The notes below the pieces were generated by a model. That model was not told the origin of the DNA. It saw only the letters and a list, made by a program, of their open reading frames with translations, and ran no database searches. Of a stretch of DNA of 64,000 bases, positions 1-64,000 are shown piece by piece (within the stretch, counting starts at the first letter, position 1; every line of letters starts with the position of its first letter). The translations under genes and the position numbers were made by a program. Source of the stretch: Deltaproteobacteria bacterium (GTDB taxonomy: Bacteria > Desulfobacterota_D > UBA1144 > Nemesobacterales > JAJCZQ01); NCBI GenBank assembly GCA_029262335.1, contig JAJCZQ010000013.1, forward strand, positions 1-64,000. The letters are read 5' to 3'.

Positions 1-911
1 AGATTTACCCCATTAATTCCTGTATATCTGACCCTTGTGTGATTTGATAATAACTGCTCTACCTTTAATTCAGTTTCTGTTAAAAGTTGTGGGTCACTAA
101 GACCGGGGTATCCAAACAGTTGAAAGGCGGGCAATAGTTTAATCAATTGATCATTAAAATCACTATCAATATCATCTTGAATGTTAGTTACAGCAGACTT
201 TAATACATCAGATGTCTGCTTTTCACTAGTATCTTCACTACTTGAAGTTGCAGCTTTAAATAAAGCCTCGAGGATATGTCCTAATACTTCCTTACCACTA
301 CGATTTGTATCATCTAGTGCTCTTTCAGCATTCACAAATCCGACCTGAAGTAGAGATCTTAAGTTTGAAAATTCTAGATTTTTCGTATTAGAAATATCAT
401 TAGGATCAATAGCTTCAATAGTTGTAATGAAAAATTTGGGGATATATTCCTTCAAATTCTTAAAAAAACTATTTTTTTCTGACTTAATTTCATTAAAGAA
501 TGCATCGATCCTACCAGAACCAAGTGAGTAAGCAACTTTAATTTGAGCCAATGAACATTTATCATCTAAATCAATAATAAAATTGGAAAGAGAGCTTAAT
601 TCTGTCCCACTTTGATTGTATTCTATAATTAACTCTACATTTATTTCTGGTATTACAGATCTAATTTTGTCTTCACTTTCTTCTTTTATGAAAAGTTGAT
701 ATGCATCCCAAAATTGCTCATGTACTCCTAATGAAAAATCTTCAAGACTAAAATGAGGTGAACTATCGCCCAAGAGTCTTTGAAATAATTCAGTCAATGA
801 AGTTTTACCGCTATTATTCCTTCCAACAATTAAAGTTGTACGTTCATCAAGTAATAAATCTACTGATTCTAAGAGTCTGAAATTTTTTATTTTTATTTCT
901 TTTATATGCAT
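1..911 (-). CDS. AAA-family ATPase of the OLD endonuclease type (3' end outside window)
   Basis: An open frame runs without a stop from an ATG at 909-911 to the window edge, giving about 303 residues of a larger protein. The N-terminus has the form typical of OLD/RecF/SMC-like ATPases (MHIKEIKIKNFRLLE), followed by a Walker A motif GRNNSGKTS at residues 30-38. The visible end (HTRVRYTGINGVN) resembles the stretch before the signature region in OLD-family proteins. The Walker B region and any C-terminal TOPRIM nuclease domain would lie outside the window. OLD ATPases occur alone or as the GajA half of Gabija-type anti-phage systems; nothing here shows which. The gene sits inside the DNA bounded by a tRNA-Ser fragment at 1367-1407, so it is probably cargo of an integrated element. 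The ATPase call is firm; the role is inference. Confidence 0.8.
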   Translation of the reverse strand, partial: MHIKEIKIKNFRLLESVDLLLDERTTLIVGRNNSGKTSLTELFQRLLGDSSPHFSLEDFSLGVHEQFWDAYQLFIKEESEDKIRSVIPEINVELIIEYNQSGTELSSLSNFIIDLDDKCSLAQIKVAYSLGSGRIDAFFNEIKSEKNSFFKNLKEYIPKFFITTIEAIDPNDISNTKNLEFSNLRSLLQVGFVNAERALDDTNRSGKEVLGHILEALFKAATSSSEDTSEKQTSDVLKSAVTNIQDDIDSDFNDQLIKLLPAFQLFGYPGLSDPQLLTETELKVEQLLSNHTRVRYTGINGVN

Positions 912-1210
912 TTTTTTAAACTATATGAAGAGGATTCAATTTAAACTAATCGTACAATCAAGTTCTATTAAGTCCAATTGATTTTTTATTAATATTTAAG
1001 AAATTAAGACAAGAGACTGAAAAGTTTTTATATATTATATATTTTTACTATATAACAAATAAATGTAGTAAGCATGTATTATGCCAAGAGAAGTTTTGAA
1101 CAAAAACAATATATAAATATAAACTCAATGTATATATTCAATTTAGTAAAAAATAAATCACATTATGTTTTATTAATTAGTTAATACTATATGATTATGT
1201 TATTTATTTT

Positions 1211-1231
1211 TGCTACAAGTATTGCTACAAG
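1211..1231. repeat. Direct repeat TGCTACAAG x2
   Basis: TGCTACAAG occurs at 1211-1219 and 1223-1231, a 12-base period. It lies about 140 bases from the tRNA-fragment junction. Short direct repeats near an attachment core can be integrase arm-binding sites, but that role is only a guess. Confidence 0.4.
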
Positions 1232-1366
1232 CCTAAATACATTTAAATACTATAGAATTCATTCAAACTCATTTTACTAAATAATAATTCTAGAAAATAT
1301 TAAGTAATGTTAGATATTTATACCATTTAACTCTTTTAAACCCTAATTATCACAATTCATAAGTTA

Positions 1367-1407
1367 GGTTTTCAAGACCGGTGCATTAGCCGTTCTGCCA
1401 GCCTTCC
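1367..1407 (-). other. 5' fragment of tRNA-Ser(UGA), putative attachment site
   Basis: Read on the minus strand from 1407, the sequence gives acceptor strand GGAAGGC, TG, a D arm closed by GCA/TGC, and an anticodon arm CCGGT-CTTGAAA-ACC with anticodon TGA. It then departs from tRNA (TAACTT instead of the expected GG and variable arm). No T arm or 3' acceptor strand follows, so the gene is not functional here. This is the expected leftover when an element integrates at the anticodon loop and supplies a replacement 5' half at its other end. The intact tRNA-Ser would then be at the far end of the element. Confidence 0.75.
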
Positions 1408-1531
1408 GTAAATCAGAAAATCTAATATACCTAAAAATTAATATAATCCCATATGAAATATTTAAATTTAGGCCTTTTGCCTTAATTCCTTTAAATATTT
1501 ATAATTGAATACGGCTTAAGGAGGACTATAA

Positions 1532-2911
1532 ATGTTTGCAATATATAAATTTGCAATACTTTTTCTTATTATCACAGTTAATTTTATATTTATTTCTTGT
1601 GATGGGAACAATACTGACGAAATTGCAGTAAATAACCAATTAGAGTCCCTGCTGGATGATATTGTAAAATGCGAGATGCTTGAAAAACAGCTAACCGGCC
1701 TTTCAGTATCAATAGTTCAAAAGGGAAATGTAATCTACCAAAAATCATTTGGAAACGCTGATATTAAAACAGTTACACCTGTCACATCAAGTACCCCTTT
1801 TGCCATCGCATCAATGACCAAGGTATTTACCGCAATAAGTATGCTTCAGCTAATTGAAGAAGGAAAAGCAGGACTTGATGACCAGATAGGCACCTATCTT
1901 CCAGACTTAACTAATGACGACTGGAAATTAAGGACGATACGAAATCTTCTTTCAATGAGCAGCGGTATACCTGAACTCTCCTTTTGCAGTGGAGGTAGTA
2001 AAGACGGAGAAATATGCGAAAACAGCCCACCTTTTATCTTTAACGCCTGCGGGGACGGCTCATCCTGTGAATCAGCCAACAGGATCCCATACGAAGAATA
2101 CCTTGAAAAAGTAGCTGCAGTTCCAATGCAGTTTGAACCTGGTTCAGAATATTTTTATTCTAATACTAATTTCCTGTTGCTCGGGAAATTAATAGAGGCA
2201 ATTAGTGGTAAATCCTATGAAGAATATTTATTGGATAATATTCTTACACCACTTGGCATGTCCGACACAAAGCCCAACACCGTTCCCCCACCCTCAATTA
2301 CCGGTCTGGCCATCGGCTATAAACACGTAACTAATAGCGAAGAAACAAACCTTCTAGAGTGTATATCATTTGATGATCCGCCGGGAAACTGTTCCTCCGC
2401 TCCTCCTTCAGGAGTAAACTGTATGGAAATCCCGGTTGAAAACCTTCGTCTTCCGGACCAGTCATTCAGCGCAGGCTGGCTTGTAACAACCCAAAACGAT
2501 ATTGTTAAACTAGAAAAAGCTCTTCATGATTTAAGCCCCTTGTTATTGAAAAAAGAAACATATGAATTAATGTGGACTAGAACTAAACTCACAAGTGGTA
2601 AATTTGAAAATTTTGGACTTGGCTGGGACATCTGCCTTGAACAGGATGATAATTGCCCACAGCCGGTTGATCCTCTTGCAGGTAGTAGCAATGATGGAAC
2701 TGCATCTGATAACGCAGGCGGCCCCAATGGACGTGTTGTATCAAAAGACGGAGGGCTCCAGGGTTACAGCTCGGTAATTGTAAGATATCTTGATGATGGA
2801 ATTACAGTCACATTTTTTGTTAATACCCATGATGTAGCTCCAGGGCCATTACAGTTTTTCCCTTCACCTCTTGCCGCGGAGCTAGCAAAAACGGTAAAAG
2901 AAAATATTTAG
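1532..2911 (+). CDS. Serine beta-lactamase-fold hydrolase, lipoprotein
   Basis: A 459-residue protein of the beta-lactamase/penicillin-binding-protein-like serine hydrolase family (class C/DD-peptidase fold). The N-terminal signal peptide ends in a lipobox (FIS-C23), so it is probably a membrane-anchored lipoprotein. The catalytic SxxK motif is SMTK at residues 94-97. A YSN motif follows near residue 210, and GGLQGYSS near the C-terminus stands where the third motif of this fold lies. Several cysteines in the middle (CSGGS, CENS, CGDGSSC) may form disulfides, unusual for the family. The strong RBS AAGGAGG at 1518-1524 supports this start. It is the first gene right of the tRNA fragment. Substrate is unknown: D-Ala peptidase, esterase and true beta-lactamase all remain possible. 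Confidence 0.85.
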   Translation: MFAIYKFAILFLIITVNFIFISCDGNNTDEIAVNNQLESLLDDIVKCEMLEKQLTGLSVSIVQKGNVIYQKSFGNADIKTVTPVTSSTPFAIASMTKVFTAISMLQLIEEGKAGLDDQIGTYLPDLTNDDWKLRTIRNLLSMSSGIPELSFCSGGSKDGEICENSPPFIFNACGDGSSCESANRIPYEEYLEKVAAVPMQFEPGSEYFYSNTNFLLLGKLIEAISGKSYEEYLLDNILTPLGMSDTKPNTVPPPSITGLAIGYKHVTNSEETNLLECISFDDPPGNCSSAPPSGVNCMEIPVENLRLPDQSFSAGWLVTTQNDIVKLEKALHDLSPLLLKKETYELMWTRTKLTSGKFENFGLGWDICLEQDDNCPQPVDPLAGSSNDGTASDNAGGPNGRVVSKDGGLQGYSSVIVRYLDDGITVTFFVNTHDVAPGPLQFFPSPLAAELAKTVKENI

Positions 2912-3136
2912 AAACCAAATACGGCTATCTTTACCTACTATTATTTACTCTCCCAATCATAACACTGACTTACATATAGCAATAAACAATTAACTAATTC
3001 TTGTATCATAGTGTTTGCCTATATGTACTATAGGGAATAAGTCTAATCCAATCTGATACTACTAACCGTAGGTTTTATCAATAAATCGGTCTGACATTTT
3101 CAGGCTAATTTAAAATCATATTTGGGAGGAATTGAA

Positions 3137-4714
3137 ATGATCAAAATAAATTCAATTCTAATTAGTTTTTTAGCATTATTTTTACTCGTATCATGTGACT
3201 CTGATGGCGATGGGGAAATGGACGACATTGTCGCCGATTGCCCTGCAGTGGGTAATCTGACACCAACAGAGGTAGGAATAAATCAGTGTGAGATAGACGG
3301 AACACTAACCACAAACGGTACACTTACATCAAACATCATCTGGGTACTTGATGGCCGCTTACAGGTCGGCAGCGAGACCGAATCAGCAATACTTACAGTT
3401 GATGCAGGTACACAGATTAACGGTTCAGATAATGACCACGTACTTGTGTTCCCTGGTTCTGCTATACAGGCAAACGGTACATCGTCAGAGCCGGTCCATT
3501 TTCTCTCTGATGACAGTGACGTAGACGGTAACGCTGAATGGGGCGGGCTCTTTTTAAGGGGATTTAACGGACTTGCTACCCTTACAGGTACACAGGGAGC
3601 AAATATTCTGGATTATGTTGTTGTTTCAGAAGCAGGGGCACCTGTAGAAGTTACAATTGACGGCCAGACTGTCAATTACCAGGATAACATAGTCCTAAAC
3701 GGCGTAGACGAAACAACTATACTTACATTTGTACAGTCACATAACTCAGCTCGTGACGGATTTCATATACTTAATGGTGATCCCCGACTTTCCTGGATAC
3801 TTGCTACGGGGTCAGCCCGTGACGGTGTCTGGTACAGCAACTTTACAGGTCTTATAAAAGATTTGCTTGTAATACATAACCCTGATCCAAATGGAACAAC
3901 AGGCCGATCAGGTATATATGCAAGTGAAACGCCGGAAGGAAATTCAAACCCGCGCATTGTAAATGCAACACTTTTTGGACGTGACAATGAAAGCATACCT
4001 TCAGCATTAAATGAAGATGCTAACGAATTTGGTATTCTTTTTGCTGACAACACAGACCAGATAAGGCTTGCAAATGTACTTATAGCTAACTTCAGGCACG
4101 GCTGCGTTGAAGCAGATGATGGCGCTGACCTAAGCGGCATTGATACCAATATACCGGGGCCGACTTACCTCGACGGCGTACATTGCGCAAATGAAGCAGG
4201 GCCAAACCCGACAGAATTTGTTGTAGTGCGTGACGATGCGACAGGTTTTTCAGAAGGTGTAGTTGCACCAAATAACAGCCCCAATGCTGATGGGCTTGTA
4301 TATTATAATGGTGCAGGGCCGGAACTGCCCGATTCAAACGAAGAATTTGACCCGGCTGCAGGCGGAATAAACCTAACAGGTGAAATAGCCGACAGGGCCA
4401 ACAACTTTACAGCAAGCTGGTACCTCGACAATATTCGCGGTTTTGGTAATGGCCTGCTTGCCAACCCGTTGTTTCTTAACGGATTTCTTGACGGGGACAC
4501 AAACAATGACGGTGTTCTTAACGATGAAGACAACGGATCACCGTTTATTATATCCGCTGAGAACCCGTTTAACTCTGACGTTGCAGCTGATACGTTTGGG
4601 TATGACATGACGCACGTCGGCGCAGTAAGAGGCGGTGCGGTTACTAACACTCAGTTTGACAACTGGACCGTAGCGACAGGGCCTGGTGAAGGTTTTGTTG
4701 TAGGCGGGAACTAA
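3137..4714 (+). CDS. Secreted lipoprotein, probable beta-helix/repeat protein
   Basis: A 525-residue predicted lipoprotein of unknown function. The ATG at 3137 is preferred over an upstream in-frame TTG at 3122 because GGGAGGA lies just before it. The signal peptide ends in LLVS-C, followed by an acidic Asp-rich linker. The rest is rich in Gly, Asn, Asp and Thr with short beta-strand-like periods (for example DGRLQVGS and DAGTQINGS), suggesting a right-handed beta-helix or similar surface fold. Asp-rich loops such as DGDTNNDGVLNDED resemble calcium-binding (dockerin-like) loops. It probably sits on the outer membrane surface. A strong terminator follows directly, so it appears to be a single-gene unit. 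Function was not recognised. Confidence 0.75.
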   Translation: MIKINSILISFLALFLLVSCDSDGDGEMDDIVADCPAVGNLTPTEVGINQCEIDGTLTTNGTLTSNIIWVLDGRLQVGSETESAILTVDAGTQINGSDNDHVLVFPGSAIQANGTSSEPVHFLSDDSDVDGNAEWGGLFLRGFNGLATLTGTQGANILDYVVVSEAGAPVEVTIDGQTVNYQDNIVLNGVDETTILTFVQSHNSARDGFHILNGDPRLSWILATGSARDGVWYSNFTGLIKDLLVIHNPDPNGTTGRSGIYASETPEGNSNPRIVNATLFGRDNESIPSALNEDANEFGILFADNTDQIRLANVLIANFRHGCVEADDGADLSGIDTNIPGPTYLDGVHCANEAGPNPTEFVVVRDDATGFSEGVVAPNNSPNADGLVYYNGAGPELPDSNEEFDPAAGGINLTGEIADRANNFTASWYLDNIRGFGNGLLANPLFLNGFLDGDTNNDGVLNDEDNGSPFIISAENPFNSDVAADTFGYDMTHVGAVRGGAVTNTQFDNWTVATGPGEGFVVGGN

Positions 4715-4736
4715 ATTATAAAAATACTTATTTTCA

Positions 4737-4772
4737 AAAAAGGGGCTTAATTAGGCCCCTTTTTCTTTTTTT
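4737..4772 (+). terminator. Rho-independent terminator
   Basis: An A-rich flank and AGGGGC at 4741-4746 pair with GCCCCT at 4755-4760 across a TTAATTAG loop. A long T run continues to about 4772. It lies 22 bases after the stop of the lipoprotein gene. The A run before the stem would also give the opposite strand a U-tract, so it may work in both directions for the convergent gene at 4866. Confidence 0.9.
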
Positions 4773-4865
4773 ATACAGAATTTGCTTATTGTTTTTCCTG
4801 CAAGGTTCCGGTTTATTTGCAGGACATTAATGAAAAATAGTATTCTATTTACCAGAATAAAATAA

Positions 4866-6944
4866 TCAGTTTTCCGGCAGGTCAACAAATGGCGAGGTAG
4901 GCGGTCCTATCAGAGGAGCGGCAACTGGGCTCGCAGCTCCGATGAACACTACCATCGAGTCGCCCCCGGGGTTATCTGATGGGGGCAATATTTCAAAGTT
5001 GTTAGTAGCCCATACGTTTCCCGAAGGGTCGATCTGGACAGAAGTGCTTCTTTTAAGGCCGTTAAAAAAGTAGCCCATAGGAGCTATTGGGTCTCCCGTT
5101 TCAAGTCCAGGCGGACAACTAGAAGTGTCCTCCCCGCAAAAGTATGAAACAGTCTGTCCGTCAAAGTTTGACACCCAGACGTTACCACTACCGTCGACCG
5201 AGATACCCCAAGGCATCAGCAGCCCGCCGCCCTTGAACGACCCGATTTCGGTACCATCTGAATTTACCTTAATTAGAGACGCATCCGGGTTCGTGAAATT
5301 CGGGTCTAAGGCAAGCCCTATGAAAGCTCTCAATTCAGGGACTGAATTACCATCACATGGTGCGGTCACAAACCCTGAGTTCGCTACCCATGCGTTTCCG
5401 AACATGTCGGTAGCAATACCCATCGGCTTCTTGAACCCGGCCTCGGCTGCTTCATCTCCGGAGACATTTAATAGCAGGTCTCCGTCGGGGTCGAATTTGG
5501 CGACGTTAAATGTCTCATTCCCGGTTACCCATGCGTTTCCGTCTATGTCTATAGCGATATCAAATGGTGCGACGACAATTGTTTCAGCTGAATCGTCCGT
5601 CTCTTGTATGACAAACGCCTGATCAGGGTCGCCACCCGGGAACTGCGTTACGTTGTTCCCGTTACAGTTTGTTATCCATATATTTCCATTATTATCTGAG
5701 ACCGTACCCTGCGGGTAGTTGATAGTGTTCCCGGCTCCCGTAAATCCTCCGATCTCGTTACCAACTGTGTTAGGTGATAGTGGTACGCCATCAGGAGAGA
5801 ATTTTGATACAGACTGAGCCCGGGCATCTGGATCGAGCATACAGTCTTCGCCCTGAAAAGCGAAATTACCTATCCAGACGTTGTTCTCGGTATCCAGAGT
5901 TATTCCATAACCCGCTCCGTAAAGCCCGCCGCCCTGATAAGGTGCGCCGGGGACGTCTTCACCGGTAGGCGTCAGCCTAAGTACATGGTCGTCGCCGCAG
6001 ACTACATCCGTTGGGTTATCATTAAACACAAAGTTATTGGTGATCCACGCGTTCCCTTCGGCGTCAAAAGCCGTATTGCCGGGACCGTTGAATTCCATGC
6101 CGTTACCGACATACCTTATCGCCAGGAACCACGCGCTTATATCCTCGGGAGAACCCAGTGTAGGGCTGTAAACGTCTTCCAGTTGCGAAAATTCGAACAG
6201 GCCGTCCACGTTCTGCCAAGGGAAATGTGCAATATTAACTGCTGCATCGAGAGTATTAGTTGGGGGAGTACCCCCCGGAGGGGTAGATAAATCAAATAAT
6301 TGTATGCAGCCTGCATCGGAATTTACACATGCTGCCAGAATATTTGCCAAGGAATTAAAAGTTGCCCTGGTAGTTGTGCTTGCACCGTTCGGGAAATTAT
6401 CAAGCATTGAAGCCACATTCCCGTTTGAAGGGTCCGCGAGGTTATGAGAAATATCAGCAGCATTCAGAAGCCCGGGATTAGTACCGTCTATCCCTCCCGG
6501 GACAAAGAACTGCGCCATTGCATACGCGGCAGCAACAGTGGTCCTTTCGTTAATTACTACATTATCTATTACCGGGAGTCTGCCCAGCATAAGTGCCAGC
6601 CTTACATCTGAGCTGTTTGAAAGCTGGTTTGTTTTTGCAATATTTAAGGGGTCGTTTTCAGCAATGAGATATAAAATAGCATTATCATCTCCGGGGTCTT
6701 CAAAGCTGATTGAAAATGCACCGGTTTCATCAGATACGTCTTCGCCAAGGAGTATAATGCCGCTTCCTATACCGGAGCAAAACAGACTTACATTAGAGCC
6801 GGGGATTACCTGGTTTCCGCTCATTACTACTCCATCTATTTCTCCCTTGTTATTATCATTATCAGAACACGAAGAAAGAACTAACAAAGAAACAAACAGA
6901 GCTGTAAAGACAGATTTGAATAAAGACTTTTGAAATAAGATCAT
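4866..6944 (-). CDS. NHL-repeat beta-propeller lipoprotein
   Basis: A 692-residue lipoprotein with the signal peptide ending LVLSS-C. An N-terminal domain of roughly 30-120 residues resembles a carboxypeptidase-regulatory/Ig-like fold (GEIDGVVMSGN, TGAFSISF). The C-terminal ~400 residues carry repeated units of the type DNNGNIWITNCNGNNV, DIDGNAWVTG, DMFGNAWVANSG and DGSGNVWVSNFDG. This is the hallmark of NHL/SMP-30-like six-bladed propellers such as virginiamycin B lyase relatives. Likely an envelope-exposed binding or scaffold protein; no catalytic set could be assigned. RBS AAGGGGTG precedes the ATG. It is convergent with the lipoprotein gene at 3137. Confidence 0.8.
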   Translation of the reverse strand: MILFQKSLFKSVFTALFVSLLVLSSCSDNDNNKGEIDGVVMSGNQVIPGSNVSLFCSGIGSGIILLGEDVSDETGAFSISFEDPGDDNAILYLIAENDPLNIAKTNQLSNSSDVRLALMLGRLPVIDNVVINERTTVAAAYAMAQFFVPGGIDGTNPGLLNAADISHNLADPSNGNVASMLDNFPNGASTTTRATFNSLANILAACVNSDAGCIQLFDLSTPPGGTPPTNTLDAAVNIAHFPWQNVDGLFEFSQLEDVYSPTLGSPEDISAWFLAIRYVGNGMEFNGPGNTAFDAEGNAWITNNFVFNDNPTDVVCGDDHVLRLTPTGEDVPGAPYQGGGLYGAGYGITLDTENNVWIGNFAFQGEDCMLDPDARAQSVSKFSPDGVPLSPNTVGNEIGGFTGAGNTINYPQGTVSDNNGNIWITNCNGNNVTQFPGGDPDQAFVIQETDDSAETIVVAPFDIAIDIDGNAWVTGNETFNVAKFDPDGDLLLNVSGDEAAEAGFKKPMGIATDMFGNAWVANSGFVTAPCDGNSVPELRAFIGLALDPNFTNPDASLIKVNSDGTEIGSFKGGGLLMPWGISVDGSGNVWVSNFDGQTVSYFCGEDTSSCPPGLETGDPIAPMGYFFNGLKRSTSVQIDPSGNVWATNNFEILPPSDNPGGDSMVVFIGAASPVAAPLIGPPTSPFVDLPEN

Positions 6945-7023
6945 TTAATCACCCCTTAAAAAGTTGGTATAAAATTGTAATAACGTTGGAAACTGAGGTC
7001 AAGAGTAATCGATAGTACTTAAA

Positions 7024-7725
7024 TTAAAATGAGTAGCCGTGAAGTCCTATTTCAAAAGCAAATTTGTCTTCAACGACCTGTTTCTGATTTTTAGAATATT
7101 CCTGCTGGTAGTTTTTCTTTTCTTTACGGTAATGAGACTTTTCAAATACATTAAGTGAACCTTCATAAGGAACACCCAGTTCATTAAAAACTTCTCCAAG
7201 TTCATTATCAAGGTTTTCAAATTTAACAACCCTGTCTACAATAAGGTTTTTGTCATCATCGGTATAAATCTCGTAATTATAAGGCAGTTCAGCCTTTTCG
7301 AGATATTCATCAAAAGAAATATCATCGTTAAATGTTCTGTACCTTTGCCTTACAAAATGAAAGTGTGAAAGTACCTTGTCCCAGGGGTTCCTGTCGACGG
7401 TAAATTTATAGTAACCGTCCCAGATATCCTGTGGGATGCGCCGCTTTATATGAGTGGCCATAATATGTGAATTAAACTTCTTTCCGGAAACACATCTCCA
7501 GAGGGTCCTAAGCATTTTTTTGGATGAAGGGAACTGCTCCTGCATCCTTGGAAGAGGGTTAAAAAGGCCTCTGTAGTTGCGTGGATTATAAGAGCCTTCG
7601 GGTTTATCAATAGGGGTAACTATATCTTCATCGCCGCATAGATTGCAAAGATAAGTCTGTATGCTTGACCCGGCGGTCTTTCTCGTTTTGACGAATATAA
7701 ATTTATACTTATGAGATATAATCAT
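7024..7725 (-). CDS. Sulfotransferase-family protein
   Basis: A 233-residue cytosolic-type sulfotransferase-fold protein. The PAPS 5'-phosphosulfate loop is visible at the N-terminus (FVKTRKTAGSS, residues 10-20). A second PAPS-binding element is DRNPWDKVLSHFHF near residue 110, matching the Arg...Ser pattern for the 3' phosphate. It would transfer sulfate from PAPS to an unknown acceptor, perhaps a cell-surface glycan or small metabolite. It is the last gene of a leftward run, about 60 bases after the dehydrogenase gene. No PAPS-synthesis genes are in the window. Family assignment is good; acceptor unknown. Confidence 0.75.
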   Translation of the reverse strand: MIISHKYKFIFVKTRKTAGSSIQTYLCNLCGDEDIVTPIDKPEGSYNPRNYRGLFNPLPRMQEQFPSSKKMLRTLWRCVSGKKFNSHIMATHIKRRIPQDIWDGYYKFTVDRNPWDKVLSHFHFVRQRYRTFNDDISFDEYLEKAELPYNYEIYTDDDKNLIVDRVVKFENLDNELGEVFNELGVPYEGSLNVFEKSHYRKEKKNYQQEYSKNQKQVVEDKFAFEIGLHGYSF

Positions 7726-7785
7726 TAAGGTACAAATTATACATCAAAGACTATCTTTTTGAATACCCTAATATAAAAACTGGTT

Positions 7786-8685
7786 TTAATTTTCAGTAAT
7801 TTCCCTAAGAGCAAGAAAAAGTGCCTGCGTACCAAGTTTTCCATAACCCAGGTCACGGGTCTTTTCATATAGATCCATTGATAGTTTAAGCCCTGGAAGG
7901 TCCAGGTTCATACGCTCGCACTCGGCAAGTGCAATACCCAGGTCCTTTATAAAATGTTCCACGAAAAAGCCGGGGTCAAAATCCTCATCGACTATCTTTG
8001 GCCCGAGATTTTCCATGAGCCATGTAGAGGCTGCACCGGCGGTTACGGTTTTAATCATCGTATCAGGATCAAGGCCGGCTTTATAGCTGTATAGAAGGGC
8101 TTCACAGATTCCTATCATCACACCTCCAACAGTTATCTGGTTGCAGACTTTAGTGTGCTGGCCTGCTCCGGGGCCTCCTTCATAAACAATCTGATGGCCC
8201 AATAGCTCAAAAAGTGGCATAATGGAATCAGCTACTTCCTTATCACCACCTACCATAATTGAAAGTTTAGCATTTTTTGCACCTATGTCCCCACCGGAGA
8301 CAGGGGCATCAACTGAAAAACATCCAAGCTCTTTTGCCTTGTTATAGATTTCAACTGAAAGTGAAGGTTCGGTCGTGGTCATATCCACAAGTATTTTGCC
8401 TGCGGTAAGATTGCTGAAAATACCATCTTTCCCAAAATATACTTCTCTTACATCTGCTGGATATCCAACAATGGTAAAGACCACATCAGAATTAAGAGCA
8501 ACATCGGCAGGAGTATCACACCATTTGGCTCCGGATTTAAGAAGCCGGTCGGCTTTTTGTCTTGTACGGCTGTATGTGGATGTCTGAAAACCAGCATCAA
8601 TTAAATGCCCGCACATAGGTTCACCCATAATACCGGTACCAATCCAACCTATGCGGGTATTATTAGTGGATACTTTTTTGGGCAT
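7786..8685 (-). CDS. NAD(P)-binding 3-hydroxyisobutyrate dehydrogenase-family oxidoreductase
   Basis: A 299-residue beta-hydroxyacid dehydrogenase. The N-terminal Rossmann motif is IGWIGTGIMGEPM (residues 12-24). The substrate-binding signature is DAPVSGGDIGAKN, and the catalytic lysine lies in GAGQHTKVCNQ. The length is typical for 3-hydroxyisobutyrate dehydrogenase, tartronate semialdehyde reductase and glyoxylate/succinic semialdehyde reductases, which cannot be told apart here. The start lies only 4 bases after the stop of the unknown 550-aa gene, so the two are almost certainly co-transcribed and may share a pathway. Confidence 0.85.
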   Translation of the reverse strand: MPKKVSTNNTRIGWIGTGIMGEPMCGHLIDAGFQTSTYSRTRQKADRLLKSGAKWCDTPADVALNSDVVFTIVGYPADVREVYFGKDGIFSNLTAGKILVDMTTTEPSLSVEIYNKAKELGCFSVDAPVSGGDIGAKNAKLSIMVGGDKEVADSIMPLFELLGHQIVYEGGPGAGQHTKVCNQITVGGVMIGICEALLYSYKAGLDPDTMIKTVTAGAASTWLMENLGPKIVDEDFDPGFFVEHFIKDLGIALAECERMNLDLPGLKLSMDLYEKTRDLGYGKLGTQALFLALREITEN

Positions 8686-8689
8686 ATGA

Positions 8690-10342
8690 TTACTGCCTTG
8701 CAGCTGTATTTGCTTTTAAAGATGGAAGGTGTTTTCCGCCAAGCACTACTTCACCGCTTGCCTTACCTGACTTTAGACGGTCAACAATATATTCCTTGTC
8801 TGGTCCAAGTATGTTTACACCATGGTCTGATTCCACAAGGCATATTAAATTTGCGTTTTCGGTATTATTTATAGCAAGCTCATATATTGCAGAATAATTA
8901 AGTATTGCTGCTTCTACAGTACCGCATGGAAGCGACGGATTTGTAGCGCCTGCATGAAATTCATTTTCAAGGAACCAGTTCGGGTCCGGGTATCCATGAA
9001 AGTGAAGAATCGGCATACCGTCCTTTATTATTTCCGGTTTATATAGTGCGGAAGATATTGCCTGGGCAAGTATTACATAAGTATCAAATGAAGGCCTTAT
9101 GTCTCTTCGCGTAAGGTCTATTCCGCCGGGTATTTCAAGATAGAGCTTCCCTTTTATAAGTCCAATCCTGACTATATCTGTTGTTGGGTTTAAGTTTGTT
9201 TTATCACAACCTGACCTTGATGTCACAATCCAGATATCGGGTATCTGCTGGTATACTTCTTTATCGTTTAATACCGTTTTTACATACCAACGGTCTTTTT
9301 CAGTTGCCCTTACATCTCCCTCAGGAATTCCATCGATAGGATTAAATGATTCCCATTCTTCTTTTGAGACTGTTTTTTTGCCGGCATATTTTGGGGCTTC
9401 GGCAAGCGCTATAAACCCGTATGAAACACCGGTTCTGCCGTCAAGTATCTTGTTTACAACGTCCCTGTGTGATTGCCGCTTTACCTTTTCACTGAATTTA
9501 GACCCTTCGGGAAAAAGGTCTGTTTCTCGCATTGTTCTTCCAAGCTCTGCCAGCCTGTTTGCGTATTCATTGTTTTCGGAATCAAATTTGCCCTGTATAA
9601 ACCTGTTTAGAACAGGGGGTTTTATAGGTGCATATATCTTGGGTATCAGTGACTTTGTAACAAAACTGTTAAGTTCATCGTGATCATAAATAGAGTCGGA
9701 AAGGTTCATGTTTATAATGGCAAATTTTTTACCGGATATTCCTATAACAATCTCAGACATTGTGGAAATAAGGTTTCTGAGTCCAAGAGTAATCTTTCTT
9801 TCGTAAGTTGTCGTTTTATCTTCAAATTCAGGGTCAAGTGTCATAAGTGTAATGATCTGTGTATTAAAAGGGTCCATTACATAACGTGCTGTAAAATCAT
9901 CCGCCCATCCGCTTATTTTCAGAATATCCATTACCGAACGCTCTGAGTTTCTCACCATCCGGTAAATACCTTCTGCCACCTGGGTACAAACTTTTCGCAG
10001 GGGTGAATGGTCTCTCTTAACATCAATAACTGCATTAATATTACGTTTAACCTTTCTTGTGCTGAGTAGTTTTGAAATTAACCCGTTTGTAACTTCTTCT
10101 GAAGTTGCTTCTTCCCATGGGACTACATCAACACCATTGTCTTTTAAACAGTTGATAAGGGATTCCCTGTAGTTTTTTACATTACCTTCATAATAGCTGG
10201 AAGGGACAGGGCGGAATGTTACCTTTACCCTCTCGGCCATCTCTCTTGGCATTTTTGGGTTGATAATATCCTTGTTTACCGGCATGCCTGACAGTATGGA
10301 GATTGTAGACAGTTCAAGGTCTGCTATGTGACCGTTTTTCAT
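8690..10342 (-). CDS. Large conserved-looking protein of unknown function
   Basis: A 550-residue soluble protein that I do not recognise. The ATG at 10342 is chosen over an in-frame TTG at 10369 because CAGAGGAAA lies about 10 bases before it. There is no signal peptide or membrane segment. The C-terminal part looks most enzyme-like: a His-containing stretch PILHFHGYPDPNWF, then HAGATNPSLPCGTVEA with a lone Cys, then ESDHGVNILGPD. The middle has PDIWIVTSRSGCDKT. His, Asp and Cys in these clusters could form a metal or catalytic site, but this is inference. It lies between plsC (60 bases upstream) and the dehydrogenase (4 bases downstream) in a leftward run. Confidence 0.75.
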   Translation of the reverse strand: MKNGHIADLELSTISILSGMPVNKDIINPKMPREMAERVKVTFRPVPSSYYEGNVKNYRESLINCLKDNGVDVVPWEEATSEEVTNGLISKLLSTRKVKRNINAVIDVKRDHSPLRKVCTQVAEGIYRMVRNSERSVMDILKISGWADDFTARYVMDPFNTQIITLMTLDPEFEDKTTTYERKITLGLRNLISTMSEIVIGISGKKFAIINMNLSDSIYDHDELNSFVTKSLIPKIYAPIKPPVLNRFIQGKFDSENNEYANRLAELGRTMRETDLFPEGSKFSEKVKRQSHRDVVNKILDGRTGVSYGFIALAEAPKYAGKKTVSKEEWESFNPIDGIPEGDVRATEKDRWYVKTVLNDKEVYQQIPDIWIVTSRSGCDKTNLNPTTDIVRIGLIKGKLYLEIPGGIDLTRRDIRPSFDTYVILAQAISSALYKPEIIKDGMPILHFHGYPDPNWFLENEFHAGATNPSLPCGTVEAAILNYSAIYELAINNTENANLICLVESDHGVNILGPDKEYIVDRLKSGKASGEVVLGGKHLPSLKANTAARQ

Positions 10343-10402
10343 ATATTTTATTTTCCTCTGAAAAATCAACTACTATACTACACGATTGAAATTATTTTTA
10401 TA

Positions 10403-11131
10403 TCACGAGTTTTCCTGAGCAAGATACTTTTCAACTTCCGGCTCCAGAGCGCCCCTAACGCTGTTTTCCAGCTCCTCCCTGCCCTTCTTTCCCCTGGGAA
10501 GTAAACTTACGTCAATTGGATCAAAAAATTTAACATTTATTACATTATTTGGATTTAGTTTGAATTCTTTTTTGTTTTTAATATTTTTTCCGCCCCATAT
10601 AAGCATCGGCACTACCGGTACGCCTGCCAGCATGGCAATAAGAAAACCACCTTTTTTAAAAGGCAGCAGCCGCCCGTCGAGGCTCCTTGTACCCTCGGGT
10701 GCAAGTATTACTGAAGGGCCGGTTTTAATATCCGACACTATTTTCTTTACCTCTCTTGTATCCTCTGAAGAACCGTCCCGCGAAACGAAATAATGCCCGC
10801 CTACTTTTGATACCCACCCTACAAAAGGCATTTTTAATACCTCTTTTTTCATTACTGCTTTCCATTCAAAAGGGATAACAGCGGCAAAAGTAAGTATATC
10901 AAAGGAACTCTGGTGGTTATACATTATTATTGTACTTCTATCCAAAGGGAGTTTTTCATAATTCTCAATTTCAATTTTAACTCCCCAGGCCCACAGCATG
11001 CTCCTACCCCAGTTTCTAACTGCGAGCGTAACAGCTAGCCTGTTAGAAAAAGGTGCCAGTATTAGGCCTAAAATGCCCCAGAACGTTGTAAAAAAGGCAG
11101 AAAGAATATAAGCAAATAGTAGTTTTACCAT
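10403..11131 (-). CDS. plsC: 1-acyl-sn-glycerol-3-phosphate acyltransferase
   Basis: A 242-residue PlsC/LPLAT-family membrane enzyme making phosphatidic acid from lysophosphatidic acid. The catalytic HX4D box is NHQSSFD near residues 72-78, and the glycerophosphate-binding motif is EGTRS near residue 150. A hydrophobic N-terminus anchors it at the inner membrane. Length is normal for bacterial PlsC. It lies 64 bases downstream of a lipid-kinase-family gene on the same strand, so the pair may be a phosphatidic acid synthesis/recycling unit. Confidence 0.9.
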   Translation of the reverse strand: MVKLLFAYILSAFFTTFWGILGLILAPFSNRLAVTLAVRNWGRSMLWAWGVKIEIENYEKLPLDRSTIIMYNHQSSFDILTFAAVIPFEWKAVMKKEVLKMPFVGWVSKVGGHYFVSRDGSSEDTREVKKIVSDIKTGPSVILAPEGTRSLDGRLLPFKKGGFLIAMLAGVPVVPMLIWGGKNIKNKKEFKLNPNNVINVKFFDPIDVSLLPRGKKGREELENSVRGALEPEVEKYLAQENS

Positions 11132-11195
11132 AATAATTTCAATTGATTTATCACTGAACCATAAATAATGTCAAGTGTATCAGGGGTTAGTTGTA

Positions 11196-12095
11196 CTATT
11201 CAGGGACCAGGACCCTGAGCCTGTTTCTAAGAAGAGCTATACTGTATACCCCTTCCTCAAGGACAAATATCTCCCCATCCATATGTCCGGGAATACTTTC
11301 ATATACTGTTAGTTCGGCATTCTCAAGTTTAAGGATATTTACCCCCTCCCTGCCTACATGGTCGGCCTTAAGCGCACGGCTGAGTGTTAACAGTCTTTTA
11401 ATAAAGTTCATGTTTTCTATTAAATGAATGTCGAGAAGGTTATCACTGACACTTGCACCGGGAGCGAGCCGTATACCTCCCTGAGTCGGCCCGTTGGAGG
11501 CTCCAAGGAGAATAAAACTGCTTTCATACACTTTGTCCCCGGAACTAAGTTTAGCCTTAAACCCATTAAACTTAACTGCCTCAATCACCGCACCGATAAG
11601 GTAGCCTGGGAATGCGCCTAAAACTTTTAAATACTTAAACCTTTTTGCTACTGCCCCGTCAAGGCCAATACCGAGCCCGTTTATAAAATACCGATCACGG
11701 AACTTACCTATATCGACGCCAATCTCCCTGCCGGCAACAATATTTCTAAGGGCCAGGTTAAAATCATAGGGAATTCCAAGAGCGCGGGGGAAATCGTTGC
11801 CGCTTCCGCTCGGGATCACCGAAAAGGCAATATCTGCATCGTGTTTTACTAATGAGTTTACAATTTCACTCGAAGTACCGTCGCCACCTACGGAGATTAC
11901 GTGTGTAAACCCCTGTTTAACAGCATTTTTGGCAAAATCCTCAGCATCTCCTCTTTTCGCGGTCTGTTTTATTTCAAAATTTATACCGTTTTCGCCGAGA
12001 TATTTATCAATTTCCGCGGATTTTCCTACCGCAGTGCCTTTACCCGACTTCGGATTTATTATGATTAGGTAATTTCTGTCCTGCAAATTAATCAT
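11196..12095 (-). CDS. Diacylglycerol/lipid kinase family protein (YegS/DgkB type)
   Basis: A 299-residue member of the DAGK catalytic-domain family. Visible motifs are NPKSGKG (residues 14-20), the nucleotide-binding VGGDGTSSEIVNSL (about 66-79) and PSGSGNDFPRAL (about 97-108). The family phosphorylates diacylglycerol, sphingosine-type or other lipids with ATP at the inner membrane face. Together with plsC downstream it suggests phosphatidic acid metabolism. The head of this leftward run is divergent from rpsB. Exact lipid substrate unknown. Confidence 0.85.
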   Translation of the reverse strand: MINLQDRNYLIIINPKSGKGTAVGKSAEIDKYLGENGINFEIKQTAKRGDAEDFAKNAVKQGFTHVISVGGDGTSSEIVNSLVKHDADIAFSVIPSGSGNDFPRALGIPYDFNLALRNIVAGREIGVDIGKFRDRYFINGLGIGLDGAVAKRFKYLKVLGAFPGYLIGAVIEAVKFNGFKAKLSSGDKVYESSFILLGASNGPTQGGIRLAPGASVSDNLLDIHLIENMNFIKRLLTLSRALKADHVGREGVNILKLENAELTVYESIPGHMDGEIFVLEEGVYSIALLRNRLRVLVPE

Positions 12096-12168
12096 CTCAA
12101 TAGATTTTATCTGCTATATCAGTAATAGTAAGTAGCACCAAATATTAATTTTCCAACTTGCTAAAGAT

Positions 12169-12174
12169 TATAAT
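12169..12174 (+). promoter_or_regulatory. Possible -10 box of the rpsB operon
   Basis: A perfect TATAAT lies 48 bases upstream of the rpsB start, in the gap between the divergent lipid-kinase gene and rpsB. No good -35 hexamer is found at 16-18 bases spacing, so the call is weak. Confidence 0.4.
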
Positions 12175-12221
12175 TCATGGTATTAATGTGGGGTTTATTT
12201 TAAAAACACAGGAGAAATTTT

Positions 12222-13116
12222 ATGTCTGAACAAACACAGTCCGGCGAATTGGTAAGTATGAAAAACCTGCTTGAAGCCGGTGTACATTTTGGCCACCAGA
12301 AAAGTCACTGGAATCCAAGAATGAAGTCTTATATTTTCGGAGCTAGAAACGGGATCCATATAATAGACCTCCAGCAAACAGTGGGCTTATTCAAAAAAGC
12401 AAATGATTATATTAAAGGTGTAGCAAGCAACGGTGGTGATGTACTTTTCGTAGGGACTAAGAAACAGGCCCAGGGTATTATTGCCGAAGAAGCACAAAGG
12501 TGTGAAATGCCCTACATAAATTCAAGATGGCTTGGCGGCACACTTACTAACTTCCATACAATCAGATCAAGGGTTGACTATCTACTTGAACTTAAAAAAC
12601 TAGAAGAAGACGGACAGATGGAACTTCTGCCTAAGAAAGAGGTAAAAAACCTAAAAAGGGAAATACAGAAACTTGAATACCTGATTGGCGGAATTGTAAA
12701 TCTTAAAAAGCCACCTGCAGCTCTTTTTATTATTGATACAAGAAAAGAAGATATAGCCGTAAAGGAAGCAAGGACTCTTGGTATTCCGATTACAGCTGTT
12801 GTTGACACCAACTGTGACCCTGAAGATGCCGATTACATCATACCAAGTAATGACGATGCAATTAGGGCCATAAAACTGTTTGTATCCAAAATGGCAGATG
12901 CCTGTATTGAAGGAAGACATATTTACGAACAGAAACTCATGGCTGGCGAAATAGAAAAACCAAAAGAAGAAGAATCAAATGTAATAGTTGAAAGAAAAGT
13001 ATTTGTTTTCAAAGAATTCGGTGATGAGAACAAGGAAGAGACTGCAACTTCGGTAGCAGTATCCGAAGGACCTTCAGAAGTTAATGGAGCAGAGAACAAG
13101 GAGGAACCATCAGAAG

Positions 13117-13124
<8 letters not shown>
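12222..13124 (+). CDS. rpsB: 30S ribosomal protein S2
   Basis: A 300-residue uS2. Diagnostic segments include [41 protein letters not shown] and [13 protein letters not shown]. It binds 16S rRNA at the head/body junction and is needed for S1 docking. It is longer than the ~240-residue E. coli protein because of a C-terminal acidic tail of about 55 residues rich in Glu (KPKEEESN... to [12 protein letters not shown]). RBS AGGAGAAA precedes the ATG. The last 8 bases overlap tsf, so the two are translationally coupled. First gene of rpsB-tsf-pyrH-frr. Confidence 0.97.
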
Positions 13125-14467
<1,343 letters not shown>

Positions 14468-14469
14468 TC

Positions 14470-15036
14470 ATGTGTGATGAAATTGATCTATACCTTGATG
14501 ATGCCGAATCAAGGATGAGTAAAACAATAAGTGTTCTCAAACAGGACCTTAACAAAGTCCGTACCGGAAGGGCTACTACTGCACTTGTTGCAGATATAGT
14601 TGTTGATTATTATGGAACAGCCACACCATTAAACCAGATGTCAAACGTTAGTACACCTGACTCTACAACAATTGTAATTCAGCCCTGGGACGAAACACTC
14701 CTCGTTGAAGTTGAAAAGGCTTTAGTTAAATCTGATATTGGAATTACACCTGCCAACGACGGAAAAATAATCCGATTAAATATCCCTCCCCTCAATGAGG
14801 AACGAAGAAAAGAACTGGTTAAAGTTGTTTCTAAAATATCCGAAGACCATAAAATCTCAATCAGGCAAATAAGGAAAGATACCAACAACCATATTAAAGA
14901 TTTGGAAAAAAGTGATCATGTTCCGGAAGATGTTGTAAAGAAGACATTATCACAGGTACAACTGCTGACTGATAAAATGATCGAAGAAATAACTAAGATC
15001 AATGAAAAAAAACAAAAAGAAGTATTAGAAATTTAA
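14470..15036 (+). CDS. frr: Ribosome recycling factor
   Basis: A 188-residue RRF which, with EF-G, splits post-termination ribosomes. The typical segments KVRTGRATTALV, YYGTATPLNQMSNVSTPD, IRLNIPPLNEERRKELVK and IRQIRKDTNNHIK are all present, and length is standard. It begins 2 bases after pyrH. Confidence 0.97.
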   Translation: MCDEIDLYLDDAESRMSKTISVLKQDLNKVRTGRATTALVADIVVDYYGTATPLNQMSNVSTPDSTTIVIQPWDETLLVEVEKALVKSDIGITPANDGKIIRLNIPPLNEERRKELVKVVSKISEDHKISIRQIRKDTNNHIKDLEKSDHVPEDVVKKTLSQVQLLTDKMIEEITKINEKKQKEVLEI

Positions 15037-15078
15037 GTTATAATTTTAATATATAAAAAGTTTGAAAAGGAAACAAAA

Positions 15079-15330
15079 GTGAAAGCTTCAATATCAGGCC
15101 TGACTTCCTACCTATTTATGGCTTCTTTAATTGCACTTGCGATATCCGCATTTGCACTTGTTATAATAGTTGCAAAACATTTCTTTGGGACTATATCAAA
15201 AAATGAAGTGGAGATTGGTTACAGGTTTCTTACAATATTTGGGGTTTCTGCTGTTATTGCCCCGATCACTCTGTACATAAACTTAAAATTTGACAGAATT
15301 GAAAAACTTAAAGATGAAGAAAGTTTCTAA
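15079..15330 (+). CDS. Small two-helix membrane protein, unknown function
   Basis: An 83-residue protein with a GTG start preceded by AAAAGGAAA. Two hydrophobic segments cover about residues 8-34 and 48-68, joined by a short charged loop (NEVEIGYR), with a charged C-terminal tail. It follows frr by 42 bases on the same strand and precedes the histidine kinase, so it may share their transcript. No family was recognised. Confidence 0.55.
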   Translation: MKASISGLTSYLFMASLIALAISAFALVIIVAKHFFGTISKNEVEIGYRFLTIFGVSAVIAPITLYINLKFDRIEKLKDEESF

Positions 15331-15378
15331 ATATCTATTCATTTCTAAGTTTTCCACTTTTTAAAGTTTAATTTTTAA

Positions 15379-18123
15379 ATGAAAAATCTTTCCTTAAATA
15401 GAAAACCATCCCTCATAATATGTGTAAATGACAAGTATCTTCAGGAAACGGTAATTAACCTGACTGATTCATCCAGTTTTTCTTCAGTTTTCCTTTCCAC
15501 TTATACAGATCTTATAACTGATATTAATGTAAGAAATTCAATGTCAGTAATATTAGAATTTACTGATGACAGGAAAGACAACTTATATTTTTTAAAACAG
15601 ATAAAAAAGAATTTTCCACATATTGATATATTGGTCATTTACAGATTTGATGATTCAGATATTAATACCAAGGAGTTCAGGTTAAAAGCTCTGGAAAACG
15701 GTGCAACGGACTGCATAAAATATCCGGAAGAAATACAGTTCCTCGATATTCGTATTAACAACTCATATTCCAGTCAGTTCTCAATGCTTGAACTTAATAC
15801 AAACCTTGAATTCTGGAATACAATTAATAAAGCAGTCAAATCAATTATCAAAGACCTTTACGGAAAAACATTTTTCAAAAGACTTTTAAAACAGTCCATT
15901 AATATTACAAAGGGTGACTTCGGTTCTATCGTTATGCTTGATAATGAAAAACCCGCATACACCTTTTCCTGGGATGGAAATAAATGGATTGAGGATGACA
16001 ATCCTGAATTTGAATTTTCTACAAAACTCTACAAGCTAAAACTCCACGATTACTGTGTATTCATGGAAGATGATGAGCTTCTAACCCAATCAGAGATGCC
16101 TTTTGTATTCAGGCAGTCTACTCTCAGGTCTTATATTAATTTTCCAATCTACAATAAGAAAAAGGAAATTATAGGCTTTCTGGAACTTTACAAAACCAGC
16201 AGCAGATTCGATGCAAGCCTGTATACAACACTTATTAATATTATTTTGGAATCGCTTCCCTTTGATAAAATATCCTGGCAGGAAACCACAGAGAAAAAGA
16301 CCGATGTTGAAATCCGCTATGATGACAACTACCTTTCAATTGTTGATAACACGCCGCTTCCTATAATTATAATAAAAAATGACCTTATTTGTTTTGTAAA
16401 TAAAGCTACATCCACAATATTGGGCTACGAAAAAAAGGAACTTATCAATGTTGAATTCTCATCAATTAGTCCAAGTCCTTTAAATAGCCGCAAGCTTAAT
16501 GAAGATGATTCCGATCCCAATGCAATCGGGTTAATAGAACTTAATCTTCTTAAAAAGAATGGCAATACAGTCACTTTTGAAGGTGATATGAGCTTTATCA
16601 CTTTTATGAACAGCAATGCTATTCTTCTAATTTGCAAAGAAGCTCCGGATGAGCAAAAAGGCGGTAGCAGCTCCCGTGGATCCAGTGAAGCTCTAAGGCT
16701 GGCAGCAGCTGTAAAGAGTCTGAAATCAGCTGTAACTATTACAGATATGGACAGAAACATTGTATATGTAAACCCGGCACATAAGAACACATTTGGTTAT
16801 GATCCAAATGATCTTATAGGCAACCAGAGCGGCATCCTGTTTTCCATTAATGACCCATCGGGAATCAGTGATAAAATATATGACGCCATTGTTGCCGTTG
16901 GTTGGGAAGGTGAAAGGATCAGTATAAGGGAAAATGGTGATGTCTTTCCTTCATATGAAAAAATATCCCTTGTAAAAGATCAGGATGGCAACCCCCTTGG
17001 TATTGTTTCAATAATAGACGAGATCACTGAAAGAAAAAGACTTGAGCAGGCCCTAAAAGAGTCCGAAGAACGTTACAGGACCCTTGTAGAGACTGCATCT
17101 ACGGCAATTATAGCACTTGATGAAAATGGAAAAGTTATTTTATACAATCCTTCAGCAGAAAAAATATTTTTATACACAAAAGCTGAACTGGTTGATAAAA
17201 ACATGCTCTCCCTTATCGATGAAATAAAAGGTGACGTGACAAATCTGGACAACCTCATCGGGACAACTGCCGAACTGTTTGGTATAAATAAGGAAGGGGA
17301 TAAATTTCCAATTGAAATAACCTTGTCAAAATGCAAAATTGAAGGAAGAACAATATATACTGCAATAATCCTGGATATTACCGAAAGAAAGAATCTTCAA
17401 AACCAGCTTATACAGTCCGCCAAACTTGCTGCTATAGGAGAACTAATTTCAGGAGTAACCCATGAAGTAAACAACCCCCTTGCAGTAGTTATGGGATATT
17501 CTGAGTTGCTGCTTAGCGAAAACAAAATTGATGAAGATACAAAAAAAGCAGTAAAAGTTATATTCAGTGAATCTGAGAGGGCAAGAAAAGTTATACAAAA
17601 CATGCTTTCTTTTGCAAGGCAGAATGCTCCTGAAAAAGAACCGGTAATGCTCAATGAAATTATTGACACGACTCTGGAGCTTGCAGATTTTGATCTGAGA
17701 AAACACTCTATCAGGGTTGTAAAAAAGTTTGATGAAAGCCTTCCGTTAATACTTGGGGAATCAAATCAGTTAAAGCAGATATTTCTTAATCTTTTAATTA
17801 ATGCCCAGCAGGCAATTGCCGATAGCGGTACTGAAGGCACAATTACCATTGAGACAAGTAAAGTAAATACTGGTGACAACGAAGGCAGTAACGGTTTTGC
17901 AAAAGTAACTATTAGTGACAACGGGCCGGGAATACCTAAAAAAATCCTCGACAATATTTTTGACCCTTTCTTTACAACCAAACCTGAAGGCATCGGAACC
18001 GGGCTTGGTCTCTCAGTGTCCCTTGGGATTATCAAGGACCATAGAGGAAACATTGAAGTAAACAGCGTAGAAAATGAAGGTACAAGTTTTAATATCCAGT
18101 TTCCCTACCACCAGACAAACTGA
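15379..18123 (+). CDS. Multi-PAS sensor histidine kinase with pseudo-receiver and GAF-like domains
   Basis: A 914-residue soluble-looking kinase. Apparent order: receiver-like domain (about 1-130), GAF-like region (about 150-300), three PAS domains (about 320-420, 440-555 and 565-680), HisKA and HATPase. The H-box is THEVNNPLAVVMGYSELL with phospho-acceptor His695. The N-box NLLINAQQAI starts at Asn804, and G-boxes SDNGPGIP and GTGLGLS (about 874) are intact. The N-terminal receiver-like fold lacks a clear phospho-acceptor Asp (ILEFTDD in its place), so it is probably a pseudo-receiver. No transmembrane segment is evident, pointing to cytosolic sensing. No response regulator is adjacent, so the partner is unknown. 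Confidence 0.88.
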   Translation: MKNLSLNRKPSLIICVNDKYLQETVINLTDSSSFSSVFLSTYTDLITDINVRNSMSVILEFTDDRKDNLYFLKQIKKNFPHIDILVIYRFDDSDINTKEFRLKALENGATDCIKYPEEIQFLDIRINNSYSSQFSMLELNTNLEFWNTINKAVKSIIKDLYGKTFFKRLLKQSINITKGDFGSIVMLDNEKPAYTFSWDGNKWIEDDNPEFEFSTKLYKLKLHDYCVFMEDDELLTQSEMPFVFRQSTLRSYINFPIYNKKKEIIGFLELYKTSSRFDASLYTTLINIILESLPFDKISWQETTEKKTDVEIRYDDNYLSIVDNTPLPIIIIKNDLICFVNKATSTILGYEKKELINVEFSSISPSPLNSRKLNEDDSDPNAIGLIELNLLKKNGNTVTFEGDMSFITFMNSNAILLICKEAPDEQKGGSSSRGSSEALRLAAAVKSLKSAVTITDMDRNIVYVNPAHKNTFGYDPNDLIGNQSGILFSINDPSGISDKIYDAIVAVGWEGERISIRENGDVFPSYEKISLVKDQDGNPLGIVSIIDEITERKRLEQALKESEERYRTLVETASTAIIALDENGKVILYNPSAEKIFLYTKAELVDKNMLSLIDEIKGDVTNLDNLIGTTAELFGINKEGDKFPIEITLSKCKIEGRTIYTAIILDITERKNLQNQLIQSAKLAAIGELISGVTHEVNNPLAVVMGYSELLLSENKIDEDTKKAVKVIFSESERARKVIQNMLSFARQNAPEKEPVMLNEIIDTTLELADFDLRKHSIRVVKKFDESLPLILGESNQLKQIFLNLLINAQQAIADSGTEGTITIETSKVNTGDNEGSNGFAKVTISDNGPGIPKKILDNIFDPFFTTKPEGIGTGLGLSVSLGIIKDHRGNIEVNSVENEGTSFNIQFPYHQTN

Positions 18124-18130
18124 ATTTACC

Positions 18131-19405
18131 CTACTCAATTACCTCGATACCGTTCATATAAGGAATTAAAATATCAGGGATTTTAACTTTGCCGTCCTGC
18201 TGCTGATAATTTTCAAGAATGGCTATAAATGCACGGCCTATTGCTATACCCGAACCGTTTAACGTATGTACAAATGCAGGTTTCCCGCCTCCTGGACGGT
18301 ATCTTATGTTTGCCCTCCGGGCCTGAAAACTTTCAAAATTGCTACAGGATGAAATTTCCCTGTACCTTTGTTCACTTGGTATCCAAACTTCTATGTCATA
18401 TGTCTTAGCAGAAGAAAAACCCATATCCCCGGTACACAAAAGAACAATTCTGTACGGAAGCCCGAGCAGCTCAAGGATTCGTGCTGCATCACGTGTAAGT
18501 TTTTCATGCTCATCGTAAGAGTTTTGCGGTGTACTTAGCTTTACAAGTTCCACCTTGTTAAACTGATGCTGACGAAATATCCCGTGAATATCTTTTCCAT
18601 AGGAACCTGCCTCTTTCCTGAAACATGGAGTATAGGAAACAAATTTTCTGGGGAGGTCTTCTTCTTCGAGTATTTCATCGCGGTTAATATTAGTAACAGG
18701 CACCTCTGCAGTTGGAATAAGATAATAGTCCGTATCACTTAGTTTAAAGAGGTCTTCTTCAAACTTTGGAAGATTACCGGTACCTATAAAACTGGCAGTA
18801 TTGGCAATAAACGGGGGAAGGACTTCAATATATCCATGTTCACTAACATGTGTATCCAGCATAAAGTTTATAAGTGCCCTCTCAAGCCTGGCCCCTTGTC
18901 CCTTGTAAAGAGCAAACCTGGACCCGGCGATTTTAGCCGCCCTTGGAAGATCGAGTATGTCGAGGTTACTTCCAATCTCCACATGGTCTTTTATCTCAAA
19001 ATCAAATTCCGCGGGACTGCCCCATTTACTTATCTCGGGGTTGTCATTTTCATCAACGCCCACCGGCACAGAGGCATCGGGCATGTTTGGAATATGGAGC
19101 ATTATGTCATGGTATTCACTCTCGATTTCTGTCCGTTTTGCATTTAAGTCTTTGATATCATTGGAAATATTTTTCAGCTTTTTTGATAAAACATCAGCCT
19201 CTTCATCGGAGCCATTTCGCTTTAATTCTCCAACTTTCTTAGAACCCTGGTTCCTTTCATGCTCAAGTGTTTCCACCTGTACAATTATTTTTTTTCTTTC
19301 TTCATTAAGTCTTTCAAGCCCGTCAAAGTCCAGCTCCATTCCTCTTTGCTGTATTTTTTCTTTAACGGCTTCAAGATTGTTTTCCAGGTATTTTTGTTCT
19401 AACAT
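18131..19405 (-). CDS. serS: Seryl-tRNA synthetase
   Basis: A 424-residue class II synthetase charging tRNA-Ser (and tRNA-Sec where present). The N-terminal coiled-coil arm is long and charged (about residues 25-105). Motif 2 is [11 protein letters not shown]...GIFRQHQF and motif 3 is [19 protein letters not shown]. The ATG at 19405 gives the family-typical start [17 protein letters not shown]; an in-frame TTG at 19435 has no RBS. It is convergent with the histidine kinase, whose stop is 7 bases away. Confidence 0.96.
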
Positions 19406-19539
19406 ATTATTTTCAATTAAACCTATCCTTTTCAATTAGGTTTATATATTAACACAGCATACAAATTCATAAACTTACTTTAGAACATTATTGTAATTAT
19501 AAAAGGGTTGAGCATAATTCTTCAAAAAAAGGAAAGCCC

Positions 19540-20258
19540 ATGAAGAAACTGACAAACGGAATAGAAATTACATACTTCGGCCATTCAACATTCGGTATAA
19601 ATCCCCCGGCGGGAAAAAAATCATAATTGATCCATGGATTGATACAAACCCCTCATGTCCCGAGAACCTTAAAGATATTCAGTCTGTAGATATAATTGCG
19701 ATAACTCACGGGCACTTTGATCACATTGGAGATTTAATTGATATATGCAGTTAACATGGCCCGCTTGTAATTGCAAACTGGGAAATATGTGACTGGCTTG
19801 GGACAAAGGGCATAGAAAACTGTATGCCTATGAATAAGGGCGGTTGCCAGACTATAGACAATATTAAATTTGTAATGACCCATGCTCAGCACATCAGCGG
19901 GATAAAGGAAGATGACGGGACCATAATCTATGCAGGTGAGCCTGGTGGGTATGTAATAGAATTTGAAAACAACTACAGCATATATCATGCAGGTGACACA
20001 AATTTATTTGGTGACATGAAACTAATTGCCGAACTCTATAGTCCTGATTTATCAATGCTGCCAATAGGAGATGTGTTTACAATGTCTCCATATGAAGCAT
20101 CTCATGCCTGCAGGTTCCTTAAATCAAGATATGTAATACCTATGCACTATGCCACTTTTCCTCTCCTAAGTGGTACTCCTGAAGAACTTCGGAAACTTAC
20201 AGGAGATTTGGAGGAGTTTGAAATCCTGACCTTAAAGCCGGGAGAGGTTCTTAGCTGA
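19540..20258 (+). pseudogene. Broken UPF0173-type metallo-beta-lactamase-fold hydrolase
   Basis: Homology runs through a frame change and an in-frame stop. From the ATG at 19540 (RBS AAAGGAAAG) the protein begins normally (GIEITYFGHSTFGI). One A appears missing from the A run near 19599-19601. Restoring it gives a continuous frame reading KSPGGKKIIIDPWI and then the metal-binding ITHGHFDHIGD. That frame hits TAA at 19752-19754 (expected AAA, Lys) before continuing intact to 20258 with HAGDTN and PIGDVFTMSP. Two separate lesions favour a real pseudogene, though assembly error is possible. The intact family is about 225-240 residues, cytosolic, of unknown substrate. Confidence 0.8.
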
Positions 20259-20384
20259 ACAACTTTTTTTTACTGGTAAAATATTAAGAAACCACAAAAA
20301 CAAGGTAATTTTTCTGTCGTTTAGTAATAATTAATTTCCGATATTTCTTGACACCTATATGATTTACAAAAATAATATAGTGCG

Positions 20385-21080
20385 ATGAATAAAAAAGTTA
20401 TAACTTTTATGATCCTGGGACTGCTTGTATTTTCTGCCTGCGGTAAGAAAGCAAAGATTCAAAGCGGTACAGCTCAGGAACTATACTCCGATGCAACAAA
20501 TGAGCTTTACAACAAAAAAGGCGGGTTCCCCTGGGTATTTACAGGCCCGGATTACGACCTCATCCTTGAAACACTCCGCGAGATACAGCTAAGGTACACA
20601 TTTAGCCCATTTGCAACACTTGCCGAGATTAGAACGGCAGACACCTATTTTAGGAAACAAGAATACCTTCAGGCCATTACTGAGTACGATAATTTTATTA
20701 AGAACCACCCGGGGCATAATGAAGTTGAATACGCTATGTACCAGCTGGCCCTTTCAAATTACAAGTTAAAAGGATCAAAAGAAAAAGACCCTACTTATGC
20801 CAGGGAAGCTGTAAAATGGTTTAAACAGTTTGAGAGCAGCTATCCGGACTCAGCGCTTATTCCCGAAGCCGAAAAACGTATTGCAAAATGTAATGAGATA
20901 CTTGCAGAGAGAGAAATTTTTATCGGAAAATTCTATATGAAAAAAAAGAACTACAAGGCAGCTGAAGCCAGGTTTAACCTTGTACTTCAGGACTTTCCTG
21001 AAACGAAATATTCAGAAGAAGCATATAATTTAATCAGCAAACTGCCGGCAGAAAAAGCCCCGAATCCTGATGAAACTTAA
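20385..21080 (+). CDS. bamD: Outer membrane protein assembly factor BamD
   Basis: A 231-residue lipoprotein (lipobox FSA-C19) with tetratricopeptide-type helical repeats (for example YFRKQEYLQAITEYDNFIKN and YMKKKNYKAAEARFNLVLQD), as in BamD/YfiO. BamD is the essential lipoprotein partner of BamA in outer-membrane protein insertion. Length matches the family (about 245 in E. coli). Its 3' end overlaps the next lipoprotein gene by 11 bases, so the two are translationally coupled. Confidence 0.88.
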   Translation: MNKKVITFMILGLLVFSACGKKAKIQSGTAQELYSDATNELYNKKGGFPWVFTGPDYDLILETLREIQLRYTFSPFATLAEIRTADTYFRKQEYLQAITEYDNFIKNHPGHNEVEYAMYQLALSNYKLKGSKEKDPTYAREAVKWFKQFESSYPDSALIPEAEKRIAKCNEILAEREIFIGKFYMKKKNYKAAEARFNLVLQDFPETKYSEEAYNLISKLPAEKAPNPDET

Positions 21081-21528
21081 ACTCTTTACCATATTTTTAT
21101 TCCTGATAGTTTCTTTTGTTTCCTGCAGCAACAATATTGACAAGGAAATAACAAACCTCCTGGATAAAAGGAAATCTGCATTTGAAGAAAAAAACCCGGA
21201 TATATATGAGAACCTTATTCTTTCCTCCTACAAAGTAGAGACCCGAAATGGAAATAAAACCAAAGAAGATGTCCTGAAAGATTTCAGGTTAAATACAACA
21301 CCTTTTGACAGTATTGAAATGTCTCATAAAGACAGGAAGGTTACCAACGAAGACGGTAAAGCTAAAGTAGTCCAGAAAACAACGGTCCTGTTGGCACTGG
21401 AAGACCAGAATACAAAGTATGAGATTACCGAGGTATTGATTCTGCAAAAGGAAAACAACGAGTGGAAGATTTCAAAGGAATCTAGCCTTGACCTCTTCAG
21501 GGGTTTTGTGTTCGGAAAACAAAATTAG
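21070..21528 (+). CDS. Small lipoprotein, NTF2-like fold possible
   Basis: A 152-residue protein with a signal peptide ending in SFVS-C. The mature part has an N-terminal helix (LLDKRKSAFEEKNPDIYENL) followed by alternating strands ending in NNEWKISKE. This is the usual pattern of NTF2/SnoaL-like domains, but the assignment is by pattern only. It overlaps bamD by 11 bases, so an envelope role tied to BamD expression is likely. Confidence 0.65.
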   Translation: MKLKLFTIFLFLIVSFVSCSNNIDKEITNLLDKRKSAFEEKNPDIYENLILSSYKVETRNGNKTKEDVLKDFRLNTTPFDSIEMSHKDRKVTNEDGKAKVVQKTTVLLALEDQNTKYEITEVLILQKENNEWKISKESSLDLFRGFVFGKQN

Positions 21529-21881
21529 AACTTCTTTTCATCACGCTCCTGCTCTTCCTTGCATGAAATACAAAGTACAGCTTCCGGCCTTACATTTAAT
21601 CTTTCGTGTGTAATATATTCCCCGCAGTATTCACATATGCCGTAAGTACCTTCGTCTATTTTTTTTAAAGCAGTTTTTATTTTCTGAATAAGTTTTCTTT
21701 CCCTGTCTCTTTTTCTAAGTTCGATAGAGCTGTTTGATTCGGAAAGTGCCCTGTCCAGGGGGTCAGGAAACGCTTCTTTCCCTTCACTCATACGCGAGAG
21801 TGTGTCCTCGGCAATGCCAAGCAGTTCTGCGTGCCTTCTAATAAGCAATTCCCTGTACATTTTTATTTCGTTTTCATTCAT
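21525..21881 (-). CDS. DksA/TraR-family zinc-finger protein
   Basis: A 118-residue DksA-type transcription factor. The C-terminal four-cysteine zinc finger is complete (CEYC ... CISC). The N-terminal coiled coil is charged, with LDRALSESNSSIELRKRDRE before the finger as in DksA-like proteins. The family binds the RNA polymerase secondary channel and, with ppGpp, adjusts rRNA and stress promoters. The coding end overlaps the convergent lipoprotein gene by 4 bases. A second, finger-less paralogue lies at 23955. Confidence 0.88.
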   Translation of the reverse strand: MNENEIKMYRELLIRRHAELLGIAEDTLSRMSEGKEAFPDPLDRALSESNSSIELRKRDRERKLIQKIKTALKKIDEGTYGICEYCGEYITHERLNVRPEAVLCISCKEEQERDEKKF

Positions 21882-22018
21882 TACTATTTATTATAGCATT
21901 ATTTGAGAGACTGAATAATAATATTAATCAAATTTGAAAATTATATTTTAAAAGCCGGTAATTTATTTTAAATTTAATATTCCGATTCATGAATTAACCC
22001 GTTAAGATTAAACCCTCA

Positions 22019-22891
22019 ATGCTAAAATTGTCTAAAATATCGCTTCAAATACCTTACGAAGTAAAGGACCTGCTGTCCGATTTCCTTATCGGCCAGAATG
22101 CATCATCAATTTCAGAGGATCTGGACGATAATGGCCCGCTGACTCTTTCCGCACTTTTTCCTATTGCCGACGACCTCGAACCGATAATGGAGAATTTGTA
22201 TAATTTTATTGATATTATCAAAGAAAATATTGTTGATTTTGAACCCGGGGAAATAAAAGTAGAGCATATTGACAGATCAAGCTGGGAGATATGGAAAAGT
22301 TTGTTAAAAACCGTAAGGGCTGGCAAAAATGTTGTTATATCCCCGCCCTGGGAAAAACATAATTGCATTGAAAATGAAGTATCTATTACAATTAATCCCT
22401 CCATGGCTTTTGGCACGGGACACCACGAAACAACAAAAGTATGTATATCATATATAGAGAAAATGACCGAGAGTAAAAAAATCAACTCTCTTCTGGATGT
22501 TGGCTGCGGTAGTGCCATTCTTTCGATTGCAGCAGTGAAACTTGGAGTAAGTGAAGTAATAGCATTTGATACCGACCCTGTTGCTATCAGGGAAGCTAAT
22601 GAGAACAAGACAAGAAATGCCATTTCCGATCAAATTAAGACGTACTGCGGCCCCATACAGTGCATAAACGGCACATTTGACATTGTAGTGGCTAATATAT
22701 CCGTAGAAGCTATCCTGATGATGAAATCCGAACTTAAATCAAGGCTCAAAAGCGACGGCCGCCTGATACTCTCAGGCATACCCGTGATGAGAATGGAGGA
22801 GCTTGAAAGAGGAATATTAAATGAAGGATTTGAATTTTTGGACAAACAGATAGATGGGGAATGGGTAGGGATGTTCTTAAAACACTTATAA
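22019..22891 (+). CDS. prmA: Ribosomal protein L11 methyltransferase
   Basis: A 290-residue SAM-dependent methyltransferase. The PrmA signature NPSMAFGTGHHETTKVC is followed by the SAM motif I LLDVGCGSAILSIAAVKLG and by VVANISVEAIL, where the catalytic NPPY-like position lies. PrmA trimethylates ribosomal protein L11. Length is normal. mtnA follows after 19 bases on the same strand. Confidence 0.9.
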   Translation: MLKLSKISLQIPYEVKDLLSDFLIGQNASSISEDLDDNGPLTLSALFPIADDLEPIMENLYNFIDIIKENIVDFEPGEIKVEHIDRSSWEIWKSLLKTVRAGKNVVISPPWEKHNCIENEVSITINPSMAFGTGHHETTKVCISYIEKMTESKKINSLLDVGCGSAILSIAAVKLGVSEVIAFDTDPVAIREANENKTRNAISDQIKTYCGPIQCINGTFDIVVANISVEAILMMKSELKSRLKSDGRLILSGIPVMRMEELERGILNEGFEFLDKQIDGEWVGMFLKHL

Positions 22892-22910
22892 TTAATACTC
22901 AGGAGAAAAC

Positions 22911-23945
22911 ATGTCGTCTTTTAAAACTATAGAATGGACCGATAATAAGGTCGTAATGATTGACCAGAGAAAACTTCCCGGTGTTGAGATTTACAATGAG
23001 TATTCAACACATAAAGAAGTTGCTGAGGCCATAAAAAGCATGGTAATAAGGGGAGCTCCCGCTATTGGAGTTGCCGCTGCTATGGGAGTAGCAATTGGTT
23101 CGCTCGAATATAAAGGCGAAGACAGGCAGAAAATGATTGATTTTCTGGACAAAGTTTGTGACACCCTTGCCGGTACCAGGCCTACTGCCGTTAATCTTTT
23201 CTGGGCAATTGATAGAATGAAAAGAGTAATTGATGCCAATAAAGATAAGAATATCGAAGAAATTAAAAATATCCTCGTTACGGAAGCAAATCTTATACTC
23301 AGAGAAGATATAGAAACATGTATGGAAATAGGTTTACAGGGCTCTCAGCTGATTATTAAGGACTCATCTGTCCTTACCCACTGCAATGCCGGTGGTCTCG
23401 CTACCGGAGGTTACGGCACAGCTCTGGGTGTTATAAGGAGTGCAATTGAAAAGGGTAAAAATATCACGGTAATTTCTTCTGAAACAAGGCCTTTTCTCCA
23501 GGGTGCAAGGCTAACTGCCTGGGAACTACAAAAAGATGACATTCCCGTCACTTTGGTAACAGACAACATGGTAGGTTCATTAATGGGAAACGGCAGAATT
23601 GACTCTGTAGTTGTGGGGGCCGACAGAATTGCTGCAAATGGTGATGTCGCCAACAAAATAGGTACCTACGCTGTTGCGGTAATGGCAAAACACCATAATA
23701 TACCTTTTTATGTTGCCGCGCCGGTATCAACAATTGATTTTGAATGCAGCAGAGGAGACCGGATCCCTATTGAACAAAGGGACATTTCCGAAGTCACACA
23801 TATTGGTGATACAAGGATTGCCGCGGATGTTGATGTTATTAATCCTGCTTTCGATATTACACCAAACGGTCTTGTTGACGCTATTATAACGGAGAAAGGT
23901 GTGGTAAAAGCACCCTATAATGAATCAATTGCAAAACTGAGATAG
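22911..23945 (+). CDS. mtnA: S-methyl-5-thioribose-1-phosphate isomerase
   Basis: A 344-residue MtnA of the eIF2B-alpha-like aldose-ketose isomerase family, in methionine salvage. Typical segments are [34 protein letters not shown] (catalytic Cys), [18 protein letters not shown] and [19 protein letters not shown] (catalytic Asp). Length matches the family. RBS AGGAGAAA precedes the ATG. No other methionine-salvage genes are near. Confidence 0.95.
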
Positions 23946-23954
23946 GCAGAAGTT

Positions 23955-24410
23955 TTACCCCCCTCTTTCGATCTCTTCCTGGGCTTCAACACTCAGCATT
24001 GTAAAAGGAAGTACTCTCAGCCTTTCTTCGCCGATCTTTTCACCGGTAACTTCACATATGCCGTAAGTTCCCTCTTCAACTCTTTTAAGCGCCTGTTCTA
24101 TAAGCATCAGCTTATCGCGTTCCCTGTTTGAGAGTGTAAGGGCAAGTTCTCTTTGCCTGTCTTCAGAGGCGTGGTCATAGAAATCTCCCACATCAAAACG
24201 CAAATGGTTTGATTCTTCTTTAACTGACCTGGTAACGTCTTCGAGCAGTTCTTCTCTCATTTGAAGAAGCATCTTCTTCATCTCTTTGAGAAATGCCTTT
24301 GAATATTCATCCGGGCCAGGCTCTTTAGGTTTTCTGGTTGTAGTATTTTTGGCCTTGTTTGAAGTTGCAGGTTTCTTGGCTGCAGTTTTTTTTGTTGTTT
24401 TTGGAGACAC
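23955..24410 (-). CDS. DksA-family protein with degenerate zinc finger
   Basis: A 151-residue protein from the GTG at 24410, chosen because AAAGGTGG sits just upstream; an in-frame GTG at 24419 would add three residues. The N-terminus is a Lys/Ala/Thr-rich basic tail of about 30 residues. The middle is a DksA-like coiled coil (HASEDRQRELALTLSNRERD). The C-terminal module is recognisable (YGICEVTGEKIGEERL) but only one of the four zinc cysteines remains. Zinc-independent DksA relatives are known, and this may be a metal-starvation-tolerant paralogue of the protein at 21525. It is convergent with mtnA. Confidence 0.8.
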   Translation of the reverse strand: MSPKTTKKTAAKKPATSNKAKNTTTRKPKEPGPDEYSKAFLKEMKKMLLQMREELLEDVTRSVKEESNHLRFDVGDFYDHASEDRQRELALTLSNRERDKLMLIEQALKRVEEGTYGICEVTGEKIGEERLRVLPFTMLSVEAQEEIERGG

Positions 24411-24571
24411 TATTACCACCTTTTCGAGGCAAATTTTTGCTGTATTAGAATAAGACTATTTTAATCTTTGTCAAGAAAATAATTATTAATAAAAATATGT
24501 TATTATCATCTAAAAATTATAAAATTTTGTGTTAATAATCTTTAAACAATATTTTTGATAAAACTAAACAT

Positions 24572-26134
24572 ATGAAATACCAAAGAGAGCTCTGGTCCAC
24601 CAGAATCGGCCTGATCTTTGCGATGGCCGGAAGTGCTATAGGACTTGGAAATTTTCTTCGTTTTCCTGTCCAGGCCGCAGAAAACGGCGGCGGGGCATTT
24701 ATGGTGCCCTATATCATTGCTTTTATTGTGCTGGGCATACCTCTTATGTGGGTAGAATGGGCACTTGGGAGGTTTGGAGGAAAACACGGACATGGTACAG
24801 CTCCCTCTATTTTTGCCCTGATCTGGAAAAGCCCCATAGCAAGAATACTCGGCGTATTTGGACTTTGGATCCCGTTCGTTGTAACAATATATTATATCTA
24901 TATTGAATCATGGACACTTGGATATTCACTTCATTTCCTTCTTGGTCAAAGCCCGTCTCTTCCCCCTGAAAGTGTTGCGGGCGCCGCAGATTATGTAAAA
25001 CCATTCAGCAACTTCTTATCTAATTATATTGGATCCGGCAACGGCGATATTCTAAGCCCGTCCACAATGGCATATGTTGCTTTTGTAATAACAATTGTTG
25101 TAAATGTTTATATTCTGCTAAGGGGTATAACCCGGGGCATTGAGCTGTTTGCCAAATTTGCCCTTCCGCTTCTTTTTATTATCGCCGCTTTTCTTATGTA
25201 CAAGGTATTAAATCTCAACACCCCTGAGGGAAGCGCTATATCGGGACTAAATTTTCTTTGGAACCCGGATTTTTCTGCACTCAGGGACCCAAAGGTATGG
25301 ATAGCAGCGGCAGGCCAGATTTTCTTTACCCTTAGCCTGGGCTTTGGAGCCATTATAACTTACGCCTCTTATGTAAAGCATAACGACGATATTACCCTGA
25401 CCGGACTTACATCTGCATCGTTAAATGAAACAGCTGAAGTTGTACTTGGCGGCTCTATTGCTATTCCGGCAGCTGTAGCATTTTTTGGCATTACGGGAGC
25501 AGTTGCTGTCGCCCAGTCGGGTGCATTCAGTCTCGGTTTTATAAGTCTTCCGGCAATATTTGCCAGCATACCGGGCACAGTTGTTGGTATACCAAATGGG
25601 CAGATACTGGGCTTCCTGTGGTTTTTTCTTCTTTTTTTCGCGGGGCTTACATCTTCTGTTTCCATTTCACAGCCGGTAATAACCTTTCTTCAGGATGAAT
25701 TTGGATTTAACAGAAAAAAAGCAGTATTTACAATGGTTTCTTTACTTGTCGTAAGTGTACTCCTGGTCATCTTTGTCGATAAGACACTGGACGAATGGGA
25801 TTTCTGGGCCGGTACTATAGGAGTTGTATTGTTCGGTTTTATAGAACTAATAATGTTTATGTGGATTTTTGGCGGGACAAATGCGTGGAATGAAATAAAC
25901 AGGAATGGTTTTATTAAAGTACCGAGGTTCTTTTATTACATATTAAGATACATCACACCGCTGTTCCTTATTATAATTATTTCGTGGTGGAGTTATGAAT
26001 ACCTGCCTTCCAAGTTTGATAAAGCGCCATGGAACATATGGCTTGCAAGATTTTGGCTTATAGGCCTGTTTGTTTTATTTACCGTATTGGTATTTATATC
26101 CGGCAGAAGAAATGGAGAAAACAATGGGAACTGA
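24572..26134 (+). CDS. Sodium-dependent transporter of the NSS (LeuT/SNF) family
   Basis: A 520-residue inner-membrane symporter with about 12 hydrophobic segments. TM1 carries the broken-helix substrate/sodium motif [13 protein letters not shown] (about 21-33), preceded by ELWSTRIG. Bacterial relatives import amino acids such as Leu, Trp, Tyr, Met or Ala with sodium. A 31-residue single-helix peptide gene overlaps its stop codon, as in Met/Ala-type NSS systems with a small subunit, so Met/Ala is the best guess. There is no clear RBS upstream; a leaderless or weak start is possible. Confidence 0.92.
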
Positions 26135-26219
26135 AGCACTGATATTTATGGTAATTTCGTGGGGTCTTACACTGGGCCTTCTAAGCTTCTGTATTTACAA
26201 ACTTTTTAAAAACTCCTGA
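26124..26219 (+). CDS. Tiny single-helix NSS transporter partner (MetS-like)
   Basis: A 31-residue peptide starting at ATG 26124, overlapping the transporter gene by 11 bases, with GGAG 7 bases upstream. It is almost one membrane helix ([18 protein letters not shown]) with a basic tail KLFKNS. Size, position and topology match the small subunits of methionine/alanine NSS importers (MetS type), which are required for transport in Corynebacterium MetPS. It ends directly against the convergent hydroxylase gene, with no spacer. Sequence match to the family is by pattern only. Confidence 0.65.
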
Positions 26220-26999
26220 TTACTGCCTTTCTTTGTAAAACTTGTTTTCCCATTTTTTAAAGTTAGCTTCTGTTTCCTTAACAAAAGGCGTAAACAGTGA
26301 AACGTTAATAATCAGTTTATTAAGCAAATTAAACGGAAACTTTAAGGGCCTTAGAAAATCTACAAAAAGCACCACGCGAAAACCATCCGTATCATTCCAC
26401 ACCTGGTGGTTATATGTATCATCAAATATAATGGTTTTTCCTTCTTCCCAACTGTAAATTTCCTCATCTATTCTGATTCGGCACTGTTCCCTGGGTTCGG
26501 GAATTATAAGGCCAAGGTGGTACCTCAATACTCCGTTATAAGGCCCTTTGTGGGCTGGTATATGCTTATTTGGTGAAAGTATGGAAAAGAATGCATTTTT
26601 CATTTCGGGAATATTTTCAAGCAGCTTTACAGTTTCCGGGCACCTCTTACGGTTTGCCTCACAATTAATACCGTGTCCGGCAAGGAAAAAGGTTTTCCAG
26701 TTATTGTCCTGGGTTATCGTGTTTACCTGTTCAATTATATCGTGAAAATTGGGAAGATCTTCCCTGTCTTTCATTACCTCATCAAGCTCTTTCCTGATCT
26801 TTTCCCAGTTTACTTCTATATTCTTTACCCAGGGAAAAAGTTCATTATCATAAATTGGCTGGTCTTTAAATATGGAGTATTTAAAATTCATGGATTCAAC
26901 CCAGTTTAAAAACTTTGAAATAAGCGGGGGGGCATAGTCCTTTGGTGGATTGTATCTTTTACCGGAATTTTGTGTTTTTTCATTACTGCTGGTTGCCAT
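26220..26999 (-). CDS. Aspartyl/asparaginyl beta-hydroxylase-fold dioxygenase
   Basis: A 259-residue member of the Asp/Asn beta-hydroxylase family (2-oxoglutarate and Fe(II) dependent), related to LpxO. The conserved core shows HIPAHKGPYNGVLRYHLGL, then the motif FDDTYNHQVWN and RVVLFVDFLRP. The two His residues and the Asp/Arg positions fit the reduced iron site of this family. Targets in the family include lipid A acyl chains and peptide or protein Asp/Asn residues. It lies 20 bases after the CDP-alcohol phosphatidyltransferase gene, so a membrane-lipid substrate is attractive but unproven. Confidence 0.85.
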   Translation of the reverse strand: MATSSNEKTQNSGKRYNPPKDYAPPLISKFLNWVESMNFKYSIFKDQPIYDNELFPWVKNIEVNWEKIRKELDEVMKDREDLPNFHDIIEQVNTITQDNNWKTFFLAGHGINCEANRKRCPETVKLLENIPEMKNAFFSILSPNKHIPAHKGPYNGVLRYHLGLIIPEPREQCRIRIDEEIYSWEEGKTIIFDDTYNHQVWNDTDGFRVVLFVDFLRPLKFPFNLLNKLIINVSLFTPFVKETEANFKKWENKFYKERQ

Positions 27000-27019
27000 G
27001 ATTAATACCTCTGATAATA

Positions 27020-28276
27020 TCAGTTATAAATTTCTCTCTTTTTAATTTTACTAAGCTTTATTATATCCTCAAGCACATGTAGAAAAAAGAATGTAATACC
27101 GATTGTTGCAAAAATAAATACCAACTTTACACCGCCTACAATTGCCAGCACAAGAAACGCCATCGAATAAACATTTCTCCTTCCAAGCGGCCTTAGAAAA
27201 GAAATAAACTTTCTGACAAATGTTGTCTTCTTTTCATCGATAAAATTATCAACATCCATATATGCTACAAGACTTCCGGAATCAGTATATTTTAGAAGAA
27301 AGTAAAATGACCATGCAATAAAAAACACATAAAAGAATACGTTCACTGCACCCACTGCAATTATCCAAGAACTCTGTGCCTGCAGGTAATAGCCTATTGG
27401 CAGGCCAATATAAAATGAGAGCATACTTACCTGGTCACTTATCGTATCTACCCACTGCCCCTTCTTTGTTTCCATAAGCTTGACCCTTGCAATTTCACCG
27501 TCACACCTGTCAAGAATGGTTGCGATCTGCATACAGATTGCACCTATTACAGGATGGCCAAGAGCATAAAAAGGCCCTGAAAGTACCCCAATAACATTTA
27601 TTAAAACGCTTATCATATTGGGAGTAAGCGATGTCTTCACCAGCTGTCTGCTAAGTGGCAGGGAAAACCTGCCGTTGATGTTAACTGCAATCCAGCCTGT
27701 TGCTGTTTTTCCCACATTGGAGAAGATTATTTCCTTTGCCCGGTCCAGTGATTCCTGGTCAGGTGAAAGGTTCATCATATATCCTTCACTTATGTAAAGA
27801 TTATTAAGGCTGTTTTTTGAATTGCCTTTCAGCAATTCACTAAGGTCACCGTTTTTTCTTAACTTGTTGATATCACTTTTTTTGAGTTTCAGAAGACCAT
27901 ACGCAGTGTTATTGCTGTCAGTAAGTACCGTATTCCCGGTCTGGTCTTCAGTGGATTCTATAAAAGCTTTTATGGTTGTGGAATAAGTTAATAAATTAGA
28001 CTGAATCACAAATGAATATTCATCTTCATATTTGAAATTATCATTTTCACAAACGAAGTCTATACGGGCCTGTATTCGTTTGTCATTGGCGATTTTAAGC
28101 AGTGAAAGCTTTGAAGATTCTTCACAGAATATTGTAAAATGGGAAATTCCTGCCCTTTCTGCATTTATTAATAATCTTTTTAACTGCAGGACTTCTGAAA
28201 CAGGAATCTGGGGAAATAAGTTTAAATTTTCTCTGTTAAGACCAAAACCTGTAGCGAGGATTAAAGCATGTTTCAT
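27020..28276 (-). CDS. CDP-alcohol phosphatidyltransferase with degenerate nucleotidyltransferase domain
   Basis: A 418-residue two-domain protein. Residues 1-190 look like a degenerate NTP-transferase (starts MKHALILATGFGLNREN, but lacks the GxGxR loop). Residues 195-410 are an integral-membrane CDP-alcohol phosphatidyltransferase with the full motif DG..AR........G...D...D (starting DGEIAR, ending GQWVDTISD). The fusion resembles bifunctional IPCT/DIPPS enzymes that make inositol phosphodiesters. Here the cytidylyltransferase half is probably inactive and the job is done by the separate gene upstream, only one base away. Likely product: a phosphodiester lipid or solute from a CDP-activated alcohol; the alcohol is unknown. 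Confidence 0.88.
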   Translation of the reverse strand: MKHALILATGFGLNRENLNLFPQIPVSEVLQLKRLLINAERAGISHFTIFCEESSKLSLLKIANDKRIQARIDFVCENDNFKYEDEYSFVIQSNLLTYSTTIKAFIESTEDQTGNTVLTDSNNTAYGLLKLKKSDINKLRKNGDLSELLKGNSKNSLNNLYISEGYMMNLSPDQESLDRAKEIIFSNVGKTATGWIAVNINGRFSLPLSRQLVKTSLTPNMISVLINVIGVLSGPFYALGHPVIGAICMQIATILDRCDGEIARVKLMETKKGQWVDTISDQVSMLSFYIGLPIGYYLQAQSSWIIAVGAVNVFFYVFFIAWSFYFLLKYTDSGSLVAYMDVDNFIDEKKTTFVRKFISFLRPLGRRNVYSMAFLVLAIVGGVKLVFIFATIGITFFFLHVLEDIIKLSKIKKREIYN

Positions 28277-28277
28277 T

Positions 28278-29054
28278 CTACTGATTAGATTTTACTACCT
28301 TCAGATAAGACTTTGCATCTCCGACATTGAGAAATTTTTCAGAATGGGCCCTTACATTAAAAAGGTCGACAGGGTAATCCACATCCATCCAGAAAAGTTC
28401 ATCTATATCAAGTGACTTAATCTTATAGCCCTTATTAATGAGTCTTTGTATCGAACTTATATACCATTTCTTTTCAGCACCGGGAGAACGCATTTCTTCC
28501 TCAATGGCCCTTTTAATGATTTCAACACCAGTGTCCCTGAATACCCTAAGGCCAACGGATTCAGCAGATATATTCCTGTTAATGGACTTACTGATATCTA
28601 CAATTCTGCCGTCATCAAGATTTACCTTCATGTCTTCTTCTTCGTAGTTTTTCTTTCTTTTAATAGGAAGGCAGATTTTTTCGTTAGAAAGTGAAAGTGC
28701 CTGGTCCAGCACATCAATTTCATAAACATCATCACCATTCATAACGACAATGTCTTCATTCATCTCACCTCGTGCAATCCAGAGTGAGATAAGACTGTTA
28801 GTTGTCTGGTAAAAGGGGTTGTAAAGAGTTTTTATCCTCATACCAAGGCCGTCAAAGTTCCTTAAAAAGTTTTCCACTCTTTCGAACCCAAATCCAACCA
28901 CAATAACTACTTCACTGATTCCACAGTCTTTAATATGATTTAACTGGTGCTCCAATATGGTAAGGCCGCCAATATCCAAAAGACATTTTGGTATATATTG
29001 GGTGTAAGGATACAGCCTTGTACCTCTACCAGCTGCAAGTATAATTGCTTTCAT
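28278..29054 (-). CDS. Nucleotidyltransferase (CDP-/NDP-head-group activating type)
   Basis: A 258-residue soluble NTP-transferase. The N-terminus has the intact signature ILAAGRGTRLYPYTQYIPKC (residues 5-24), and the metal-binding Asp is in VVMNGDDVYE. Size and motifs fit phosphocholine- or inositol-phosphate cytidylyltransferases and short sugar-phosphate nucleotidyltransferases. It is the first gene of a three-gene leftward operon with the CDP-alcohol phosphatidyltransferase (1 base gap) and an Asp/Asn hydroxylase-fold gene. This context favours a CTP-dependent alcohol-phosphate activation. Confidence 0.85.
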   Translation of the reverse strand: MKAIILAAGRGTRLYPYTQYIPKCLLDIGGLTILEHQLNHIKDCGISEVVIVVGFGFERVENFLRNFDGLGMRIKTLYNPFYQTTNSLISLWIARGEMNEDIVVMNGDDVYEIDVLDQALSLSNEKICLPIKRKKNYEEEDMKVNLDDGRIVDISKSINRNISAESVGLRVFRDTGVEIIKRAIEEEMRSPGAEKKWYISSIQRLINKGYKIKSLDIDELFWMDVDYPVDLFNVRAHSEKFLNVGDAKSYLKVVKSNQ

Positions 29055-29287
29055 TTAAGAAATCTCCGATGTTATCTCCCTCAATTTTTTTGGAAGTAAG
29101 AATAATAATATTGAATATCTGTCCTTCATCCTGTTGATTAATGCTTAAAATTTATAACCTCACATACAAAATATGTCAATAATTTCGTATACATATAACC
29201 AATTATTCTTAGAATAAATTATGTATTTATGTGGGGTATAGTTAGTTTTGATAAATTTAATTTATTATGGATTCAAACAATTAAATA

Positions 29288-29677
29288 TCAGCTTTCTGCC
29301 AGTTTTAAATTAATACTATCAGGTTTTACTGATACAACCTTGTTTGATTCATCTACATATATAAGCCTTGGAATATGTTTTTTACACTCCTGTTCGTTAT
29401 ATGTAGAGAAGTTCGCGATAATAAGGCAATCACCTTCACGTGCAAGATGGGCAGCTGCACCGTTTACACATATTACATTTGATCCTCTCTTACCTTCAAT
29501 CACATAAGTGGAAAACCTGTGGCCGTTGGTAACATTAAAAATATGTACTTCTTCATAGGGAAGCAGATCAGCTATGTCCATAAGATTTCTGTCCAGTGTA
29601 AGACTGCCTTCATAATCAAGATCGGCTTCTGTGACAGTAGCCCTGTGTATTTTTGACTTTAACAATGTCCTAAGCAT
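29288..29677 (-). CDS. panD: Aspartate 1-decarboxylase
   Basis: A 129-residue PanD making beta-alanine for pantothenate. The self-cleavage site is Gly24-Ser25 (DYEGSLTLD), giving the pyruvoyl cofactor on Ser25. [12 protein letters not shown] at the start and NGAAAHL are also diagnostic. It is followed upstream by panC and panB on the same strand; it reads last in the order panB-panC-panD, 26 bases after panC. Confidence 0.95.
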
Positions 29678-29703
29678 GATTCTTATACTCCCGTATATAT
29701 TAA

Positions 29704-30555
29704 CTATAATATGATATTATCGATCAGGCGTGTATTGCCGATCCTTGCTGCAACTGCTACCAAATTACCAGACTGAGTCGTTTTAATCAATTCCAGGTTC
29801 TCAGAGTCCCTGATTTCAAGGTAATCAATATCATTTACATCACTGTTTTTAAGTACGGCAAGGCCTTCTTCCAATAGCTTGCCCGTATCTTTACATCCGC
29901 CCTGGAAACTTGCCTTAATCGAAGAAAGGGCCTTTGAAAGTGAAAGTGCCTTTAACCTTTCCTCATCCGAGAGATAAGCGTTCCTCGAACTAAGTGCAAG
30001 TCCGTCTTTTTCCCTTACTATAGGCATTGGTATAATTTCTACACCCAGGTGAAGGTCTTTTACTAATCTTTCAATAACTTTTAACTGCTGAAAATCTTTT
30101 TGTCCGAATATCGCAAAATCGGGCTGAACAATGTTAAACAGTTTCAACACCACTGTGGCAACACCCCTGAAATGCCCCGGCCGGGATTTGCCGCAGAGCA
30201 CTTTTTGAAGTTCCGCAACTTCCAGATAAGTCTGAAAGTTCTCAGGGTATATATCTTTTGCTTCCGGCGTAAATATCGTATCGACCCTGTAGGGTGAAAG
30301 TTTATCCATATCTCCTTCCAGGTCTCTTGTGTATTTCCCGAAGTCTTCATTTTGTCCAAACTGCGTAGGATTTACGAAGATGCTTACTACGGTATGCTCC
30401 GCAACCTCGTTTGCCCTGGATACAAGACTAAGGTGTCCGTCGTGAAGGGCGCCCATAGTGGGAACAAAAGCGATTTTATGATTGCCCTGCTTTAATTCCT
30501 TTGAATATTCATTCATCTCTTTTAATGATGAAATAATACGGATGTTATTACTCAT
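29704..30555 (-). CDS. panC: Pantothenate synthetase
   Basis: A 283-residue PanC joining pantoate and beta-alanine with ATP. The HIGH-like motif is [13 protein letters not shown] (32-44). Further signatures are [19 protein letters not shown] and LSSRNAYLS. It overlaps panB by 8 bases and precedes panD. Confidence 0.96.
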
Positions 30556-31348
30556 AGCTGTTATTTTTTGAGGGAAATTTCCGGCTCTTTACCTGCTGAA
30601 TATATTTTTCTGTTGCCTTAATAAATATTTTCCTTCCTTCTGCAAATTTATTTACAAATTTGGGAAGAGGTTCCGGACTGAGTCCGGCCATATCGTTAAA
30701 GACAAGTACCTGTCCGTCACAGTTGTTTCCTGCACCTATCCCGATTGTGGGAATGGATAAAGATTTTGTAATTTTTTCAGCAAGTGGTGCCGGGATACTT
30801 TCAATTACTAGTAAAAAAGCTCCTGCGTCTTCTGCAAGATGGGCAAGGTGGAGCAGGTGGTCAGCATCGTCCTTGCTTCTTCCCTGCACCTTGTAGCCGC
30901 CAGCTACATGTACAGACTGCGGGCAAAGCCCGATATGAGCAATGACCGGTATACCAGCTTTATTAATTGCGTAGACCGTATCAATGTATTCCTCGTTTAC
31001 TTCAAGTTTCACAGACTCTGCATTACCTTCTTTTATCAATCTGCCGGCATTACTTATTGCGCTGTCCACCGACACCTGATATGAAAGGAAAGGCATATCT
31101 GCCGCAAGATGTGCATTTTTAACTCCGCGGGAGACTATCTTGGTATGGTAAATCATCTCTTCAAGACTTACTGCAAGTGTGTTGTCCAGTCCCTGGATTA
31201 CATTTCCAAGCGAATCACCAACGAGTATGGAATCGATTCCCGCACTGTCAACCAGCTCTGCTGTAGCAGCATCGTAAGCGGTGATCATTGAGATCTTATC
31301 ACCGTTTTCCTTCATCTGTTTAAATTTAGTTATACGTATTTTCGGCAT
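30548..31348 (-). CDS. panB: 3-methyl-2-oxobutanoate hydroxymethyltransferase
   Basis: A 266-residue PanB, the first committed step to pantoate. Motifs are MITAYDAATAELVDSAGID, VGDSLGNVIQG, LAADMPF, VIAHIGLCPQSVH and IGIGAGNNCDGQVLV. It is the head of the panB-panC-panD operon; the gap to the divergent-looking upstream region is short and no promoter was identified. Confidence 0.96.
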   Translation of the reverse strand: MPKIRITKFKQMKENGDKISMITAYDAATAELVDSAGIDSILVGDSLGNVIQGLDNTLAVSLEEMIYHTKIVSRGVKNAHLAADMPFLSYQVSVDSAISNAGRLIKEGNAESVKLEVNEEYIDTVYAINKAGIPVIAHIGLCPQSVHVAGGYKVQGRSKDDADHLLHLAHLAEDAGAFLLVIESIPAPLAEKITKSLSIPTIGIGAGNNCDGQVLVFNDMAGLSPEPLPKFVNKFAEGRKIFIKATEKYIQQVKSRKFPSKNNSYE

Positions 31349-31423
31349 ACTTTAATAATGCCAGCAATGATGAAATATGCCAACAGGCAAAATTGGGCAG
31401 CAGGAAGTTAAGGATAAATTTAG

Positions 31424-32092
31424 TTATTCCAGGATTACTTTGCCGTTATATCCATTATTTCTAAGATTTCTCTTCATTGACTCGGCTTTTGATTTGCTGG
31501 AGTACATACCTACCCTCACCCTGTAATAGGTGTCCCCTTTTATTTCGATCGACTCAATTCTCGCTTCCCTGGCAATGCCGGACCCAAGTTCATCCTTAAG
31601 GCTCATAGCATTAACCTTACTACTGAATGAACCAACCTGGACAGTGTATATGGGATTAAAGTAGTTTTGATTCCGTTTTGATGGTGAAGAAATTACCTCA
31701 ACCTTTACTTTTGCAACACCGGTCCTTATAAGGTCGATGGATTTAGCAGAACTGTAGGAAAGGTCAATAATCCGGCCACGGATAAATGGCCCCCTGTCGT
31801 TAATCTTAACAACAACGTCCATTCCGTTTTCGAGGTTTGTCACTCTTACAACAGTCCCGAAAGGAAGGGACTTATGAGCGGCAGTATAGTCATACTTACT
31901 GAATCTCTCACCGCTTGCGGCAAGATTGCCGTGTTCCTTGTCACCGTACCATGAGGCAAGTCCTGTCTGGGTGTATCCGTCTACATACTTTAATTCGTCA
32001 GAAGAATCGTAACCCCTTGAACTCTTCTTGCTTCCGCAGCCAAGGGACACAAATAAAACCATTACCATTCCGATAAATAAAACATTTCTCAT
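31424..32092 (-). CDS. rlpA: RlpA-type septal lytic transglycosylase lipoprotein with SPOR domain
   Basis: A 222-residue lipoprotein (lipobox SLG-C). A double-psi beta-barrel catalytic domain covers about residues 40-130 (GLASWYGDKEHGNLAASGE, TAAHKSLPFGT, INDRGPFIRGRIIDLS). A C-terminal SPOR domain covers about 145-220 (YTVQVGSFSSKVNA ... YRVRVGMYSSK). RlpA cuts peptide-free glycan strands at the septum, where SPOR binds them. It follows a second, SPOR-less rlpA-like gene on the same strand. Confidence 0.92.
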   Translation of the reverse strand: MRNVLFIGMVMVLFVSLGCGSKKSSRGYDSSDELKYVDGYTQTGLASWYGDKEHGNLAASGERFSKYDYTAAHKSLPFGTVVRVTNLENGMDVVVKINDRGPFIRGRIIDLSYSSAKSIDLIRTGVAKVKVEVISSPSKRNQNYFNPIYTVQVGSFSSKVNAMSLKDELGSGIAREARIESIEIKGDTYYRVRVGMYSSKSKAESMKRNLRNNGYNGKVILE

Positions 32093-32106
32093 ATTAAATC
32101 CGTATT

Positions 32107-32480
32107 TCAGATATCCTGTACAATTTCTAATTTAACACTGCAGATACCCTTCCTCATACACCCAAGCTCTGCCGCGGCCGCCTTCTCGAGAGGTCAATAA
32201 TTCTTCCCTTTACATAAGGGCCCCTGTCATTAATCGTGACCACAACAATTCTGCCGTTGTCTACATTCAGGACTTTTACCTTTGTACCAAAATCAAGGGT
32301 TCTGTGCGCGGCTGTAAAAACTTTCATATCAAACCGTTCACCGCTTGCCGTCCTGTTACCATGATGCCCCGGCCCGTACCATGAAGCAAGTCCGGTCGAA
32401 ACAAAAACCTGCTCAGAATCCGAGCTGCATGGAATAAACATCATTAATATTATGCAGAATAAATATATACAGTTATTCAT
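32107..32480 (-). pseudogene. Second RlpA-like gene, frameshifted near its 3' end
   Basis: The reading frame from 32480 encodes a signal peptide and a double-psi beta-barrel (GLASWYGPGHHGNRTASGE, TAAHRTLDFGT, INDRGPYVKGRIIDLS), then reads LSRRRPRQSLGV and stops at 32154. One missing G in the GC-rich run near 32175-32182 explains this: adding it back gives SRRAAAELGCMRKGICSVKL and a stop at 32107, as in other RlpA barrels. The restored protein (about 125 residues) would lack SPOR. The lesion may be natural or an assembly error. It lies 62 bases upstream of the intact rlpA gene. Confidence 0.75.
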
Positions 32481-32566
32481 ATTATTAATTTATTCTGCAA
32501 TAAATCTCTTGAGATTGTCAAGGATTAGAATAAAATTCTAACCTTAAATAACCGGGAATAAAATAA

Positions 32567-33748
32567 ATGAGTAATTCACCAGATGATTTTTCACTTATAA
32601 AAAGGCTACCCCCTTATGTGTTTAATGTTGTAAACGAATACAAGACAAGGGCAAGGGCAAAGGGCGAAGATATAATTGACCTTGGCATGGGAAATCCTGA
32701 CCAGGCTACTCCTCAGCATATTGTAGACAAGCTGATGGAAGCAGTGGCAAATCCGAGGAACCATAGGTATTCCTCCTCGGCCGGTATTCCCAAACTCAGA
32801 CTTGCAATCAGCAACTGGTACAAAAGAAGATACGATATTGATATAGACCCTGACTCCGAAGCAGTTGTAACAATCGGTTCTAAAGAGGGAATTTCGCATT
32901 TAATGCTTTCAATACTTTCCCCGGGAGACAACGTAATCGTACCAAACCCCGCATACCCGATTCATATATATTCTGTTATTATCTCAAGGGGAGACGTACA
33001 GAGCATCCCTCTTCATGACGAAGACCAGCTCATTGATTCAATTCAAAAGGTACTAAACGAAGTATGGCCAAAACCCAAGGTGCTGATACTTTCATACCCC
33101 AACAACCCCACAACAAAAACTGCAAGCCCCGAATTTTTTCAGAAAGTAGTTGATCTAGCAAAGGAAGCAGGCCTGATTATTGTGCATGACCTGGCATATG
33201 CTGACCTATGCTTTGACGGATATAAAGCACCCAGCATACTGCAGGCTAAAGGCGGAAAAGAAGTTGCAGTCGAATTTTATTCAATGTCAAAGAGTTATAA
33301 TATGCCCGGCTGGAGAGTTGGCTTTATGGTTGGAAATGAGAATATAATTTCAGCTTTAAAAAGAATTAAAAGCTATCTCGATTACGGAATATTTCAGCCA
33401 ATACAGATTGCATCAATCCATGCACTTAACAGTCCGCAGGACTGCGTGGAAGAGATAAGCGCCCTTTACCTCTCAAGGCGAAATAAACTAATAGAATCTT
33501 TTAACAGGGCAGGATGGGAAATACCCACTCCTAAGGCAACGATGTTTGTCTGGGCAGAAATTCCCGAACAATTTAAAGAAATCGGATCACTTGAATTTTC
33601 AAAAATGCTTATTGAGAAGGCAAAAGTTGCTGTTTCACCCGGAATAGGTTTCGGCCCGTACGGCGAGGGCTTTGTAAGGCTTGCACTTGTTGAGAATGAA
33701 ATGAGAATTATGCAGGCAGCCCGCGGAATAAAAAAAATAATGTCGTAA
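32567..33748 (+). CDS. Class I aminotransferase, alanine/LL-DAP type
   Basis: A 393-residue fold-type I PLP enzyme. The start [14 protein letters not shown] and [12 protein letters not shown] match the AlaC (YfdZ)/DapL-like group. The PLP lysine is in [15 protein letters not shown], with SYPNNPT for the PLP phosphate/aspartate region upstream. It probably makes alanine from pyruvate and glutamate, but LL-diaminopimelate aminotransferase activity cannot be excluded. Single gene; convergent with the BamA/TamA-type gene, stops 2 bases apart. Confidence 0.88.
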
Positions 33749-33750
33749 AG

Positions 33751-35604
33751 TCAGAATGCCTGGCCCACGCTTAGAAATACCTGGAACCTGTCTAAATCCG
33801 GATTAGGATTTAGCGCATATCCAAAATCCAGTCTTACAGGCCCTATAATTGTATTGTATCTTACACCCGAACCGACTGCGTATTTTAGTTCGTTGAGCGG
33901 GTAGCTGAAACTGTCTGAAAATACGTTACCGTAATCAAGAAACACAACCCCCCCAAAATCTGCATACACCGGAAACCTGAACTCTAAGTTGCCAACAAGC
34001 AGTGAGTTTCCGCCAAGCGGGTCTTCATTGCTGTCCAGAGGCCCGAGACGCTGAAAAGGAAAACCCCTCATGCTGTTACTGCCCCCGGCAAAAAACCTCT
34101 TAAAGATGGGAACATCAAACTCCCCGGTTGAACCGAAGGGGTATAACATTCCGAACTGCAGCCTTTTAGCAATAACAAAATCTTTTTTAATTTCCTTGTA
34201 TGCCCTCAGGTCTGTAAAAGACATAAAGTAATTTACATTTGAACCAAATGCCTTAAAAGCAGACTCAAACCGCTGGTCCGCAAAAACGCCATTAGTGGGG
34301 TCAAATATATTATCAGTTGTATTGTAGTTTAGTCCGCCGCCAAATGTTGTAAGAAATACGTTCTCCCTGCTCTGTTCAATTGGGGTCCTTGTCGCCTGCG
34401 AGTTAATCCTTGAATAAATAATATTAAATGAACTATTACCCCTCAGGTGCCGGCTTAACCTTTTTGACAATGTCAATGAAGATGACACCGAGGAGCCTTC
34501 ATAACTTGGGAGGTCGTCTCTTTGGAAATTTACCAGGGCCGTAAGCTGGGAGTCACGTCCCGCAACGTAGGGCTGTGTAATACTTGTCTGGATAAGCTGT
34601 GTTATAAATGAGGCTTTTGTAAGTACGTCGAGATTTCGGCCGCCGCCCAGAAAATTTCTTTGTGTCCAGCCTATCTGGCCCCTTAACTTATCTTCCGTAC
34701 CAAAACCAACACCAAACCTGATACTCCCTAATTCCCTGTCCACAACAGTTATAAGGGTATCAACGGTCAGTGTGTCATCATTGTATATCTGGTTAATTAT
34801 TACAGACTTAAAAAAACCAAGCTGAAATATCCTTGTCTGGGACTCTGATACTTTCTCTAGTGAATATACTTCATCGGGTTCGTATATAATTTCCCTTCTT
34901 ACAAGGTATGTTGGGGTTTTCTTGTTCCCCACGATCTCAATATTCCCAAATGTATATTTATCACCAGGAATTATTTTAAAATTTACTTCCGCCCATTTTT
35001 CGCTCCTGTTAACAAGTGCTTCAGATTCAATCTCATGTTTTGGATACCCAAGATTTGAACTAATTCTGTTAATCTCTGTTTTTGCCTGCTCAAATTTAAT
35101 TGGAGAAAACTCTTTATCGGCTTCAAGCGGGATTGTCTCTATGATTTTTTGTCTTATATCCAGGTACTGCTCGCCATCCGGGCTACCCTGTCCCGGCGGG
35201 TTCTTTATTACAATACTGAGACTTCTGAGAATCACCGGAGTACCCTGGTCTATTGTTATAAAAATTTTGACCCTGTCTTTTGCATCGTTGTATTCAAGCT
35301 TATAATCCACAACGGCATCGTAATAGCCATTGTTTGCAAAAAGCTCTTTAATTCTCAGGATATCATCTTTAAATACATCTTCGTCAAATTCGGGTTTTGC
35401 AACCCACGGTTTTATGGAAGGAGACAGGGTTTCAATGCTCAGTCTTATCTCCTTGGTTTCAATTGCCTTATTCCCCTTGATTTTAAGTTTGGACACGCGG
35501 ACTGTATCGTCAATTATCTCCTGGGCATACACAAATTCTGTACAGAATAAGAAAAAAATTAACGGTAAAATAATAAGAGGGCTGATTTTAAACTTATTTT
35601 TCAT
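33751..35604 (-). CDS. BamA/TamA-family outer-membrane barrel with POTRA domains
   Basis: A 617-residue Omp85-family protein. The signal peptide ends at VYAQ. About three POTRA domains cover residues 35-280 (ITIDQGTPVILRSL, IIPGDKYTFGNIEIVGN). The C-terminal barrel covers about 290-617 and includes GSNSMRGFPFQRLGP, the conserved L6 RGF-type motif, ending in the outer-membrane signal FLSVGQAF. With three POTRAs and 617 residues it fits TamA better than BamA (five POTRAs, ~800 residues). No TamB-like gene is adjacent. Confidence 0.88.
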   Translation of the reverse strand: MKNKFKISPLIILPLIFFLFCTEFVYAQEIIDDTVRVSKLKIKGNKAIETKEIRLSIETLSPSIKPWVAKPEFDEDVFKDDILRIKELFANNGYYDAVVDYKLEYNDAKDRVKIFITIDQGTPVILRSLSIVIKNPPGQGSPDGEQYLDIRQKIIETIPLEADKEFSPIKFEQAKTEINRISSNLGYPKHEIESEALVNRSEKWAEVNFKIIPGDKYTFGNIEIVGNKKTPTYLVRREIIYEPDEVYSLEKVSESQTRIFQLGFFKSVIINQIYNDDTLTVDTLITVVDRELGSIRFGVGFGTEDKLRGQIGWTQRNFLGGGRNLDVLTKASFITQLIQTSITQPYVAGRDSQLTALVNFQRDDLPSYEGSSVSSSLTLSKRLSRHLRGNSSFNIIYSRINSQATRTPIEQSRENVFLTTFGGGLNYNTTDNIFDPTNGVFADQRFESAFKAFGSNVNYFMSFTDLRAYKEIKKDFVIAKRLQFGMLYPFGSTGEFDVPIFKRFFAGGSNSMRGFPFQRLGPLDSNEDPLGGNSLLVGNLEFRFPVYADFGGVVFLDYGNVFSDSFSYPLNELKYAVGSGVRYNTIIGPVRLDFGYALNPNPDLDRFQVFLSVGQAF

Positions 35605-35743
35605 AAAGAGAAAAAGTAAAGACTGGTTTTAAGAGTTATAATATTATTGTAAAAATACTTTTTTGGCAGTAATTTTAATTTTATGATATTATTCCAGAAA
35701 CATTAGATAAGTATAGTAAAATTTAAATATATTTTATGAAAAA

Positions 35744-36166
35744 ATGTATAAAAGTCTAAGTTTAGCGTTGTTATTTTACCTGTCATTCTGCTTATACCCC
35801 GTAAGTTCCTATTGCGAAGATTGGGCCTTTATCGGACACTCAGGTAAACCGGGTGAATCTAATTTTTATATTTTTACATTATCCAAAGACGGTTCGGTAC
35901 CCGGAGAGTTACTTATAACACAAAAACATGTGTTCAGTATCCCGCAGAAACTAAGCAGCGGAAAATCATATAATTCTGTTCTTATTACAAGATCACTTAA
36001 ATGCAGTGAACGGGTAATTTCTACTGACAAAGCCATATTTTCAAATAGCATCGGCTCATCTGTAGCAAAATATGAAAATAAAAACAGTACTAAATTATTT
36101 GAAAAAATAGATGACGGAGAGGAAATAGATCTGTTTCTGCTTAACAAATACTGCACAAACAATTAA
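35744..36166 (+). CDS. Secreted protein resembling the surface-adhesin E family
   Basis: A 140-residue exported protein with a signal peptide ending near SYCED. The mature part follows the surface-adhesin-E-like layout: a Trp near the start (DWAFIG), a mid-chain RSLKCSER cysteine, then KLFEKIDDGEEIDLFLLNKYC with the second Cys, which could pair with the first. Length matches that small domain. It is 9 bases before the next gene on the same strand. The family match is by pattern and moderate. Confidence 0.55.
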   Translation: MYKSLSLALLFYLSFCLYPVSSYCEDWAFIGHSGKPGESNFYIFTLSKDGSVPGELLITQKHVFSIPQKLSSGKSYNSVLITRSLKCSERVISTDKAIFSNSIGSSVAKYENKNSTKLFEKIDDGEEIDLFLLNKYCTNN

Positions 36167-36175
36167 TTACAGATT

Positions 36176-36490
36176 ATGAATGAACTATTATTTGCACTTT
36201 TTTTAATGGCTGGATTTCTTCTAGGGACCCTTCTTTTTGGCCATCTTTTTTATTTTACTGCAATCTCTTTGCCAAATTTGATTAAAAACAGCGGCAGCAG
36301 CACTTTTGGCGCAACCGCTATTGAAATGATGAGGAAGGTATTTCCCTTACTTATTTGGATAGTATTATCCGTTAGTCTTGTACTTGTGATTAACAACTAT
36401 TTTTCGTTCTATATTAAGCTTTTTTACTGCGGGCTTGCAATAGCATTTATCTTCTCAGTCAGTGGTTTCAAGCGTGTAACAGGCAGGTAA
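36176..36490 (+). CDS. Small membrane protein with three predicted helices
   Basis: A 104-residue integral membrane protein. Hydrophobic segments run from about 5-30, 55-75 and 80-98. The short loop after the first helix has TAISLPNLIKNSG. It follows the adhesin-E-like gene by 9 bases and is probably co-transcribed. It somewhat resembles DUF4149-type proteins, but I do not assign a family. Confidence 0.55.
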   Translation: MNELLFALFLMAGFLLGTLLFGHLFYFTAISLPNLIKNSGSSTFGATAIEMMRKVFPLLIWIVLSVSLVLVINNYFSFYIKLFYCGLAIAFIFSVSGFKRVTGR

Positions 36491-36499
36491 TCAATGTTG

Positions 36500-37132
36500 T
36501 TAAAAAGTCCTTGCACCCGGGCCGCCCTGCTGGGAATAATTACCGTCTTTAAACATCTGGTCAGCCGGACTCCTGACTTCCCCTCTTCTTTTTAAATCAA
36601 GTTCGGCCTCTACCTTGGTAGTAGCAACCGGGTTATATGTATATTCGAGTTTTAATTTTCCCTTGTCTCTGTTTGTACTAAACATTAAATCCAGGTGGTC
36701 AATATCCCATTCCCATGTATCGTAAGAAAACATTTTGTCAGTTGCGGTAGGTTCGCCGTATTTAGATACAATCTGCTTGAGCATTTCATTTTGTATATCA
36801 ACAAATTCCAAATCATCACTTGATTTTATCATTACGGCAGCACTCATGAGTTTATTTTTATAAAACTCCAGCCTTGTTTTCTGGTCTGCTCCTTTTACAT
36901 CTGTAAATTCCACTACGGCACCTTCAAAAATGATTGTCCTCACCTCTTTGGAATCCATTTCATTTTTAACAATCTTGTGCCCGTTATTTTTTATCTGTTT
37001 TTTTGCATCACCGTTGGACATTCCAAATTTAAAACCCAGGCGCGAAGTGTTAAGAGAGTCCGCAGCAGCCGTTGAGGCAGTAACCGTCATGACTACAAAG
37101 AAAAGATATATTAATTTCGTGATGTTTTTCAT
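36500..37132 (-). CDS. Exported protein of unknown function
   Basis: A 210-residue protein with a clear cleavable signal peptide (cut near TAAA/D). The mature part has GFKFGMSNGDAKKQIKNNGH and an alternating strand/helix pattern without cysteines, ending in a Gly-rich tail (NYSQQGGPGARTF). It probably acts in the periplasm. No known family was recognised. Convergent with the small membrane protein gene at 36176. Confidence 0.6.
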   Translation of the reverse strand: MKNITKLIYLFFVVMTVTASTAAADSLNTSRLGFKFGMSNGDAKKQIKNNGHKIVKNEMDSKEVRTIIFEGAVVEFTDVKGADQKTRLEFYKNKLMSAAVMIKSSDDLEFVDIQNEMLKQIVSKYGEPTATDKMFSYDTWEWDIDHLDLMFSTNRDKGKLKLEYTYNPVATTKVEAELDLKRRGEVRSPADQMFKDGNYSQQGGPGARTF

Positions 37133-37377
37133 ATTAAGCCCTTCTTAATTTTTAAATTTTAACCTTATCATTCCAACACTATATTTTAACATCAAATAAT
37201 AATTCAAATCAAATTATTAAGGCCATGTATTCCGTAAGATATGCCTCTTATTAATAAACTCAATATATTAAAAAAAGTTTTAACTAATCCTTACAATTGA
37301 AATAGGTCAAAGCTTTGGTACATTATCTGCAATCCTTTTTACCGGTAACACAATTTAATTTTAACAGGAAAATATTT

Positions 37378-37899
37378 ATGCATGATATAAAGAATTTTAT
37401 TAGAGATATTCCCGACTTTCCAAAAGAAGGCATTTTATTCAGGGACATTACTCCCCTGCTCCAGGACGCTGCAGCATTTGAAAACTCCGTGAATCAGTTG
37501 GCCGGATTACTTGAAGGACAGGACATTGATTACCTTGTGGGTATTGAATCAAGGGGTTTTATATTTGCTTCGGCCCTTTCCATGAAAATGCAAAAAGGTT
37601 TTATAACCGTAAGAAAACCCGGGAAACTGCCTTTTACGAGGATACAGGAATCGTACGATCTTGAATACGGTTCAGACTCCCTCGAAATTCACGACGATTC
37701 ATTAAAAGACGGTAAAAACGTGATTATTGTAGACGACCTTCTTGCAACCGGAGGGACCGCGCTGGCAACAGGGAACCTGATCAAACAACTTAACGGCAAT
37801 ATAGTCGGGTACCTCTTCCTTATAGAACTTACAGAACTTGAAGGTGCGGGAAAGCTCGGCACTGAAAATGTATGGTCATTATTAAAATATAACGATTAA
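37378..37899 (+). CDS. apt: Adenine phosphoribosyltransferase
   Basis: A 173-residue type I phosphoribosyltransferase salvaging adenine to AMP with PRPP. The ATG at 37378 (RBS AGGAAAA) gives the typical start MHDIKNFIRDIPDFPKEGI; an upstream in-frame TTG is not used. The PRPP loop is IIVDDLLATGGTA, and the SRGFIFASAL segment is also diagnostic. aroB begins 9 bases after its stop. Confidence 0.96.
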   Translation: MHDIKNFIRDIPDFPKEGILFRDITPLLQDAAAFENSVNQLAGLLEGQDIDYLVGIESRGFIFASALSMKMQKGFITVRKPGKLPFTRIQESYDLEYGSDSLEIHDDSLKDGKNVIIVDDLLATGGTALATGNLIKQLNGNIVGYLFLIELTELEGAGKLGTENVWSLLKYND

Positions 37900-37908
37900 A
37901 ATACTATT

Positions 37909-39003
37909 ATGAGCACACTTAGGGTTAATCTAAAAAATAATGCAGACAACTCCTATGATATAAAGATCGGCCAGGATATGTTCGGAGATTTTATCTCGGG
38001 TCTTAAAGACGATCCTATCGCCCACTCTTATGTCATAGTAACCGACTCCAATGTAAGGGAGCTTTATGGTGAAAAGCTCAAAAGCCTTCTGGATGAGATT
38101 GCCGATAAAACTCTCCTTCTGGATTTTCCTGCAGGCGAGATGCAGAAAAACAGAGAGGTCAAATCAGAAATCGAAGACCGTATGCTTGAAGCGGGTTTTG
38201 GAAGGGATTCGGCCCTGATTGCTCTTGGCGGTGGCGTAGTTGGTGATCTTGCAGGCTATGTTGCAGCCACTTACACAAGGGGTATTCCCTATATTCAGGT
38301 CCCGACCACTCTTGTTGCATGTGTTGACAGTTCGATAGGCGGAAAAACAGCAATAGATACTCCGCATGGGAAAAACCTGATTGGTGCATTTTACCAGCCC
38401 CAGTCAGTAATAATTGATATTAATACATTAACTACCCTTGGCCCCGAAGAAATCAGGGAAGGCCTTGCCGAAGTTATTAAATATGGAATTATTGCAGATT
38501 ATGAACTGTTTGAACTAATAGAAAAAAAGACCGGGGACATCTTTAACTACGATATTAACCTTCTTTCATTAATAGTAGAAAGATGCTGCCGGATAAAAGG
38601 TGATGTAGTTGAAAATGATGAAAAGGAATCAAACTTACGAAAAATATTAAATTTTGGCCATACAATTGGCCATGCAATTGAGAACCACTCCAACTATACC
38701 CTTACCCACGGCAACTCTATATCAATAGGTATGGTACTCGAAGGACTTATAGCCGTTAACCTGGGTATTTGGACCGAAGATGATCTGGAAAGGGTTAAAT
38801 CGGTATTTATAAATGCCGGGCTGCCTGTGGAAATACCTTTTGACATAGACCCCGAAAAACTGATCTCTTCTATGAAGATCGACAAGAAATCACGCGCCGG
38901 TGTAATTGAGATGTCACTTCCCGAAGCTATTGGAAAGATTTACAGGATTGACGGCAAATATGCTGTAAAAATTGATGATGAAATTATAAGAGAAGTTTTT
39001 TGA
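37909..39003 (+). CDS. aroB: 3-dehydroquinate synthase
   Basis: A 364-residue NAD-dependent AroB, the second step of the shikimate pathway. Motifs seen are DFPAGEMQKN, ALGGGVVGDLAGYVAATYTR, PTTLVACVDSSIGGKTAID and the zinc-site histidines in NFGHTIGHAIE and THGNSISIGM. It lies between apt and trmB in one operon (gaps of 9 and 7 bases). The DAHP synthase, the preceding step, is at 40653. Confidence 0.96.
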   Translation: MSTLRVNLKNNADNSYDIKIGQDMFGDFISGLKDDPIAHSYVIVTDSNVRELYGEKLKSLLDEIADKTLLLDFPAGEMQKNREVKSEIEDRMLEAGFGRDSALIALGGGVVGDLAGYVAATYTRGIPYIQVPTTLVACVDSSIGGKTAIDTPHGKNLIGAFYQPQSVIIDINTLTTLGPEEIREGLAEVIKYGIIADYELFELIEKKTGDIFNYDINLLSLIVERCCRIKGDVVENDEKESNLRKILNFGHTIGHAIENHSNYTLTHGNSISIGMVLEGLIAVNLGIWTEDDLERVKSVFINAGLPVEIPFDIDPEKLISSMKIDKKSRAGVIEMSLPEAIGKIYRIDGKYAVKIDDEIIREVF

Positions 39004-39010
39004 CCCCCGT

Positions 39011-39622
39011 ATGAACCGGAAAACCCCTATTAAACCTGAACTCGACATATCTTTAATTTCCCTGCCTTTAAACAAAGAAGAAATCTTTGGTAACGACAAC
39101 AATTCTGCTCTTGAGATTGGTTTTGGTGAAGGTGAGTTTATAGTTGAAATTGCTGAAAACAACCCGGACTGGAACTACCTGGGAATTGAAATTAAGTATT
39201 TCAGGTATAAAAAAGCAGTGAGACTCTGCATAGAACATAACGTAAGGAACGTAAAACTGCTTCATTTTGATGCTGATATGGCAGTTGAGCAGGTATTTAA
39301 ACCAAACATATTTGACCGGGTATATATCAATTTCCCCGACCCCTGGCCCAAAGACAGGCACAAAAAACACAGGATTATAAACAACACATTCCTGGACAAT
39401 CTTTACAAACTAATGAACACAGATGGCATACTTGAGTTCACAAGTGACCATCTTGATTACGTAACACACACAACTGAACATTTTGAAAACCATAAAAAGT
39501 TTTCAAATATCTATGGGGAAAAAGGTTATTCCGGCACAATTAAAAACAGGCCTGCAACAAAATTTGAAAAAGAATTCAGGGACGAAGACAGGCCGATCTA
39601 CTATCTTGCTTTTAAAAAATAG
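39011..39622 (+). CDS. trmB: tRNA (guanine-N7-)-methyltransferase
   Basis: A 203-residue TrmB making m7G46 in tRNA. The SAM motif is LEIGFGEGEF. The TrmB signature YINFPDPWPKDRHKKHRI and the C-terminal TKFEKEFRDEDRPIYYL are present. Length is typical. It starts 7 bases after aroB. Confidence 0.94.
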   Translation: MNRKTPIKPELDISLISLPLNKEEIFGNDNNSALEIGFGEGEFIVEIAENNPDWNYLGIEIKYFRYKKAVRLCIEHNVRNVKLLHFDADMAVEQVFKPNIFDRVYINFPDPWPKDRHKKHRIINNTFLDNLYKLMNTDGILEFTSDHLDYVTHTTEHFENHKKFSNIYGEKGYSGTIKNRPATKFEKEFRDEDRPIYYLAFKK

Positions 39623-39709
39623 TTATAGTTTTATAATTATATTGTTATGGTTTTGAAGATTAAGAGATATAAGACATAAATAAAAATAATAATTTAACTG
39701 GAGAGAGCA

Positions 39710-39988
39710 ATGAATTTTAAACAAATCAGCCTATTACTTCTAATACTAACAACACCAATGCTTTTCAGCTGCAGCGGCAGTAGCGGAGGCAGTCCCGGTT
39801 ACCTGTTTCAGATAATACTAATTATTGTTCCTCTGTTTATAATAGGTCATTACCTGCATAAAAAACTGGAATCCGCAAATGAATCTCTTTATGTGATAGA
39901 GGGACAGCTTAGGAAACTCACCTCAAGGATTGAAGCACTCGAAGAAAAGCTGGCCGAAAAAGCAGCACCAAAAAGGACTAAAAAGTAA
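39710..39988 (+). CDS. Small membrane protein with coiled-coil tail
   Basis: A 92-residue protein with RBS GGAGAG. An N-terminal segment ends LFS-C and could be a lipobox, then a second hydrophobic segment (about 28-48). A charged coiled coil follows (RKLTSRIEALEEKLAE), ending in Lys-rich residues. It may be an envelope assembly or regulatory protein; the family was not recognised. Convergent with the next gene, stops 3 bases apart. Confidence 0.55.
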   Translation: MNFKQISLLLLILTTPMLFSCSGSSGGSPGYLFQIILIIVPLFIIGHYLHKKLESANESLYVIEGQLRKLTSRIEALEEKLAEKAAPKRTKK

Positions 39989-39991
39989 TTT

Positions 39992-40462
39992 CTATTTAAT
40001 CTGGTCCCTGTATTGAGGGGGCACGGAACCTACATTATTGGTAATATGCTGGACACCTTTATCGTCAACCCATTTTATCATACCGGATTTGCTCTTGGGC
40101 CTTGAACTTGAAACATCATCGTACTGAATGGCTTCTTCCTCAATAGTCTCAACCTGCTGGTTTTGGACTTCCTGGGCTTTAGCCTCTTCAAGTTCCTGGT
40201 TTTTCTTGTCCTGTATTGACTTGTTTACATCAAGGTTGCTTGGCCTGTTGCTGGTTTTGGAGCCAAGTGAACCTGCAGCATCATCAATAGCACCTTCTTC
40301 GGTCGTTGTACCAAGTGAAGAAAGCCCATATGGATTAAGGTCTTCAGACGGCCTTACTATATAGTCAGGAAATTCCGGTGCAGGCTGCGATGGTGCATCC
40401 TGGGCGATAGATACCATATAACTTAAAGGTAAAATTAATAAAGCTAATACTAGTTTTTTCAT
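39992..40462 (-). CDS. Exported DUF4124-type protein
   Basis: A 156-residue secreted protein. The signal peptide ends near SIAQD. The middle is low-complexity, Glu/Gln-rich and probably disordered. The C-terminus carries a short DUF4124-like motif, MIKWVDDKGVQHITNN, followed by PPQYRDQI, as at the ends of such periplasmic proteins. Function unknown. Confidence 0.65.
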   Translation of the reverse strand: MKKLVLALLILPLSYMVSIAQDAPSQPAPEFPDYIVRPSEDLNPYGLSSLGTTTEEGAIDDAAGSLGSKTSNRPSNLDVNKSIQDKKNQELEEAKAQEVQNQQVETIEEEAIQYDDVSSSRPKSKSGMIKWVDDKGVQHITNNVGSVPPQYRDQIK

Positions 40463-40590
40463 TTCATTCTTCCTCTTGTTGAGCTATCAAAAGAATAATC
40501 TCTATTATGTCTTTTATCAATCGAATTTATATGGATGGTTAAAGCAGGATTAAACCCCGAAAACAAAAGGAAATATTGGTATTTAACACG

Positions 40591-40620
40591 TTGACATTAA
40601 TTATTTCAATGTAATAGTAT
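40591..40620 (+). promoter_or_regulatory. Probable sigma-70 promoter of the DAHP synthase gene
   Basis: A perfect -35 TTGACA at 40591-40596 and an 18-base spacer lead to TAGTAT at 40615-40620 (4 of 6 matches). Start of transcription would be near 40627, about 25 bases before the ATG. An RBS (CGGAGG at about 40639-40644) follows. Confidence 0.55.
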
Positions 40621-40652
40621 TATCTCTTTTATATAAACCGGAGGCTATTTTC

Positions 40653-41672
40653 ATGATCGTTGTAATGAAAAATGAGGCAACTAAAGAGGAAATTGATAAT
40701 GTTAAAGCTCTTATCAAGGAACTGGGTTATACACCTCACCCGATAGAAGGAATATTAAGGACCGTTATCGGTGTTGTTGGTGATGACCGCGGTAAACCAC
40801 ATCATGCTGAAGTATTAAGGCAGTCAAACGGCGTGGATAAGGTTGTACCGATTGAACAGCCTTATAAGCTTGCAAGCCGTGAAGTACAGGGATCAACTTC
40901 TCCCGTAAAAGTTGCCGGTACAATAGTCGGAGACAATAATATCTCTGTAATAGCAGGCCCTTGTTCCGTTGAAAACGAAGAACAGCTTATGACTATTGCC
41001 AAGGCCGTAAAGGCAGCCGGTGCCACAATGCTAAGAGGAGGCGCTTTTAAGCCAAGGACCTCCCCCTACTCTTTCCAGGGACTTGGGAAAGAAGGATTAA
41101 AACTTCTTGCAGCAGCAAGAGAAGAAACAGGTTTGCCTATTGTTACAGAACTAATGGACCCTGATGATATTGAACTTCTTGAAGAATATGCCGACGTACT
41201 TCAGATCGGTGCCAGGAACTCCCAAAACTATGCACTTCTGAAACTCGTAGGTAAATCAAAAAAAGCTGTATTACTGAAAAGAGGCATGTCCACTACAATA
41301 AACGAATTTCTGATGTGCGCTGAATATATACTTTCAGAGGGCAATCCCAACGTAATACTTTGTGAACGGGGAATCAGGACTTTCGAGACAGCTACCAGAA
41401 ACACTTTTGACCTGAACGCTATTCCTGTACTCAAGGAAAAGACCCACTTACCTGTATTTGCTGACCCAAGTCACGGGACAGGTTACTGGCAGTACGTAAC
41501 CTCGATGAGTCTTGCTGCTATTGCAGCAGGTGCTGACGGTCTTGCAATTGAGGTACACAATCAACCTGAGATTGCAGTAAGCGACGGCGGCCAGTCACTA
41601 AAACCTGAGAAATTTGAGGATTTAATGCATAGAGCTGCTCCTGTAGCAAATGCAATCGGCAGAACTATATAG
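40653..41672 (+). CDS. aroF: 3-deoxy-7-phosphoheptulonate synthase, type I-beta with regulatory N-domain
   Basis: A 339-residue DAHP synthase condensing PEP and erythrose-4-phosphate. Residues 1-70 form a ferredoxin/ACT-like regulatory domain ([20 protein letters not shown]) as in Thermotoga-type enzymes. The barrel has [40 protein letters not shown] and DPSHGTGYW. Feedback by Tyr/Phe is typical of this architecture. The dispersed repeat copy A begins 39 bases after the stop. Confidence 0.94.
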
Positions 41673-41710
41673 TTTTGTTCTAGAATTTTTTCTAACAGCC
41701 TGCTTTTCTG

Positions 41711-41966
41711 ACGGCCTGCAATGAATAGCGTTAAAAAAATTTGATTTCAAATCGTTAAGAAACGTAAAGGGGGTGTGGCGGGATTTTACGTTTTAGATTT
41801 TAAATTAATGACACGTAGTTTATTCCAACTACATCTAAATATAAATTTCAATAAAATTAATCTTTAATTTCTAAATTTCTGCCATAGTTATATTTTTAGC
41901 GTATGAATTGCCAGCCTTGATCTTTCTTTTGCTTCGTTTTCTTTGTATCAAGATAAAGAAAATGAA
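41711..41966 (+). repeat. Dispersed structured repeat R1, copy A (full length)
   Basis: One of three near-identical copies (also at 45004 and 48603) plus a fragment at 45352. It begins GGCCTGCAATGAATAGCG after AC. It holds a 9-bp perfect stem, AAACGTAAA (41760-41768) with TTTACGTTT (41785-41793), enclosing a GC-richer loop with GGCGGGA. Further on is a ~90-base AT-rich middle, then TTGCCAGCCTTGATC and an imperfect stem CTTC..TTTTCTTT..TATC / GATA..AAGAAAA..GAAG. It lies in the 637-base non-coding gap after aroF, where no gene is visible. Copies contain no ORF, so this is a MITE-like, REP-like or RNA element. Confidence 0.8.
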
Positions 41967-42001
41967 GAATTGCAAATTAGTAAGTTTGTATTTCTCTCTT
42001 A

Positions 42002-42026
42002 GTTCTTTGTCTAAATACAAAGAACC
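42002..42026 (+). repeat. Hairpin GTTCTTTGT/ACAAAGAAC
   Basis: GTTCTTTGT pairs perfectly with ACAAAGAAC across a short loop CTAAAT/T. It sits just after repeat copy A, and a similar GTTCT..AAGAAC hairpin ends copy B near 45222-45244. It may be part of the repeat family's 3' module. The rest of 42027-42309 has no visible gene. Confidence 0.5.
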
Positions 42027-42309
42027 AAAAATCATGGCTAAACAAAATTTACTAAAAATTAATCATTTCAGCTAAAAAATATAATCCTGCACCATCCCCT
42101 ATATTTTTCTTTACGCTGAAACAATTAATTTTATTAACGCAAATTTTGTAATGCCATACTTCTTAAAATTTAAATTAATACCAGGGATGACTACAATTTT
42201 TTACATTATTCATTTTAGGCCGTGAATAAATACCCTGACATGTTGAATATTTATTTAATTTTATATAAACTCCCCATTTAAATATTTTTATTATTTTAGA
42301 GGAGTTCAC

Positions 42310-44562
42310 ATGAAATTTTTATCAAAAATATTCTTTATTACTTTACTTATTCTTACCTATACACATTCCGCATTTTCCCAGATTACAATTGAAGCACCGG
42401 CCGAAGTAGATGCCGGGTCAGAATTCAAACTCATATGGACCGGGCCCAACAACAAGCAGGATTACATCTCAATTGCCGAAGTTGATATGGAAGACAGAAG
42501 ATACAGGAGCTATGTTTTCACAAAAAAGGGTGAAGTCGTTACTTTTCGTGCACCTGATGAACCAGGCGAATACGAGCTGAGATATATCGACGGTGAATCA
42601 TCTACAGCCCTTAAGCGTGTACCAATCACGATACTCGAAACTTCAGCAGTTGTTGAAGCGCCACCCGAAATTGATGCAGGATCGGAATTCAAAGTCTTCT
42701 GGACAGGCCCCAATAACAAACAGGATTTTATCACAATAATCCCGGATACGGCCGACGAAGGAAAATACAAAAATTACACCTACACAAAAAGGTCCAAAGA
42801 AGACCGTGACGGGAAAACATATTTAATATTAAAAGCCCCGGATGATGCAGGGGATTATGAAGTAAGATACCTTTCAGGCCAGAAATACTACACTCTTGGA
42901 AGGGCACCGATTATGGTAAAAGCCTCCAATGCCACAATTGAAGCCCCCGCCGAAGCAGACGCAGGTTCAAATATTAATATCTACTGGACCGGGCCAAATA
43001 ATCATCGGGACTTTATAACCATAGTTGATGCAGAGGAAGAAGAAGGCAAATACGGCAAGTATTCATATCTAAATAAAAGCAAAAAAGACAGGGACGGGGT
43101 TACATACCTCACCATGAGCGTCCCTGATGAAGCAGGCAGCTACGAGATCAGGTACCTTACGGCACAGAGTTATAAAACACTTGCACGTTTCCCTCTTTCC
43201 GTAGGTTCCACTGGTGCAGCACTTGAAGCACCGCAGGAGGTAAATTCGGGAGGGACCTTTAAGGTCTACTGGACCGGCCCCGGTAATGACAGGGACTTTA
43301 TTACAATAGTCCCGGTTGAGACAGAGGAAGGAAAATACAAAAATTACACCTATACAAAAAAAAGCAAAGAAGACCGTGACAACAAAATTTTTCTGGAGTT
43401 AAAAGCACCTGAAGAAACCGGGAGTTACGAGATTCGTTATCTCACAGGACAGGACTACAAGACACTTGCCCGTATACCCGTCACTCTTACAGAAATTTCA
43501 GCTACACTCGAAGCACCTGACGAGATGGTTGCCGGCGAAAAAATAACCATCACCTGGACAGGGCCGGGAAATGACTCTGATTATGTTCAGATATTTGATG
43601 TGGAAGGCAAGACGCCATACGGGACCGGATACGGTTATGTAAAAAGAGGCAACCCCATCACAATAAGGGGACCAAAAGATCCCGGCATGTATGATATTGT
43701 TTACCTCACCGGCCAAAAAAGGAACATTCTTGCAAGCAGGCCTTTAAAGGTAGTCCCTTCAAACGAACCAGGCACTTTAAAAATTCTTGTAGGCCCCGGA
43801 GGCACAGGGCTTCCTTCGGCAAATCTTGGCGCGGTAGAACTTATACTTGATGCATCGGGAAGTATGCTAAAGAAAATGAACGGCACGCCGCGTATTAATA
43901 TTGCAAAGGATGCTGTTGTGAAACTTGTAAATGACAGTCTCGAACCGGGGACACCATTTGCACTTAGGGTATTTGGCCATATGGAAGCAGACTCCTGCAG
44001 GACTGATCTGGAAATTCCTCTTAATCCTCTTGATAAAACCCAGGCAGTTTCAAAAGTAAATTCCATCCAGGCGAAGAACCTCGCAAAAACTCCTATAGGA
44101 AAATCACTTGGAATGATATCAGACGACCTTGCCGGAGTGGAAGGCAAAACTATTATTATCCTTGTTACAGACGGCGAAGAGACCTGTGACGGCGACCCGC
44201 AGAAAGAAATACAGAGTTTAATAGACCAGGGTTATGATGTAAGGGTTAATATAGTCGGGTTTGCTATCGACGAACTTATGCTCAAAGAAACTTTCAGGGA
44301 ATGGGCAAGAGTAGGAAACGGAAGCTACTTTGATGCGGCTGATGCAGACGAGCTTGCCGACAGCATCCAAAAAGCAATTGAAATCCCCTATGAAGTGTTA
44401 AACCAGGAAGGCGACGTAGTCGCAACAGGAGTGCTTAACGGAAAACCGGTATCAATACCTGCCGGGACTTATAACGTGAATGTGTTCTTAAGCCCAGTTC
44501 AGAAGATTGAAGGTGTAGTTGTTGAACCTGAGCTCGAAAAGGTATACACACTGGAAGAGTAA
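42310..44562 (+). CDS. Secreted VWA-domain protein with five tandem beta-sandwich repeats
   Basis: A 750-residue exported protein (signal peptide cut near AFS/Q). Five ~92-residue repeats fill about residues 24-480, each starting IEAP/LEAP..., with WTGPN and ending YEIRYLTGQ..KTLARxP. A VWA domain follows (about 505-690) with MIDAS DASGSM at 514-519 and later TDGEETCDGD. A final small domain resembles a beta-sandwich (TGVLNGKPVSIPAG). The repeats bind an unknown ligand; the VWA domain suggests metal-dependent binding to another protein. A common architecture in several Gram-negative phyla. The RBS GAGGAG is just before the ATG. Confidence 0.88.
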   Translation: MKFLSKIFFITLLILTYTHSAFSQITIEAPAEVDAGSEFKLIWTGPNNKQDYISIAEVDMEDRRYRSYVFTKKGEVVTFRAPDEPGEYELRYIDGESSTALKRVPITILETSAVVEAPPEIDAGSEFKVFWTGPNNKQDFITIIPDTADEGKYKNYTYTKRSKEDRDGKTYLILKAPDDAGDYEVRYLSGQKYYTLGRAPIMVKASNATIEAPAEADAGSNINIYWTGPNNHRDFITIVDAEEEEGKYGKYSYLNKSKKDRDGVTYLTMSVPDEAGSYEIRYLTAQSYKTLARFPLSVGSTGAALEAPQEVNSGGTFKVYWTGPGNDRDFITIVPVETEEGKYKNYTYTKKSKEDRDNKIFLELKAPEETGSYEIRYLTGQDYKTLARIPVTLTEISATLEAPDEMVAGEKITITWTGPGNDSDYVQIFDVEGKTPYGTGYGYVKRGNPITIRGPKDPGMYDIVYLTGQKRNILASRPLKVVPSNEPGTLKILVGPGGTGLPSANLGAVELILDASGSMLKKMNGTPRINIAKDAVVKLVNDSLEPGTPFALRVFGHMEADSCRTDLEIPLNPLDKTQAVSKVNSIQAKNLAKTPIGKSLGMISDDLAGVEGKTIIILVTDGEETCDGDPQKEIQSLIDQGYDVRVNIVGFAIDELMLKETFREWARVGNGSYFDAADADELADSIQKAIEIPYEVLNQEGDVVATGVLNGKPVSIPAGTYNVNVFLSPVQKIEGVVVEPELEKVYTLEE

Positions 44563-44569
44563 ACTATTA

Positions 44570-44977
44570 ATGGCAACCATCGAACATATAGATGCAATGC
44601 TTATCGCTGAAGATATTGAGGCCACAGTTGATTTTTACTGTGACAAACTCGGCTTTGAGCTTGGTTTTCTTATAAAGGAAGGGATTATCCCCTTTGCATC
44701 TGTTTACAGGGACGACACATCCATTAATTTCAGGGAAGGAAAGATCAGTTCCCATCCTGGTGAAAATGGCGGCATAGTCCTCCAGGTAGATGATGTTGAC
44801 GAATTTTACGAGGAAATAAAAAAACGCGGGGCTTTAAGTGAAAATTTTCCTCAAAGTTATCCAGGTATCAGGGAACATCCTCCTGAAGACAAGGATTACG
44901 GAATCAGAGACATGTTTCTTGTCGACCCCAACGGCTACATCATCCAGATACTAACACCACTCGAAGAAGAAGATTAA
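44570..44977 (+). CDS. VOC-superfamily (glyoxalase/bleomycin-resistance-like) protein
   Basis: A 135-residue protein from ATG 44570, 7 bases after the VWA gene; a longer in-frame start at 44519 would overlap that gene and is less likely. Typical paired beta-alpha-beta-beta-beta modules are seen: IDAMLIAEDIEATVDFYCDKLGFELGF and later YGIRDMFLVDPNGYIIQI. Candidate metal ligands are His7 near the start and the C-terminal Glu/Asp-rich region, but the set is incomplete. Function could be a lyase, dioxygenase-like enzyme or small-molecule binding protein. Confidence 0.8.
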   Translation: MATIEHIDAMLIAEDIEATVDFYCDKLGFELGFLIKEGIIPFASVYRDDTSINFREGKISSHPGENGGIVLQVDDVDEFYEEIKKRGALSENFPQSYPGIREHPPEDKDYGIRDMFLVDPNGYIIQILTPLEEED

Positions 44978-45003
44978 TACCTCATTCTTAATATTTGTAT
45001 TTA

Positions 45004-45247
45004 ACGGCCTGCAATGAATAGCGTTAAAAAAATTTGATTTAAAATCGTTAAGAAATGTAAAGGGGTTGTGGCGGGATTTTACGTTTTAGATTTCAAATCA
45101 ATGACACGTAGTTTATTCCAACTACATCTAAATATAAATTTCAATAAAATTAATCTTTAATTTCTAAATTTCTGCCATAGTTATATTTTTAGTGTATGAA
45201 ATTGCCAGCCTTGATATTTGGTTCTATGTATCAAGACAAAGAACAAA
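45004..45247 (+). repeat. Dispersed structured repeat R1, copy B
   Basis: Nearly identical to copy A over about 220 bases, beginning ACGGCCTGCAATGAATAGCG 27 bases after the VOC gene stop. The stem here is AAATGTAAA (45053-45061) with TTTACGTTT (45078-45086): the change from C to T leaves a G-T pair, so the stem is kept. The 3' module diverges (TTGATATTTGGTTCTATG) and ends in a GTTCT..AAGAAC hairpin. The 44978-45661 gap has no visible gene. Confidence 0.8.
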
Positions 45248-45291
45248 AAAAAATGATTCTATCCCATTAATAAATAGTGGTTAATAAACTA

Positions 45292-45351
45292 AGGGATCGC
45301 CGCGCCTTCGGCTCGCGATGACAATCATTTTAGAGAATTTAGCTTTTAATT
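45292..45351 (+). repeat. REP-like repeat R2, copy 1
   Basis: A 60-base unit starting AGGGATCGCCGCGCC and ending AGAGAATTTAGCTTTTAAT, repeated exactly at 48542-48601. It folds as ATCGC/GCGAT with an inner GCC-TTC-GGC stem, then GACAATCATTTTAG. The GGGATCGC..GCGATGACA form resembles widespread REP/BIME-like intergenic units. It is followed directly by an R1 fragment. Confidence 0.8.
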
Positions 45352-45385
45352 ACGGCCTGCAATAAATAGGGTTAAAAAAATTTGT
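45352..45385 (+). repeat. R1 fragment (copy D)
   Basis: ACGGCCTGCAATAAATAGGG and TTAAAAAAATTTG match the first ~34 bases of R1, with changes (ATAAATAGGG for ATGAATAGCG), then stop. It abuts R2 copy 1 exactly as the longer R1 copy C abuts R2 copy 2. Confidence 0.7.
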
Positions 45386-45484
45386 ATTAGGGATTCTGAA
45401 TCAAGCCTGTGCTCAAATTGATTGGATATTCAAAATGAAAACCTTTTATTTTAAAGATCGGGGATCCATACACTAATTTCTGGA

Positions 45485-45537
45485 TTCCCGTTTTCACGGG
45501 AATGACAGCTTTATCTCTTCCCCCATCATGGGGGAAG
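45485..45537. repeat. Two REP-like hairpins
   Basis: TTCCCGT-TTTC-ACGGGAA (45485-45502) sits in a GGATTCCCG...CGGGAATGACA frame. CTTCCCCC-ATCAT-GGGGGAAG (45517-45537) follows. Both look like standard REP-type intergenic hairpins. A further TGTCATCCCGAACG begins near 45637. Confidence 0.65.
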
Positions 45538-45661
45538 ATTAAGATGGGGGAGAACTACGGCACTAAAATTCAAATGTCTCTGGCTTTTATTTAAATTTCT
45601 ATTTAAGTGGACTATCCCACATGTAAACAAACCATTGTCATCCCGAACGTATGTTAGAGAA

Positions 45662-46159
45662 CTATTCCTTCTCTATCTCTTTCTTCAACTCCGGTATCAC
45701 ATCCACATGATGTCCAATCATCATCCATTTACCATTTTCATTCCTGAACACACTGGATGCACGGAGTGATCCACCACCAGTGCCCTGGCCGGAAGGGTCA
45801 ACACTTTTTACAAGCTGGTGTGTGACTGCTATATCTTTGCCAACATTCACATTTACTTTGGAATGTATTACCGAACCACCTATACCAACATGAGCCTGCT
45901 TGACCCAGTCAGCATAGAATTCTTCCCAGCCGATCTGGTAACCACCATCCGCACCCATATATGCAATATCATCAGACTGCGACCATATTCCCTTTGCCGG
46001 TTCCGGATTACCCTGCAGCATAGCGTTTAATGAAGCATAAAAGCCGTCCAGGGCTTTTTTTACTTCTTTTTCCTCGTTACCGGAAGCAACTGTGCTAACT
46101 GAGGCACATGCTGTTAATAATAAAACTGATAGTATTAATAATCCTGTTTTGTTTCGCAT
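45662..46159 (-). CDS. SnoaL/NTF2-like lipoprotein
   Basis: A 165-residue protein with lipobox LLTA-C19. The mature part is a SnoaL-like/DUF4440-type domain: VKKALDGFYASLNAM, then SDDIAYMGADGGYQIGWEEF, VTHQLV, ASSVFRNENGKWMMIGHH. Such domains often bind small ligands or have isomerase-like folds; a SnoaL-type active site could not be confirmed. The promoter lies in the 170-base gap before the PH-like gene. Confidence 0.8.
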   Translation of the reverse strand: MRNKTGLLILSVLLLTACASVSTVASGNEEKEVKKALDGFYASLNAMLQGNPEPAKGIWSQSDDIAYMGADGGYQIGWEEFYADWVKQAHVGIGGSVIHSKVNVNVGKDIAVTHQLVKSVDPSGQGTGGGSLRASSVFRNENGKWMMIGHHVDVIPELKKEIEKE

Positions 46160-46328
46160 TACACTCCTCCTATAGAAAAATATATTATAACAGTAAATAG
46201 TATGTCATCATGAATTTACTTTAGGTCCTCTTTTTTTATGTATTTATAAGGGGTGTTTCCCATTTTTTTTATTCTATACCACCTTCAAATTATTTTTTGT
46301 ATAATTCTTACAGGAGAAATTCCAAATT

Positions 46329-46784
46329 ATGAATAAAGTGTATAAATCCAAAAAAGACCAATGGCTGGTCTGGATAACCTGGTTTTCAAACATTGTAATT
46401 ATTATTTCTGTAATTTATCTTTTTTTTATCGAAGGGATTACAACTTATAGCCTTGTCTATGGTATATCAATGATACTGGTAGTTTTATTTCTCTATTTTC
46501 TCCTTAGTCTAACTTATTACGTAATTACAGACACAGAACTTAGGGTCAGGTCTTTCTTTTTTAAATGGAATATACCTATAGATACAATTAAAAAAATATT
46601 TCCGACCAACAATATGCTTTCAAGTCCGGCATTATCATTGGACAGGTTGATGATAATCTACGGAGATGAGAAAAAGATAATGATATCACCTGAAAATAAA
46701 AATGAATTTCTTAAAGACATAGCTTCCCAAAACCCGGATTTAATATTCGAAGGCAATACTTTGATAAATAAAAATGATAGTTAA
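46329..46784 (+). CDS. Membrane protein with bacterial PH-like domain
   Basis: A 151-residue protein. Two N-terminal helices (about 13-35 and 40-65) are followed by YYVITDTELRVRSFFFKWNIPIDTIKKIFP, the pattern of bacterial PH (bPH_6-type/DUF) proteins. The C-terminus ends in a short helix (ENKNEFLKDIASQNPD). RBS AGGAGAAA at about 46312-46319 supports the start. Possible lipid-binding or stress-related membrane role. Confidence 0.72.
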   Translation: MNKVYKSKKDQWLVWITWFSNIVIIISVIYLFFIEGITTYSLVYGISMILVVLFLYFLLSLTYYVITDTELRVRSFFFKWNIPIDTIKKIFPTNNMLSSPALSLDRLMIIYGDEKKIMISPENKNEFLKDIASQNPDLIFEGNTLINKNDS

Positions 46785-46796
46785 AAGAGTAAAATC

Positions 46797-47423
46797 TTAT
46801 TTGGTAATTGTGACTTTTCTGCCAGAGACTTTTAACCTGCCCTCACAGAAATACTCAATTGCTTTAAATATAATCCTGATTTCTTCCCTGAAGATCCTTC
46901 TGAGCAGAGTATGTTCATTATCATCTTCTTTGACCGGGACGGTTGCCTGAAGTATTATCGGCCCTGTATCTACCCCTTCGTCTACAAAGTGTGCCGTGCA
47001 CCCAGCTATTTTAACTCCGTAATCAAGTGCTTGCTGCGTTGCATTAATACCGGGGAAAGAAGGTAAAAGTCCGGGATGGATGTTTATAACCTTGTCCTTG
47101 TAGTGGTTTAGAAAATAAGGGGTAAGCACCCTTAGAAATCCAGCCAGGACGACAAGCCCAATATCATATTTCTCAAGTCTCTTTATTATTTCAGCTTCAA
47201 ACGCTTCCCTTGTCTCAAACCTGGTATGGTCCACAACCTCAATCTTCATAAATGGATTTATTATCTTTTCAAACAGGTAAGGAAAGGTCTTATTGGTCAA
47301 CATTACCGGAAACTTTGCCGATTTTATACGCATAGCCGCCAATACACCTACCGGGAGCAGGTGGCCAAGCTTGGTGTTACAGCCAGACTCTGTAACAAAA
47401 AATGCTACGTTAGTTGTTTTCAT
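46797..47423 (-). CDS. PurN-like formyltransferase paralogue with altered N-terminus
   Basis: A 208-residue formyltransferase-fold protein that keeps the catalytic region: INIHPGLLPSFPG (Asn-His) and HFVDEGVDTGPIIL (Asp), with LAGFLRVLTPYFL. The N-terminal phosphate-binding loop of GAR transformylase (GSGTN) is replaced by ESGCN, and the following segment is longer and basic (KLGHLLPVGVLAAMRIKSAKF). The nucleotide-phosphate site is therefore probably changed. It lies directly downstream of a standard purN at 47515 and may act on another amine, or be a divergent duplicate. Confidence 0.82.
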   Translation of the reverse strand: MKTTNVAFFVTESGCNTKLGHLLPVGVLAAMRIKSAKFPVMLTNKTFPYLFEKIINPFMKIEVVDHTRFETREAFEAEIIKRLEKYDIGLVVLAGFLRVLTPYFLNHYKDKVINIHPGLLPSFPGINATQQALDYGVKIAGCTAHFVDEGVDTGPIILQATVPVKEDDNEHTLLRRIFREEIRIIFKAIEYFCEGRLKVSGRKVTITK

Positions 47424-47474
47424 TATTTAAATATATTTATTGGTATTAATTCCGCTATTTCACCCCCATCCTGG

Positions 47475-47497
47475 CCTTCCCACCTCAAGGGGGAAGG
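47475..47497. repeat. REP-like hairpin between the two purN genes
   Basis: CCTTCCC pairs with GGGAAGG across a 9-base loop (47475-47481 with 47491-47497), in the 91-base gap. It is of the same general CCCCC..GGGGG type as those near 45517 and may stabilise or terminate transcripts. Confidence 0.55.
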
Positions 47498-47514
47498 AAG
47501 AGGGGATATTAATT

Positions 47515-48114
47515 TTATTTTATTGACACACAACGTCCATTGATACTGAGCCTGTCTTCACAAAACAACCTTACTGCTTCTGGGAATATCCTGTGTTCTT
47601 CTGCATGAATTTTATTTAGTAGTGTTTCCTCGGTGTCCTCATCATCAACCGGGACAACGGACTGAATAATTATCGGCCCTGTATCCACACCGTCATCCAC
47701 AAAATGTATAGTAACGCCTGTAAACTTTACCCCGTAATCAATTGCCTGCTTTGCGGAATGCATTCCCGGAAATGAAGGCAGAAGGGCCGGGTGGAGGTTT
47801 ATTATCCTGTGTTTATAGTTATTTACAAAATATGAAGTAAGAATCCTCATAAAACCCGCCAGGACTATAAGGTCTATGTTATAATTTTTAAGCCTCTCAA
47901 TTAACTCTGCTTCAAATGCTTCCCTGCTTTCATACTCCTTGTGGTCTACAACTTCTACCGGGATAGCATGGTTTAGCGCCCTTTCAAGGGCATATGCTTC
48001 GGGTTTATTGGAAAGTACTACTGCAATGTTAGCCGACTCTATATTTGCATCTATAATCGACTGCAGATTAGTCCCCGAGCCTGATACGAATACAGCAACA
48101 TTCTTCTTATTCAT
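47515..48114 (-). CDS. purN: Phosphoribosylglycinamide formyltransferase
   Basis: A 199-residue PurN transferring a formyl group from 10-formyl-THF to GAR. The phosphate loop is VFVSGSGTNLQSIIDA. The catalytic Asn/His are in INLHPALLPSFPG and the Asp in HFVDDGVDTGPII. The whole typical length is present. It lies downstream of the 5S rRNA gene on the same strand, 150 bases away. Confidence 0.95.
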   Translation of the reverse strand: MNKKNVAVFVSGSGTNLQSIIDANIESANIAVVLSNKPEAYALERALNHAIPVEVVDHKEYESREAFEAELIERLKNYNIDLIVLAGFMRILTSYFVNNYKHRIINLHPALLPSFPGMHSAKQAIDYGVKFTGVTIHFVDDGVDTGPIIIQSVVPVDDEDTEETLLNKIHAEEHRIFPEAVRLFCEDRLSINGRCVSIK

Positions 48115-48230
48115 GACATGGAAATTTTAATTAAACAGCCCGAAAAAGCAAAAAAGAAGTTAATATAAAAAAGGGTGGAGTAAAATTTCAATAGAAGTTT
48201 TAAAGAAAGGTCAGGTATTGGTCCATTATG

Positions 48231-48256
48231 TATAGCAATAGTTTTCAACTGCTATA
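48231..48256 (-). terminator. Hairpin downstream of the 5S rRNA gene
   Basis: On the minus strand a stem TATAGC/GCTATA with an inner AGTT/AACT step begins about 8 bases after the 5S end. There is no strong U-tract after it, so termination by it alone is uncertain; it may instead be a processing-linked structure. Confidence 0.45.
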
Positions 48257-48263
48257 AATAATG

Positions 48264-48381
48264 AACCAGGCAACTACCTACTTTTCCACTCATTGAAGAG
48301 CAGTATCATCGGCCTTGAAGGGCTTAACTTCCGGGTTCGGAATGGTACCGGGTGTGGCCCCTTCAGTATTGCCACCTGAAT
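48264..48381 (-). rRNA. rrf: 5S ribosomal RNA (stand-alone)
   Basis: Read on the minus strand, this 118-base region has the universal 5S features: GGGGCCACACCCGG, CCATTCCGAACCCGGAAG, TTAAGCCC, CGATGATACTGC and AGTAGGTAGTTGCCTGG. Helix I pairs ATTCAGG with CCTGGTT. No 23S rRNA sequence lies upstream (the next gene upstream is rpoD), so the gene is separated from any 16S-23S operon. It has its own consensus promoter. Confidence 0.95.
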
Positions 48382-48391
48382 TCAGGAATAC

Positions 48392-48419
48392 ATTCTAATA
48401 ATTTTAAATGAATTGTCAA
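48392..48419 (-). promoter_or_regulatory. Sigma-70 promoter of the orphan 5S rRNA gene
   Basis: On the minus strand the -35 is TTGACA (48414-48419, perfect) and the -10 is TAGAAT (48392-48397), with a 16-base spacer. Transcription would start about 7 bases later, near 48385, close to the 5' end of the mature 5S (48381). Confidence 0.8.
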
Positions 48420-48541
48420 TATAGTTTTGCAAATATATCTATGGCAATAAAAAATTAATGCTTATGGATTGAGTTTAAAAATATTTTTAGGTGTACTGCC
48501 CCAAACACAATAAACTCAAATGTAGCAGGATTCAGGATACC

Positions 48542-48601
48542 AGGGATCGCCGCGCCTTCGGCTCGCGATGACAATCATTTTAGAGAATTTAGCTTTTAAT
48601 T
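48542..48601 (+). repeat. REP-like repeat R2, copy 2
   Basis: A match to R2 copy 1 (45292-45351), beginning AGGGATCGCCGCGCC and ending TTTAGCTTTTAAT. R1 copy C follows directly with AAGGCCTGC. Confidence 0.8.
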
Positions 48602-48602
48602 A

Positions 48603-48776
48603 AGGCCTGCAATGAATAGCGTTAAAAAAATATGATTTCAAATCGTTAAGAAACGTAAAGGGGTTGCGGCGGGATTTTACGTTTTAGAATTAAAATTATA
48701 TTTTTAGCGTATGAATTGCCAGCCTTGATCTTTCTTTTGCTTCGTTTTCTTTATATCAAGATAAAGAAAATGAAGA
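48603..48776 (+). repeat. Dispersed structured repeat R1, copy C (internally shortened)
   Basis: Begins AGGCCTGCAATGAATAGCG. The AAACGTAAA/TTTACGTTT stem is at 48651-48659 and 48676-48684. Relative to copies A and B, the ~90-base AT-rich middle is missing, so the first module joins directly to TATTTTTAGCGTATGAATTG. The 3' module ends with an imperfect hairpin CTTCGTTTTC..GAAAATGAAG. It ends about 5 bases from the rpoD stop codon, in the opposite orientation to rpoD, so it may also mark or terminate the rpoD transcript. Confidence 0.8.
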
Positions 48777-48780
48777 TTTG

Positions 48781-50376
48781 CTATTGATCTACATAGCTTT
48801 TGATAGGTGAGGATTTGCTGGTTTTCTTTAGTTTGCTGATGGCTTTAACTTCGATTTGTCTTACTCTTTCCCTTGTAACTTTAAACTTAGTACCTACTTC
48901 TTCAAGAGTATGTTCCTTCTCTTCATCAAAACCAAACCTCATTTTGACAATATTTTCTTCCCTTGGATTTAGTGAAGTCAGCAGTGCCTCGCGCATAAGG
49001 TTCTTTAGTTCGTTCATCTCGAGGACTTCAATCGGTGATTTTGCCTCATTATCCTCTATAAAGTCCATAAGGCTTCCGTCTTCATCACCTATTGGGGTTT
49101 CAAGGGATATTGGATCACGCGCAATCTTCATTATTTTGGACACTTTATCCACAGGCATACCAACTATACCCGCGATCTCTTCCGGCTGTGGCTCCCTGCC
49201 AAGGTCCTGTACCAGTTCTCTCGAAGTTTTAACGAGCTTATTAATATTTTCGGTCATATGTACCGGGATTCTTATTATCCTGGACTGGTCCGCAAGGGCC
49301 CTTGTGATAGACTGCCTTATCCACCATGTGGCATATGTTGAAAATTTATAGCCCCTTTGGTACTCAAACTTTTCCACGGCTCTCATAAGGCCTATATTGC
49401 CTTCCTGGATAAGATCAAGGAACGGCAGTCCCCTTTTTATATAACGCCTTGCAATACTTACAACAAGTCTTAGATTCGATTCAATTAACTCCCTTCTGGC
49501 GCCATGGGTAATATTTTTCCCTTTTTTCAGTTTTGAAAGAGATTTCTTTACAGATATATGGTCATCTCCCCCGAACTGGGCCTGGATATCTTCAAGCTCC
49601 CTTTTCAGCTCAAGGCTTGTTTGCAGTGAACTATCATCACTTTTGTTATTGTTTCGCTCTATTCTTTTGCTCAGGACTTCCATCCTGTGTATATAGTCCT
49701 TAGCTTCAATGATAATCCGTTCCATCTGCATGGAGTTCAGGTTTATCTCCTCGAGATGCGATACAATAATATCATTGTTGTTCTTAAGTTTTTTTAAATA
49801 AGGCTTTTTCTTGCTTTTGGAACTTGTCCTGATTTTGTTGGCAATCTTTTCATTATCAAGATAAAGATTGGTTATTGATGTAATTGATTTACGTATACCA
49901 AACAGTACTTCTTCATCCTTAAGTTCGTTGTCTTCGTCAAGGTCTGTCACTTCGTGCACTGTAAGTGAGCCTTTCTGCAGTTTTTCACCAAGGTTTATTA
50001 CTTCCCTTATCATAAGGGGGCATTCAATAATTGACCTGGCTATTAGTTTTTTTCCTTTCTCAATCTTTTTGGAAATAAGTATTTCCTGTTCGCGGGATAG
50101 GAGGGAATGCCCTGCTATGTCCTGCAGGTATGCCCTTATGGGATCATTGTCAGCGTATTTAAGGCTTCTGGCAGTAAATACAAGGTCTCCTGACTTTTGG
50201 GAGTTCTTATCAGAATTTTCTTCCGTGCTTTCGGACTCAGGTTCATTATCATCCGATTCGCTAAAATTCTCAGATTCCAGATATTTCTCTTCTTCAGGCA
50301 TAGGTTTTCCTAACTCCCGGCTATCTTTTTCATCATTATTTGCAACATTTAAATCAGTGATTTTTTTATTACTCAT
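48781..50376 (-). CDS. rpoD: Primary RNA polymerase sigma factor
   Basis: A 531-residue sigma-70. Acidic N-terminal region (1-80) with no clear region 1.1; region 1.2 [17 protein letters not shown]; a 100+ residue non-conserved region; region 2 [37 protein letters not shown]; region 4 [21 protein letters not shown]. It recognises -35/-10 promoters such as the TTGACA/TAGAAT at the 5S gene. Its ATG overlaps the dnaG stop (TAATG), so it is translationally coupled in the macromolecular synthesis operon rpsU-dnaG-rpoD. Confidence 0.97.
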
Positions 50377-52148
50377 TAACGAAGCTCACTCTTTAACTGT
50401 TTCTCTTCGAGTATCAGGTTCCTGTAGTCTTCAAGGAGACTTTTCTCTGTATCGAGATCAGAATCCGTTTTTAAATGCTGAATCTGGTTTCGTTTGCTGA
50501 GCAGCTTTTCCTTCACCTTTCTTAATTTTAACCTGTTTATGCACTCTTTTAACATCTTTTCTGCAAAGTTTTTATCAATTATATCATCTGATGAAAAAAC
50601 TGCTTTGGAAATAAGTGTCTGCGAATCGGGATCTGAAATGCTGTTAATAAGTGAATTTATGTCTTCATAATTTCCGGATATGTTCTTTTTTACTATTTCC
50701 AGTATGTTGGGGTTGCCTATATAATCGTTAATGGTATCTGCAATCGCAGCTGTTATTAATTCCGGGTATTTAAGGCAGATTTTTAATATAAGCAGTTCGT
50801 AAGAATCTACTTCAACAGTACCCGCGGCCTTTGGTTTACCGGGAGTATCACTTCTAGCCGGGCCGGTATTGAGCAGGGAATGAAGATCACTTTCTCTGAA
50901 CCCAAAGGTATTGGAACACTGTTTTACATAATGCGACTTTTCTACAGAGCTTTCAATCTTGTGTGCAAATTCAATTAGATGGTCTGCAAGTTCAGGCCTT
51001 GAGAACCTTCCGCTGTTAAATTCACCTGACATTTTATTAATAAAATATTCCACTAAGTCCATTGAGTCATCTATCAGACTTTCCAAACTGTCCTGCCCGT
51101 TATCCAGAATGTAACGGTCCGGGTCAGTACCATCAGGCAATATTACCATCTTTGGGTTTATACCCGTTTGAAGTAAAATCTCCCCCGTCCTCAATGCAGC
51201 CTTAATACCTGATTCATCTCCATCATATAATATTACTACATTTTTGGTATATCTCTTCAAAATTCTGGAATGATCCGCACTAAAGGAAGTACCAAGAGTT
51301 GCAGCCACATTTTTTATACCGCCTGAGAAAAGACTGAGAAAATCCATGTATCCTTCGACAAGTATCACCCTGCCGGATTTTTTGATATGTTCTATGGAAT
51401 TAAAGAGGCCGTAAAAGGAGCTCCGCTTTTTATAGAGTGATGATTCGGGGGAATTAAGATATTTTGGTTTATCGTTCTCACTTAGCACCCTGCCTCCGAA
51501 CCCTATAATGTCTCCGTTTACATCTATAATAGGAAACATTATCCTGTGGCGGAAACGATCGTAATATTCGTCCCTTCCGTCTTTACGTACCAAAAGGCCC
51601 GTCTCTGCCCCATATTGAAACGGAACATTTTTTTCCTTAAATATACTAAATAGGTTGTCCCAGCCCTCACCTACGTATCCGAGCTTAAACTCTTTTGCAA
51701 TTTCCGAAGTTATTCCCCTGCCGGCAAGATAGTCCCTTGCAGGTGCAGAGTTTTTATTTTTTAACAGATTTTTGTGGAAAAAGGATATAGCAAGATTATT
51801 TACTTTTAAAAGGTTAGTACGGTTTGAGGATTTTTCTTTTTTGGTCTTATCAGTGGAAAGTGTGATATTGAGTTTTTGTGCAAGTTCTTCAAGGGCTTCC
51901 CTGAAGGTCAGGTTCCTGTAGTTAACCAGGAAACTGAATATATCGCCGCCTGCCCCACAGCTAAAACAGTGGTAGAGGCCCTTCTCTTCATTTACCTGCA
52001 TTGATGGATTCTTATCGTCGTGGAAAGGACAAAGACCGGTATAGGTTCTTCCGGACCTTTTGAGAGAGATATAGGTACTAATCAGGTCAACAATACTTAA
52101 CCTCCGTTTAATCTCTTCAATTGCAAAATCGTAGGAAGATGTTCCCAT
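50376..52148 (-). CDS. dnaG: DNA primase
   Basis: A 590-residue DnaG. The N-terminal CHC2 zinc ribbon is [10 protein letters not shown]...[11 protein letters not shown]. The TOPRIM core shows [13 protein letters not shown] and [10 protein letters not shown] (metal-binding Asp pair). A C-terminal helicase-binding region follows. It makes RNA primers for replication. It lies between rpsU and rpoD; its stop overlaps the rpoD start. Confidence 0.96.
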
Positions 52149-52219
52149 TAACTTTTGTAAAGCTTGATAATATTAAATACGTTTTTGAAACAGATTTTAA
52201 CTCAGAGTTATAAGTGCTG

Positions 52220-52408
52220 CTAGTTCCTGGTTTTCTTCATCTGGCGTTTTTTAGCAGCATACTTTTTCTTTTTCTTGGTCTGGCTTGGCTTTTCATAGTA
52301 TTCGCGCCTTCTGACTTCAGATAGAATCCCACCTTTCTCTACCTGCTTCTTGAATCTCTTTAGAGCGCTGTCAATACTTTCTGTGCTGCCTACGTGAATA
52401 CCTGGCAT
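52220..52408 (-). CDS. rpsU: 30S ribosomal protein S21
   Basis: A 62-residue bS21 with the typical [22 protein letters not shown] start followed by a basic tail ([15 protein letters not shown]). It heads the rpsU-dnaG-rpoD operon. RBS AGGAGGT precedes the ATG. A promoter lies at 52448-52476. Confidence 0.95.
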
Positions 52409-52447
52409 ATGTTGTTACTACCTCCTGGTTACTAAAAAAACAAAGTA

Positions 52448-52476
52448 AAAGTAAAGAATGATGGCCCCATTGTCAA
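52448..52476 (-). promoter_or_regulatory. Probable sigma-70 promoter of the rpsU-dnaG-rpoD operon
   Basis: A perfect TTGACA (minus strand 52471-52476) is followed after 17 bases by TACTTT (52448-52453), a weak -10. The signal lies just downstream of the stop of the 57-residue gene. Confidence 0.5.
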
Positions 52477-52485
52477 GTAAAGTGT

Positions 52486-52659
52486 TTAATCTTTTTTGGG
52501 GAATACACCAAAATTCTCACAGTTTTTCTTTATTTGTTCTTCTATTTTTTCTGCATTTAATTTTTCATACTCATGGTCGTATTCATCTTCAAACCTGTGT
52601 TCCTCAAATCTTACAAGCCATGAATCCCTGCCGTCGCGTACTTTATCAATTAAAGCCAT
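52486..52659 (-). CDS. Small charged protein of unknown function
   Basis: A 57-residue protein starting at ATG 52659 with a strong RBS (CAGGAGAA about 7 bases upstream). The sequence is highly charged and ends with FGVFPKKD: MALIDKVRDGRDSWLVRFEE, then EDEYDHEYEKLNAEKIEE. It lies 19 bases after the deacetylase gene and 78 bases before rpsU on the same strand. The first half (DGRDSWLVRFEEHRF) could be a small folded domain. No family was recognised. Confidence 0.7.
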   Translation of the reverse strand: MALIDKVRDGRDSWLVRFEEHRFEDEYDHEYEKLNAEKIEEQIKKNCENFGVFPKKD

Positions 52660-52678
52660 CTTTAATTCTCCTGAATAT

Positions 52679-54040
52679 TTAATTTAGTAATGATTTTACT
52701 GGCGTTATCTCAATTTTTCCATTAAATTTTGGAATTTCCTCGGCCAGAGCCTGTATTGTCTGTGGATAAGGGTGGCATATCCCTATGGCATAACCGTTCT
52801 TTTCCGCCTTACTTATAAGCTTTTTAAGCTGGCTTACAACATAGCTCTTTCCTTTTTTCTTATTATCAAGAAACACGTCTCTTCTGGCCACTTTTACACC
52901 TTCTTCCTTGGCAAGGCTGTATCCCATTGATTTTGGGGTTGTAAGGCTGTCTACCCAAAAAAGTCCTTTATTTTTCAGATTAAGCATCACAAGCCTCATC
53001 AGCTCTTCGTTCTCGGTAAACTTGGAGCCCATATGATTATTTACCCCTATCACGTTTGGTACTGAAGCAAGGTTTGCGTTAAGCTGGGCTATAATCAGAT
53101 CTTTTGGCTGTCCTACCATTAAAACACCTTCACCCGCATCGTCTGCGTTATATCCGGAAGAAGCTTTAGGCTCCATTGGCTGATGCAGAATTACATCTAT
53201 TCCGTATTCCCCGGCCTTTTTTGCAGCATAAATGGAATGAGGCCTCTTGGGCATAATGGCAAATGTAATATTGGGTGAAAGCTCAACGAGCTGGTCAACA
53301 TATTTTTTGCTTAATCCTACGTCATCAACAATTATTGAAATTCTGGGGATTTTACCATCAGGGGTCTTTGATACATAACTGTAGTCCCCTGCTTTATCTG
53401 TCTTATCAGCCTTTTTTACTTCAGCAGTTTTTTCAGGCTGTTTTTCTGATTTTTTCTCGGCCTTTTTTTCCGGTGTCTTTTCAACTTTTTTGGGTTCCTG
53501 TTTTTTCTCCTGCTTTTTTACTACTACTTTTGGTTTACCGGTCAGAAACCTGAGTTTATGAGTGTCGTAGCCGTCTATCTTAATACTTGCTGTGTAGCCG
53601 CTCTTGAATTTCTCAATATTATATTCAACTTTCTTATTAATATTGCTGCTGCCGATGTCCTTTAAAACTCCGTCCAGGCTGTTTTTACTGATATTTTTAT
53701 CAAGTTTTATGTATTTAATATTCTGGGCCCAGTTAACACCGTCCTGTTCTTTTTTAACAGTTTCTTCATCAGTGACATTCTTTTCCGAAATCCCAAGCTT
53801 AAAAAACATCCTGTAAATATCAGAATCAACTTTTTCAATCTCACCTGCAAGTTGTTCAGACGCACGGGTATTCTTTTCCGAAGATAGATTTCCCTTAAGG
53901 AGATTGAGGCCAAAAAGAGTAATCCCTACCAGCAGTATAAAACCTGCTACAACAATATAAGTTTTGTTGGGATTTGCCTTTTTTTTCCTAGGCCTTCTCT
54001 GCCGGGGTTTAGGTGGAGTCTTACTGGTTTTTTTAGTCAA
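52679..54040 (-). CDS. Divergent polysaccharide deacetylase family protein
   Basis: A 453-residue protein with an N-terminal membrane anchor (about residues 25-47), a long Lys/Glu/Pro-rich linker (about 170-225) and a C-terminal divergent polysaccharide deacetylase (DUF610-type) domain. Core segments are ISIIVDDVGLSKKYVDQL, HQPMEPK, GVNNHMGSKFTE and FWVDSLTTPKSM. This domain acts on peptidoglycan or surface polysaccharide in the periplasm; the catalytic metal site is not certain. It lies 24 bases after ctpA, a pairing seen in many Gram-negatives. Confidence 0.88.
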   Translation of the reverse strand: MTKKTSKTPPKPRQRRPRKKKANPNKTYIVVAGFILLVGITLFGLNLLKGNLSSEKNTRASEQLAGEIEKVDSDIYRMFFKLGISEKNVTDEETVKKEQDGVNWAQNIKYIKLDKNISKNSLDGVLKDIGSSNINKKVEYNIEKFKSGYTASIKIDGYDTHKLRFLTGKPKVVVKKQEKKQEPKKVEKTPEKKAEKKSEKQPEKTAEVKKADKTDKAGDYSYVSKTPDGKIPRISIIVDDVGLSKKYVDQLVELSPNITFAIMPKRPHSIYAAKKAGEYGIDVILHQPMEPKASSGYNADDAGEGVLMVGQPKDLIIAQLNANLASVPNVIGVNNHMGSKFTENEELMRLVMLNLKNKGLFWVDSLTTPKSMGYSLAKEEGVKVARRDVFLDNKKKGKSYVVSQLKKLISKAEKNGYAIGICHPYPQTIQALAEEIPKFNGKIEITPVKSLLN

Positions 54041-54064
54041 TTTTAATTACCTGGAATCCTGATT

Positions 54065-55186
54065 TCAGTTTTTATTAATAAGTTCAATTGCCCTGTTAAG
54101 CTGGGCATCCTGGTCTTTTTTGTCGTTTTTTATCAGTACATCAGGCATAACACCGATTTTGTTTATTGCACTTCCCTTGGGGGTAAAAAAACGTGCCGTA
54201 GTGAGCTTAACGCCGGAGCCGTCATCAAGCTTAATAATTGCCTGTACAGAACCTTTCCCGAAGGTATTTGAACCCACAATAGTTGCATTGCCCGTATCTT
54301 TGAGTGCGCCTGCAAATACTTCGGAAGCACTCGCACTGCCTTCGTTTACAAGCACCACCGTGTATTTAGGATCAATTTTGTGATTATTATTGGCAAAATA
54401 CTCTTTTGACTGTTCAACGCTCCTGCCCCTGATACTTACAATAACCCCGTCATCAATAAAATCATCCGCCATTGATACCGCCTGGTCCAAAAGCCCGCCG
54501 GGATTGTTTCTAAGGTCAATTATAAGGCCGTTTAGTTTGTTGCCGCTCTGTTTGTTTAATTTATTGTAGATGTTAATGAAGTCGTCCCTGGAATTTTTCT
54601 GAAACTGAAGGACCCTTATATATGCAATATTACCGTCCAGTATCTCTCCCCTGACACTCTGGATTTTAACGATTTCGCGCTTTAGTACAATGTCCCTTGG
54701 TTTTTTAACACCCTTGGAACGAATGGTAAGCAGGACTTCGGATCCGACGGGGCCTCTAAGCTGCCTGATTGCTTCGGCGGAGCTTAGGCCGCGCACAATT
54801 TTACCGTTAATAGCGGTTATTACATCACCGGATTTTATCCCGGCGCGTGAAGCAGGTGTATCATCAATCGCAGAAATAATTGTTAGAAGCCCGTTTTTAT
54901 TTGTAACTTCTATTCCCAGGCCGCCGAACTCCCCGTAAGTATCCACTTCGAGTTCGTTGAAATTCTCAGGCGAAAGGTAGACTGAATAAGGATCCAGTGT
55001 CCTGAGCATGCCGTTTATTGCCTGCTCCGTAAGTTTTCTGGACTCTACTTCGTCAACATAGTTGTTCTCAATCAGGTCCAGCACCTTGGTAAAATTAGAC
55101 AGTCCCTTATATACGTCATCATTAGAGGCAAAAAGGGGCAACTGGAAACATAATAAAATAAGAGTTGTATAAGTTATCTTTTTCAT
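54065..55186 (-). CDS. ctpA: C-terminal processing peptidase (S41 family)
   Basis: A 373-residue periplasmic protease with a signal peptide, a PDZ domain (about 85-165: GGLGIEVTNKNGLLTII, ASRAGIKSGDVITAINGK) and the S41 serine protease core. NEGSASASEVFAGAL holds the catalytic Ser and SNTFGKGSVQ the Lys. It trims C-termini of envelope proteins. Together with the downstream deacetylase it implies a cell-wall processing unit. Confidence 0.95.
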   Translation of the reverse strand: MKKITYTTLILLCFQLPLFASNDDVYKGLSNFTKVLDLIENNYVDEVESRKLTEQAINGMLRTLDPYSVYLSPENFNELEVDTYGEFGGLGIEVTNKNGLLTIISAIDDTPASRAGIKSGDVITAINGKIVRGLSSAEAIRQLRGPVGSEVLLTIRSKGVKKPRDIVLKREIVKIQSVRGEILDGNIAYIRVLQFQKNSRDDFINIYNKLNKQSGNKLNGLIIDLRNNPGGLLDQAVSMADDFIDDGVIVSIRGRSVEQSKEYFANNNHKIDPKYTVVLVNEGSASASEVFAGALKDTGNATIVGSNTFGKGSVQAIIKLDDGSGVKLTTARFFTPKGSAINKIGVMPDVLIKNDKKDQDAQLNRAIELINKN

Positions 55187-55297
55187 AATAATTTAGTAGA
55201 TTATATTTATAATATTGATTCAGAAAAACAAGAACATTACAACTAGATTTTTTCTGATAAAGTATTACAATTTAGAACTTTAAAACACCGGGTGAAT

Positions 55298-55516
55298 ATG
55301 ACTCAATTATTTTTAAACCTTATTAAAAGATATCTGGAAAGTTTCAATACTTCTATTCCTGAAATTACAAAGAACTGGTTTATTCTCACCAAAGTCCTTT
55401 TCTATGTTGGTGCTGTATTTGTATACATTCTAACTTTTATAGTATTAGTGTGTGTAATATTAATAATTCAGTTTATCGCTTTCCCCGTATCATTAATATA
55501 TAAATACCTGTATTAA
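55298..55516 (+). CDS. Small membrane protein
   Basis: A 72-residue protein from ATG 55298 (an in-frame GTG at 55292 is possible). The N-terminus is basic and amphipathic (LIKRYLESFNTSIPEITKNW), followed by one long hydrophobic region from about residue 28 to 62 that may be one or two helices. Only 48 bases before uppS on the same strand. The RBS is weak. Function unknown. Confidence 0.5.
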   Translation: MTQLFLNLIKRYLESFNTSIPEITKNWFILTKVLFYVGAVFVYILTFIVLVCVILIIQFIAFPVSLIYKYLY

Positions 55517-55564
55517 CTTTACCCTATGTTTTCCGAATAGAAATCCTTACCTGAGCAGTTTATT

Positions 55565-56302
55565 ATGAAAAATCCTGACAAATTAGACCATAAACACTTA
55601 CCTGAGCACGTGGTAATAATAATGGACGGCAACGGAAGGTGGGCCGAACGCAAAAACCTCAGCAGAATCACCGGGCACAGGGAAGGAATAAAAGCCGTAA
55701 GCTCGATAGTTGGTGCTGGCAGGGAAGTCGGCCTTAAATATATAACCCTCTTTGCTTTTTCAGCACAGAACTGGAACAGGCCAAAAAAAGAAGTACTGGC
55801 ACTAATGGAACTGCTGAAACAGTACCTGATAGAAGAAGGTGAAAGACTGGTAGAGCAGGACATAAAACTAAATGCTATCGGCAGGCTCTATCAGCTCCCG
55901 GAAGACGTAGTTGAAACACTAGAATCTATTATCCACAAAACAAAAGACTGCAAAACCATGACACTCACCCTCGCACTAAGTTACGGGAGCAGGGAAGAAA
56001 TAGTCGACACTGTAAAGACATTGATCAAAAAAGGTATAGACCCCGAGAAAATAGACGAAGAGACCATAAGCAAACATCTTTATACATCGGACATTCCGGA
56101 CCCGGATCTTCTCATAAGGACGAGCGGGGAGATGAGGATCTCAAACTTTCTTTTATGGCAACTGGCCTATACTGAGATTTACGTGACTAAAACCCTTTGG
56201 CCCAACTTTAGAAAACGCCACCTGATAAAAGCAATCCAAAATTACCAAAACCGTGAAAGGCGCTTTGGCCTTACCGGGAAACAGATTCAAAAAAGAGATT
56301 AA
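55565..56302 (+). CDS. uppS: Isoprenyl transferase (undecaprenyl diphosphate synthase)
   Basis: A 245-residue cis-prenyltransferase making the undecaprenyl carrier for peptidoglycan. The catalytic Asp21 is in IIMDGNGRWAERKNL. Further signatures are GHREGIKAV, FAFSAQNWNRP and DLLIRTSGEMRISNFLLWQ. It is followed after 2 bases by dxr, whereas many genomes place cdsA between them. Confidence 0.95.
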   Translation: MKNPDKLDHKHLPEHVVIIMDGNGRWAERKNLSRITGHREGIKAVSSIVGAGREVGLKYITLFAFSAQNWNRPKKEVLALMELLKQYLIEEGERLVEQDIKLNAIGRLYQLPEDVVETLESIIHKTKDCKTMTLTLALSYGSREEIVDTVKTLIKKGIDPEKIDEETISKHLYTSDIPDPDLLIRTSGEMRISNFLLWQLAYTEIYVTKTLWPNFRKRHLIKAIQNYQNRERRFGLTGKQIQKRD

Positions 56303-56304
56303 CT

Positions 56305-57453
56305 TTGAAAAAAATATCAATACTGGGATCAACAGGCTCCATCGGCACGCAGACACTTGAAGTCATCGAACAGTTTCCGGACAGGTTTGAGGTTATTGCA
56401 CTTGGAGCAGGCACCAATACAGATCTTTTAAAAAAACAGGTTGAGAAATTTAAGCCGAAATTTGCAGCTGTTAAAAATGAAGAATATGCAGATGAACTAC
56501 AAAGCATTTTAAATTACAGCCAGACAGAGATTATTTATGGTGATGAGGGTTATTGTAAGATTGCCACATTACCCGGGGCAGATATGGTTGTTTCCTCGAT
56601 GGTTGGTTCTGCAGGACTAAAACCAACCTACGCCGCAATCGAAGCCGGGAAGGCAGTTGGCCTTGCCAACAAGGAATCACTTGTGGTGGCCGGCAAGGTA
56701 CTTACTGAAGCAGCAAAAAAAAGCGGCTCGCAGATACTTCCCATAGACAGTGAACACAGTGCAATATTCCAGGCCCTTAGCGGTTCACCCAGAAGTGAAG
56801 TAAAAAAACTGATAATTACAGCCTCAGGCGGCCCGTTTAGAAACACACCCAAAGAGGATCTGTCCGGTGTGACTGTGGAGAGTGCACTTAAACATCCAAC
56901 ATGGAAAATGGGCAATAAAATTACAATTGATTCTTCCACCCTTATAAATAAAGGTTTTGAAGTTATCGAAGCCAGGTGGCTTTTTGATATTAGTGTTGAA
57001 TCCATTTCGGTGTGGATTCATCCTCAAAGTATAGTACACTCTATGGTTGAATTTATAGACGGCTCCATTATTTCGCAGCTGGGTATTCCGGACATGAAAA
57101 TCCCGATAGCTTATGCCCTCTCTTATCCCGGGAGGCTACCGTTAAATAAAGCGGATGCAGTGCCCGTTGACTATTCTTCACTTTCTTTTGAAGAGGTAGA
57201 CTTCAATAAATTCAGGGGACTTGGGCTTGCTTTCCAGGCCATTAAAGAAGGCGGGACAATGCCGGCAGTACTTAATGCTGCAAATGAAATAGCTGTAAAC
57301 GAGTTTTTAAATAAGAAAATAAATTACACAGAAATAGTTAAAATAATTGAAAAAGTAATGGAACTTCATAAAACAGTAGATATATTTTCCATTGAAGACA
57401 GCCTGATTGCCGATAAATGGGCAAGATCAGAAGCTAAATCACTTATAAATTAG
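56305..57453 (+). CDS. dxr: 1-deoxy-D-xylulose 5-phosphate reductoisomerase
   Basis: A 382-residue Dxr, the committing step of the MEP isoprenoid pathway. The start is TTG (no ATG in place). NADPH site GSTGSIGTQTLEVI (residues 7-20), then LANKESLVVAG, metal/substrate residues in IDSEHSAIFQ and SGGPFRN, and PTWKMGNKITIDSSTLINKG. It feeds the pathway that uppS consumes, fitting their adjacency. Confidence 0.95.
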   Translation: MKKISILGSTGSIGTQTLEVIEQFPDRFEVIALGAGTNTDLLKKQVEKFKPKFAAVKNEEYADELQSILNYSQTEIIYGDEGYCKIATLPGADMVVSSMVGSAGLKPTYAAIEAGKAVGLANKESLVVAGKVLTEAAKKSGSQILPIDSEHSAIFQALSGSPRSEVKKLIITASGGPFRNTPKEDLSGVTVESALKHPTWKMGNKITIDSSTLINKGFEVIEARWLFDISVESISVWIHPQSIVHSMVEFIDGSIISQLGIPDMKIPIAYALSYPGRLPLNKADAVPVDYSSLSFEEVDFNKFRGLGLAFQAIKEGGTMPAVLNAANEIAVNEFLNKKINYTEIVKIIEKVMELHKTVDIFSIEDSLIADKWARSEAKSLIN

Positions 57454-57462
57454 GAGAAATTA

Positions 57463-59061
57463 ATGACTGCCCTTATAGCATTTTTATTTGTAATAGGAAT
57501 TTTAGTATTTATTCACGAGATGGGACATTTTCTGGTAGCAAAATGGCGCGGCGTGAGAGTAGAAAAATTTTCACTGGGATTCGGTAAAAAACTTGTAGGA
57601 TTTACAAGGGGTGAGACAGAATACGTAATATGCCTTCTTCCACTTGGCGGATATGTAAAGATGTACGGCGAAGGTTCAGAAGAAAATGTAATAGTAGACA
57701 ATGTAGAAAAAGGGTCCAATGCAGAAAAAAAGGGATTTCTTTCCGGCGACAGAATTACCGGCATAGAAGGAATAGATTTAAAAGCTGTTTCCTCATGGAA
57801 GCAGGTATTGTTTAAATTCAACACCGAACCTCAAAAAGAACTTGCTATTGATATTGAAAGAGACGGGGAAAAAACTGTTATTCTTGCAAACTCTGACGGT
57901 ATAGAGGGAATAGAAGGTTACACCGAAGAGGAGTATCCAAGAGGGTTCTCAAATAAAAGCATATTTTCCAGGTTCCTGATCGTAATAGCAGGGCCTATGA
58001 TGAACTTTATACTACCGTTTTTTTTCCTCCCGCTTGTTTTTCTTATTGGAATAAACGTCCCGGCATACCTCGAAAAATCACCGGTAGTCGGATATGTAAA
58101 CCCGGGTTCTCCTGCATATGAATCAGGTTTCAGGGTAGACGACAAGATACTTTCCATAAACGGCAAAAAGGTAAGTACATGGCGTGATGCAAACATCGGC
58201 TTCCAGTCAAACCCTGATTCAACCGTAAATGTCGAAGTGGAAAGAGACGGCTCTGTTAAAGACCTTAGCCTGGAGACAATTGCATCAAAGGAAGGAATAG
58301 TAACCGTTGGACTCACCGAACCTATTGAAGCTAAGATCGGTGATGTTATCCCTGGTTCACCGGCCCAGAAAATAGGGCTTCAGAAAGGGGACAAGGTTGT
58401 TGAAATAAACAACCAGAAAGTTGCCGATTGGGAAAACATGGCCCAGATAATCAGGCAGAATGCAAACAAGAAGATAAACCTTGAAGTTGAAAGAGACGGG
58501 AAACTGCTCGATTTTACAACTACACCGGAAATAAATCCCCAGTCTAACCAGGGGGCTATAGGTATCACACTCTACCGTGAAGAGATTGTCAAAAAATACG
58601 GTTTTATTGAATCCATAACCAAGGGTATTGCAGAAGCGGCAAAAATGGTGATTGAAGTAACGGTAATATTTTTTGGGTTCCTGTTTAAACTGATTACCGG
58701 ACAAATTGCATTAAGCACTGCAGGCAAAAGTATCGCGGGGCCTTTATTCATAGCAAAAATATCAGGTTCGGCAGCCGAGAGCGGCATGGCACAGCTGCTT
58801 CAGTTTACATCGTTTATAAGTATAAACCTTGCGGTTATTAACCTGCTTCCGATACCTATGCTTGACGGCGGTCATATACTTTTCCTCATTATTGAAAAGA
58901 TCAAAGGAAAAAGCCTTAGCAATAAGACACTCGAAATCACCCAGAAAGTAGGGTTTTCAGTTCTTATATTTATAATGTTTCTTGCAGTTTACAATGATGT
59001 TTCAAGACTTAGCGGAGATATAATGAGCCCGGTTATGAAGATAATCAATATGTTTAAATAG
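57463..59061 (+). CDS. rseP: RIP metalloprotease RseP, with an extra PDZ domain
   Basis: A 532-residue site-2 protease. Zinc motif HEMGH at residues 18-22 in TM1; MLDGGH at 466-471 holds the second zinc Asp in a later helix. The protein is longer than E. coli RseP (450) because a PDZ-like segment (about 75-130, GSNAEKKGFLSGDRITGIEG) lies between TM1 and TM2. Two usual PDZ domains follow TM2 (GSPAYESGFRVDDKILSING about 210-265; GSPAQKIGLQKGDKVVEINN about 295-350). It cleaves membrane anti-sigma factors in stress responses. It follows dxr by 9 bases. Confidence 0.94.
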   Translation: MTALIAFLFVIGILVFIHEMGHFLVAKWRGVRVEKFSLGFGKKLVGFTRGETEYVICLLPLGGYVKMYGEGSEENVIVDNVEKGSNAEKKGFLSGDRITGIEGIDLKAVSSWKQVLFKFNTEPQKELAIDIERDGEKTVILANSDGIEGIEGYTEEEYPRGFSNKSIFSRFLIVIAGPMMNFILPFFFLPLVFLIGINVPAYLEKSPVVGYVNPGSPAYESGFRVDDKILSINGKKVSTWRDANIGFQSNPDSTVNVEVERDGSVKDLSLETIASKEGIVTVGLTEPIEAKIGDVIPGSPAQKIGLQKGDKVVEINNQKVADWENMAQIIRQNANKKINLEVERDGKLLDFTTTPEINPQSNQGAIGITLYREEIVKKYGFIESITKGIAEAAKMVIEVTVIFFGFLFKLITGQIALSTAGKSIAGPLFIAKISGSAAESGMAQLLQFTSFISINLAVINLLPIPMLDGGHILFLIIEKIKGKSLSNKTLEITQKVGFSVLIFIMFLAVYNDVSRLSGDIMSPVMKIINMFK

Positions 59062-59075
59062 CCCGGTTTGCCCTT

Positions 59076-59987
59076 ATGAGCATATTAAGACTTGGCAAAG
59101 ATAACTGGGCCCGGACTTCCCCGACAAAAGAGGGAATAATCTTTATACTTTTATCTTTCATTGTTGGTTTTTCGGCAATTAACACTAACAACAACCTGCT
59201 TTATCTGATATTCGGAGTTATGATAAGCCTGGTTGTGGTGTCGGGCTTTATATCCATGATCAACCTTTCAAGGATAGATATCAGTCTCGTAAGTATTCCC
59301 GATATTTATGCCCTTACTCCCTTAAGCCTTGTATTCAGATTAAAAAATGAAAAACTTCTTGTCCCGTCCTTTTCCCTGACAATGCAGCTTGAGGATGCAA
59401 AGTCATTTCTGATCTACTTACCTTCTAATTCGGAAAGAGAAATCGGTATAAAATGTTTTTTTAAACAAAGGGGGTGGAACACACTTCCCGAAATGAGCCT
59501 GGTAACAAAATTCCCTTTTGGTTTTTTTAAAAAATGGATAAAGATAGACCTTGCCGATTCAAGGGTACTTGTCTACCCCAGGATAAATGAGATTGAAATC
59601 AATGACAGCAGTAATAAAGACCACTACACTGGTGAAACCCGGTACAGGAAAACAGGGCAGAGTGAAGAACTCAAGTCCATAAGAGACTACAATCCCGGTG
59701 ATTCGAGGAAAAATATCGAATGGAAAAGTACCGCTAAAGTGGGCCGTATGATGGTAAAGGAATTTGCGGCAACAGATACAAAGAGTGCTAGAATAGTATT
59801 TGATCCGGACACGGAAAATTCCATGAACCTTGAACACTATATAAGTGAGAAGGCATCACTTCTTGCTGAATACATCAAAAAAGGATTTTCTGTAGACTTC
59901 ATAATTGGAAAGAAAGAATACAGGGCAGTATACAACTCCGGGCAGCAGAAAAGGATACTGACTATGCTTGCCCTCTATGAAAGGTAA
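59076..59987 (+). CDS. DUF58-family membrane protein
   Basis: A 303-residue protein with two N-terminal helices (about 24-62) and a C-terminal DUF58 domain. The diagnostic motif is SIRDYNPGDSRKNIEWKSTAK, followed by GRMMVKEFA. DUF58 proteins are often encoded with MoxR AAA ATPases and VWA proteins, but none is adjacent here. It follows rseP by 14 bases. Confidence 0.88.
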   Translation: MSILRLGKDNWARTSPTKEGIIFILLSFIVGFSAINTNNNLLYLIFGVMISLVVVSGFISMINLSRIDISLVSIPDIYALTPLSLVFRLKNEKLLVPSFSLTMQLEDAKSFLIYLPSNSEREIGIKCFFKQRGWNTLPEMSLVTKFPFGFFKKWIKIDLADSRVLVYPRINEIEINDSSNKDHYTGETRYRKTGQSEELKSIRDYNPGDSRKNIEWKSTAKVGRMMVKEFAATDTKSARIVFDPDTENSMNLEHYISEKASLLAEYIKKGFSVDFIIGKKEYRAVYNSGQQKRILTMLALYER

Positions 59988-59997
59988 TATATTTACT

Positions 59998-60414
59998 ATG
60001 GACAATGAAGAGATACTAAAAGTTAACGAAATGTTTTATAAAGCCCTTGGCACACGTGACCTGGAGCTCATGAAAGAGATATGGATTCTTGAGGAAAGGG
60101 CCGGATGTGTACACCCGGGCTGGACAATACTTAGAAGCTGGGAAAACATATACCAGAGCTGGGAAAATATTTTTGACCCGGAAGACCAGGTTGATATAAA
60201 TCTGTCTCAAATAAATATTAATATTAAAAACAACCGTGCATGGCTGACTTGTGTGCAGGAGATGGTCTATATAAAAAGAGACCCGTCAATGTTTAACCTC
60301 TCGCAGTCTACTAATATATTTGAAAAAATAGGTGATAAATGGTTTATGGTAGTCCATCATGCTTCACCTATACCGGCTGAGAATTTTAAGGTTACCGACA
60401 AAAACTTACAGTAA
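59998..60414 (+). CDS. SnoaL/NTF2-like (DUF4440-type) protein
   Basis: A 138-residue cytosolic protein from ATG 59998; in-frame starts at 59968 and 59977 would overlap the DUF58 gene. The layout is NTF2-like: VNEMFYKALGTRDLELMKEIW, then CVHPGWTILRSWENIYQSWENIF, WLTCVQEM, and IGDKWFMVVHHASPI at the end. Close matches are small SnoaL-like proteins of unknown role. It is convergent with the hydrolase-OsmC gene, stops 2 bases apart. Confidence 0.8.
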   Translation: MDNEEILKVNEMFYKALGTRDLELMKEIWILEERAGCVHPGWTILRSWENIYQSWENIFDPEDQVDINLSQININIKNNRAWLTCVQEMVYIKRDPSMFNLSQSTNIFEKIGDKWFMVVHHASPIPAENFKVTDKNLQ

Positions 60415-60416
60415 GC

Positions 60417-61637
60417 TTATTCCTTTAACCTTGATTTTATTGATACCTCTGAGTTGAGTGTCCTGTGTACCGGGCACCTTTCAGATATTTCCAGCAGCCT
60501 CTTTATCTGTTCGGGTGTTAAATCTCCCGTGAGTTCAATTTCCTTTTCAATCCTGTCTATTCTTCCCTTTTCCGTCTCGCAGTCCATACAGTCCTCAGCA
60601 TGAATCTTCTCATGGCTTAGCCTTGAGATAACTTTTTCGAGGGGAATACCTTTATGGTCTGCATACATCTTAAGAGTCATATTCGTACAGCTTCCAAGCG
60701 ATGCAAGCAAAAGTTCATAGGGCGAAGGCCCGTTATCAGTGCCGCCTGCAGCAATGGGTTCATCTGCATAAAAATAATGGCCACCTGCATTAATAGTAGA
60801 AAAGAAACCTGACATGTCAGTTGAGACTGCAACCTGGTTACCGTCTAACCTTACAAAACTATCGGATTTTTTGGGGTCATCATTAGTTAAATATTTTCTG
60901 ACCCATGAAGCGATAAGATACCCTGCATTTGCAGAATCGTTGGGGTCAGACAGCAGGTGGTCGGCCTTATCAAGTGATACAAAACTTTTCGGGTGTTTTG
61001 CCGCAATAAATATTTCGGTCGCATTATCTATCCCTACAATCCGGTCATAAGGGGAATGCAGAATCAGAAGCGGCATATTGAGCTGTTTGATCTTCTCACT
61101 GAGTGACTGTTTTTCGACATCATCAATAAACTGTTTTTTTATATTAAATTCCCTGCCGGCAATATTTACCCTGCCAATCCCCTTCTCTTCTATCTCCTCA
61201 ACATTACCTATATGCCGGAGTATATGGTCAGGGCTGCTTGGGGCTGCAATTGTAACCACCGCCCTGCACGACTGTATTTCACCTGCCGCGGCAAGCACGG
61301 CTGCACCTCCCAGGGAATGGCCTATCAGCACGGAGGGGGCTTCAAAATGTTCTTTCATATAAGAAGCTGCGTCTGCCAAATCTTCAATGTTTGAACTGAA
61401 ATTGGTATCAGAGAATTCACCTTCACTTTCTCCAAGGCCGGTAAAATCAAATCTCAAAACACCAATGCCATTTTTAACCAGTGAATCGGATATATGCCCA
61501 AGGGCCTTAATATTTTTGGAGCACGTAAAACAGTGTGCAAAAAGTATAAATGCAGTTGGCTTTTTGTCAGGAAGCTGTACAATGCCGGTTAGTTCATAAT
61601 TCTTTCTGTTCTTAAATTTGATTCTTTCTTGTATCAT
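60417..61637 (-). CDS. Alpha/beta hydrolase-OsmC fusion protein
   Basis: A 406-residue two-domain protein. Residues 1-250 are an alpha/beta hydrolase with the nucleophile elbow LIGHSLGGAAV (about residues 106-116), RFDFTGLGESEG, and a late catalytic His near KADHLLSD. Residues 265-406 are an OsmC/YhfA-type domain with two redox Cys: LLASLGSCTNMTLK and ERCPVHRTL. This fusion is known in other bacteria; the OsmC half reduces hydroperoxides and the hydrolase half has unknown substrate. Confidence 0.92.
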   Translation of the reverse strand: MIQERIKFKNRKNYELTGIVQLPDKKPTAFILFAHCFTCSKNIKALGHISDSLVKNGIGVLRFDFTGLGESEGEFSDTNFSSNIEDLADAASYMKEHFEAPSVLIGHSLGGAAVLAAAGEIQSCRAVVTIAAPSSPDHILRHIGNVEEIEEKGIGRVNIAGREFNIKKQFIDDVEKQSLSEKIKQLNMPLLILHSPYDRIVGIDNATEIFIAAKHPKSFVSLDKADHLLSDPNDSANAGYLIASWVRKYLTNDDPKKSDSFVRLDGNQVAVSTDMSGFFSTINAGGHYFYADEPIAAGGTDNGPSPYELLLASLGSCTNMTLKMYADHKGIPLEKVISRLSHEKIHAEDCMDCETEKGRIDRIEKEIELTGDLTPEQIKRLLEISERCPVHRTLNSEVSIKSRLKE

Positions 61638-61671
61638 TTATTTCATTATATCCAAACTTAAATAGAAAAAA

Positions 61672-62775
61672 ATGTTAAAACTTGTAAATAACAGAATAAT
61701 ATCCCTCGATCTGTTAAGGGCATTCGCAGTTATAGCGATGATCCAGGGGCATACTGTAGACATACTTCTTAGACAGTCCTACAGGGGTAAGGATTCATTT
61801 ATGTACTATCTCTGGAACTTTAACAGAGGCCTTACGGCTCCTATTTTTTTATTTACAGCGGGCTGCGTATTCACATTTATTTTCAGAAACAAAAAACTGC
61901 CCTTTAGCAACAACCCGCGTGTAAAAAAGGGGTTAATCCGGGGAGTTGTACTCATATTTATCGGGTATTTAATAAAATGGCCGTCAGCAGATTTTATTCA
62001 TATTGCAAATATTTCACAAAAGAGCTGGGAAGGTTTTTTCGCAATTGATGTACTTCAGTTAATCGGTGTGGGATTAATATTAATACTATTTTTATTCTAT
62101 ATTCAGGAAAAACTTGGGCTAAATGTATACAGGTTTTTAGTCTCATCAATTCTATTCTTACTGTTACTATCAATATTTTGTGAATTAGTAGACTGGTACA
62201 CATTTTTACATCCTTTTCCGGCCGGATACCTCTTTATGGGAGAAGGGGCAAAATTTCCACTCCTGCCTAATCTTACATATATGCTTTCCGGGGCAGTACT
62301 CGGGCACTATATTGCATTAAACCACAATAACATAAAAAGTCCAAAATTAAGATATTCCCTTTTGTTCTCCGGTATTGCACTTATCCTCATTTATGAACTG
62401 CTTAACCTCCTTCATCATCAGACAGGCAACCCGTTTAACATCCTTTCAAAAACCACAAACATGGTTTTTATCAGGACCGGGATGGTTGTACTAATAGTTT
62501 TATTAATTATGGAGATATCAACAAGAGTACGGAGTCTGCCAAAATTTATAGAAGTTACGGGAACTTATACACTCTTAATATATGTTGTACACCTGTTTAT
62601 ACTTTACGGTAGTGCCTGGAACAGGGGTATTGCATATTATTATAAATACAGCTTTAGTATTGCCGGATCAGTATTAGCAGCTCTGGGATTAATCTGCCTT
62701 ATGATACTTCTGGCATGTGCGGCAAACTATATTGAGCAGTGGAAAAGGGGTTTGAAGGAAAAGCCCTCTATTTAG
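61672..62775 (+). CDS. DUF1624/HGSNAT-like acyltransferase membrane protein
   Basis: A 367-residue integral membrane protein with about 9-10 helices. The N-terminus has SLDLLRAFAVIAMIQGHTVDI, with the conserved His as in heparan-alpha-glucosaminide N-acetyltransferase-like and DUF1624 proteins. FTAGCVFTF follows. It probably acylates or otherwise modifies an envelope substrate. Its 3' end overlaps the convergent purE gene by 8 bases. Confidence 0.82.
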   Translation: MLKLVNNRIISLDLLRAFAVIAMIQGHTVDILLRQSYRGKDSFMYYLWNFNRGLTAPIFLFTAGCVFTFIFRNKKLPFSNNPRVKKGLIRGVVLIFIGYLIKWPSADFIHIANISQKSWEGFFAIDVLQLIGVGLILILFLFYIQEKLGLNVYRFLVSSILFLLLLSIFCELVDWYTFLHPFPAGYLFMGEGAKFPLLPNLTYMLSGAVLGHYIALNHNNIKSPKLRYSLLFSGIALILIYELLNLLHHQTGNPFNILSKTTNMVFIRTGMVVLIVLLIMEISTRVRSLPKFIEVTGTYTLLIYVVHLFILYGSAWNRGIAYYYKYSFSIAGSVLAALGLICLMILLACAANYIEQWKRGLKEKPSI

Positions 62776-63283
62776 AATAGTTTTTATGGCCTTCTTTTTT
62801 TAGCTTCTTAACTTTTTCAAGGACCTGGTTAGAAAGGCCTTTTTTAAATTCTGCTATTTTCTTTCTTAGCTTAAGATCTGAAACACCAAGAATCTGAGCT
62901 GCCAGTATTCCGGCGTTACGTGCACCGTTAAGTGCAACAGTAGCAACAGGTACACCTGCCGGCATCTGCAGGATTGAAAGCATTGAATCCCAGCCATCAA
63001 TAGAGTTTGAAGATTTTACAGGAACACCTATTACGGGAAGTGAGGTAATTGAAGCTACCATGCCCGGAAGATGGGCCGCCCCGCCTGCACCGGCTATGAT
63101 GACTTTTATCCCCCTGCCCTCAGCCTGCTCTGCAAATTTAACAAGCCTCTTTGGGGTCCTGTGTGCTGATACAATAGTGACTTCATATTCAACCCCGCAG
63201 CCATCAAGGAATTCGGCTGCTCCGTTCATTACGGAAAGGTCAGAATCAGAACCCATAATTATGCTGACTACAGGCTTTTTCAT
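62768..63283 (-). CDS. purE: N5-carboxyaminoimidazole ribonucleotide mutase
   Basis: A 171-residue class I PurE. The motif IIMGSDSDLSVM (residues 8-19) and the SAHRTPKRL histidine region are present, with GAGGAAHLPGMVAS for the substrate site. It acts after PurK in purine synthesis. Its start overlaps the purK stop by 4 bases. Confidence 0.95.
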   Translation of the reverse strand: MKKPVVSIIMGSDSDLSVMNGAAEFLDGCGVEYEVTIVSAHRTPKRLVKFAEQAEGRGIKVIIAGAGGAAHLPGMVASITSLPVIGVPVKSSNSIDGWDSMLSILQMPAGVPVATVALNGARNAGILAAQILGVSDLKLRKKIAEFKKGLSNQVLEKVKKLKKEGHKNYSK

Positions 63284-64000
63284 GTAACAACCTTTAATAT
63301 TTTTTTAATCATATCGGCTTTCTCAAGTGCATTATCAATATTACTGTCTACTATAGTTATATGCCCCATTTTTCTAAAAGGCTTAGTAATTTTTTTTCCG
63401 TATATATGAATATTTACCCCGTCAATCTTCATGCACTCTTCAAGGCCCTGGTATACGGCTTCTCCTTCATGACCGGGTTCACCCAGAAGATTTAACATAA
63501 CAGAAGGTGATTTTATCTCTGGGTTGCCGAGGGGAAGGTCAAAAAGTGCCCTAAGGTGCTGCTCATACTGGGATGTATCACATGATTCTATAGTCTGGTG
63601 GCCGCTGTTATGGGGCCGCGGTGCTACCTCGTTTATCAAAAGGTTGCCATTTTTATCAAGAAACATTTCTACTGCAAGTATCCCGTAAAGGCCAAACTTT
63701 TTAATAATATTTTCTGCAAGCTCTTCAGCCTTCCCGGAAAGTTCGGGGTCAATATCAGCCGGGCTTATAAGATAGTCCACAAGGTTGGCATCATAGTTAA
63801 ATACCATCTCAACCGGCGGAAAACACCTGACCTCATTATTGCCGTTTTGAGCAACAATTACGGAAAGTTCTTTTTTAATATCTACAAGGTCCTCGACTAC
63901 AGATTCCCCGTCCAGGAGATTATCAAGCTGTCCCTCTTCTCTTACAATATATACGCCTCTCCCGTCATATCCTTCCCTGCAGAGTTTTTGTACAAAGGGG
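63280..64000 (-). CDS. purK: N5-carboxyaminoimidazole ribonucleotide synthase (5' part outside window)
   Basis: The C-terminal 240 residues of PurK, an ATP-grasp enzyme using ATP and bicarbonate on AIR. The frame is open to the window edge and includes EGYDGRGVYIVREE, ELSVIVAQN, and INEVAPRPHNSGHQTIESCDTSQYEQHLRAL, the ATP-grasp signature. The residue MVFNYD at 63807 is internal, not a start. The N-terminal part lies beyond 64000. Overlaps purE. Confidence 0.95.
   Translation of the reverse strand, partial: PFVQKLCREGYDGRGVYIVREEGQLDNLLDGESVVEDLVDIKKELSVIVAQNGNNEVRCFPPVEMVFNYDANLVDYLISPADIDPELSGKAEELAENIIKKFGLYGILAVEMFLDKNGNLLINEVAPRPHNSGHQTIESCDTSQYEQHLRALFDLPLGNPEIKSPSVMLNLLGEPGHEGEAVYQGLEECMKIDGVNIHIYGKKITKPFRKMGHITIVDSNIDNALEKADMIKKILKVVT

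Follow-up and report, generated by a model that had tools for sequence, protein, structure and literature searches.

The first 1366 bases of the window (the whole 64,000-nucleotide stretch of DNA analysed here) are very probably the left end of a mobile element, whether a genomic island, a prophage-like element or a remnant, integrated into the host tRNA-Ser(UGA) gene. The insertion lies in the middle of this gene and strands the gene's front half at the element's edge. Islands of this kind, which leave a 5' tDNA fragment, are known but uncommon and mirror the usual arrangement; the window holds one end of such an island. The window itself carries the displaced half, its junction, a repeat pair, syntenic host genes and GajA cargo, while relatives are the basis for predicting its integrase, its restored tRNA and its far end. 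The stretch corresponds to bases 1-64000 of a 68,580-base contig (C13, window base 1 being contig base 1) in a 2.09-Mb assembly of 51 contigs that is 92.6% complete (G000). This contig begins inside the GajA-like gene, with 1366 bp of the element present and no sequence to the left of window base 1, and no overlap was found between its start and any other contig of the bin.

The displaced tRNA half and its junction

On the minus strand, positions 1407-1367 read GGAAGGCTGGCAGAACGGCTAATGCACCGGTCTTGAAAACC, followed by TAACTT (downstream letters TAACTTATG). These 41 nt form a displaced 5' half of the host tRNA-Ser(UGA), running from tRNA base 1 and the 5' strand of the acceptor stem to the anticodon loop and three nucleotides of the 3' strand of the anticodon stem. 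The half aligns to the tRNA-Ser(UGA) of many relatives at 83-98% over ~42 nt, with E-values per genome as low as 2e-14. The alignment stops after ...GAAAACC(TA), where the intact gene of the relatives reads GGAGGGCTGGCAGAACGGCTAATGCACCGGTCTTGAAAACCGGCGTCC... The sequence and this alignment confirm the identification of minus-strand 1367-1407 as a tRNA-Ser(UGA) 5' half in the preliminary description of this DNA. In the terms by which Islander recognizes such fragments, 1367-1407 extends to one end of the gene and has its breakpoint in a known subsite. Neither ARAGORN nor Rfam calls a tRNA at these positions, because only half a tRNA is found there.

The 41-nt half occurs a single time in its genome, and no second exact copy of the core is present in the assembly. 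The 36 tRNA genes of the assembly include tRNA-Ser GCT, CGA and GGA, but neither an intact tRNA-Ser UGA nor a UGA-type 3' half was found across it (92.6% complete). The lack of an intact gene is what might be seen if the tRNA were split, with halves transcribed and joined in trans, or if a group I intron occupied the anticodon arm. We disfavour this explanation as highly improbable, since the assembly has no 3' half to be joined, Rfam reports no intron, and the same junction appears in two relatives, G009 and G012, both of which also possess an intact gene.

The recombination core corresponds to the anticodon arm, CCGGT-CTTGAAA-ACC, at 1367..1384 (minus strand), and in both the window and G009 the identity of displaced and intact copies stops after ACC. 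Crossover would thus fall within the 7-bp anticodon loop. The CTA common to displaced halves corresponds to window positions 1367-1365, and junction searches and alignment place the first bases on the element side of attL at 1362..1366 (minus strand). All four displaced halves of the phylum have a junction ending in CTA. The phylum search covered 58 genomes, with the 5' side fixed and the last two positions allowed to be any non-G base, and found only CTA junctions; a half on contig C321 of G009 was found separately, with one mismatch allowed. The CTA form is also seen in three Alphaproteobacteria/Micavibrio contigs and in one Proteobacteria contig, the tRNA-Ser 5' half differing from contig to contig. 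These came from scanning a single genome for each GTDB species, a search that selects for CTA and is hence no proof of CTA dominance by itself.

The host flank

On the host side, the genes at 8690..15033, encoding a 559-aa protein, an acyltransferase, a diacylglycerol kinase, rpsB, tsf, pyrH and frr, match the region upstream of the tRNA-Ser(UGA) of G012 in the same order and with 47-71% identity, and G009 retains part of this synteny in the form of the acyltransferase and 559-aa protein pair. The sequence from 1408 onward is therefore the ancestral host left flank. Read in this way, the half occupies the former site of tRNA-Ser(UGA), and 1-1366 is inserted DNA. The right-hand neighbour of the site in relatives, rsmI, lies in the window's assembly on contig C50, 6.2 kb from the contig end and with no tRNA-Ser beside it; C50 may lie across the gap from C13.

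Two further observations concern RNA genes of the host DNA. A 5S rRNA gene at 48265-48379 (minus strand) is the sole match in the window above the Rfam gathering threshold, no 16S or 23S rRNA gene was found near it, and the rRNA genes appear to be unlinked. A sub-threshold Rfam match to the sRNA ES036 (CssrF) at 1522-1562 (minus strand; 27.1 bits against a cut-off of 37.6) is likely due to chance.

Relatives with both ends

Two relatives reveal both ends of comparable insertions. In Deltaproteobacteria bacterium OFTM111 (G012; JAJCZS010000032.1), a single contig (C32) runs from host genes through a displaced 5' half, whose last letters are GAAAATCTA, into a 2-kb insert containing one long ORF, and on to an intact tRNA-Ser(UGA) and more host genes, including rsmI; in this species, the intact cognate tDNA demanded by Islander lies downstream of the 5' fragment, in the same orientation. 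The displaced copy is altered in the acceptor stem and the -10 box, whereas the intact copy is unaltered. In Desulfobacterota bacterium AH_259_B03_O07 (G009; JALLOG01), contig C673 carries host genes and then a displaced half ending GAAAACCTA, and contig C46 carries a tyrosine integrase of 362 aa whose gene stops 32 bp short of an intact tRNA-Ser(UGA), followed by rsmI, on a side that matches the G012 right flank. The G009 enzyme has a PF00589 (Phage_integrase) domain (E=1.1e-33), a SAM-like N-terminal domain and the catalytic motifs RFHDLRHTAATRM and ILGHSTLSMTMRYAH expected of a tyrosine integrase. An integrase within the island, as also required by Islander, is found 32-39 bp upstream of the intact tRNA-Ser(UGA) in G009, G031 and G039. 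With both ends visible in G012 and G009, the displaced 5' half, anticodon-loop crossover and element-borne replacement 5' half that had been proposed from the window alone all hold, and the proposal of an integrated element gains support from the host synteny beginning at 1408 and from a pair of arm-type repeats in the left end.

The same relatives bear on whether a scar could have arisen by chance or through a partial tandem duplication of the tRNA and a later deletion, without the action of any integrase. The ~60 bp of upstream promoter region that is duplicated along with the half in G012 would suit such an origin. Yet the breakpoint in the anticodon arm is identical in unrelated bacteria, 12-bp-phased repeats recur at a similar distance inside, and integrases stand beside the intact copy, all of which leaves this account with very little probability.

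A second question is whether the element can still move. The insert of G012 contains no integrase, and no family integrase was detected in the window's assembly at E<=1e-20 or within the 1.37 kb of element available. The window may accordingly hold a degenerate remnant similar to the 2-kb insert of G012, an old integration in which the integrase has gone and only scars persist (the displaced half, the arm repeats and one cargo gene). This is a sub-case of integration that concerns mobility alone, and we consider it possible but doubtful. The GGAAGGC of the window half, against GGAGGGC or GGAGAGC in intact relatives, suggests drift, and the lack of a family integrase in the bin and of an integrase in the G012 insert favours loss, but the missing far end explains the absent integrase equally well, the gajA frame is open over 303 codons and the repeat pair is perfect.

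Some genomes hint at repeated or variable occupation of the site. In G009, the half on contig C321 (GAAATCCTA) follows a repeat motif of an element right end and precedes a type IIG restriction gene, which has the appearance of a second element integrated into the tRNA that a first had restored. The presence of two displaced tRNA-Ser(UGA) halves in this genome (L094, at C321 ~9700, together with L095 and L093) suggests a tandem array of elements in one tRNA, and the genome as a whole has 24 matches to the integrase. In G029, the overlap common to the end of contig C36 (L097) and the start of contig C14 (L098) stops exactly at ...CTTGAAAACC of tRNA-Ser(UGA). This contig break after GAAAACC fits an assembly fork between occupied and empty sites in the population, and it was left out of the evidence count.

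Arm-type repeats and the proposed mechanism

Within the element, a 12-bp-phased direct repeat of the form TTGTAGCAA-TAC-TTGTAGCAA lies at 1210..1230 on the minus strand, where 1230-1210 reads TTGTAGCAATACTTGTAGCAA. From their position and pairing, these repeats are probable integrase arm-type binding sites. Most left ends, that of the window included, have a 12-bp-phased direct repeat 113-134 bp inside, and the pattern GTAGCAAN5GTAGCAA has one match in the 64 kb at up to two mismatches, the window pair being perfect. The identical GTAGCAA pair is present in the element end before the C321 half of G009, and many family integrase genes encode the same pair at their 3' end, beside the tRNA, as CCGTAGCAATTTCCGTAGCAATGAA or CCGTACC variants. 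Across junction loci, a 9/9 repeat at the 12-bp phase is seen in 7 of 11 (the window, C321, L143, L144 and three viral loci) and an 8/9 repeat at the same phase in L142; the pair is imperfect in L093, and none was found in L096 or L139. The chance probability of the window repeat is p=0.02 at the 12-bp phase and 0.095 over phases 8-16, which amounts to modest evidence in such AT-rich DNA.

The window being the end of a metagenome-assembled contig, one might suppose that a host contig had been joined to unrelated DNA at the tRNA half. However, the join falls on a recurrent biological junction, with the CTA of the family and its arm repeats, features that a misjoin through shared k-mers would not place there, and we regard a chimeric assembly as most unlikely.

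Under integration, an element-borne tyrosine integrase would treat the anticodon arm as a core resembling that of phage lambda, with the stem providing two inverted arms and the 7-bp loop, in which crossover would occur, providing the overlap. The circular element would bring its own tRNA-Ser 5' half beside the integrase gene. Recombination would then leave the host 5' half displaced at the left end, as in the window, and at the far end, immediately after int, the element 5' half would be joined to the host 3' half to give a whole gene. By carrying a spare 5' half, the element would allow the host to keep a working tRNA, and the paired 12-bp-phased repeats near both ends would serve as the probable arm-type sites. 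The side of insertion would follow which tRNA half is carried by attP, and in the 5' arrangement the restored tRNA would come to lie behind int, away from its original promoter.

Composition and gajA cargo of the element

The GC content is 27% over 1-1366 and falls to 19% over 912..1366, the AT-rich noncoding left end of the element, while equal-size windows of the remaining 62.6 kb average 39.6 +/- 3.1% and none is as low as 1-1366. The sharp change to AT-rich DNA described earlier is hence real, and the OLD-type ATPase reported next to it can now be specified as the N-terminal 303 aa of a GajA homologue. The gajA-like gene, the first cargo gene, is related to that for the ATPase/OLD-type nuclease of Gabija defence; its 5' part occupies 1..911 (minus strand), starting at 911 and running left in the same direction as the displaced half, open through all 303 codons until the contig start truncates it. 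The product matches PADLOC PDLC00063 (E=1.8e-104, residues 1-302) and Pfam AAA_15, and thus has the GajA-type ATPase by which Gabija is recognized. The N-terminal ATPase region is like that of Gabija GajA, whereas the C-terminal TOPRIM nuclease half and the adjacent GajB helicase, which would fall beyond the contig start, are absent from the assembly, the system being known here by the GajA N-terminus. Homologues of this protein among the best plasmid matches are 42.9-44.2% identical and mostly encoded on conjugative plasmids, and no relatives were found in viral contigs. No terminator-like site was detected between the displaced half and gajA, and the old tRNA promoter could drive gajA transcription. 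Taken as a whole, the junction would be the left attachment end of an integrase-mobilised island, probably one that carries defence functions through gajA.

An integrase family on both sides of tRNA genes

Integrases ~47-68% identical to the G009 enzyme end at most 60 bp from other tRNA genes. Most members of the family sit on the 3' side in convergent orientation (His, Ala, Pro, Thr, Arg, Glu, Met and Asn), and co-directional members are found on the 5' side of Ser(UGA), Lys(CUU) and Asn(GUU), the Lys and Asn cases being known from gene order alone. At four loci (L117, L171, L115 and L172), co-directional integrases lie directly upstream of tRNA-Asn(GUU) or tRNA-Lys(CUU), and these are probable further 5'-side islands. 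An element of the convergent type in G015, ~15.8 kb long, retains a displaced tRNA-Asn 3' fragment that begins at the anticodon loop; the crossover region is therefore the same as in the 5' type. A tree built from 20 integrases implies at least two changes of side, Ser falling beside His (94/99) and Lys and Asn forming a clade (96/100).

On balance, these patterns favour a single family of bacterial tyrosine integrases that exploits the near-symmetry of the anticodon arm to enter tRNA genes from either side. Most of its members would replace the 3' half, with int convergent, and at least two separate lineages (Ser-UGA and Lys-CUU/Asn-GUU) would have int co-directional and upstream of the tRNA, a position that obliges them to bring the 5' half and probably also to provide for its transcription, keeping the arm-type pair in the end of the int gene through these switches. 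Promoter scans upstream of restored tRNAs gave mixed results: -10 boxes are clear in the host flank of G009 and in the right copy of G012, and most int-adjacent tRNA copies have no convincing one; that the element provides the tRNA promoter is what we infer from the arrangement. The occurrence of one integrase type on either side of tRNA genes, with conserved arm sites, is worth following, and related 3'-side and 5'-side integrases sharing those sites allow a direct test of whether core orientation alone sets the side.

Relation to known islands and phages

Islands with a 5' tDNA fragment account for 159 of the 3919 tDNA islands in Islander, ~4% of those catalogued (PMC4383910). The arrangement described here, with the far end as seen in relatives, resembles them in having a displaced 5' fragment that lies upstream of a restored tRNA and shares its orientation, an integrase within the island and an anticodon-centred crossover. 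It differs in that the restored tRNA and integrase of the window's element would lie beyond the contig end and in that this integrase family also has many 3'-side members. Islander islands span 2-200 kb, and of the window's element the contig includes 1366 bp. A similar layout is known for archaeal pTN3-like integrases, where int precedes the restored tRNA and the int promoter drives expression of that tRNA (PMC8371274); the likeness to these archaeal systems is one of arrangement. Such islands place an essential tRNA gene under upstream DNA that belongs to the element, and here they also constitute a delivery site for defence genes, namely gajA in the window and the type IIG restriction gene in G009. 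The present family shows the 5'-fragment arrangement in a bacterial lineage that has received little study, and also in phages that infect other hosts.

Among phages, the attP of the T7-like cyanophages S-TIP37 and P-SSP7 matches the first half of tRNA-Leu (PMC8776855). Three viral contigs (L138, L149 and L150) carry a tRNA-Ser(UGA) 5' half beside an integrase, with junctions CCTA or CCTT, and L138 and L149 show the same design as the cyanophages with tRNA-Ser(UGA) in place of the tRNA-Leu of cyanobacterial hosts. The remaining six of the nine viral matches (L145, L146, L147, L148, L151 and L152) lack any tRNA sequence ahead of the match, and we discounted them as due to chance. The half is attP-like at 6048-6140 of L138 and 924-1050 of L149, where int flanks the core on the side opposite to that in the G009 layout, and L138 also carries DNA polymerase and ribonucleotide reductase genes.
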